DNA from: an uncultured Sulfurovum sp.
GTDB lineage: Bacteria > Campylobacterota > Campylobacteria > Campylobacterales > Sulfurovaceae
NCBI GenBank assembly: GCA_902727895.1
Contig: CACVAP010000043.1
Coordinates: forward strand, 1 to 34,826
Length of the DNA stretch: 34,826 nucleotides
Direction: 5' to 3'
Notes under the pieces: model-generated
What the model saw: only the letters and a program-made list of their open reading frames with translations
Databases searched by the model: none
What the model was told of the DNA's origin: nothing
Program-made: the position numbers and the translations under genes
Part shown: piece after piece, positions 1-34,826 of the stretch
Layout of the letters: every line of letters starts with the position of its first letter
How positions within the stretch are numbered: position 1 is the stretch's first letter

Positions 1-68
1 TCTTTCATGATCTCTCGGATAATTACACTTGTCGCTTCATCTATTTTTAGTCTTTTTATTTGTCCCAT
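1..68 (-). CDS. 5' end of an unknown small basic protein (partial)
   Basis: An open frame starts with ATG at position 68 and runs leftward out of the window. The 22 complete codons read MGQIKRLKIDEATS followed by VIIREIMK. The short amphipathic, Lys/Ile-rich start would fit a small DNA-binding protein or a toxin-antitoxin partner, but no family can be named from so little. It is divergent from the DUF262/HEPN operon with an 80-bp gap. An extended -10 lies only 9 nt before the ATG and no ribosome binding site is visible, so the message may be leaderless or nearly so. Confidence 0.55.
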   Translation of the reverse strand, partial: MGQIKRLKIDEATSVIIREIMK

Positions 69-77
69 AATTTGACT

Positions 78-86
78 ATTCTAGCA
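78..86 (-). promoter_or_regulatory. Extended -10 box of the divergent left-end gene
   Basis: On the minus strand the sequence reads TGC-TAGAAT, an extended -10 element, followed by 9 nt and then the ATG at 68. A typical start site 6-8 nt downstream would leave a leader of 1-3 nt. There is no clear -35. Confidence 0.35.
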
Positions 87-148
87 TAAATCTTATTTGT
101 GTTTTATTCTTAGCTACTACTTAATAATGAGTCAAAAAAGGATTTAAA

Positions 149-1294
149 TTGAATATAAAAATTTTATTAGAAAAGCAAGATTTAAAAATTAAAAAAAATA
201 TTTATCTTTGTGAGTTAACTATTTCTTCTTATTTAGAATTGATAGAAGATTCAGATAATGAAGATTTTGACTTACAAAGAAGTTTTCTAGGTATGGACTT
301 TTATAAAAGACTTATTTTAGACATGATACTAGGAGCTGATATACCTTCAGTCTCCTTAGTTCATAATAATAAAGAGGTATCTTTAAATAATTTCAAAAAA
401 GATAATAAATTTAATTTAGAGAAAGAGAAGTTTTTAATTTTAGATGGTATTCAACGAACAGCTTGTTTAAGAATTGCAAAGAATATAATTCAAAATCCAG
501 ATAAATATAAAAGCTTTTTTGATGACTTTAAAAGTGAAATTCAAGTTGATTCAATGCCTTCGATAGAGATATTTCAGGAATATAAGTTAACTGTCTTTAT
601 ATGGGAACATTTGAATTTAAATGATATGTTATATAAAATGGTTGTTTTAAATACAGGACAACGTAAGATGTCAGATAAACATCAATTAGATATTTTAGCA
701 AATGAAATAAAAGAGAATTTAGAAACTTATAATTTTGAGCTTTATACTGAAAGAGAAATAAAAGATAGAACACTAAAACAAAAAAAATTAATAGCAAATG
801 GAGATTTGTTAGTTAGTGCGTTATCTGAAGGGGTTGTGTCATATATTAAAGAAAGTCCTGTTAAAAATAAAGCTGATGCTGTAGAATATCTCTTTGAACG
901 ATTAACTGAGTATAAAGGTCTTTTAAATAAAAATTTAATTGCTGATTTACAATTAGTTATAGATATACATACAAATTTTTATATGGAAAAAAATGATTCT
1001 CAAGAATATTTTTTCTCACAATATGAACCATTATTGATTGGTTTTCTTTCTGCATTAGGTAAAGCAAGAAACCATTCTTCTTTACCACAAGAAAAACTTG
1101 ATGAAAAAATATTATACTTAAAAGAGAATATTATGAGTAATGACTGGGAAGTTTTTATAGAAACTTATAGACGATTTAAATCAGCTATTGGTTATAAACG
1201 ACGGCATTTTTCTTTTGAAATATTTTTTAGTTATTTTATGAATACATATGATAATGAATTAGATTTTGATTTAGCTTATTCAAGAGTTCGTTAA
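149..1294 (+). CDS. DUF262/ParB-like domain protein, putative defence component
   Basis: This 381-residue protein has the landmarks of the DUF262 (GmrSD N-terminal, ParB/sulfiredoxin-fold) family. A Q43-R44 region is followed by a helix and a 'LILDMILGADIP' strand entry (residues 56-66). The signature core is DGIQR at 99-103 (family form DGQQR), and LNTGQRKMS at 167-175 matches the family's LN.GG..LS segment. The C-terminal half (about 190-381) is helical, and I see no His-Asn-His motif of the DUF1524 nuclease found in GmrD. The start is TTG at 149: AAAAGGA lies 6 nt upstream and no ATG fits. The stop is 9 nt before the HEPN gene, whose AAGG ribosome site overlaps this stop, so the two are co-transcribed. 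The gene is strongly AT-rich (8 G/C in the 60 bases from 181), suggesting transfer. The DUF262-like assignment is fairly secure; a role in defence is inferred. Confidence 0.75.
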   Translation: MNIKILLEKQDLKIKKNIYLCELTISSYLELIEDSDNEDFDLQRSFLGMDFYKRLILDMILGADIPSVSLVHNNKEVSLNNFKKDNKFNLEKEKFLILDGIQRTACLRIAKNIIQNPDKYKSFFDDFKSEIQVDSMPSIEIFQEYKLTVFIWEHLNLNDMLYKMVVLNTGQRKMSDKHQLDILANEIKENLETYNFELYTEREIKDRTLKQKKLIANGDLLVSALSEGVVSYIKESPVKNKADAVEYLFERLTEYKGLLNKNLIADLQLVIDIHTNFYMEKNDSQEYFFSQYEPLLIGFLSALGKARNHSSLPQEKLDEKILYLKENIMSNDWEVFIETYRRFKSAIGYKRRHFSFEIFFSYFMNTYDNELDFDLAYSRVR

Positions 1295-1303
1295 GGTTAT
1301 AAA

Positions 1304-2488
1304 ATGGAATTACAAAAAGAAAAATTTTTAGATTGGGTAGTAAGTGACAATAAACATGAAATATTAGAGTTCTATATTCAAAACCCTGAATCCAAGGAAG
1401 AAGTTGAAAGTTTATATATATTAACAAAAAATGAAAGAACAGTTTTTGTATCTAATGACTATATGTATGTTCCTTTAAAAATATCTGAAAGTAAAGAAGA
1501 ATTAAAGGAAGAAGTAGAAAATTTAACCGAGAACCCAAGTATTCCAAATAAACAAATGGAGTTTATGGTAAAAAAGAATCCTAATGATGTCGATGAACTA
1601 TCTGAATTACAATTTATTTCTTATTTAGATAATGAAGATAATATCACAACAATATTAGAAAAACTAAATTTAACGTTTTTATATATAAGGGTTGAGTCGA
1701 ATAATTTTAATTTAGAATCTCAATCAGATCAAATCTATTTTTGGATAGAAACAATACTTATTCAATTATCTGAAAAATTAAATATTATCATTGAAGTTTA
1801 CCAAAAAGAGTCTCAAGTAAATGTAAGTAACGAGACACCATTTAAAAATATAATTGAGATAGATAATGAAATTTATTTTGATGAATTATCTTTAAAATAT
1901 CTATCAAGGGCTCAAAAATTCTATATAACAGCTCCTCATATTGCATTTTTAGAATATTACCATATTTTAGAACGTTATATGAAAGATGTAAAATATAATA
2001 AATATTTAGAAAGTTATCAAAGTGTATATACTATCCTATCTTCAGGTGCAGAAGAAATAATAAAAAAAGAAAAAGTCATTAAAGAAGTTAGTAAAATCAA
2101 TAAGTCTTTAAGTGAAATAGAGTTGTTTAAAGAAGTAGTTGAAGAACGTCTTTACAATGATTTATTCAGTACTCTAAGAAGTGATAAAGAAAAATTAAAA
2201 GAAGCACCACCATATATAGAAGAGGAACAAAAAAGTAAAATTAAGATTTCTTCAAACGATAGTTTTCAGAAAAAAGTAATACAAAGACTTTATTATACAC
2301 GTAACTCAATAGTTCATAGTAAAAGTTTTGATGGAGAAGATACTTTTGATCCTTATAATCAAGAACATATTAAATTCTTGGAAATAGATTTATATATTTT
2401 AAAATATATTGTTATTGAGTTTTTGAAGGGAAAAAGCACCCAGCCAAGACTAAATCATTTTGTAAAGTTTAATAATTTTACTCAATAG
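1304..2488 (+). CDS. HEPN-domain protein, putative toxin/ribonuclease partner of the DUF262-like protein
   Basis: This 394-residue protein has an N-terminal region (1-200) that I do not recognise and a C-terminal HEPN-like helical domain (about 205-390). The first HEPN helix contains PHIAFLEYYHILERYM, which resembles the ApeA/MAE-type HEPN families. The second carries RNSIVH (Arg333, His338), the R-x4-H motif with Asn after Arg that forms the RNase centre in catalytic HEPN proteins. HEPN proteins are widespread as RNA-cleaving toxins and abortive-infection effectors. It lies directly downstream of the DUF262-like gene with its own AAGG ribosome site, and has the same very AT-rich composition. 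I infer that it is the effector and the DUF262-like protein the sensor or regulator; the reverse cannot be excluded. Confidence 0.72.
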   Translation: MELQKEKFLDWVVSDNKHEILEFYIQNPESKEEVESLYILTKNERTVFVSNDYMYVPLKISESKEELKEEVENLTENPSIPNKQMEFMVKKNPNDVDELSELQFISYLDNEDNITTILEKLNLTFLYIRVESNNFNLESQSDQIYFWIETILIQLSEKLNIIIEVYQKESQVNVSNETPFKNIIEIDNEIYFDELSLKYLSRAQKFYITAPHIAFLEYYHILERYMKDVKYNKYLESYQSVYTILSSGAEEIIKKEKVIKEVSKINKSLSEIELFKEVVEERLYNDLFSTLRSDKEKLKEAPPYIEEEQKSKIKISSNDSFQKKVIQRLYYTRNSIVHSKSFDGEDTFDPYNQEHIKFLEIDLYILKYIVIEFLKGKSTQPRLNHFVKFNNFTQ

Positions 2489-2498
2489 ATTTTTCTCG

Positions 2499-2520
2499 TT
2501 TCACAGCTTCAGCTGTGAAA
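2499..2520. terminator. Hairpin between convergent HEPN and PIN genes
   Basis: A perfect 9-bp stem (TTTCACAGC / GCTGTGAAA) has a TTCA loop. It sits 10 nt after the HEPN stop and 28 nt after the PIN-toxin stop on the other strand. T-rich sequence on both sides fits a bidirectional terminator, although neither U-tract is long. Confidence 0.6.
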
Positions 2521-2548
2521 TATATCTTTAAATAGGAAATAACAATAT

Positions 2549-2965
2549 TTACCTCACCCTAAAAAATGCCAAAAACTCATTAGGACTCAACACTGATACT
2601 TTTGACTCTTTAAACCCTTTTTTATCTCGTGTGACAATTATATCAATCTCAGAATAATCAGCAGCCGTATAAATAACACTGTCTTCATAATCAAGACCAT
2701 TATTTTTTGAGGCTTCTTTCAATACCTCTTTAGTTACAGCTGACACTTCAAAGAGTGTTAATAATTTTTCAATAATTTCATCTGCCTCTTTTTTGTTTGT
2801 ACTTCTCCCTACAAGATAATGAAGTGTAGTAACACTCGTTGCACATAAATACCCTATCAGCTCTTTATTTTCCACCAAAATAAAAATCTCTTTTGCCATG
2901 TCTACAAAAGGTTCGCGTGCTAATAGAACATCTAAAACTATATTTGTATCTAATAAAATTTTCAT
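2549..2965 (-). CDS. PIN-domain toxin of a type II toxin-antitoxin pair (VapC-like)
   Basis: This is a 138-residue PIN-fold protein, the usual size for VapC toxins, which are metal-dependent RNases acting on tRNA or rRNA. The N-terminus LLDTNIVLDVLL carries the first conserved Asp. The central acidic pair is in LDYEDSVIYTAA and the last acidic residue is in VTRDKKGF. The start codon overlaps the antitoxin stop as ATGA (2962-2965), giving translational coupling. The cognate antitoxin is the ribbon-helix-helix protein just upstream. The gene appears intact; the RNA target is unknown. Confidence 0.85.
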   Translation of the reverse strand: MKILLDTNIVLDVLLAREPFVDMAKEIFILVENKELIGYLCATSVTTLHYLVGRSTNKKEADEIIEKLLTLFEVSAVTKEVLKEASKNNGLDYEDSVIYTAADYSEIDIIVTRDKKGFKESKVSVLSPNEFLAFFRVR

Positions 2966-3219
2966 TGATACTTTTCTTCTAAATGTTTTTTATAATCTAC
3001 AATATCAACAGCTTTAGCTTCTGCTATAACACCAACTAAAGTATCAGTAATTTTACTTTTTTTATTAGTATTTGTATCTTGATTATCTTTTGATGTTTCT
3101 AAGAGGTTAGTAAAGAATTCATTTACTATTTTAGAAACAGAAGTATTTTGCTCTTTAGCATAAATCTTTATTTGCTCGATAAGGTCTGATTCTGAATACA
3201 AGGTAATTTTAGAAGTCAT
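2962..3219 (-). CDS. Ribbon-helix-helix antitoxin (DUF6364-like) of the PIN toxin
   Basis: This 85-residue protein begins TSKITLYSESDLIEQIKIYA and continues into a helix of the form KEQNTSVSKIVNEFF. This is the beta-strand plus two-helix layout of ribbon-helix-helix DNA-binding antitoxins. The C-terminal 40 residues would form the toxin-binding part. The start is supported by AAAAGGA 8 nt upstream and by the consensus promoter behind it. It probably represses its own operon by binding the inverted repeat over the -10 region. Confidence 0.8.
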   Translation of the reverse strand: MTSKITLYSESDLIEQIKIYAKEQNTSVSKIVNEFFTNLLETSKDNQDTNTNKKSKITDTLVGVIAEAKAVDIVDYKKHLEEKYQ

Positions 3220-3235
3220 GGTCTAGTCCTTTTAG

Positions 3236-3282
3236 TCGTATGTTTTTTTATTTATTATACGATATATTAAAACATCTGTCAA
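3236..3282 (-). promoter_or_regulatory. Full-consensus sigma-70 promoter with overlapping inverted repeat
   Basis: On the minus strand TTGACA (3282-3277) and TATAAT (3259-3254) are both perfect matches to the -35 and -10 boxes, with the optimal 17-bp spacing. An inverted repeat, TCGTAT (3236-3241) and ATACGA (3257-3262), overlaps the -10 and the start-site region. It is a good candidate operator for the ribbon-helix-helix antitoxin. Confidence 0.8.
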
Positions 3283-3301
3283 GTTACTAACAAACCTTCG
3301 C

Positions 3302-3307
3302 TATAAT
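3302..3307 (+). promoter_or_regulatory. -10 box of the RND permease gene
   Basis: TATAAT lies 23 nt before the ATG at 3331. No convincing -35 is present, as is common in Campylobacterota. It lies back to back with the toxin-antitoxin promoter. Confidence 0.5.
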
Positions 3308-3330
3308 AACACCAAAAAACAGGCATAAAA

Positions 3331-6300
3331 ATGTTCCAAAACTTTCTAAAGTTCTTCATTGTCAATGCACGGATGAACTACCTACTCTTCTTTCTTATAT
3401 TTTTAACAGGTATCTACTCTTATACCAAAACGCCTAAAGAGATATTTCCTTCTTTTGAACTTGATATGATTTCTATTTCAGGTGGCTATACTGGTGCTTC
3501 CATAGACATCTTAGACAAGATGGCTGTAAAACGAATCGAAGATGAGATTAAAAGTATAGATGGGATTAAAGAGATGTCTACAGTCATTTCTCCTGCCTCT
3601 TTTACCATGATTTTAGAACTGGAAAAACGGGTTGACAAGTACAACACAGCCAATGAAATCAAAGATGCCATTAGCATTACCAAACAGTACTTACCCGAAG
3701 ATATGAATGAGCCTATAGTAAGAGTTCTTAAATCAGGTGCTAGAAAAGCACTCATGCAGATTGCCATTACCTCACCTACTAATGACCAAGCTGAACTCAT
3801 AGAAGCAGCAGAGCGTTTAGAAGAAAAAATCTCAACCGTTAAAGATATCTCCGAAGTCATCATTTATGGGGATGCTGAAATTTATTATGACATTAGTCTA
3901 AATGCTGAGAAAATAAAAGCACTGGACATTGACGAAAATAGCGTCATTTCAGCCATACAAGGACTCTCTTATATCTACCCTATTGGAAAAGTAGAAGACA
4001 GTAAAGGTGGTCACTACTATGTCTCTACTTACAACGGTAAAAAGACAGCTTTCAATATGTTAGAAAGTCAAATTATGGTGCAAAACAAATGGGTTTACCT
4101 AAAAGACATTGCCAATGTAGAGAAACGTTATGAAGATGCTGCCACACTTTTTTCGGTAAACAATAGCGATGCCATTAGTCTACTTGTTAACATGAGCAGT
4201 CAAGGAAATGCCCTTGAACTCTCAGAAGAAATCAATAAAAGAGTAGCTGAAGTTAAACAACAAAACAAAACTGAACTGGACTACCTCGTCTACGACGACA
4301 ACTCAGAGAAGATTAAAGACAGACTAAACATTGTCGTTTCTAACATTCTGCTGGGGGTTATTCTTATTGCTCTTTTGGTCTTTGTACTTATTAACTCACG
4401 TATGTCTTTGGTCATCTCGTTAGGAATTCCTACCTCTTTTGTCATTGGTGCTTTTTATCTTTACATTACAGGCTACAGTATTAACCTCATCTCCTTAGTT
4501 GGGGTCTTACTTGCTTTAGGAATCATTGTCGATGATGCCATTGTGGTCAGTGAGAATATTCAACAACACATCGAAGCTGGGCTAGAACCCAAAGAAGCAG
4601 CACTTGTTGGTGCCCAAGAGATGTTTAAACCTGTCACCATTGCCTCGCTCACCACACTTTTTGCTTTCATCCCAGCACTCATGATACAAGGAACTTTAGG
4701 ACAAGTGATGATGCTTATTCCTATTACCGTTTCGGTTTTGGTTTTGGCTTCACTCATTGAGTCTTTTGTCTTTTTACCCATTCATGCCTCACACATTTTA
4801 AGTAAAAAGAGTAAGCCTCTTAGTTGGAGTAAAATAAATAAAATTTATAGTTGGATTATCCATTATTTAATTCATTTCAAAAAAAGTTTCTTACTTCTCT
4901 TTTTAATTATTGTTCCTTTGGTTACTTTCTTAGTAGTCAAAGAGAGTAAATTTAAGATGTTTCCAAAGTTTGATTCAACCACCATTGACCTTGCCCTAAA
5001 AGCCAATGTCAACACCTCAACCGAAGAGACCAACGCCATACTTAAAATCATAGAAGCTGACCTTTATGCTCAAAAAGAACGCTTTCAGATTAAACATATT
5101 GGAGCTACAGCAGGTTCAAGAAAAGATACAGCAGGAAACAGTGAAAAGTACCCTTATGTCGGTGAAATTAAAATAGAACTTAACAAACTTGTCGCCCAAA
5201 ACTTTGTGGATGAGTTCATTACCCCTGTTCTAAGTTTTTACTATGATGAAACTAATAGAGTACGTGAAAAGAAATCAGCCCTTATTTCTAAAGAGTTACG
5301 TGCCTTTTTAAAAGAACAAAACTACAAAGAACGCTTTAACCTTAGCGACTTTGATGTTGTTGAGAAAAAAGTAGGTCCTATTAAGTCTGACATTAAAATA
5401 GGACTAATTGCTGATGACGATGAAAAAGTTGTCAAGTACATGAAAAAACTCAAAGAGACACTGACCAATATGGAGGGAATCGTCTCTGTTGATGATGGTA
5501 TTAAATTTGGAATAGCCGAGCTTAAACTAAAAGTAAACAACTACGGAGAGTCTTTAGGGCTAGATGAACAAAAGTTAGGACAACTCCTCTCTTCTATGTA
5601 CCTCGAACGGAAAGTTGCCATTGCATTTGATACTTCTGACTTACTCGAAATGCGTCTTCGTAGTGAAAACAAAGACTCCATAGAAGCGTTAAAAAACTTT
5701 GAACTCGACTTAGGTGACAATGGTCGTGTTTTACTCAAACAAGTTGTGGAGTTCCAGACCTTGAAGTCTTTTGAAAAAATTACCAAAGATTTTGGAGAAA
5801 AAAACTTCTATATCTATGCCAATGTGGATGAAAAAGTCATTACCTCAGGTGAAGCCCTTCAAAACCTTCAACCTCTTTTAGATGAAATTGAAACGGCTGG
5901 TATAAAACTAAAATTCAAAGGAGAAAAAGAGCAACAACAAGCACTCAAACACGACATGATTGCAGCTTCGCTCTTAGCACTTGTACTCATTATGCTTTCT
6001 TTACTTTACCTCTTTAACTCCTTTAGAGAAACCTTTATGATGATGTCCGTTATTCCTTTTGCTTTTATGGGGGTTTTGGTTGGTCACTTTCTGTTAGGCG
6101 TTAACCTAAGTCTCTCTTCCATCATTGGTATGTTAGGACTGGCTGGTGTTGTCATTAACGATGGAATTATTATGATGATGAACCTGAAAAAAGCAACTAC
6201 CCTAGAAGAGTTATATGTTTTAGCAAGTAAACGTTTTAGACCCATTATCTTAACCTCTGTTACCACACTCATTGGTTTGGCAACACTTATCTTTTTCCCT

Positions 6301-6432
6301 GTGGGTCAAGCTGTTATTTTCCAACCGATGGCAATTGCTTTAGGATTTGGGCTGTTATGGGGGACGGTGCTTAACTTACTTTACTTGCCTGTTTTGTTTG
6401 TGGTTTTAAATGGGAAAAGGTTTAGAGCATAG
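3331..6432 (+). CDS. RND-family efflux permease (AcrB/HAE1-like)
   Basis: This 1033-residue inner-membrane protein has the full RND length and layout: TM1 at about 10-28, a first periplasmic loop, TM2-6 from about 335, a second loop after about 555, and TM8-12 from about 870. TM4 carries the proton-relay Asp pair GIIVDDAIVVSEN (Asp401-Asp402). In TM10 the position of the AcrB Lys is taken by Asn in GVVINDGII (Asn943-Asp944), as in a subgroup of uncharacterised RND permeases. The substrate is unknown, with drugs, detergents or lipids all possible. No membrane-fusion adaptor or outer-membrane channel gene lies beside it, so partners must be encoded elsewhere or it works alone. The ribosome site is weak (AGG, 9 nt upstream). 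Confidence 0.88.
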   Translation: MFQNFLKFFIVNARMNYLLFFLIFLTGIYSYTKTPKEIFPSFELDMISISGGYTGASIDILDKMAVKRIEDEIKSIDGIKEMSTVISPASFTMILELEKRVDKYNTANEIKDAISITKQYLPEDMNEPIVRVLKSGARKALMQIAITSPTNDQAELIEAAERLEEKISTVKDISEVIIYGDAEIYYDISLNAEKIKALDIDENSVISAIQGLSYIYPIGKVEDSKGGHYYVSTYNGKKTAFNMLESQIMVQNKWVYLKDIANVEKRYEDAATLFSVNNSDAISLLVNMSSQGNALELSEEINKRVAEVKQQNKTELDYLVYDDNSEKIKDRLNIVVSNILLGVILIALLVFVLINSRMSLVISLGIPTSFVIGAFYLYITGYSINLISLVGVLLALGIIVDDAIVVSENIQQHIEAGLEPKEAALVGAQEMFKPVTIASLTTLFAFIPALMIQGTLGQVMMLIPITVSVLVLASLIESFVFLPIHASHILSKKSKPLSWSKINKIYSWIIHYLIHFKKSFLLLFLIIVPLVTFLVVKESKFKMFPKFDSTTIDLALKANVNTSTEETNAILKIIEADLYAQKERFQIKHIGATAGSRKDTAGNSEKYPYVGEIKIELNKLVAQNFVDEFITPVLSFYYDETNRVREKKSALISKELRAFLKEQNYKERFNLSDFDVVEKKVGPIKSDIKIGLIADDDEKVVKYMKKLKETLTNMEGIVSVDDGIKFGIAELKLKVNNYGESLGLDEQKLGQLLSSMYLERKVAIAFDTSDLLEMRLRSENKDSIEALKNFELDLGDNGRVLLKQVVEFQTLKSFEKITKDFGEKNFYIYANVDEKVITSGEALQNLQPLLDEIETAGIKLKFKGEKEQQQALKHDMIAASLLALVLIMLSLLYLFNSFRETFMMMSVIPFAFMGVLVGHFLLGVNLSLSSIIGMLGLAGVVINDGIIMMMNLKKATTLEELYVLASKRFRPIILTSVTTLIGLATLIFFPVGQAVIFQPMAIALGFGLLWGTVLNLLYLPVLFVVLNGKRFRA

Positions 6433-6457
6433 TATTTACCTTTCGTTTACTTAATAG

Positions 6458-6466
6458 TGTTATAAT
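6458..6466 (+). promoter_or_regulatory. Extended -10 promoter of the USP-like gene
   Basis: TGT-TATAAT is an extended -10 element. It lies 28 nt upstream of the ATG at 6495, with AAGGAG in the leader. Confidence 0.6.
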
Positions 6467-6494
6467 TTATTATGCCTACACTAAGGAGTAAATT

Positions 6495-7337
6495 ATGGAA
6501 CATACATTTAAACGTGTTGTCATCTTATTAAATGATTTAGAGAAAATGGAAACTTTGTTAAAAAAAGGTGTTGCCTTTTCCAATGAACATGATGCTCTAT
6601 TAGAAGTACTCTTTGTTCATGAAGTACCTCTTTTTGAAGTTCCCGACTATTTTCTTTCTGATGAAAAAATTGCCAAAAACACTTTAAATAAAGAGAAGGT
6701 TAAAGAAAAGATAGAAACCTATTTGGAAGATTTAAACTTTGAAAAAGAACATGTTGTTTTTGTCTATAACAATAACACCGTAGATAGACTTACAACCCTA
6801 CTTAGCACGAACGAAGACTCTCTTGTACTCACACAGTATCATGAAGCACTAAGTAGTGAGCTTATAGAAGAAACGCCTTATACATTTTGGATTACAAAAG
6901 AAAATAAACCTTATGAAAACATTGCTTTCCCAATAGACTTAAAAGACAAGTTCCGACCATACATGCCAGTCGTCACCCATATATTTCCAGAAGCCAAGAT
7001 AGAACTTATTCATGACTATAGATACATATTAGACCCCATAGTCACAAGTCAAGACTATCTTATCGTTTCACCAATAACTACAGAAGTAGACATTGAAGTT
7101 AATAAAGTACGTAGAGATAATCAAGCTGAAACTTTCAAGAACTATATGGAAGAATTCAATCTCAAAGGAACATTTCTTGACAGTGACGGTGTTTTTAATG
7201 ATGATTTAATCCAATATGTTCAGGAACATAATTTTGACCTAACTATTTTGTATCGAGAAAATGAAGACATTTTTTTTAGCTCAACACTTATAGGTGAATT
7301 AATAGAAGAGATGGCTACAGACTTCCTGGTTCTATAG
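6495..7337 (+). CDS. Tandem universal stress protein-like protein
   Basis: This 280-residue soluble protein appears to be two divergent USP-like (adenine-nucleotide alpha-hydrolase fold) halves. The first half begins with a beta-strand (RVVILLND) followed by a helix and the strand LEVLFVHE. The second half starts near residue 140 (ENIAFPIDL) and ends FDLTILYRE then a final LIGELIEEMATDFLVL, the typical USP C-terminal pattern. The usual ATP-binding G-x2-G-x9-G-S/T motif is not visible, so nucleotide binding may be lost. AAGGAG gives a strong ribosome site. It ends 8 bp from the convergent radical SAM gene. The family assignment is moderate and rests on fold pattern and length. Confidence 0.6.
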   Translation: MEHTFKRVVILLNDLEKMETLLKKGVAFSNEHDALLEVLFVHEVPLFEVPDYFLSDEKIAKNTLNKEKVKEKIETYLEDLNFEKEHVVFVYNNNTVDRLTTLLSTNEDSLVLTQYHEALSSELIEETPYTFWITKENKPYENIAFPIDLKDKFRPYMPVVTHIFPEAKIELIHDYRYILDPIVTSQDYLIVSPITTEVDIEVNKVRRDNQAETFKNYMEEFNLKGTFLDSDGVFNDDLIQYVQEHNFDLTILYRENEDIFFSSTLIGELIEEMATDFLVL

Positions 7338-7345
7338 AGCTTCAC

Positions 7346-8434
7346 TTAAGGCTTAGTAGGTGCTAGAAAAGTCAGATCTTTATCTGACTTTAAATACTCC
7401 TTATAAAGCGCTTTAGAATGTTCAGCACTCTCAATACCACATGAACGTTCTAACTCTTTTTCAGGACTAAAAATCAATGCTCTGGCACCACAGCCACCCC
7501 AGCATAAGTCATGTTTATAAAATTCACAACTTTTACAAAGTGCTTCTACTTTAAAGTTCTCTTTATGTCTAAAAAAATCAAATGCCTTTTCCCATGCTTC
7601 ACCTAAAGTTTCGTAACCTCTAAGATTACCCACTAAATTGTTCAAATAAAAAAGTAAAGAACAACCAGACAGCTGTCCGTTTGGTCCTATGACTAAGTCT
7701 TTATAACCCAACTGACAACCACGCTGTTCGTCTTTTCGTATACGCCATAATGGGGTTCCTATATCTACTTTCTTTTCATACTTGGTTCGTAAAAGTGCCA
7801 ACTTATCTAAATGCTCTTTTGAATCTAGCTCTTGATAAGACAGATTCTTAGCCGTACCAATGGGAAGCATTTCAAGCACTTTAATTTTATTAAAGATTTG
7901 AAGTTGATAAATAGATTCCACCTCTTCTTCAATGTACTCCAGGGTCTCTTTATTAACCACTACTAAAGCTGTTGCTTTTAACGTATGCTCTTTTTTGTAC
8001 TCTTCCACAGCTTTTATACTGGCTAACAATCCATTATGATAACGTTCATGTCTCATAGAGGTATAAGCCCTCACATTCATCGCATCAACTGAAAGTGCTA
8101 TACGATACAAATAAGGTAGTAATTTCTTAATTCCCTCAACATTTGTTCCACTGCTTACGGTCTTAACTTTGTATCCAAGTTCATGACCCAATTTTATATA
8201 AGGTAATACATGCATGGGTTCTAAAGATATTTCATCATCATGAGGATAGATATTTAAAAACTCTATGCCCATGTCTCGTCCCTCTTTTAGGAGCTTTACT
8301 AACTCTTCATGGCTTAATTTTTCATACGTTGATTTTTCAACATTTTTATGAATACAATGTAAACAAGCAATAGGACACTGCTCTCGGGGAGAAGGTACTT
8401 CAAGTACCAATGTTTTAGCTGGTTTTACTGACAA
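7346..8434 (-). CDS. Radical SAM/SPASM-domain enzyme of unknown substrate
   Basis: This 362-residue protein has the radical SAM cluster motif C20-x3-C24-x2-C27 (QCPIACLHC). A C-terminal SPASM region has C-x12-G-x4-C (GCQLGYK...SGC) and then C-x2-C-x7-C-x3-C (CKSC...CWGGC), plus a later Cys, enough for auxiliary 4Fe-4S clusters. Such proteins mature peptides or cofactors (PqqE, NirJ, anaerobic sulfatase-activating enzymes). The start is TTG at 8434, inside the end of mutY (10-nt overlap), with GGAAAG just upstream, so it is translationally coupled to mutY. No precursor-peptide gene is seen beside it. The substrate cannot be assigned from sequence. Confidence 0.8.
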   Translation of the reverse strand: MSVKPAKTLVLEVPSPREQCPIACLHCIHKNVEKSTYEKLSHEELVKLLKEGRDMGIEFLNIYPHDDEISLEPMHVLPYIKLGHELGYKVKTVSSGTNVEGIKKLLPYLYRIALSVDAMNVRAYTSMRHERYHNGLLASIKAVEEYKKEHTLKATALVVVNKETLEYIEEEVESIYQLQIFNKIKVLEMLPIGTAKNLSYQELDSKEHLDKLALLRTKYEKKVDIGTPLWRIRKDEQRGCQLGYKDLVIGPNGQLSGCSLLFYLNNLVGNLRGYETLGEAWEKAFDFFRHKENFKVEALCKSCEFYKHDLCWGGCGARALIFSPEKELERSCGIESAEHSKALYKEYLKSDKDLTFLAPTKP

Positions 8435-9393
8435 TAGCTTTCCAATAGTGCCAAAGCTTTTCTATCTGCCCCACTTAAAGCCAAGTCGTGAATCTCTTCT
8501 ATGCTAAAGTAACTTTTTTGTTCTTTATCTTTAAGTAATACAACTGAAGCTTCCAAAGTAAAATGTGTATAGTGTTGTTTAAAATCACCTAAAGAAGTAG
8601 CATTAGTAATCATCTCAAAATCTTCTTCTTGTTTGAAACCCCAAAGTCCCGAAAGCAACCGTTCTGAGTTTTGATTCAAAGCGTATTTATCCTCTTTATA
8701 ATAAATCACTAAAGTTCGTTTTCGAATAGGCTTTTTCTTTTTTTTCTTTTTTTCAGGATAGCTAAGTGGATTTTCTTTTCCTTGACAAAGAGATGAAAAA
8801 GGACAAGTATTACAAAGAGGATTTTTATGCGTACAAATAGCTGAACCAATGTCCATCATGGTTTGATTATAGATATAAGCATTATTTTTGTCGTAAAGAG
8901 CATAAGCCAATTCCCATAACTTTTTATCATTACAAGACTCTACAGCAAAAAATCGATATAAAATTCTCTTTACATTCGCATCGAGTATAGGTAAAGCTTC
9001 ATCAAAAGCAAAACAAGCCACGGCATGCGCTGTTGACTTCCCTATTCCTGATAATTTTTCCAGCTCTTCAGCAGTATTAGGTAGATTTCCCTCTGTATCT
9101 ATGGCAGTTTTGTGTAAATTTCTTGCACGGGTGTAATAACCCAAGCCTTCCCAAGCTTTTAAAACATCATCTACAGGAGCCGTAGCCACTTCTTTAAAGG
9201 TAGGAAACTTCTCTAAAAACTGGAAATAAAAACGTTCGAGTACTATTTTAACTTGCGTTTGTTGAAGCATAATCTCTGAAAGATAAATTTCATAAGCAGA
9301 ATTGGTATTTCTCCAAGGAAGGGTTACTCTTCCATGTTCTGCATACCATGTTAAGATATTTTGGTGAATTATATTATATTTTCCCGTTTTCAT
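8425..9393 (-). CDS. mutY: A/G-specific adenine glycosylase MutY
   Basis: This 322-residue base-excision DNA glycosylase removes adenine mispaired with 8-oxoguanine. It carries LPWR (25-28), the catalytic Glu40 in LSEIMLQQTQ, the helix-hairpin-helix LSGIGKSTA (114-122) and catalytic Asp138 in LDANVKR. The 4Fe-4S ligands C187-x6-C194-x2-C197-x5-C203 follow. A NUDIX-like C-terminal domain (about 225-322) is shorter than in E. coli (350 residues in total). A Lys/Pro-rich linker (about 213-225) joins the halves. The radical SAM gene begins inside its last codons. Confidence 0.95.
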   Translation of the reverse strand: MKTGKYNIIHQNILTWYAEHGRVTLPWRNTNSAYEIYLSEIMLQQTQVKIVLERFYFQFLEKFPTFKEVATAPVDDVLKAWEGLGYYTRARNLHKTAIDTEGNLPNTAEELEKLSGIGKSTAHAVACFAFDEALPILDANVKRILYRFFAVESCNDKKLWELAYALYDKNNAYIYNQTMMDIGSAICTHKNPLCNTCPFSSLCQGKENPLSYPEKKKKKKKPIRKRTLVIYYKEDKYALNQNSERLLSGLWGFKQEEDFEMITNATSLGDFKQHYTHFTLEASVVLLKDKEQKSYFSIEEIHDLALSGADRKALALLESYCQ

Positions 9394-9435
9394 ATCGTAT
9401 TCTAACCAAATGTCTAAAGAAAGTTCACAAGCTTC

Positions 9436-9465
9436 TTGCGTTCCTTTCTATTTTGTTGTTATAAT
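9436..9465 (+). promoter_or_regulatory. Promoter of the LysM protein gene
   Basis: TGT-TATAAT (9457-9465) is an extended -10 with a weak TTGCGT -35 18 bp upstream. The transcript would have a leader of about 57 nt before the ATG at 9529. That leader contains a possible 17-codon leader ORF from 9488 that overlaps the start; I give it little weight. Confidence 0.5.
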
Positions 9466-9528
9466 TAAAAAAAGGTTTATAGGGATAATGAACATGTTAA
9501 ATAGAGTCAACAGTAGAAAGAAGCGTTT

Positions 9529-10512
9529 ATGGAAATTGTAAAGCGATTAGAAGGCTCTGAGCCAGAAGAAGAAAGTTTTCATTTTGAAGAAGAATATAAT
9601 GAAAAAACTGAAAACAAAGAAAATAATCCTAAACGACCAATTTTCTTTCCACTACTAGGTGTCTCAGCAGTGATTATGCTTGGATATTTTGGATTTAAGA
9701 CTTTCAGTACAAATAGTGACACAATCGACAAATCTCTCCAAGTTACGCCAATGATAGAGAATAAAGAAGAGACTAAAAAAGTAGAAGTCAGAAAAGAAGA
9801 ACTTCCTAAACAAGAAGTAAAAAGTAACGTACAAGTCCATACAGTTCAAGAAGTATTTCCTACGAAGAAAGAACCAGAGCCAACAAAGAAAGTAGCTCTT
9901 TATACTGAGGAGCTTGCTCAAGAGTTAACACCGAAAACAACTCCTCCTAAAAAAGAAGAAGTTAAAAACAGTACTACGCTCCCAATAACAATTCAAACTA
10001 CAGTAGCTTCTAAGAAAACTGAAGAAAAAGAAATCACTCCTGTGATAGAAAAAGTTGTAGAAAAACCAAAAGTAATAGTTCAAAAAGCTATTCCTGAAAA
10101 AATTGTTGCTAAAAAAACTATTCCTAAAAAAGTAGTAGAAAAAAAGATAAAATCAACAATTGTAAAAAGAAAACCAAGAATTATTACCATCAAAAAAGGT
10201 GATACCTTAAATTTAATTGCTCAAAGATACTATGGAAACTCAATGGACTTTAAGAGAATTATACGTGCAAATAAAAGTCTGAGAAGTGCTAAAAGTAGTC
10301 TTAAACTAGGGCAAAAGATTATTGTTCCTTATCTTCCAAAAAATAAAACAAGAAGATTTGTTACCGTTAAAAGTGGCTACAGTCTGGCTTACATCTCGAA
10401 AAAGTTTTATGGGACAATAGGAAAAGTACAAAGAATTGTTGATGCAAACCCTGATATTAAAAATAAGAAATCTACTTTACGTATTGGACAGAAGGTTTAT
10501 GTCCCACGTTAA
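9529..10512 (+). CDS. Membrane-anchored protein with two C-terminal LysM domains
   Basis: This 327-residue protein has an acidic cytoplasmic N-terminus (1-35), one transmembrane helix (about 37-58, IFFPLLGVSAVIMLGYFGF) and a long low-complexity Lys/Glu/Pro/Thr-rich linker (60-215). Two LysM repeats follow at about 217-267 and 277-327. Each has the K-x-G-x-(T/S)-L signature near its start and ends with GQK-(I/V)-x-VP. LysM binds the GlcNAc backbone of peptidoglycan, so the protein should span the periplasm and hold the wall. No catalytic domain is seen. It may organise the envelope or a division or secretion machine; the role is inferred only. Confidence 0.8.
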   Translation: MEIVKRLEGSEPEEESFHFEEEYNEKTENKENNPKRPIFFPLLGVSAVIMLGYFGFKTFSTNSDTIDKSLQVTPMIENKEETKKVEVRKEELPKQEVKSNVQVHTVQEVFPTKKEPEPTKKVALYTEELAQELTPKTTPPKKEEVKNSTTLPITIQTTVASKKTEEKEITPVIEKVVEKPKVIVQKAIPEKIVAKKTIPKKVVEKKIKSTIVKRKPRIITIKKGDTLNLIAQRYYGNSMDFKRIIRANKSLRSAKSSLKLGQKIIVPYLPKNKTRRFVTVKSGYSLAYISKKFYGTIGKVQRIVDANPDIKNKKSTLRIGQKVYVPR

Positions 10513-10530
10513 AAGTAAAAAAAGTAAATG

Positions 10531-10560
10531 ATTTTGTAAGCTTGAACAAGCTTACAAAAT
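10531..10560. terminator. Bidirectional terminator between lysM gene and hemE
   Basis: A perfect 14-bp inverted repeat (ATTTTGTAAGCTTG / CAAGCTTACAAAAT) with 2 nt between the arms fills the gap between convergent stops at 10512 and 10563. On the hemE side it is followed by a T-rich tail. Confidence 0.8.
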
Positions 10561-10562
10561 GT

Positions 10563-11609
10563 CTAACGTTTAGAAACTCTTTGACACTCTGAAACAAAGT
10601 GTTTAGCATTTTCTACAGGAACATCTGGAAGTATTCCATGACCTAAGTTAAAGATATGTCTTTTTGTACCCATAACTTCTTGAATAGCTTCAACACAAGC
10701 TGTCGTAGCCTCTTGGCTATAAAGTCTACATGGCTCCATATTTCCTTGAAGTACATACTTGTCTCCAAGATGTTCTTTTGCCATAGCCATTGGCGTTCCC
10801 CAATCTACACCAAATACATCAAAGTTTCCATAAACTTGTCCACGTTCAATGAATGAAGCTACACCTTTTGGAAACATAATAATAGGGGTATCTGGATATT
10901 TAGCTTTTAAATGATCACAAATCTCTACCATGTACTTCCATGAGAATTCATTATACTTTCCTGGCTCAATCGCAGCTGCCCATGAATCAAAAATTTGAAC
11001 CACGTCAATACCAGCTTCAATTTGTTTTTCCATGTAGTATTTTATAACTTCAGTTACTTCTCTTAGAATATTATGTAAAAATTCAGGGTTAGAATACATA
11101 AGCTTTTTACAAAGATTATACGTCTTAGTACCTTGACCTTCTATCATATACGTAGCCAATGTCCAAGGAGCACCTGTAAAACCTATAAGTGCTATCTCGT
11201 CTCCACGTTCATCAAGTTGCTTTCTAAGCAGTTTAATCGTGTCGTAAACATAGGTCAATTTATTAGCAGCAACTTCGCCACCAATAAGTCTGTCTAAGTC
11301 AGCCTGACAAGTAAGAGGGTCATTAAACTTTGGTCCAAACCCTTTAATAAACTCTAAATCCATTCCCATTTCATCTGGAATTACCAAAATGTCTGAAAAT
11401 AAAATGGCAGCATCAACACCCACAATGTCTAAAGGTTGAATGGTAACTTCAGCAGCTTTAGCAGGATCATGACAAAGACTTAAAAAATCTCCAGCTTCTC
11501 CTCTAACTTTCATGTACTCAGGTAAATATCTACCAGCTTGTCTCATCATCCATACAGGTGTGTATGGCGTCTCTTTCCCTAAACACGCATCTACAAATAT
11601 TTTACTCAT
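10563..11609 (-). CDS. hemE: Uroporphyrinogen decarboxylase
   Basis: This 348-residue cytosolic enzyme decarboxylates uroporphyrinogen III to coproporphyrinogen III in haem synthesis. The family signature PVWMMRQAGRYLPEY (18-32) is intact. The second signature region, GFTGAPWTLATYMIEG, and a DVFGVDWGTP segment are also present. Length matches the family. It is the last gene of asd-yqhA-hemE: its ATG overlaps the yqhA stop as TAATG, showing translational coupling. A strong terminator follows. Confidence 0.97.
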   Translation of the reverse strand: MSKIFVDACLGKETPYTPVWMMRQAGRYLPEYMKVRGEAGDFLSLCHDPAKAAEVTIQPLDIVGVDAAILFSDILVIPDEMGMDLEFIKGFGPKFNDPLTCQADLDRLIGGEVAANKLTYVYDTIKLLRKQLDERGDEIALIGFTGAPWTLATYMIEGQGTKTYNLCKKLMYSNPEFLHNILREVTEVIKYYMEKQIEAGIDVVQIFDSWAAAIEPGKYNEFSWKYMVEICDHLKAKYPDTPIIMFPKGVASFIERGQVYGNFDVFGVDWGTPMAMAKEHLGDKYVLQGNMEPCRLYSQEATTACVEAIQEVMGTKRHIFNLGHGILPDVPVENAKHFVSECQRVSKR

Positions 11610-12178
11610 TATTTACCTACTTTCCCTAAAAAATATAATCCCACAGCCAAAGCTGCAATAGAGAGTGCAAAATATAACATCTCTAAAGGTGTTGAAAAAT
11701 TTGTGTGTAAAACTCTTTGAAAAAAGTTTACAACCAAAACCATAACAATAACTTTTGCTATTTTATCTTTAAGTTGGTCAAGTGAATGGATTGCTAATAT
11801 TTTAGACCCATTATTACCACTTGCTTCATCAATGTCTGAAATAAACAATTCATAAATACCGAACGAAAAAATAAACATAACAACAGCAATAAGATACAAG
11901 TCTACAGCCCCAATAATACCAGCAACGATATCTTCATGAAATGCATCTGGGTGTGCACCTGTTATAATAGTATTAAAGGTATAAACAGCAACACCCCAAA
12001 TATCCATTGATGCAACTACAAATAGTACCACAGCACCAAGTAAACCAAATACTACAGCTAAAAGAACAATGTATCTACTTCGCCAAATAGCACCTTCAAA
12101 CAATGTTTCTATTAAACTCGTGTCTGCTGCATCACGTCTTTCTCGCTCTTTGATTTCTTCCTTACTAAGTTCAGCCAT
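11609..12178 (-). CDS. YqhA/UPF0114 family membrane protein
   Basis: This 189-residue protein has four predicted transmembrane helices (about 35-57, 88-113, 141-158, 164-186). The N-terminal part, LFEGAIWRSRYIVLLAVVFG, is typical of UPF0114 (YqhA) proteins. The function of the family is not established. It sits between asd (1-bp gap) and hemE (TAATG overlap), so it is expressed with both. A functional link to haem or amino acid synthesis is not implied by the sequence. Confidence 0.85.
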   Translation of the reverse strand: MAELSKEEIKERERRDAADTSLIETLFEGAIWRSRYIVLLAVVFGLLGAVVLFVVASMDIWGVAVYTFNTIITGAHPDAFHEDIVAGIIGAVDLYLIAVVMFIFSFGIYELFISDIDEASGNNGSKILAIHSLDQLKDKIAKVIVMVLVVNFFQRVLHTNFSTPLEMLYFALSIAALAVGLYFLGKVGK

Positions 12179-12179
12179 C

Positions 12180-13211
12180 TTAGTCCTCCAGTTTAATCCA
12201 CTTTAGAGCAATACGGACAGCATTTGTCGCTGCCCCTACTCTAACTTGGTCTGCAACACCCCAAATGTGTAAAATATTTGCTGAAGAAATATCTTTTCTA
12301 ATACGTCCAACATACGTTTCGTCTGTGTCTGTTGCTGTCATTGGCATTGGGTATATATTGTTTTCAATGTCATCCACAACCGTTACATTTTCAAATGCAT
12401 CTAAAACACGACGTGCCTCATCAACATTAACATCTACATCTTCTTCAAAAGTAATCGTAATAGATTCAGAATGAGAACGAAGAACAGGAACACGAACACA
12501 AGTTGCAGACACTGCAAACTCAGTATGCATAATCTTACCTGTTTCATTTACCATTTTCATCTCTTCTTTGGTGTAACCATTTTCTTGAGGTACATCAATA
12601 TGAGGAATAACATTAAGTGCAATTTGATGCGCAAAAGCTTCTACTTTAGTATCTGACAACTTAAAGGCAAAAAAGTCTTGCATTTGTTGAACAAGCTCTT
12701 CCATTCCAGCTTTACCAGCACCAGAAACTGCTTGATAAGTTGAAACATCCACACGCTTAATTCCATAAAGATCATGTAAAGGCTTAAGTAGTTGTACCAT
12801 TTGAATGGTAGAACAATTCGGATTTGCAATAATCCCACTCTCTTCCCAAAGTGCAATGTCTTCAGGATTTACTTCTGGTACAACTAAAGGCACATTATCT
12901 ACCATTCTAAAGTGTGAAGTATTATCAATAACAACAGCACCAGATTCTACAGCGTATTTAGCATACTTTTCAGAAATACCACCACCAGCTGAAAAGAAAG
13001 CAATATCAATATCACGTCCTTTAAATACTTCTTCTGTTAACTCTTCAATTCTGTACTCGTCACCCATAAATTCAATGACTTTTCCAGCAGAATTAGCACT
13101 CGCTAATGGTAAAAGGTCAGCAATAGGAAATTTAACTTCTTCTAATACTCTAAAAAGCTCTTCTCCAACGGCACCACTTGCCCCTACGACAGCTACATTA
13201 TACTGTTTCAC
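12180..13211 (-). CDS. asd: Aspartate-semialdehyde dehydrogenase
   Basis: This 343-residue NADP-dependent enzyme makes aspartate semialdehyde from aspartyl phosphate for lysine/diaminopimelate, threonine and methionine synthesis. The nucleotide-binding loop GASGAVGEE is at 10-18 and the catalytic Cys133 is in NPNCSTIQ. The catalytic His is expected in the VPVLRSHSES region. The start is supported by AAAGGA 5 nt before the ATG. It is the first gene of the asd-yqhA-hemE operon. The minus-strand promoter is probably TATAGT about 40 nt upstream. Confidence 0.96.
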   Translation of the reverse strand: MKQYNVAVVGASGAVGEELFRVLEEVKFPIADLLPLASANSAGKVIEFMGDEYRIEELTEEVFKGRDIDIAFFSAGGGISEKYAKYAVESGAVVIDNTSHFRMVDNVPLVVPEVNPEDIALWEESGIIANPNCSTIQMVQLLKPLHDLYGIKRVDVSTYQAVSGAGKAGMEELVQQMQDFFAFKLSDTKVEAFAHQIALNVIPHIDVPQENGYTKEEMKMVNETGKIMHTEFAVSATCVRVPVLRSHSESITITFEEDVDVNVDEARRVLDAFENVTVVDDIENNIYPMPMTATDTDETYVGRIRKDISSANILHIWGVADQVRVGAATNAVRIALKWIKLED

Positions 13212-13362
13212 ATATGTCCTTTTTTATCAAAAAATTTCAACCAAACTATAATGAAAAATTTTAACTTTTATTGTTTGATGTTATTTTAACAAAATGGGTG
13301 TGAGTCTATGCTTTGAAAGTTTTATTTTTAAAATTTTAAGAGGGATTTTGCTTTTTTGTAGC

Positions 13363-13381
13363 GTGAGTCTAAGTGACTCAC
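13363..13381. other. Small hairpin after the exported-protein gene
   Basis: GTGAGTC / GACTCAC (7 bp) with a TAAGT loop lies 16 nt beyond the stop of the minus-strand gene at 13398. No U-tract follows, so terminator function is uncertain. GTGAGTCTA occurs again at 13300-13308, a short direct repeat. Confidence 0.35.
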
Positions 13382-13397
13382 TAAGGAAAATAGAGTC

Positions 13398-13796
13398 TTA
13401 TGCACACTCAAAAGTGTTGGCGAGTCCAGCAACTTCTATTGCTTTTAAGTCATCTTCACAAAGATAATCTGAAGTAGGTAGACTTTCTGAACTTAATGCT
13501 GGGATAAGCAAGTTTTTCTGCATTTCGATAAGGTCATACTCTGCAATTTCATCTTGTGTCATTACATACTTAGATTCAGTAAAAACTATTGTTTCCATAT
13601 TATCAATAATAACTGTTCGATACTCTTTGTTAGTAACAGAAACTTTTTTAGATTCAACTTTCTTACTCTTAGGAGATAAGTTTGAAAGGTCAACCATACA
13701 ATATCCATCAGCACATTTCATTTTTCCAGCAGCAGCTAAATTAAGTGATAATAGTGACATGGATAATAAAGTTGTAATTAATAGTTTTCGTTTCAT
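13398..13796 (-). CDS. Small exported protein of unknown function, Cys-containing
   Basis: This 132-residue protein has a Sec signal peptide (MKRKLLITTLLSMSLLSLNL, cleavage likely after AAA near residue 23). The mature part begins GKMKCADGYCMVDLS, a C-x4-C motif. A Lys/Ser-rich stretch, an acidic middle and two further Cys near the end (YLCEDD and FECA at the C-terminus) follow. The four Cys could form disulfides in the periplasm or bind a metal. I do not recognise a characterised family. AGGAGAGAG supports the start, and CATAAT about 40 nt upstream is a plausible -10. An 18-bp palindrome sits about 130 bp upstream. Confidence 0.7.
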   Translation of the reverse strand: MKRKLLITTLLSMSLLSLNLAAAGKMKCADGYCMVDLSNLSPKSKKVESKKVSVTNKEYRTVIIDNMETIVFTESKYVMTQDEIAEYDLIEMQKNLLIPALSSESLPTSDYLCEDDLKAIEVAGLANTFECA

Positions 13797-13926
13797 GGTC
13801 TCTCTCCTAAGAATTGGTTATTTTCTGTAATTATTATGACGTATATTAGATTTTATTACAATATTTTTTTAAGATTTTTTTTAATTGTGAGTAAAAAAGT
13901 GCTTTTTTATAAAAAAATTCTTTCAT

Positions 13927-13944
13927 TGTTAATAATTATTAACA
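13927..13944. promoter_or_regulatory. 18-bp perfect palindrome, candidate regulator site (Fur-like?)
   Basis: TGTTAATAATTATTAACA is a perfect palindrome. Its core, TAATAATTATTA, resembles the AT-rich inverted repeat described for Helicobacter Fur (TAATAAT-n-ATTATTA), though without the central base. It lies about 130 bp upstream of the exported-protein start. Assignment to Fur is tentative. Confidence 0.4.
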
Positions 13945-14042
13945 TAAGTATTAGAGTAGTATTATTTTCTTGTTTTGAAGTGTTTAAATTTTAGTAAAAG
14001 TGTGCTTAATTTCCATAGTTAAGGGAAATAATAAATATAAGT

Positions 14043-14067
14043 TAAGATTAAAAGTAAATTAATCTTA
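14043..14067. other. AT-rich inverted repeat, possible weak terminator
   Basis: TAAGATTA / TAATCTTA, 8 bp with a 9-nt loop, is followed on the plus strand by TAAATTTTTT. In such an AT-rich stretch this could arise by chance. Confidence 0.3.
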
Positions 14068-14080
14068 TAAATTTTTTAAG

Positions 14081-14109
14081 TGGTAGGCTTATATAATTTA
14101 AACCTACCA
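14081..14109 (-). terminator. Hairpin downstream of gyrA
   Basis: TGGTAGG / CCTACCA, a 7-bp stem with a 15-nt loop that can be extended by internal TTA/TAA pairs, starts 15 nt after the gyrA stop. No strong U-tract follows on the minus strand, so it may be a processed 3' structure, not a classic terminator. Confidence 0.45.
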
Positions 14110-14123
14110 AAAGAAAAATAGAG

Positions 14124-16622
14124 TTATTTTTCTTCGTTATTATCCTCTAAAATATCTTCATTAACAACATCTGGATCTTCTGCTGCTTCTTTTGGACATT
14201 TTGCCATACTTACAACAATGTCTTTCTTCTCAACATTAACCACTTTTACACCAGAAGTATTACGTCCAGCTTTTCGAATGGTTTGCATGTCTACACGTAT
14301 CATTTTACCTATCGAAGTAAGACACATCATGTCTTTGTCTTCTTCAACCATAACAACACCAACAACATCACCTGTTTTAGCAGAAAGTTTCATAGAAATT
14401 ACACCCTTACCTGCACGGCTCTGTTCTCTGTACTCTGAAGCTGTTGTACGTTTACCAATACCTTTTTCACTTAGCATCAATAATTCAGACTCTTCATTTT
14501 CTATGGTAGTTGCACCACAGACATAATCATCTTCAATTTTGAACTTAATTGCAGCCACACCACGTGCAACTCGTCCAATTTCTCTTGCATCTTCAACTTT
14601 AAATCTGATACACTGACCTTTTTTAGTCGTTACAAAAAGCCATTTAGTCTCAGGCATTACAATCTTAGCTGTAACAATTGCATCATCTTCATCAAGATTA
14701 ATGGCTCTTACACCATTCGTTCTAATGTTAGAATACTCTTTTAAATTCGTACGTTTAACAATACCTTTTTTAGTAAAGAAGGCTAAACCTTTATCCTCTT
14801 CAAAATCAACTGTTGGAATAATTGACATAATTTTTTCATCAGGTTTAAGATTAATAAGATTTAAAACAGCTCTACCTTTGGCAGTTCTTGAACCTTCTGG
14901 AATTCTGTAAACTTTCAACCAATAAAGTTGTCCCATGTCCGTTACAAACATAAGTGTGTCATGCGTGGATGAAATAAAGAACTGTTCTATAAAGTCATCA
15001 TCATGTGTGGTAACAGCTATCTTACCTTTACCACCACGTTTTTGTTTTTCATACTGTTTGACAGGAACACGTTTAATATACCCTCTATGAGTAATGGTAA
15101 CAACCATTGGCTCATTAGGAATTAAATCTTCAATATCAATGTCATCATAGTCATCAATAATTTCTGTACGTCTCTCAGATTTAAAATTATCACCAATCTC
15201 TTTAAGCTCATCAACAATAATACCATTAAGAATCTCTTCACTCTTCAAGATAGATTCTAAGTATTCAATTAAGGCATAAAGCTCTTTTAACTCATTCTCA
15301 ATTTTTTCAACTTCAAGACCAGTAAGCCGTCTAAGTTTCATCTCTAAAATAGCATGAGATTGAATTTCAGAAAGAGAGAACTTCTCCATCAATGATGATT
15401 TCGCTACCTCAGTGTCTTCACTCTCTCTAATAATACGAATTACTTCGTCAATATTATCAACAGCAATTTTTAAACCCTCTAAAATATGCGCTCTTGCTTT
15501 TGCTTTTTCAAGGTCAAAAATAGTTCTTCTAATAATGACTGTTTTTCTATGACGTAAAAACAAATCAAGCATTTCACGTAGCTTAAATACTTTTGGTTCT
15601 TTGTTAGCAATCGCTAACATAATAATTCCAAAAGTATTTTGCATACTTGTTTGCTTAAAGAGGTTGTTTAAAACAATATCAGACATTGCATCACGTTTAA
15701 GCTCAATAACAATTCTCATACCTTCACGGTCAGACTCATCACGAATTTCAGAAATACCCTCAATTTGCTTATCACGTACTAAATGTGCTATGTTTTCAAT
15801 CAGACGAGATTTGTTAACTTGATAAGGAAGTTCATCTACAACAATAACTTCTTTATTTTTCTTCTCTTCAATATGTGTTTTAGAACGTACTTTAATTCGT
15901 CCTCTACCCGTTGTGTAAGCATCTGTAATACCTTTTTTACCAAAGATAATACCACCTGTTGGAAAGTCAGGTCCTTTAATAATATTAAGTAGCTCTTCAT
16001 CAGCACAAGAAGGATTATCAAGAATATGTAAAAGTGCCTCAATCAATTCATCCATACGGTGAGGAGGAATGTTTGTTGCCATACCAACAGCAATACCAGA
16101 AGAACCGTTAAGTAGTAAGTTAGGTACACGTGAAGGTAATACGTCTGGCTCAGACATTGAATCATCATAGTTGGGTGTAAAGTCTACTGTATCTTTCTCT
16201 AAATCTCTTAATAACTCTTCAGCAAGCTTAGTCATACGTGCTTCGGTATATCTCATCGCAGCAGCATTATCACCATCGACAGAACCAAAGTTTCCTTGAC
16301 CATCTACAAGAGGTGCTCTAAGTGAAAAGTCTTGTGCCATACGAACCAAAGCATCATAAACAGAGTTGTCACCATGTGGGTGATATTTACCAATAACATC
16401 ACCTACAATTCTTGCCGATTTTTTATAAGCAGCTCTATGCGAAAGACTTAGCTCATTCATTGCATAAAGTATTCTACGGTGTACAGGTTTCAAACCATCA
16501 CGTGCATCAGGTAAAGCACGTCCTACAATAACTGACATAGAGTAATCAAGGTAAGAACCTCTCATACTATCTTCAATTTTTACTGTTTGTATGTCTAAAT
16601 TTTCTTCAAACTGATCGCTCAT
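14124..16622 (-). CDS. gyrA: DNA gyrase subunit A
   Basis: This 832-residue protein is the breakage-reunion subunit of DNA gyrase, which introduces negative supercoils. It has the typical start [25 protein letters not shown], the catalytic Tyr125 (RYTEARM) and the quinolone-determinant segment H83-G-D-N86-S-V-Y-D90. The residue aligned with E. coli Ser83 is Asn86, the same as wild-type H. pylori; Asp90 (E. coli Asp87) is unchanged. The C-terminal half has the repeated beta-pinwheel blades, and the gyrase box is QKRGGKGK. The acidic tail ([17 protein letters not shown]) is common. AAGGA sits 6 nt before the ATG. The gene stands alone with its own promoter. Confidence 0.97.
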
Positions 16623-16670
16623 GAACTTCCTTCGTATACTATATTATATATGGCGCTAAAACTAGTAGAT

Positions 16671-16676
16671 ATTATA
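16671..16676 (-). promoter_or_regulatory. gyrA -10 box
   Basis: On the minus strand the sequence reads TTTTAGC-TATAAT, about 50 nt before the gyrA ATG, with no good -35. A second TATAAT at 16643-16648 is an alternative closer to the gene. TTTTAG before TATAAT recurs at pyrD, and TAGC-TATAAT at mgtE. Confidence 0.5.
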
Positions 16677-16726
16677 GCTAAAAGCTCTTAAATATATTGT
16701 TTTTTATTAAATAAAGTCTATTAACA

Positions 16727-16743
16727 GAATTATGCTATTATTC
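16727..16743 (+). promoter_or_regulatory. znuA promoter with imperfect dyad over the -10 (possible Zur operator)
   Basis: TGC-TATTAT (16733-16741) is an extended -10 lying 30 nt before the znuA ATG. It is embedded in the dyad GAAT-n-AT-n3-AT-n-ATTC (16727-16743). Zinc importers are normally repressed by Zur, so this is a reasonable operator candidate, but the dyad is short and imperfect. Confidence 0.4.
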
Positions 16744-16771
16744 CATCTAAATTTCTAACGCAGGACACCTC

Positions 16772-17617
16772 ATGAAAAAATTCTATTTCTTATTATTAGT
16801 TTCTACCCTCTTCTCTTTTGCTAAAACAAATGTTATTGTTAGTATAGCTCCTCAAAAACTTTTTGTTGAAAAGATAGGAGCTGAACAGGTAGAGGTTACG
16901 GTTATGGTAAAACCTGGTTCCTCTCCTCATGACTACCAACCAAAACCTTCACAAATGAAAGACATTTCTAAGGCATCTGTCTACTTTGCTATGGGTGTTG
17001 AGTTTGAAAATGTTTGGCTTGAAAAGTTTCACAACCAAAATCAAAAGATGCTCATTGTAAATTCTTCTCAAGGCGTTCAAAAATATTATTCACATCATAA
17101 CTGTGCCCATGGAAAGCATAATCATACAGAATCTGTAGATCCCCATGTCTGGGTTGATCCTCTTAATGTAAAAGTTATTGCTAAAAATATTTATGAGACA
17201 TTGGTAGAATTAGACAATAAGAATGCAAATTTTTACAAAAAGAATTATGAGGCTTATTTAGAAGAACTAGACAAGCTACATTCTGACATAAAAGAGATAT
17301 TAAAAGAAACACCTAAGTACTCTACTTTTATGGTATTTCATCCTTCTTGGGGATATTTTGCTAAACGTTATACCCTAATACAACTACCTGTTGAAGTAAA
17401 TGGGAAAGAGCCAAAAATGAAAGCTTTAGTAGGCATAATTGAAAGAGCAAAACAAGCAAATGTTCATGCTATATTTACCCAACCAGAATTTTCAGATAAA
17501 GCCAGTCAAAACATTGCAAATAATCTAGATATTGAAGTTATTAAAGCCTCACCTTTGGCTGAAAATTTGGCTGAAAATCTCAAAATGTTAGCCAAAGCCA
17601 TTGCTAAAAAGAAGTAG
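16772..17617 (+). CDS. znuA: Zinc ABC importer, periplasmic binding protein ZnuA
   Basis: This 281-residue cluster A-I solute-binding protein has a short signal peptide (1-17, ending FSFA). Metal ligands are His53 (SSPHDYQPKP), His125 (DPHVWVDP) and His190 (VFHPSWGYFA), with an acidic fourth position near QPEFSD. A short His/Cys-rich loop lies between strands (HHNCAHGKHNH, 108-118), as in zinc-specific ZnuA proteins. It is the first gene of znuACB, with 6 bp to the ATPase gene. Three His ligands and the His-rich loop favour zinc over manganese. Confidence 0.93.
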   Translation: MKKFYFLLLVSTLFSFAKTNVIVSIAPQKLFVEKIGAEQVEVTVMVKPGSSPHDYQPKPSQMKDISKASVYFAMGVEFENVWLEKFHNQNQKMLIVNSSQGVQKYYSHHNCAHGKHNHTESVDPHVWVDPLNVKVIAKNIYETLVELDNKNANFYKKNYEAYLEELDKLHSDIKEILKETPKYSTFMVFHPSWGYFAKRYTLIQLPVEVNGKEPKMKALVGIIERAKQANVHAIFTQPEFSDKASQNIANNLDIEVIKASPLAENLAENLKMLAKAIAKKK

Positions 17618-17623
17618 TCACTT

Positions 17624-18358
17624 ATGTCCATCATTGAAATAAAAAACCTTTCATTCTCTTATGATAAACAAGTTATTTTAGAAAAAATCAACCTTTCTGT
17701 ACAAGAGAATGATTTTCTAGCCATCATTGGTCCAAATGGTGGAGGGAAATCTACACTACTCAAACTTATCTTAGGCATTAATTCTGTTAAAGATGGAAGT
17801 ATTCATATCTTTGGTGAACTTCCTAAAAAAAACTTAGCACATGTTGGATACGTCCCTCAAAACACCAATGTAAATACTGAGTTTCCCATTAAAGTTATTG
17901 AAGTCGTACTCATGGGTCACATTGGAACAAAACGTCCTCTTTTTGGTTATGCCAATGAAGAAAAATTATGTGCAATGGGTGCATTAGCACAAGTAGGTAT
18001 GGAAGACTTTGCCAATGAAAAGATAGGCTCTCTATCTGGTGGACAACGTCAACGGGTTATGATAGCCCGTGCTTTATGTGCTCATCCTAAGATTTTAATC
18101 TTAGATGAACCAACTGCAAGCATAGATGTTGAAGGACAAAAACAAATCTATAAACTACTTGAAACATTAAATAGCTATATCACCATCATTGTAGTGAGTC
18201 ATGATGTCTCCGTTATTATGCAATATGCAAACACGGTCGTACACATTAACAAAACACTTTCTCACCATGATATATCTGCTATGAAAAAACAAGCAAATGA
18301 TAAAGGTCAACATTTTTGTGAAGTTGAACTTTTTAATCAATTCAAAGAAAAGAAGTAA
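17624..18358 (+). CDS. znuC: Zinc ABC importer, ATP-binding protein ZnuC
   Basis: This is a 244-residue ABC ATPase with Walker A GPNGGGKST (36-44), the Q-loop in VGYVPQNTN, signature SLSGGQRQR, Walker B ILILDEP and the switch His in VVSHDVS. It powers zinc import with ZnuA and ZnuB. The start follows znuA by 6 bp. The C-terminal region contains several His residues (SHHDISA, GQHF), a mild feature of zinc ATPases. Confidence 0.93.
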   Translation: MSIIEIKNLSFSYDKQVILEKINLSVQENDFLAIIGPNGGGKSTLLKLILGINSVKDGSIHIFGELPKKNLAHVGYVPQNTNVNTEFPIKVIEVVLMGHIGTKRPLFGYANEEKLCAMGALAQVGMEDFANEKIGSLSGGQRQRVMIARALCAHPKILILDEPTASIDVEGQKQIYKLLETLNSYITIIVVSHDVSVIMQYANTVVHINKTLSHHDISAMKKQANDKGQHFCEVELFNQFKEKK

Positions 18359-18365
18359 ACCCCAA

Positions 18366-19169
18366 ATGATAGAAGCACTCTCCTACGATTTTATACAAAA
18401 TGCCCTCATCGCTGGTCTTTTAGTCTCCATGGCTGCTGGAATTATAGGCTCACTTATTGTGGTAAACCGTATGGTTTTCCTTGCAGGGGGTATAGCCCAT
18501 ACTGCCTATGGTGGTATTGGTGTTGCTGTCTACTTTAGTTTACCTATTTTTCTAGGAGCTTCAGTATTTGCTGTTTTGGCTGCACTTATTATTGCTTCTA
18601 TTACGTTGAAGCATCGTGAACGCATGGACACCTTCATTGGGCTTATGTGGGCTGTTGGTATGGCTGTAGGTGTGGTACTCATAGACATTACCCCTGGTTA
18701 TCAAGCAGATTTCATGTCTTACCTTTTTGGCTCTATTTTAGCTGTTTCACAGTCTGACTTATGGTTTATGGGGATTTTATTGGCTGTTATAGTGTTCATC
18801 ATGACTTTTTGGTATCGTGACATTTTAGCTGTATCTTATGACAGTGAATACGCAAACTTAAGAGGCATAAATGTACCTTTTTTTTACACACTCATCTTAA
18901 TACTCTCAGCCCTTACGGTTGTCGTAGCCATCAAAGTAGTAGGGCTTATCTTAGTCATTGCCCTACTCACCATACCCGTTTACATTGCAGAAAAGCTCTC
19001 GCATAGTCTCTTCTCTATGATGCTTTTATCTGGTCTGTTTTCTTCCATATTTACAATCTGTGGCTTATGGTTTTCTTATGAATATGATGTTGCTTCAGGA
19101 GCTTCAATTATATTAATTTCAGCTACTTCTTTATTTTTATTTTTAGGGGTAAAAAAGATAAGTTCTTAA
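18366..19169 (+). CDS. znuB: Zinc ABC importer, permease ZnuB
   Basis: This 267-residue ABC-3 family permease has about eight transmembrane helices. I place the start at the ATG at 18366 (MIEALSYDFIQNALIAGLL). The longer open frame back to 18297 would overlap znuC by 62 nt and add a basic stretch unlike the family. AHTAYGGIGVAVYF and the GLILVIALLTIPV segment are typical of ZnuB/MntB permeases. It is the last gene of znuACB, and a strong terminator overlaps its stop. Confidence 0.92.
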   Translation: MIEALSYDFIQNALIAGLLVSMAAGIIGSLIVVNRMVFLAGGIAHTAYGGIGVAVYFSLPIFLGASVFAVLAALIIASITLKHRERMDTFIGLMWAVGMAVGVVLIDITPGYQADFMSYLFGSILAVSQSDLWFMGILLAVIVFIMTFWYRDILAVSYDSEYANLRGINVPFFYTLILILSALTVVVAIKVVGLILVIALLTIPVYIAEKLSHSLFSMMLLSGLFSSIFTICGLWFSYEYDVASGASIILISATSLFLFLGVKKISS

Positions 19170-19180
19170 CTATCTTTTTT
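19151..19180. terminator. Bidirectional terminator between znuB and the CorC-like gene
   Basis: AAAAAAGAT / ATCTTTTTT with an inner AGTT / AACT stem and a CTT loop, one bulged A, spans both convergent stops. A-tract and T-tract flanks make it work in both directions. Confidence 0.8.
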
Positions 19181-20279
19181 ATTTTGGAGTAAACTGAGTA
19201 CTTCCAAAGTCAGCATCTCGGTTCTCTATCTCTTGATCTCTAAGCTTAGCATCTCTACGTTTCTTTTTCATCTTGAGCTTTGCTAGCTGTCTCATGTCTT
19301 CAGTCGTATCACTTTCATCCATGATTTCGACACCTAAAAGTGTCTCAACACAGTCTTCAAGTGTCAAAATCCCTTCTGTTTGATCATAAGAATCTTTAAC
19401 TAAGAACATGTGTTGTTTCTTCTTTATAAACATATCTAACGCAATGGTTACAGGAAGGTTCTCATAAATAGAATGAATCTTCTCCTGAATACTGTCTAAT
19501 GTAACAGAGTTGTCTAGAAGTGATTGCTTAAAGATTCTCTTAGTTAACACAATTCCCGTTACATCTTCAATGTTGTTATTATACACAGGTATACGTGAAA
19601 ATTTAAAAATATCAGGTTGAGTTTCCATAATATCTTTAATCGTCATTGTTCCATCTAATGCAAAAACAACCGATCTTGGTGTTAAGATTTGATTTACAAT
19701 TTTACCGTCTAGTTTTAATACATTCTCAATAAAATCTGACTCTTTTTCATCAATAACACCTTCCTCTTCTGAGATAAGCATACTTTCTAAAAGTTCGTCT
19801 TTAGTCGTAGTTTTTTCATCTTCACTACCTTTAGAAATTTTGTTAGTAACCAACAGAGTAACTAAGATAATAGGATAGGTAAACCAAACAAAAAATTGAA
19901 TGATTTTTGCTGCCATAGGTGCTAAAGACTTCCAATAAATCGCTCCAATGGTTTTAGGAATAATCTCTGAGAGAAATAAAATGGCAAAAGTTAAAATAAT
20001 AGAAACATAAACCACAGCACCATGACCGAAAAGTTCAGCAGCTTTTGCACCAACTGCTGCTGCACCTAAAGTGTTAGCAACTGTATTTAAAATTAAAATA
20101 GACGCAATGGATTTGTTAATATTTTCTTTATGCCAGCGTAAAAGCTTTCCTACTTTAGGGCGTTCTTTTTCAAGAACAGAAACATAAGACATTTGGACTG
20201 AAAGCAGAACAGATTCGAGGATTGAACAGAGGAATGAAACCCCTACAGATAAAAGAAAGAAGAGTATAAGATAACTCAT
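19179..20279 (-). CDS. CNNM/CorC-family membrane protein (DUF21 plus CBS pair)
   Basis: This 366-residue protein has an N-terminal DUF21 domain of about four membrane segments (1-150), including the conserved LFLSEIIPKTIG. A cytoplasmic CBS pair (about 190-320) starts at ILTPRSVVFAL. The C-terminal CorC/HlyC transporter-associated domain of longer family members is absent: the protein ends in a Lys/Arg-rich tail. Family members are linked to magnesium and divalent-cation efflux. It lies 20 bp downstream of mgtE on the same strand, so one operon may set magnesium import and efflux. Confidence 0.88.
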   Translation of the reverse strand: MSYLILFFLLSVGVSFLCSILESVLLSVQMSYVSVLEKERPKVGKLLRWHKENINKSIASILILNTVANTLGAAAVGAKAAELFGHGAVVYVSIILTFAILFLSEIIPKTIGAIYWKSLAPMAAKIIQFFVWFTYPIILVTLLVTNKISKGSEDEKTTTKDELLESMLISEEEGVIDEKESDFIENVLKLDGKIVNQILTPRSVVFALDGTMTIKDIMETQPDIFKFSRIPVYNNNIEDVTGIVLTKRIFKQSLLDNSVTLDSIQEKIHSIYENLPVTIALDMFIKKKQHMFLVKDSYDQTEGILTLEDCVETLLGVEIMDESDTTEDMRQLAKLKMKKKRRDAKLRDQEIENRDADFGSTQFTPK

Positions 20280-20299
20280 TTAATGTAATAAACCTTTAA

Positions 20300-21625
20300 T
20301 TATAAAATAATGGTCGCAAGACCTAAAAAACTGAAAAAACCAACAACATCAGTCACAGTGGTTAAAATAACCGTACTTCCAATGGCTGGGTCAACGTTCA
20401 TCTTTTCTAAAAATAAGGGAATCGTTGCACCAAAAAAACCAGCTAAAAGTAAATTAATTAGCATGGAAAGTGCAATAACATATCCCAAATTTGTCACATC
20501 AAACCAAAACGATGCAATAACTCCGATGATTATAGCAAATAATAATCCGTTTAATAATGAAATACTCACTTCTTTAAATATAATTCTTTTAGCATCACTA
20601 GAAGAGATGTCTCCCAATGTTAATTGTCGTACAACTACGGTTAAAGTTTGTGTTCCAGCATTTCCACCCATAGACGCAACTATGGGCATTAAAATGGCAA
20701 GTGCAACAATTTCATTTAAGATATCAGAGAAGAATCCAATAATAACTGACGCAAGTATGGCTGTTACCAAATTGAGTCCCAACCAAGAAGCACGCTTCTT
20801 TCCAGCCTTTAAAATCTCTTCATCTTCTTCTACTTCATCATCAAGACCAGCCAAATGGTACATCTGCTCTGTTGCCTGTTCATTAATAATATCATGAATA
20901 TCATCTGAAGTAATTCGTCCTATTAACTTACCATCTTTTGTAACAATGGGCATAACGAAAAGATCGTACTCTTTAAAAGCATTAACCACTACCTTTATAT
21001 TGTCAGAGTCGACGGCAACAATCGGTTCAAATGTTTCTTTTGCCTCTTCTATATTTGCTTCAAATGTTTTTGTAAAGTCAAAGGTTAGAAGATCATCTAA
21101 GTCTATACTATAAAGAAGAACAGAGTTTTTAGCTGTAATAAAAAGATTATGCACATTTTCTAAAACATTGGCTTTTTTAAGTTCTGAAAAACGTTTTATG
21201 ACATCAGAAACTATTTCTTCTTCAGTTGCTGTAAAAACCTCAACTTGCATGTAAGAACCAGCTTCATCTTCAGCATAGGATTCTAATAGTCTAATCTCTT
21301 GTTGATCATTTTTATCAAGTTTTTCAAAAACTTCAGTTGCCATGACCTTATCGTGAACTTTGAGCTCTTGCAAAAAGTCAACTTGGTCATCACTCTCAAG
21401 TTCTGTTACAGCAACCGTTAAATCTTTAGTCGTTAATGCCTTAACCATATCATGAAAATATCTGTCAGGGAGTTCGAGTGCTACATCTCCTAAAATATCT
21501 TTAGGAATAAAATGAATTGCTTCGGAGAACTTTTCTTCATCATATTGTTTTAAAATATTTACAATTTCAGAAAAGTGAATGTCATCATTTTTGTGTAATT
21601 CTAAATACGTTTGTAGCTCTTGCAT
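20300..21625 (-). CDS. mgtE: Magnesium transporter MgtE
   Basis: This 441-residue protein has an N-terminal MgtE superhelical domain (about 1-130), two CBS domains (about 135-260) and five transmembrane helices (about 285-441). The pore signature PIVASMGGNAGTQTL is intact, and the last helix region holds MNVDPAIGSTVILTTVTDV. In this family the cytosolic domains sense Mg and close the channel. AAGGATGAAG precedes the ATG. It is the first gene of an mgtE-CNNM operon. Confidence 0.95.
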   Translation of the reverse strand: MQELQTYLELHKNDDIHFSEIVNILKQYDEEKFSEAIHFIPKDILGDVALELPDRYFHDMVKALTTKDLTVAVTELESDDQVDFLQELKVHDKVMATEVFEKLDKNDQQEIRLLESYAEDEAGSYMQVEVFTATEEEIVSDVIKRFSELKKANVLENVHNLFITAKNSVLLYSIDLDDLLTFDFTKTFEANIEEAKETFEPIVAVDSDNIKVVVNAFKEYDLFVMPIVTKDGKLIGRITSDDIHDIINEQATEQMYHLAGLDDEVEEDEEILKAGKKRASWLGLNLVTAILASVIIGFFSDILNEIVALAILMPIVASMGGNAGTQTLTVVVRQLTLGDISSSDAKRIIFKEVSISLLNGLLFAIIIGVIASFWFDVTNLGYVIALSMLINLLLAGFFGATIPLFLEKMNVDPAIGSTVILTTVTDVVGFFSFLGLATIIL

Positions 21626-21657
21626 AATACTTCATCCTTTTATTAAAAATTTAAGAA

Positions 21658-21663
21658 ATTATA
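21658..21663 (-). promoter_or_regulatory. mgtE -10 box
   Basis: On the minus strand TAGC-TATAAT lies 32 nt before the mgtE ATG, the same TAGC-TATAAT string as at gyrA. The 103-bp upstream gap is too short for an M-box riboswitch and I see no such fold. Confidence 0.5.
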
Positions 21664-21728
21664 GCTAATAAAGGAAGTGCATACTATTAGAAAAAGGTGA
21701 ATATTTCAGCATTTATATTTGGAGTACC

Positions 21729-22079
21729 CTATCGTGTGTATATTGTTTCAGGAAGTGAGGAGATACGGCAAGTAGAATACTCAGATACACTTTTAGAAGC
21801 CCAATGTATTGGTTTTTTACGTAGGTTCATAATGGCTACTACCTTTATGGTATTGTCTGTATATTGATAAATAATAGCATAAGGAAAACCTTTTAAGAAA
21901 CATTTCTGTGTATTACTTGTACTTTTTTCCCATGCTCTAGGATAATTTTTTATAAGATTTAACATTTTTTCTATCTCTTCTACAAACTTATGTCCTTCAT
22001 TTTTTTTCTTATACTCTAAAGATTCATAAATATCATCTAACTCATTTTGTGCCAGTGCTAAGAATGTAATACTTCTCAT
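21729..22079 (-). CDS. RelE/ParE-superfamily toxin
   Basis: This is a 116-residue protein. The N-terminal ITFLALAQNELDDIYESLEY and the core GFPYAIIYQYTDNTIKVVAI are the helix-hairpin and central strands of RelE/ParE toxins. The ParE-type end (RKKPIHWASK) is followed by an extra tail of about 17 residues (SVSEYSTCRISSLPETI) not usual in the family. ParE toxins poison gyrase and RelE toxins cut mRNA; the ParE-like ending slightly favours the former. It is paired with the upstream antitoxin (3-bp gap). Confidence 0.82.
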   Translation of the reverse strand: MRSITFLALAQNELDDIYESLEYKKKNEGHKFVEEIEKMLNLIKNYPRAWEKSTSNTQKCFLKGFPYAIIYQYTDNTIKVVAIMNLRKKPIHWASKSVSEYSTCRISSLPETIYTR

Positions 22080-22082
22080 AAC

Positions 22083-22298
22083 TTATTTCTTATACTTAGC
22101 AAAAGTATCAGCTTCATGAATCTCAGGAAGGTTACCGTTTTCATAAGTGCCTATACGCTCTTCTACTTCATCATTCCAAACTGACTCTACCCCTTTATTT
22201 TCAACATAGAAAGATGCTAGTATTTTATCTATAAGCTGTAACTTTTCTGTAGATTCAAGTGCCAATGCTTCCAATAATATCTTATCAATATTCGACAT
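22083..22298 (-). CDS. Addiction-module antitoxin of the ParE-like toxin
   Basis: This is a 71-residue acidic protein of the 'putative addiction module component' type: helix LLEALALESTEKLQLIDKIL, then a VWNDEVEERI segment and a short tail. These antitoxins normally precede a RelE/ParE toxin, as here. AAGGA precedes the ATG and TGT-TATAAT lies about 25 nt upstream. Confidence 0.82.
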   Translation of the reverse strand: MSNIDKILLEALALESTEKLQLIDKILASFYVENKGVESVWNDEVEERIGTYENGNLPEIHEADTFAKYKK

Positions 22299-22322
22299 AA
22301 CAGTCCTTTTTATTTTTCTAAA

Positions 22323-22331
22323 ATTATAACA
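22323..22331 (-). promoter_or_regulatory. Extended -10 promoter of the ParE-type toxin-antitoxin operon
   Basis: On the minus strand TGT-TATAAT lies 24 nt before the antitoxin ATG. Confidence 0.6.
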
Positions 22332-22475
22332 TATCGCCTAAAAATTGCTCTTGACCTAGATTAAGCGCTTTATTTTTAATATTTTTGTGAAAAAAAGTAG
22401 ATATAAAACCTAGCTTTTCGATATAAGGTGCAAAATACAAGAAGTTAATCAAAACTATATTAGAATGCGATTAAC

Positions 22476-22481
22476 TATAAT
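22476..22481 (+). promoter_or_regulatory. -10 box for the two-gene unknown operon
   Basis: TATAAT lies 15 nt before the ATG at 22497, with AAGGA between them. A second candidate is TTGACC (22351-22356) with TTTAAT 18 bp downstream, which would give a leader of over 100 nt. Confidence 0.5.
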
Positions 22482-22496
22482 TCAAGGATATATAAC

Positions 22497-22802
22497 ATGA
22501 TAACGGTAGATTTAAAGAAAGAACATAGCCTATATAATGAAGCTTCAGACAATGGAGGGATAGACTATCAAGGTCACGGTACTGCCTTTTTAAAAATTGA
22601 TTTAAGTGAGAAACTTTTCTATTGTGAAGACTTAGACAGGGAAGAGGTTCAAGAGTTCTTTAACAAAGCAGATGAATATTTCTTCGGAGAATGTAACTTA
22701 GAATGGCAGTTTGTACAAAAGCCTACACTAGGAAGAGGAAAACAAGCAATGTGGTTCGCAAAATACTTTAAAAGTGGTTACTACGAAGAACCATACGAAT
22801 AG
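22497..22802 (+). CDS. Small soluble protein of unknown function
   Basis: This 101-residue acidic protein has no signal peptide or membrane segment. A GGIDYQGHGTAFLKIDLS strand region is followed by an acidic helix (REEVQEFFNKADEYFF) and an aromatic C-terminus with W, F and Y residues (WFAKYFKSGYYEEPYE). I do not recognise the family. AAGGA and a -10 box support the start. It is followed by another unknown gene 15 bp downstream and then by ovoA; a role near ovothiol metabolism is only a neighbourhood guess. Confidence 0.72.
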   Translation: MITVDLKKEHSLYNEASDNGGIDYQGHGTAFLKIDLSEKLFYCEDLDREEVQEFFNKADEYFFGECNLEWQFVQKPTLGRGKQAMWFAKYFKSGYYEEPYE

Positions 22803-22817
22803 GCAAAGGAAAAAAGC

Positions 22818-23285
22818 ATGAAAAAAATAGGTCTAGGACTTGACTATAACAATATCTGTAAAGATTACAACACCGTATATCTAGACAGAGACAACAACGA
22901 CAGAGAAACTGTAAAATGTATGAAAAGTGTCATGGACTGGTTTAACAAACTTTTATCTGAACTCATGCAAACATTTAACTACAACATTTACAGAATGAAC
23001 CAAAACACAGCATTGGAACTTAAAGAGATTGTACAAAAAAGATTTTTCTTCTATTCATTAGAAAAAGAGATGATCTTACAAACATTTATTTTACAAACTG
23101 AAGCCATAAGCTTTGACAGTCCAGCACATTGGGCTAAAAATACAGAAAATACCTTACTGATTAAAAATGATGACGAAGGTGAAGGTGTTTACTTTTACTT
23201 TAATGAAGATTCAGAAGTACATAAATGGCTACTAGAAAAACTAAGAGAACACTCTTTAGACGAAGTTCCATTTGAAGAAGCCTAA
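22818..23285 (+). CDS. Soluble protein of unknown function
   Basis: This 155-residue protein starts MKKIGLGLDYNNICKDYNTVYLDRD, suggesting a beta-strand and Asp-rich turn. A helical middle (VMDWFNKLLSELMQTFNYNIYRM) and an acidic end (DDEGEGVYFYFNEDSEVHKWLLEKLREHS) follow. No signal peptide or membrane helix is seen and the family is not recognised. AAAGGAAAAAAGC supports the start. It is co-directional with the 101-residue gene (15-bp gap) and separated from ovoA by 67 bp containing a small hairpin and a -10. Confidence 0.7.
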   Translation: MKKIGLGLDYNNICKDYNTVYLDRDNNDRETVKCMKSVMDWFNKLLSELMQTFNYNIYRMNQNTALELKEIVQKRFFFYSLEKEMILQTFILQTEAISFDSPAHWAKNTENTLLIKNDDEGEGVYFYFNEDSEVHKWLLEKLREHSLDEVPFEEA

Positions 23286-23286
23286 A

Positions 23287-23304
23287 GTGTAACCTTTCTT
23301 ACAC
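23287..23304. other. Small hairpin upstream of ovoA
   Basis: GTGTAA / TTACAC (6 bp) with a 6-nt CCTTTC loop lies directly after the preceding stop and before the ovoA -10. It could be a weak terminator or an operator. Confidence 0.35.
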
Positions 23305-23324
23305 AACGCAATTTAAAAACTTAG

Positions 23325-23330
23325 TATACT
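23325..23330 (+). promoter_or_regulatory. ovoA -10 box
   Basis: TTAG-TATACT lies 22 nt before the GTG start, with AAAAGGA between. It lets ovoA and the lyase gene be expressed apart from the two upstream genes. Confidence 0.4.
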
Positions 23331-23352
23331 TCTTAAAAAAAGGATTTTAACC

Positions 23353-25491
23353 GTGAAACATTCTCCAGTTACACTTACAGGTACCTCTATTGAACAAAAA
23401 CGAGAAGAGATACGAAAGTACTTTCTAGAATCTTTTTCGTTATTTGAAAAAATATTTGAACTCTTAAAAGATGACGCTGTTTTTTATAAACAATCAGAGC
23501 CAACCCGTCAGCCCATGATATTTTACTTTGGGCATACAGCAACTTTCTACATTAATAAACTTATTTTAGCTGGTGTAATTACAAAGCGAATTAATCCTGA
23601 GTTCGAATCCATGTTTGCCATTGGGGTTGATGAAATGACTTGGGATGACATGAACCCAGAACATTATGAATGGGCAAAGGTCTCAGAAGTTCAAGCCTAC
23701 CGTGATGCTGTTAAAGAACTTGTTCTTAACCTCATCGAAACGCTACCTATGAACTTACCCATTAGCCAAGACTCTGCATGGTGGATTATACTTATGGGAA
23801 TTGAGCATGAGCATATTCATATTGAGACTTCATCTGTACTACATCGTCAAATGCCCATAGAGCTTATTAAGCCTATTAAGGACTTTGTATCTTGTAGTAA
23901 TTTTCCAGAAACGCCCAAAAATGAACTTGTCGCCATGCAAGGTGAAGTTATTAATTTAGGAAAAGATGAAAATCACCATCTTTATGGTTGGGACAATGAG
24001 TATGGAAGTAAAACTGAAGAGGTCAAAGCTTTTGAAGTCTCAAAATACCTCGTGTCCAATGCTGAGTATCTTCCTTTTGTATTAGACAATGCTTATGAAA
24101 AAGAAGCGTATTGGGATGAAGAAGGAAAGAACTTCCTTAAAAACAAAAATGTAACTTGTCCTCCATTTTGGGTACCACAAAATGACAAAAGCTACAAACT
24201 GCGTCTACTCGATAAAGAGATAGATTTACCTCTCTCATGGGCTGTCGAAGTCAATGCTCTTGAAGCCATGGCATTTTGTAGGTGGAAATCAAGCAAAGAA
24301 ACAAACACTTACTCCCTACCCACAGAAGCACAATGGCAACACCTATATAACAGCTCTGATATTCAAGACTTTCCAAATTTTGATGACAAAAAAGCCAATG
24401 TAGCCTTTGCCCACTACGCTTCAGCCTGCCCTGTCAATGAATTCTCTTTTGGAGAGCTTTACGATGTTATGGGAAATGTTTGGCAATGGACAAGAACGCC
24501 TACTGATGGCTTTAAAGGTTTTACCCCTCATCCAATGTATGATGATTTTTCAGTTCCAACCTTTGATGGTAAACATACGCTGCTAAAAGGTGGTTCATTT
24601 GCATCCATAGGAAATGAACTTATGGAACATTCACGTTATGCTTTTAGACGACACTTTTACCAACATGCTGGATTTAGATACGTTACAATAACCAAACAAG
24701 AAGAAATGGAGATACAAAAAAATATGGAAACACAAAATACAGAAAAAGACGAAAATATTTATGAACACGATGAACTGGTTAACCAATACTCTGACTTCCA
24801 ATACGGTGAAACTTACTTTGGGGTAGAAAACTTTGCTGTAAAAATGGCTGAACTTTCCATTGAACACTCTAAAGGAACCCCTCAACACAGAGCATTGGAC
24901 ATTGGTTGTGCCACAGGGCGTTGTTCTTTTGAACTTGCCAATGTTTTTGAAGAAGTTACAGGGATTGACTTTTCTGCACGTTTCATCCAAGTAGCTGTAA
25001 ACTTACAAGAACAAGGTGTCGTAAACTTTGAGCAAAAAGTAGAGGGTGAAATCTACAATTCACTCTCTCATAAACTTGAAGACTTTTCATTTGCAGAAGT
25101 TAAAGACCGAGTAGACTTTTGGCAAGGAGATGCTTGTAACTTAAAAGCGCACTTTACAGGTTATGACCTTATCTTAGGAACAAATCTTATTGATCGTTTA
25201 TATGAACCAAAACTTTTTTTAAGTAATGTGCATGAACGTCTCAACGATAATGGAATTCTTATTTTAACTTCGCCTTACACTTGGCAAGAAGAGTCAACTA
25301 AAAAAGATTTCTGGCTAGGTGGATTTAAAAATGAAGCAGGAGAAGAGCAGTATACCTTAGAGGGTCTCAAAAATGTTTTAGAAGAGAATTTTGAGCTAGT
25401 AGAAACACAAGACGTTCCTTTTGTTATTCGTGAAACAGCACGTAAATTTCAACATACCCTTTCACAAATGTCTGTTTGGAAAAAAAAGTAA
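23353..25491 (+). CDS. ovoA: 5-histidylcysteine sulfoxide synthase / mercaptohistidine methyltransferase OvoA
   Basis: This 712-residue three-domain enzyme acts in ovothiol A synthesis: it joins Cys to His with O2 to give the sulfoxide and later N-methylates 5-thiohistidine. The N-terminal DinB-like domain (1-165) carries iron ligands H152-x3-H156-x-E158 (HEHIHIE) and a likely earlier His in YFGHTATFY. The FGE-sulfatase domain (about 190-450) contains the VMGNVWQWTRTP segment and the closing YAFRRHFYQHAGFRYV. The C-terminal SAM methyltransferase (about 480-712) has LDIGCATGR near 515. The start is GTG with AAAAGGA upstream. Length and domain order match known OvoA. The next gene starts at the base after its stop, giving tight coupling with a PLP lyase. 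Confidence 0.93.
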   Translation: MKHSPVTLTGTSIEQKREEIRKYFLESFSLFEKIFELLKDDAVFYKQSEPTRQPMIFYFGHTATFYINKLILAGVITKRINPEFESMFAIGVDEMTWDDMNPEHYEWAKVSEVQAYRDAVKELVLNLIETLPMNLPISQDSAWWIILMGIEHEHIHIETSSVLHRQMPIELIKPIKDFVSCSNFPETPKNELVAMQGEVINLGKDENHHLYGWDNEYGSKTEEVKAFEVSKYLVSNAEYLPFVLDNAYEKEAYWDEEGKNFLKNKNVTCPPFWVPQNDKSYKLRLLDKEIDLPLSWAVEVNALEAMAFCRWKSSKETNTYSLPTEAQWQHLYNSSDIQDFPNFDDKKANVAFAHYASACPVNEFSFGELYDVMGNVWQWTRTPTDGFKGFTPHPMYDDFSVPTFDGKHTLLKGGSFASIGNELMEHSRYAFRRHFYQHAGFRYVTITKQEEMEIQKNMETQNTEKDENIYEHDELVNQYSDFQYGETYFGVENFAVKMAELSIEHSKGTPQHRALDIGCATGRCSFELANVFEEVTGIDFSARFIQVAVNLQEQGVVNFEQKVEGEIYNSLSHKLEDFSFAEVKDRVDFWQGDACNLKAHFTGYDLILGTNLIDRLYEPKLFLSNVHERLNDNGILILTSPYTWQEESTKKDFWLGGFKNEAGEEQYTLEGLKNVLEENFELVETQDVPFVIRETARKFQHTLSQMSVWKKK

Positions 25492-26619
25492 ATGTTCGAG
25501 ACATCAGCAGACCGAAGTCATAGTAATTCAGAAAAATATACCAAAAGAGAAAAACTTTTTGGTACATCCGATATTTTACCACTTTGGGTTGCTGACATGG
25601 ACATTGACACACCCGACTTCATTCTAAATGCCATAAAGAAACGTTTAGAACATCCCATTTTAGGCTATGAAGAGATGCCCAATTCTGCTTTTGATGCACA
25701 GATAAAGTGGATGAAGAAACATCATAACTTAAAACTAAAAAGAGAAGAAATGTTCTTCTCTCCTTCTGTTCTTACTTCTATAAATCTAATCATTCAAACA
25801 TTTTCCAATGAAGAAGATGAGATCATCATCCAAACTCCTGTTTATGGTGCCTTTGCTAACAGTATTATAAATAATAAACGAAGCGTTATGGAAAATCCTC
25901 TCATCGAAAGCAATGGTGATTATACTTTTGACTTTAAAGACCTAGAAAGAAAAATAACACCCAAAACAAAACTACTTCTTCTCTGTTCTCCTCATAATCC
26001 TATTGGAAGAGTTTGGACAAAAGATGAACTCTTAACTTTAGCCTCTATCTGTCTAAAACACAATATTATTGTCATAGCCGATGAAATCCATTGTGACTTA
26101 GCTTTTAAAAAGCATACACCTTTTGCTTCTCTCTCAGAAGAAATATCCCAACAAACTATTACCCTACTAAGCCCTGCCAAGACTTTTAATATCACAGGAC
26201 TTTCTATTTCTACCATTAGTATTAGCAATAAAAAGCTACGAGAACAGTTTTATCAAACTTATAAAGCAACCTATTTAGGTGAAGGAAACCTTCTTGCACA
26301 TGTAGCTTTTGAAGCTGCCTATACGCATGGTGAGAAGTGGCTAAAGTTATTAAAAGAACACCTACTTGGAAATATGTCTATTTTAGCTCAAAAACTCAAA
26401 GAGAGTAATTCAAAAATAAAATTTAAAACGCCAGAAGCCACTTTTTTACTTTGGTTAGATTGTCGCGCATTACATTTAAATGATGAAGCGTTAAATCAAT
26501 ACTTTATTCAGAAGAAACTAGGACTAAGTCAAGGAATTTTCTTTGGTACAGGTGGCGAAGGTTATATGCGTTTTAATATTGCTATATCTAAAAATTCACT
26601 AAAATTTATTAATATATAA
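25492..26619 (+). CDS. PLP-dependent C-S lyase (MalY/PatB-like), probable OvoB
   Basis: This 375-residue fold-type I aminotransferase-like enzyme has WVADMDIDTP near residue 31 and the substrate-loop CSPHNPIGRVW. The PLP Asp region is DEIHCDL and the Schiff-base Lys230 is in LLSPAKTFNI. By sequence it belongs to the MalY/PatB cystathionine beta-lyase group. It starts at the base following the ovoA stop. Ovothiol synthesis needs a PLP sulfoxide lyase (OvoB) to cleave the OvoA product to 5-thiohistidine, so I infer that role here. A general cystathionine beta-lyase is the alternative. Confidence 0.82.
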   Translation: MFETSADRSHSNSEKYTKREKLFGTSDILPLWVADMDIDTPDFILNAIKKRLEHPILGYEEMPNSAFDAQIKWMKKHHNLKLKREEMFFSPSVLTSINLIIQTFSNEEDEIIIQTPVYGAFANSIINNKRSVMENPLIESNGDYTFDFKDLERKITPKTKLLLLCSPHNPIGRVWTKDELLTLASICLKHNIIVIADEIHCDLAFKKHTPFASLSEEISQQTITLLSPAKTFNITGLSISTISISNKKLREQFYQTYKATYLGEGNLLAHVAFEAAYTHGEKWLKLLKEHLLGNMSILAQKLKESNSKIKFKTPEATFLLWLDCRALHLNDEALNQYFIQKKLGLSQGIFFGTGGEGYMRFNIAISKNSLKFINI

Positions 26620-26638
26620 AATTAAAGTTTAATTAAGA

Positions 26639-26644
26639 TATAAT
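26639..26644 (+). promoter_or_regulatory. -10 box placed for a leaderless transcript (barrel protein 1)
   Basis: GATATAAT ends exactly 6 nt before the ATG at 26651, so transcription should begin at or next to the ATG. No Shine-Dalgarno sequence is present. Confidence 0.6.
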
Positions 26645-26650
26645 GCTCTT

Positions 26651-27151
26651 ATGAAAACTTTTAATACATTATATTTATCACTCATATTATTATCAACCTC
26701 GCTACCTGCAGCTGATAAAGTTTACTCTTTTATGGGTATTCAAGCTGGAAACTCTTTTGTAGAAGGGAATTCTGTTCCATATATAGGTGTAAAATATGGA
26801 AAACAATCAAAAGGCTATCGAACTTCAATTGGCTATTCTTATGGAAAGACTTCAAGTATAAACCACCAAAGCTTAATTGCACAAGTTGATAAAGGTATCT
26901 TAGTCAATAAATTTAAAGATAGCTCATTCAAACCTTATGCTGGTGTTTCCTTTGGTATTATGCAAGAAAAGAATAATCAATCGGCTATAGAACAAGATAG
27001 GGGTTATGTTTATGGTGTAAATACAGGAATTGCTTACATCTACAATGATTCATTAGATTTTGACTTAGGATATAGGTATTTACAAACATCAAAACTAGAA
27101 AGTATTGACTCACTTAGTGATATCACTCTTTCAATGCATTATTTTTACTAA
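26651..27151 (+). CDS. Outer-membrane beta-barrel protein, tandem paralogue 1
   Basis: This 166-residue protein has a signal peptide (1-20, ending SLPAA) and then alternating beta-strands typical of small opacity/OmpA-type barrels: YSFMGIQAGNSF, PYIGVKYGKQ, KPYAGVSFGIM, GVNTGIAYIYN, DFDLGYRYLQTS. It closes with SLSMHYFY, whose aromatic last residue is the usual outer-membrane insertion signal. Its closest visible relative is the next gene, with which it shares DKGIL, FKPY-x-G-x-S-x-G, LDLGYRYL-type and LSLHYFY-type blocks. The function is unknown. The message is probably leaderless. Confidence 0.78.
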   Translation: MKTFNTLYLSLILLSTSLPAADKVYSFMGIQAGNSFVEGNSVPYIGVKYGKQSKGYRTSIGYSYGKTSSINHQSLIAQVDKGILVNKFKDSSFKPYAGVSFGIMQEKNNQSAIEQDRGYVYGVNTGIAYIYNDSLDFDLGYRYLQTSKLESIDSLSDITLSMHYFY

Positions 27152-27179
27152 CAACATAGTTTAATTTATTTTCACATGA

Positions 27180-27185
27180 TATAAT
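27180..27185 (+). promoter_or_regulatory. -10 box placed for a leaderless transcript (barrel protein 2)
   Basis: GATATAAT ends exactly 6 nt before the ATG at 27192, the same geometry and the same 8-mer as upstream of its paralogue. No ribosome site is seen. Confidence 0.6.
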
Positions 27186-27191
27186 AATTGT

Positions 27192-27668
27192 ATGCATAAA
27201 ATTATTATATCAACACTACTTCTTACCTCATTTACGCTTGCTGGACCGAGTTACTCTTTTTTTGGAGTTCAGACTTCATACCTTGACTATAATCATGTTT
27301 CATCACCCTCATTAGGTCTAAAGTATGGTGTACAGCAAGGAATGTGGAGAACAACGCTTAACTTAGACTACGCAAAAAGTTCGAACGACACACTTACCTC
27401 ATTCATTATTCAAGCTGACAAAGGCATCTTACAATCAGCAATGAAAGACAGTCCCTTTAAACCTTATGTGGGTTTTTCACTTGGGATGCTACAACATGAC
27501 AATTCTGGAACAGATAAAGGCTATGGTATTGGTCTAAATACAGGTGTTAGCTACCTTTTAAATGATGCTATAGACCTAGACCTAGGTTACCGTTACCTCT
27601 CCACAAGTAAAATGAATAATATAAAGTCACTAAATTCATTAAATCTTTCACTACACTACTTTTACTAG
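27192..27668 (+). CDS. Outer-membrane beta-barrel protein, tandem paralogue 2
   Basis: This 158-residue protein has a signal peptide (1-17, ending TLA) and strands YSFFGVQTSYLDYN, LGLKYGVQ, FKPYVGFSLGML, GLNTGVSYLLN, IDLDLGYRYLSTS and NLSLHYFY. It is a clear duplicate of the preceding gene that has diverged, being shorter in the first extracellular loop. It has its own -10 box and no Shine-Dalgarno, so each copy can be controlled separately. The function is unknown; a porin-like or structural role is typical. Confidence 0.78.
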   Translation: MHKIIISTLLLTSFTLAGPSYSFFGVQTSYLDYNHVSSPSLGLKYGVQQGMWRTTLNLDYAKSSNDTLTSFIIQADKGILQSAMKDSPFKPYVGFSLGMLQHDNSGTDKGYGIGLNTGVSYLLNDAIDLDLGYRYLSTSKMNNIKSLNSLNLSLHYFY

Positions 27669-27676
27669 AATTTTAG

Positions 27677-27703
27677 TATAATTCTCCAATTAATAAATTG
27701 GAG
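27677..27703 (+). promoter_or_regulatory. pyrD -10 box and start-deciding ribosome site
   Basis: TTTTAG-TATAAT (box at 27677-27682) is followed by GGAG (27700-27703), which lies 6 nt before the TTG at 27710. An upstream in-frame TTG at 27698 overlaps the GGAG and has no ribosome site, so 27710 is the likely start. Confidence 0.65.
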
Positions 27704-27709
27704 TCTTCC

Positions 27710-28774
27710 TTGTCCTTACTATCCTATCAAACCCTTAAAAATATTCTCTTTAAAGTGAATCCTGAAACTGCCCATAGTATTGGTGGTCTAGGACTCAAAG
27801 CTGCACCCTATACTCCTTTTGTCTCTAAGTTTTTTAAAAACTCTTACTTTGTGAGTAGCCCTCTTTTAAAACAAGTACTTTTTGACACTACTTTTGAAAA
27901 CCCTGTAGGACTTGCAGCTGGTTTTGATAAAAATGGTGAATACATCAAAGCCATGCCAAGCCTTGGTTTTGGTTTTACTGAAATTGGAACCATTACACCC
28001 AAGCCACAAGCTGGAAATGCACGCCCAAGACTTTTTCGTTTAAAAGAAGACCGTTCCATTCAAAATGCCATGGGTTTCAACAACCGTGGTGCAGATTTTA
28101 TGCTTAACCAACTAGCTAAAGTAGAAAACTTTGACTACCCTATTGGAATTAACATTGGTAAAAATAAACTTACCCCAGAAGATGAAGCACTAAATGACTA
28201 TAAAACACTTTTAGAGACATTTAAAGACTCTGGTAACTATATTGTTATCAATATTTCTTCACCAAACACCCCAGGGCTTAGAGACCTTCAAAATGAAAAG
28301 TTTATTACTGACCTTTTCACCATGGCAAAAGAAATTACTTCTCAACCCATTTTCCTAAAAATTGCACCAGACATGCAAGCACAAGATGCCATAGACCTGT
28401 GTAATGCTGCTGTCAATGCTGGATCTGCTGGGATTATTGCGACCAATACAACCATTGACTATTCAGTCACAGAACATGCAAAAGACTTTGGTGGTATTTC
28501 AGGAGCATTGGTGAGAGAAAAGTCTTATGAACTTTTCAAAGCCATAGGAAAAGAACTTTATGGAAAGACCATACTTATTAGCGTAGGTGGTATTGAGACA
28601 GCCGAAGATGCGTATAGGAGAATTAAAGCTGGTGCATCACTTATTCAAATTTATTCTATGCTTATTTATAATGGTCCTATTATGATAAAAGAAATCAATG
28701 AAGGTTTAATAGAGCTACTAAAAGCAGATGGCTATGAGAATATCTCAGAGGCTATTGGTGCAGACTGGAAATAA
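27710..28774 (+). CDS. pyrD: Dihydroorotate dehydrogenase (quinone), class 2
   Basis: This 354-residue membrane-associated flavoenzyme of pyrimidine synthesis oxidises dihydroorotate with quinone as acceptor. The class 2 N-terminal helices (SYQTLKNILFKVNPETAHS) are followed by the FMN barrel: NPVGLAAGFDKNGEYI, EIGTITPKPQAGNARPRLFRL and NAMGFNNRGAD. The catalytic Ser is in INISSPNTPGLRDLQ and the C-terminal FMN phosphate site is GGIETAEDAYRRI. I use the TTG at 27710 because GGAG is ideally spaced from it; the longer frame adds only four residues. Its stop abuts the stop of the convergent response-regulator gene with no bases between. Confidence 0.94.
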   Translation: MSLLSYQTLKNILFKVNPETAHSIGGLGLKAAPYTPFVSKFFKNSYFVSSPLLKQVLFDTTFENPVGLAAGFDKNGEYIKAMPSLGFGFTEIGTITPKPQAGNARPRLFRLKEDRSIQNAMGFNNRGADFMLNQLAKVENFDYPIGINIGKNKLTPEDEALNDYKTLLETFKDSGNYIVINISSPNTPGLRDLQNEKFITDLFTMAKEITSQPIFLKIAPDMQAQDAIDLCNAAVNAGSAGIIATNTTIDYSVTEHAKDFGGISGALVREKSYELFKAIGKELYGKTILISVGGIETAEDAYRRIKAGASLIQIYSMLIYNGPIMIKEINEGLIELLKADGYENISEAIGADWK

Positions 28775-29452
28775 CTACGCCAGCTTATAACCCACACCCC
28801 AAACAGAAGTAATATACGCTTTACTTCCATCGGGGTCAATTTTCTTCTTAAGACGGTTAATGGCAACATTAATGGTCTTACCTTGTGACTCTTCAGAAAC
28901 TTCATCTACTAAAAAATCTCGATCTAAAGTTTTACTAGAGTTCTTAATAAATATAGAAAGTAAATTAAATTCCATTTTGGTGAGTTTAATATTTGTATCA
29001 TTAATACTTAATGTTTGAGAGTCCATGTCTAAAAGTAAATCACGATGTTTTAATTTTGTCTGTTCTACTTTCCCTGTACGACGCAGTATTGCCCCTACTC
29101 TATGAAGTAGTTCTTGAATTCTAAAAGGTTTAGTAATGTAGTCATCAGCCCCTCTTAAAAAACCTTCATCTATATCAGAATCAGAGTTTTTTGCTGAAAG
29201 AAAAATAGTGGGAATATCATAACCTTTTTCTCGAATATCGGCTATAAATTCCGAACCTTCCATAAAAGGTAAGTTTCTATCAACAATAAGTAAAGAGGGA
29301 TTTTCTTCTTCTAAAAACTGTTCTACATTCTTAGTAGAGGAAAAGCTAGTTGTTTGGTAACCTGCTTTTTGAAGATGATATTCAAGAAGTTCAAGTATGT
29401 CTTCTTCATCTTCAATCAAAACAATTTCAATGTCAGCGTTTGGAGTTTTCAT
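28775..29452 (-). CDS. OmpR/PhoB-family response regulator, probable phosphate regulator
   Basis: This is a 225-residue two-domain regulator. The receiver has acidic Glu14-Asp15, phospho-acceptor Asp58 (LLIVDRNLP), Ser86 and Lys108 (ITKPF). The C-terminal winged helix (about 130-225) has RDFLVDEV and INVAINRLKKKID, with an end TSVWGVGYKLA typical of OmpR-type DNA-binding domains. No histidine kinase is adjacent. It lies directly downstream of pit and the pst operon, and PhosR-like boxes occur before pit and pstC, so I infer a PhoB/PhosR role. TGC-TATACT ends 6 nt before the ATG without a ribosome site, suggesting a leaderless mRNA. Confidence 0.85.
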   Translation of the reverse strand: MKTPNADIEIVLIEDEEDILELLEYHLQKAGYQTTSFSSTKNVEQFLEEENPSLLIVDRNLPFMEGSEFIADIREKGYDIPTIFLSAKNSDSDIDEGFLRGADDYITKPFRIQELLHRVGAILRRTGKVEQTKLKHRDLLLDMDSQTLSINDTNIKLTKMEFNLLSIFIKNSSKTLDRDFLVDEVSEESQGKTINVAINRLKKKIDPDGSKAYITSVWGVGYKLA

Positions 29453-29458
29453 AAAGTG

Positions 29459-29467
29459 AGTATAGCA
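29459..29467 (-). promoter_or_regulatory. Extended -10 of the response regulator, leaderless geometry
   Basis: On the minus strand TGC-TATACT (29467-29459) is followed by 6 nt and then the ATG at 29452. A second -10 match, TATAAT (29474-29469), lies just upstream and would give a leader of about 10 nt. Neither leader holds a Shine-Dalgarno sequence. Confidence 0.55.
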
Positions 29468-29476
29468 GATTATAAG

Positions 29477-29496
29477 GGTAGAGAAAAGTCTCTACC
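29477..29496 (-). terminator. Terminator hairpin after pit
   Basis: GGTAGAGA / TCTCTACC, 8 bp with an AAAG loop, lies in the 62-bp gap between pit and the regulator gene. It probably separates the two transcripts, leaving the regulator on its own promoter. No long U-tract follows. Confidence 0.55.
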
Positions 29497-29514
29497 TTTA
29501 GTTTAGTAATGAAC

Positions 29515-31050
29515 TTAAGCCCAAACACCTTTGATAATATAAAATACAATTGCAGAAAGCATAGCAGCAACAGGAACGGTAATAATCCATGCAGCAACAA
29601 TCTTTCTAACCATACCACGTTTTACATACGTCTCTTTAAGTGAACGTTTAAGTGCTTTGGTTTTTTTCTTCTCAAATTTAATGGTTTCAAAAAGTTCAGA
29701 TTTTCTTTTGTAATCATCACCAACAGTTTCTAATTCTGCTTTAAAAGCATCAACTTTTTCTACCTGAGCAGCAAGTGCAACATGTTTTTCATTCGCACCT
29801 TTTCTGTCCATCCACTCTCTAAGGAAACCAACACCAAATACCCCACCAACAGCAATATGTGTAGAAGAAACAGGAAGTCCAAGTTGAGAAGCAATAACAA
29901 CCGTAATTGCAGCAGCCATCATAATAGAAAAGGCTCTCATCTGGTCAAGTTCAGTAATCTCTGTACCAACTGTTTTAATAAGTCTTGGACCAAACAGTGC
30001 CAAACCAACTGAAAGACCAAGCCCACCAACAATCATTACCCATAATGGAATAGCAGCTTTAGCCGAAATGGTTGTATGTGCCAATGCATCGTAAATAGCA
30101 GCCAAAGGTCCAACAGCATTCGCTACATCATTCGCACCATGTGCAAAAGAAAGAATTGCTGCTGCAAAAATAAGTGGAATCGTAAATAGTGTGTTAATTG
30201 CTGCACGGTCATTTGACAATGTTGCAACTTTTGCTGCAACACGTGGCTTAACCATAAGGTAAGTAATACCTGCACCTATAGCACCAAATACAAGTGCTAC
30301 TGCAAGTGTTGGTTTTTTAGTTTCAGGTAAGAAAGGAAGGATATCAACAATGTCTACCCATACTTTTTTAAGACCTTTTAATGTCAAGTACGTAATAAAT
30401 GCCATTGCCATAATAGACACCAAGATAGGAACAATTTTCTTAGCTGATTCTAACCTATTATCTTTATGTAAAATCTCTGATTTAATAATATAAAGGAAGG
30501 CAGCAGCAATCAAACCACCAAGAACAGGAGAAATAACCCATGAAGCAGCAATCTTACCCATCGTTCCCCATGAAACAACAGCAAAACCACCAGCAGCAAT
30601 ACCAGCACCCATAACACCACCAACAATAGAGTGTGTTGTAGAAACAGGGGCTTTAAGTGCTGTAGCAAATGTCAGCCATAAAGCAGCAGCTAACAAGGCA
30701 GCAGCCATTGCATAAACAAAGATCATTGGGTCACCAGCAAAAGCAGCAGGATCAATAATACCTTTTTTAATGGTCTTAACAACATCACCACCAGCAATCA
30801 ATGCACCAGCAGCTTCAAATATAGAAGCAATAACAATCGCCCCACCAATGGTTAATGCACCAGCACCAACAGCTGGACCAACATTGTTAGCGACATCATT
30901 TGCCCCAATGTTCATTGCCATGTAAGCCCCAAATACAGCTGCCATCATTAAGAAGCCTGAGTTGGCTACGTGTCCAAATGCATAGTTCACATAAATTGCT
31001 ACAGCAATTGCAAACCCTGCTCCAAGTAGTGTTTTAATCATGTTATTCAT
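29515..31050 (-). CDS. PiT-family inorganic phosphate transporter
   Basis: This is a 511-residue membrane permease with the duplicated PiT signature: GANDVANNVGPAVGAGA in the N-terminal half and HGANDVANAVGPLAAIYDA in the C-terminal half. Each half has an S-T-T/S-T-H motif (VSTTHSIVGG, VSSTHIAVGG). About ten membrane helices surround a charged cytoplasmic region (about 435-485, Lys/Glu-rich). It imports phosphate (as metal phosphate) with protons or sodium at low affinity. It lies downstream of phoU with an 86-bp gap holding PhosR-like repeats that overlap its probable -10. GAGGACGG lies 10 nt before the ATG. Confidence 0.93.
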   Translation of the reverse strand: MNNMIKTLLGAGFAIAVAIYVNYAFGHVANSGFLMMAAVFGAYMAMNIGANDVANNVGPAVGAGALTIGGAIVIASIFEAAGALIAGGDVVKTIKKGIIDPAAFAGDPMIFVYAMAAALLAAALWLTFATALKAPVSTTHSIVGGVMGAGIAAGGFAVVSWGTMGKIAASWVISPVLGGLIAAAFLYIIKSEILHKDNRLESAKKIVPILVSIMAMAFITYLTLKGLKKVWVDIVDILPFLPETKKPTLAVALVFGAIGAGITYLMVKPRVAAKVATLSNDRAAINTLFTIPLIFAAAILSFAHGANDVANAVGPLAAIYDALAHTTISAKAAIPLWVMIVGGLGLSVGLALFGPRLIKTVGTEITELDQMRAFSIMMAAAITVVIASQLGLPVSSTHIAVGGVFGVGFLREWMDRKGANEKHVALAAQVEKVDAFKAELETVGDDYKRKSELFETIKFEKKKTKALKRSLKETYVKRGMVRKIVAAWIITVPVAAMLSAIVFYIIKGVWA

Positions 31051-31083
31051 AAGAATACCGTCCTCTAGTTTTCAAGTTTCGGC

Positions 31084-31116
31084 ATTTTATTACAAAAATG
31101 TTACCAAATGGTTACA
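31084..31116 (-). promoter_or_regulatory. Three phosphate-box half-sites overlapping the pit -10, reversed orientation
   Basis: On the plus strand TATTACA (31088-31094), TGTTACC (31099-31105) and GGTTACA (31110-31116) repeat every 11 bp with AAAA and AAAT spacers. Relative to pit they point the opposite way from the boxes before pstC. The last one overlaps the likely minus-strand -10 TAAAAT (31089-31084). This geometry suggests repression of pit when the regulator is active. Confidence 0.6.
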
Positions 31117-31136
31117 AAAATAAGTCAAACTGAACT

Positions 31137-31802
31137 TTAAAGCTTTCCACCCATACGTGCAAAAATAATTCTCTCAGCAATGTTTTCAAGTCTGTCTATA
31201 ATTTTTAAATTCTTTCTAAAATATTTCAACAAATTAAAATAATCTTCAGGGTTTCCTTCTGCATCACTCATCTTCTGCACCATCTCTTTTTCAAGTATGG
31301 AATATATATCCTCAGTTTTCGCATTTTCAACAGATATTTTTGAAATAAGCTTCTTTATTTTATCATCGTCATCAAATGTTTTCAACATTTCTAAAACATA
31401 TTCAAAACTGTTTATAGTAGACTTGTTAATACGCAAAGAATCAGAAATAAACTCACTCATGTCTCTATTGTCTTCCATTAAAACTATCTGCATTTTTTTA
31501 AGATAATTGTTAATATAGGTCTGTATTCTATTAAGTGCAGAAGTAACTTTAAAGTAAGAAACCATCTCACGTAAATCTCTAGCCCCAGGCGTATACTTAG
31601 CAAAAATAAGAACGATATCATTATCAATTTTTTCAGTAACAGGAGAAAGTTCTTTAAGTTCAGTACGTATTGCTTCTATGTCAGATACTGAGTTGTTTTT
31701 TATCGCGTCCATTGCCAACTTATTTGTGTTCGCTAAGCTTTCAACCATCTCTATAATAGAGTCTCTTACGGCATGTCTCGCATCGTGATATTGTGGTAAC
31801 AT
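31137..31802 (-). CDS. phoU: PhoU-family phosphate signalling protein
   Basis: This 221-residue all-helical protein has the PhoU three-helix repeats. YTPGARDLREMVSYFKVTSALNRI in the first half is the conserved metal/phosphate-region helix of the family. The second repeat ends IDRLENIAERIIFARMGGKL. PhoU links the Pst importer to the PhoR-type kinase and keeps the pho regulon off in phosphate. The start overlaps the pstB stop as TAATG. No kinase gene lies beside it. Confidence 0.88.
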   Translation of the reverse strand: MLPQYHDARHAVRDSIIEMVESLANTNKLAMDAIKNNSVSDIEAIRTELKELSPVTEKIDNDIVLIFAKYTPGARDLREMVSYFKVTSALNRIQTYINNYLKKMQIVLMEDNRDMSEFISDSLRINKSTINSFEYVLEMLKTFDDDDKIKKLISKISVENAKTEDIYSILEKEMVQKMSDAEGNPEDYFNLLKYFRKNLKIIDRLENIAERIIFARMGGKL

Positions 31803-32584
31803 TATCCAAATCTCCCTGTAATATAATCTTCTGTTAATTTCTCATTAGGATTCATAAAAATGGTATCAGTTTTATCATACTCAACCATGTCACCTAAATA
31901 CATAAATGCTGTGTAGTCACTCAAACGACTCGCCTGTTGCATGTTATGCGTTACAATCACTACAGATACATCTTTTTTAAGCTCAGCAATCAACTCTTCA
32001 ATGGCTCCTGTCGAAATAGGATCCAATGCTGAAGTAGGTTCATCAAAAAGCATTACTTCTGGTTTAAGTGCTACAGCTCTAGCAATACATAAACGCTGTT
32101 GCTGTCCACCACTCATACCAAGTGCTGAGGTGTTCATTCTGTCTTTAGTTTCATTCCAAATGGCTGCATCTTTTAAAGCTTTTTCAACACGTCCATCAAG
32201 TTCCGACTTATTTTTTACCCCTGCGAGCTTCATTCCATAAGCCACATTGTCATAAATACTCATTGGAAAGGGCGTAGGTTTTTGAAAAATCATTCCTACT
32301 TGCTGACGTAAAGAGATTAAATCATTCTCTTTTTTAAGATCCAAAATATTCTCTTTACCCTTAGCACCATAAAGGTTAATTTCACCCTCATACTTGTTTC
32401 CAGGGTAAAGATCATGAATACGGTTCATGGCTCTCAGTAGAGTAGATTTACCACACCCTGAAGGACCAATCATCGCTGTAATTTTATTTTTTTCAATCGG
32501 AAGATTTATGTTTTTAAGTGAAGGATCATCAACCCCTGCATAGGTAAAGTTAAAATCTTTGGTTTCCATTATTAAGTTGCTCAT
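31802..32584 (-). CDS. pstB: Phosphate ABC importer ATP-binding protein PstB
   Basis: This 260-residue ABC ATPase has Walker [10 protein letters not shown], the Q-loop in [18 protein letters not shown] (typical of PstB), signature MSGGQQQR, Walker B VMLFDEP and the His switch in [10 protein letters not shown]. It powers high-affinity phosphate uptake with PstC and PstA. Its stop overlaps the phoU start (TAATG); pstA ends 9 bp upstream. Confidence 0.96.
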
Positions 32585-32593
32585 TTGCTTCCT

Positions 32594-33403
32594 TTACTTT
32601 TTATTTCTGGTCATGTAACGACCTGTTAAATTAATGATTAATACAATCGCTGTCAAGACAAAAGATGCTGCCCAAGCCAACTCACGACTTGCTTCATCTG
32701 GATACGTTGCCAAGTTATAAATACTTACGGTTAGAGAAGGAAACTGTCCTGTTAAATCCATGGTAAAAAACTGGTTGTTCGCCGAGGTAAATAAGAGTGG
32801 TGCTGTCTCTCCAATAATTCTTGCAAATGAAAGTAAGATACCTGTGGTAATTCCTACCTTCGCAGCTTTCACAACAATCTGCATAATAATCTTATGCTTC
32901 GACCCACCCAATGCAATTCCAGCTTCACGTAACTCTTTGGGTACAAGTGCCAACATGTTGTCGGTGGTACTGATAATAATTGGAATCATCATAATGGTCA
33001 AGGCAATAATCCCTGCAAAACCGTTGTAACTTCCAAATGGTGCAACAAAAATTGCATATACAAAAACCCCAATAACAATCGAAGGAGCTGACATCATAAC
33101 ATCACTTAAATTTCTGATAACAGATGCCAACTTTGAGTTGTTAGAGTATTCACGTAACCAAATTCCTGCAAACATCCCTATAGGAATCGCAATCACCGAA
33201 GCAATGGTTGCCATGGTAAACTGACCTACTAAAAGGTTTCTAATTCCCCCTTCAACCAAGTCATTGGTAAAAGTTGAAATGTGTAAAGAAGAAACTCCTT
33301 TGTAAGTTAAAGTCGCCAAAATCCAAAAAAGAAAAGATATTCCAATCACAGCCGACAAGGTTGAAAGCACCAAGATTATTTTGTTTAATAAAAGTCTATT
33401 CAT
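32594..33403 (-). CDS. pstA: Phosphate ABC importer permease PstA
   Basis: This 269-residue inner-membrane permease has six predicted helices. The coupling-helix EAA loop is KELREAGIALGGSKHKIIMQIV. GETAPLLFTSANNQFF in the last third is the characteristic PstA segment. Its ATG overlaps the pstC stop as TAATG. It forms the pore with PstC. Confidence 0.95.
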   Translation of the reverse strand: MNRLLLNKIILVLSTLSAVIGISFLFWILATLTYKGVSSLHISTFTNDLVEGGIRNLLVGQFTMATIASVIAIPIGMFAGIWLREYSNNSKLASVIRNLSDVMMSAPSIVIGVFVYAIFVAPFGSYNGFAGIIALTIMMIPIIISTTDNMLALVPKELREAGIALGGSKHKIIMQIVVKAAKVGITTGILLSFARIIGETAPLLFTSANNQFFTMDLTGQFPSLTVSIYNLATYPDEASRELAWAASFVLTAIVLIINLTGRYMTRNKK

Positions 33404-34260
33404 TACTTAACCTTTTGTCTTAAGAAGTAGAACTTAGCTACCGAGATAATTGCTAAACTCACCACAAATAAAACAAGTGCTAAGTAGTACATTGAACTCA
33501 TTTCTAGCCCCATTGCTTCTGAGAAGTTGTTTGCTAAAAGAACAGGTATCGAGGTTGTTGGATCGGTTATGTTACTTGGTATGCTCATCACTGAACCAAT
33601 CAAGAAGGCAACAGCCATGGTCTCACCTAAAGCACGTCCAAGTGCTAAGATAATCGAACCAATAATCCCACCTTTTGAATAAGGCATAATCACATCTTTA
33701 ATAACCTCAAACTTCGTAGCACCCATTGCGTAGGCTGACTCTTTAAGAACATCGGGAACGGTATTCATGGAGTCACGTGTAATCGCTGCCATAAATGGAA
33801 TAATCATAATGGCTAAAACAACTCCTGCTGTCAAAAGACCAACACCCTGCCCTCCAAATGTTGACTGAATAATTGGTGCTAAATAGAAAAGTCCCCACAT
33901 ACCATAGATAATACTTGGAATAGCAGCCAACAACTCAATGGCAATTGAAACTGGTTTTACCAATGTCTTATGTGCAATTTCTGTCAAGAAAATAGCAATC
34001 CCCATTGCCAATGGTGTCGCAATCGCCATAGCGATTAATGTACTCAACAAGGTACCAATAATAGGTATGAACCCACCAAAAATACCTATCTCTTCATCAT
34101 CTTCATCAGCTTCCCATACTTCACTACCTAAAAAATCAAATCCAAATTCACGGATTGAGTCTTGTGCGTAAGTAAAAAGTATGGAGAAAATTCCAATAAG
34201 AATGAAAAATGAGATTGTTGCTGAGAAAAACGAGAAATTTTTAAAGAGTTTTCCACCCAT
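33403..34260 (-). CDS. pstC: Phosphate ABC importer permease PstC
   Basis: This 285-residue inner-membrane permease has an N-terminal helix, a periplasmic segment rich in Asp/Glu (EVWEADEDDEEIGIFGG) and then helices including LLAAIPSIIYGMWGLFYLAP. The EAA loop is PDVLKESAYAMGATKFEVIKDVIMP, followed by ALGRALGETMAVAFLIG, the PstC hallmark. It is the first gene of pstCAB-phoU. The usual pstS binding-protein gene is not upstream; instead there is a 456-bp gap with two phosphate boxes. AAAGG precedes the ATG. Confidence 0.95.
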   Translation of the reverse strand: MGGKLFKNFSFFSATISFFILIGIFSILFTYAQDSIREFGFDFLGSEVWEADEDDEEIGIFGGFIPIIGTLLSTLIAMAIATPLAMGIAIFLTEIAHKTLVKPVSIAIELLAAIPSIIYGMWGLFYLAPIIQSTFGGQGVGLLTAGVVLAIMIIPFMAAITRDSMNTVPDVLKESAYAMGATKFEVIKDVIMPYSKGGIIGSIILALGRALGETMAVAFLIGSVMSIPSNITDPTTSIPVLLANNFSEAMGLEMSSMYYLALVLFVVSLAIISVAKFYFLRQKVK

Positions 34261-34287
34261 TTTGTGCCTTTGCTTAGTTAATGGATG

Positions 34288-34320
34288 ATTTTACTTTTTA
34301 TTGGTAACATTTTGGTAACA
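34288..34320 (-). promoter_or_regulatory. Phosphate-box promoter of pstCAB-phoU
   Basis: On the minus strand two perfect TGTTACC repeats (34320-34314 and 34309-34303) are separated by AAAA, an 11-bp period. The core GTTAC-n-AAAA-n-GTTAC differs from the C. jejuni PhosR box GTTTC-n-AAAA-n-GTTTC at one base per half. Exactly 9 bp later comes the -10 TAAAAT (34293-34288), the spacing expected when the regulator replaces the -35. The leader to the pstC ATG is about 20 nt. Confidence 0.75.
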
Positions 34321-34491
34321 AGGGGGATGTAGGTCGGACTGCCCTCTGTCCGACATCAATTGGCATGAAACAAAAATTTCTATAGCAAATTTATTTTGAT
34401 CTTTAAAAATATTATCATATTCATTGATAAACCTTTCAAATTCTTTACTTCCTTTTTTAGAAAAATTGTTAGATTCAAACTTGTTTATTTC
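34291..34491 (-). pseudogene. Start-less reading frame, possible gene remnant
   Basis: A 66-codon minus-strand frame opens directly after a TGA and has no usable start near its beginning. Residues 1-45 look protein-like (for example SKEFERFINEYDNIFKD), while the last 20 are encoded by the REP-like hairpin and the phosphate box. It may be the decayed 3' end of a lost gene that ran toward pstC. I cannot identify the parent, and chance cannot be excluded. Confidence 0.3.
34329..34354 (+). repeat. REP-like hairpin with GTAG foot
   Basis: GTAG (34329-34332) is followed at once by a 7-bp stem GTCGGAC / GTCCGAC with an 8-nt loop TGCCCTCT. It is a GC-rich island in AT-rich DNA. A GTAG tetranucleotide at the foot of a hairpin is the recognition layout of REP elements mobilised by REP-associated tyrosine transposases. 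Only one copy lies in this window. Confidence 0.5.
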
Positions 34492-34607
34492 TCAAAGTTT
34501 AATTGATAGGGTTTTGTTTAAAGTTGGAGAGTAATTTTTTGTTAGGTTAGAAAGGATTTAAGTAGCTTGTCCCCTTTTATTCTTACCCTTGTAGATATAT
34601 TGTCTTT

Positions 34608-34640
34608 ATTATAATGGGTGTTGCTAACATTTTGGTAACA
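34608..34640 (-). promoter_or_regulatory. Second phosphate-box promoter, reading left into a gene-less stretch
   Basis: On the minus strand TGTTACC (34640-34634), AAAA and TGTTAGC (34629-34623) are followed after 9 bp by the -10 TATAAT (34613-34608). The 20 bases 34621-34640 match 34301-34320 at 19 positions, exactly 320 bp apart. Transcription should start near 34601 and run toward pstC. Confidence 0.65.
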
Positions 34641-34680
34641 GCATAAACCTAAAGGATTTTACTTTTCAACCAAATAAAGC

Positions 34681-34703
34681 TATAATATTCCTACAAAACG
34701 TAG
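34681..34703 (+). promoter_or_regulatory. Promoter and small dyad before the Phd-like antitoxin
   Basis: AGC-TATAAT (box at 34681-34686) lies 30 nt before the ATG. The dyad CTAC-n5-GTAG (34691-34703) covers the likely start site and could be an autoregulatory operator. AAAAGGA follows as ribosome site. Confidence 0.5.
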
Positions 34704-34716
34704 TAAAAGGAAAATT

Positions 34717-34826
34717 ATGCAAACCGTAGCAATAAGAGATTTAAAAAATAATCCATCTTCTATGACAAAGTATCTTGATGAGGGTAGTTCAGTATTTGTC
34801 ACACGGCATGGCAAACCTATAGGTAT
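34717..34826 (+). CDS. Phd/YefM-family antitoxin (5' part; runs off the window)
   Basis: The first 36 codons begin MQTVAIRDLKNNPSSMTKYL and continue DEGSSVFVTRHGKPIG. This is the N-terminal DNA-binding part of Phd/YefM antitoxins, with the usual T-R-H/N-G-K/R-P strand. The start has AAAAGGA 6 nt upstream. A Doc-, YoeB- or PIN-type toxin gene is expected just beyond the right edge. Confidence 0.82.
   Translation, partial: MQTVAIRDLKNNPSSMTKYLDEGSSVFVTRHGKPIG

Follow-up and report, generated by a model that had tools for sequence, protein, structure and literature searches.

Why should a phosphate-type promoter stand intact in front of no gene of its own? The window considered here (34,826 nucleotides, the whole of contig G000:C43 in a draft binned Sulfurovum assembly of 105 contigs and 2.96 Mb) carries two PhoB-type boxes close together on the minus strand. 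One, TGTTACCAAAATGTTACCAA (34301-34320), belongs to pstC (33403-34260, minus strand) and is followed after 7 bp by the -10 hexamer TAAAAT (34288-34293). The other, TGTTACCAAAATGTTAGCAA (34621-34640), is followed by TATAAT (34608-34613) and a predicted transcription start at about 34601. A preliminary description of this DNA, made from the sequence by itself, had pointed out the resemblance, and the two boxes are indeed identical at 19 of 20 bases; it had also given both the same spacing to TATAAT, of which the spacing holds (7 bp in each case) but the pstC hexamer is TAAAAT. For the second box it had offered three readings: a small RNA, a long alternative leader for pstC, or the leftover promoter of a lost gene such as pstS.

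The box at 34621-34640 is built of two 7-nt direct TGTTA(C/G)C repeats, 4 nt apart and with an 11-bp period (TGTTACC-AAAA-TGTTAGC); direct repeats with this period define the PHO box (PMC4415409), and the 7 bp to TATAAT match the distance at pstC and at pstB in related genomes. Pho-box promoters responding to PhoR-PhoB and its relatives, PhosS-PhosR of Campylobacter among them, likewise carry a pair of 7-nt direct repeats, the period again being 11 bp, just 5' of a -10 element and ahead of pst genes. The window's repeat unit is TGTTACC rather than the CTGTCAT of E. coli, and the site is a putative one, known from its sequence, from which we infer PhoB-type control; unlike the usual promoters of this kind, it has no gene of its own. 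The single change of TTACC to TTAGC might weaken binding. Going by base composition, a 20-mer that departs from the box at no more than one position is expected about 2e-5 times in the window and 0.0015 times in the genome, and its 14-base core occurs exactly at only two sites in the 2.96-Mb genome, namely these two boxes; counting Pho boxes across the whole genome with two mismatches allowed told us nothing (105 hits, where the reversed pattern had 184). A literature search on Sulfurovum and the Pho regulon turned up, judged by title and abstract, no paper on its promoters.

What follows the second box toward pstC is a patchwork. As the preliminary description had said, 34330-34600 holds no intact gene on either strand. 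The start-less frame that it had noticed is present, but is an incomplete account of the stretch: the frame (34375-34461, minus strand), rejected as a gene, is a piece of an HNH-nuclease-like gene without a start (55-64% identity, E 1.5e-6 to 5.7e-6; its full-length relatives are themselves only weakly assigned to HNH, below the Pfam cut-off), and the opposite strand carries, at 34456-34581, the remains of a gene for a DUF3368 PIN-type toxin, namely its 3' end (88% identity to G019:C223 1585-1708). The G019 counterpart is half of an intact UPF0175-DUF3368 pair situated just 5' of pstC. Next toward the box comes a transposon-end motif, GGTAAGAATAAAAGGGGACAAGCTACTTAAA (34557-34587, minus strand), with 29 of 31 bases common to the ends of an element in G009:C42; this is an IS200/RAYT-type transposase element whose layout resembles that of TIR-flanked RAYTs (PMC3733652). 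In the window, the motif marks the putative breakpoint. In another genome (G025:C216, about 1483-1525; L100) it takes the form of a near-perfect palindrome, AATAAAAGGGGACAGGCTACTTTAAAGTAGCCTGTCCCCTTTTATT, with no transposase adjoining, much like a miniature mobile element.

At the end of this patchwork nearest pstC is a GC-rich hairpin, which the preliminary description had located exactly (34329-34354). It is a GTAG-type REP hairpin, GTAGGTCGGACTGCCCTCTGTCCGAC (plus strand): a GTAG-tagged palindrome with a 7-bp stem and no U-tract, of unremarkable stability relative to shuffled sequences (z -1.4). It was considered as an intrinsic terminator and rejected, none being predicted there. The identical 26-mer is repeated in other genomes (G002, G024 and G029), and in G002 a RAYT gene (NF047646, E 7e-35) lies beside REP copies; no Y1_Tnp match was found in G000, so the association with a RAYT holds in G002 and not within G000. 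Two more copies, inverted and about 100 bp apart, occur in G000:C74:1270-1408 (L002), for a total of only three found in this genome. GTAG repeats are on record from Sulfurovum (PMC3733652), and the GTAG-type REP/RAYT systems of that report share with these copies the GTAG end, the short palindrome, the inverted pairs and, in G002, the neighboring RAYT; G000 differs from them in its mere three copies and its want of a Y1_Tnp match.

The origin of the second promoter is indicated by the 27 nt immediately past its -10 hexamer (34581-34607, minus strand). These match the 5' leader of pstB in G001 at 22 of 27 bases, in G020 at 19 and in three other same-genus genomes at 16-17, as against only 8 of 27 for the window's own pstC leader, and the summed leader identity past the -10 was never equalled in 20000 shuffles. 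A ribosome-binding-like AAGGG lies within them (34586-34590, minus strand). The triplet at 34578-34580, the position of the pstB start codon in relatives, is ATA in the window. We call this a former pstB leader because the homology in the alignment breaks off at the start-codon position and pstB does not follow.

The box itself is homologous to the pstB boxes of same-genus genomes, and the whole succession of box, 7-bp gap, TATAAT and 27-nt leader is shared with the pstB leaders of Sulfurovum-like genomes (G009, G001, G020 and others). Box, TATAAT and leader stand immediately 5' of pstB in G009, G032, G001, G014, G031 and G020; searched as a pattern extended to GTGTC, the combination occurs once per genome in five genomes, each time before pstB, and the reversed-pattern control gave zero matches. 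A genus-wide search with 34360-34826 as query brought out a longer match in G009, which is among the closest relatives: 231 bp of the window comprising flank, box and leader (34596-34826) are about 85% identical to G009:C58:9243-9472, directly 5' of pstB. In G009, pstC-pstA come first; a toxin-antitoxin-like pair follows on the opposite strand, then the box and TATAAT, an AGAGGAG-containing leader, pstB starting at GTG, and phoU, the antitoxin homologue being divergent and beside the pstB promoter. The window element, too, adjoins an antitoxin gene: the 5' part of a Phd/YefM-type gene (34717-34826, plus strand), truncated by the contig end, with a TATAAT of its own at 34681-34686 (the 36 residues present score slightly below the Pfam cut-off). 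Where the leader in relatives runs into pstB, however, that in the window is followed by debris from the start codon onward.

In two of these genomes, pstA and pstB are parted by unrelated genes on the opposite strand, and pstB has its own Pho box in each: in G009:C58 (L108) by the toxin-antitoxin-like pair, and in G032:C50 (L123, L042) by an opposite-strand gene for an AAA_14/DUF4143-type ATPase. Conservation in relatives, the lack of which the preliminary description had named as grounds for refutation, divides by location. Almost every genus member with a pstC gene has the pstC box 5' of it, and no second box like that at 34621-34640 was found upstream of pstC among them; upstream of pstB, the box is conserved.

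Where, then, is pstB now? The sole pstB of the genome (31802-32584, minus strand) lies 10 bp behind pstA, an arrangement common to G019, G030, G021, G024, G017, G002 and G005. The pst operon (31137-34260) is a mosaic, its nearest relatives differing gene by gene: the closest pstC is that of G009 (91.7%; G019, 85.5%), pstA is nearer to G019 (91.1%) than to G009 (88.7%), as is pstB (92.8% and 89.7%), and of the genomes compared G020 has the closest phoU. FastTree trees are discordant in the same way: that of pstC and pstA together places G000 beside G009 (support 1.0), that of pstB beside G019 (support 0.93). Mosaic identities and discordant trees are consistent with a fused pstCAB arrangement having recombined with a locus of the G009 kind, in which pstB is transcribed separately. 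Elsewhere in the window, a gene for a PHO4/Pit-family phosphate transporter (29515-31050, minus strand) has three TTAC half-sites 5' of it at 31088-31118 (plus strand), in reverse orientation with an 11-bp period and abutting its -10-like TAAAAT. The same layout is present in G031 (L129), and its geometry suggests that the phosphate regulator may repress rather than activate this gene.

Taken from the comparisons above, the element at 34621-34640 is very probably a former pstB promoter and leader, cut off by a rearrangement and probably still reading into pstCAB-phoU. Its original role would have been to drive pstB(-phoU) as a transcription unit of its own; rearrangement at the transposon-end motif would have severed it at the pstB start codon, so that it now lies some 320 bp 5' of the pstC promoter, with toxin-antitoxin and nuclease debris following it and pstB fused behind pstA. 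Under phosphate starvation the promoter would fire as the distal member of a tandem pair, its transcript continuing into pstCAB-phoU behind about 335 nt of leader. The homology of box, -10 and leader to those of pstB, the flank with the antitoxin gene that G009 shares, the kind of debris present and the abrupt end at the start codon are there in the sequence; the order of events we infer.

Does the stranded promoter still act? Because box, spacing and -10 hexamer are intact and no terminator follows, it is probably still phosphate-responsive and reading into pstCAB-phoU. No terminator-like site was found between 34600 and pstC, and for this reason the long alternative pstC leader, one of the readings in the preliminary description, is likely as a present consequence of the captured promoter. 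A more specific proposal, which we advance tentatively, is that the captured promoter is maintained in working order as the distal one, so that two tandem PhoB-type promoters would drive pstCAB-phoU, the outer of them contributing about 335 nt of leader, REP hairpin included, that would tune pst expression. A pure fossil is a possible reading at a similarly guarded level: the origin would be the same, but the promoter would be silent, or its transcript would stop short of pstC, with no present role. That the DNA past the promoter is debris, and that the promoter conserved in relatives at this place is that of pstC alone, speak for such a fossil, whereas the intactness of box, spacing and -10 and the lack of a terminator-like site downstream speak for activity. 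The likelihoods attached to the stranded-promoter explanation and to the fossil overlap, because the origin is shared and only present activity differs.

Of the remaining alternatives, one that we consider improbable is an assembly artefact, in which a different locus or strain would have supplied the last 245 bp, wrongly joined here. The break in the pstB leader (about 34580) does lie some 245 bp from the contig end, and the motif at the junction is repeated in relatives; against this, searches of the assembly turned up neither a further copy of the junction motif nor a further pstB, and its other contigs gave no continuation of the antitoxin module. A small RNA induced by phosphate starvation and made from 34330-34600 is very unlikely. 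A strong-looking promoter with a hairpin 250 bp downstream speaks for it, but the hairpin is a dispersed REP and a terminator of the RNA's own is absent. The stretch consists of unrelated gene and mobile-element fragments that are not conserved as a unit, and an Rfam search of the region gave no family above threshold; a plus-strand match to Tombus_5 (25.8 bits, cut-off 43) was taken as chance. Least probable of all, to the point of being negligible, is a deleted pstS: this gene precedes pstC in many bacteria, but here it is intact (TIGR00975, E 1.5e-89) on contig C66, behind a gene for an OmpR/PhoB-type regulator and its own box, TGTAATCAAAATGTTACCAA, and the leader left in the window matches those of pstB. 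The earlier suggestion of a leftover promoter was thus sound as to the promoter, with the gene being pstB, which moved, and not pstS.

A stranded pstB promoter, as proposed here, is ordinary biology: its parts are of known kinds and it has a clear evolutionary explanation. An orphan regulatory box is not necessarily the sign of an undiscovered small RNA. Members of the genus have their pst genes either in a single operon or divided into units that each carry a Pho promoter. The arrangement in the window, a clear fossil of operon rearrangement, would be a readable intermediate of operon evolution, in which a promoter survives beside the operon that absorbed its gene.
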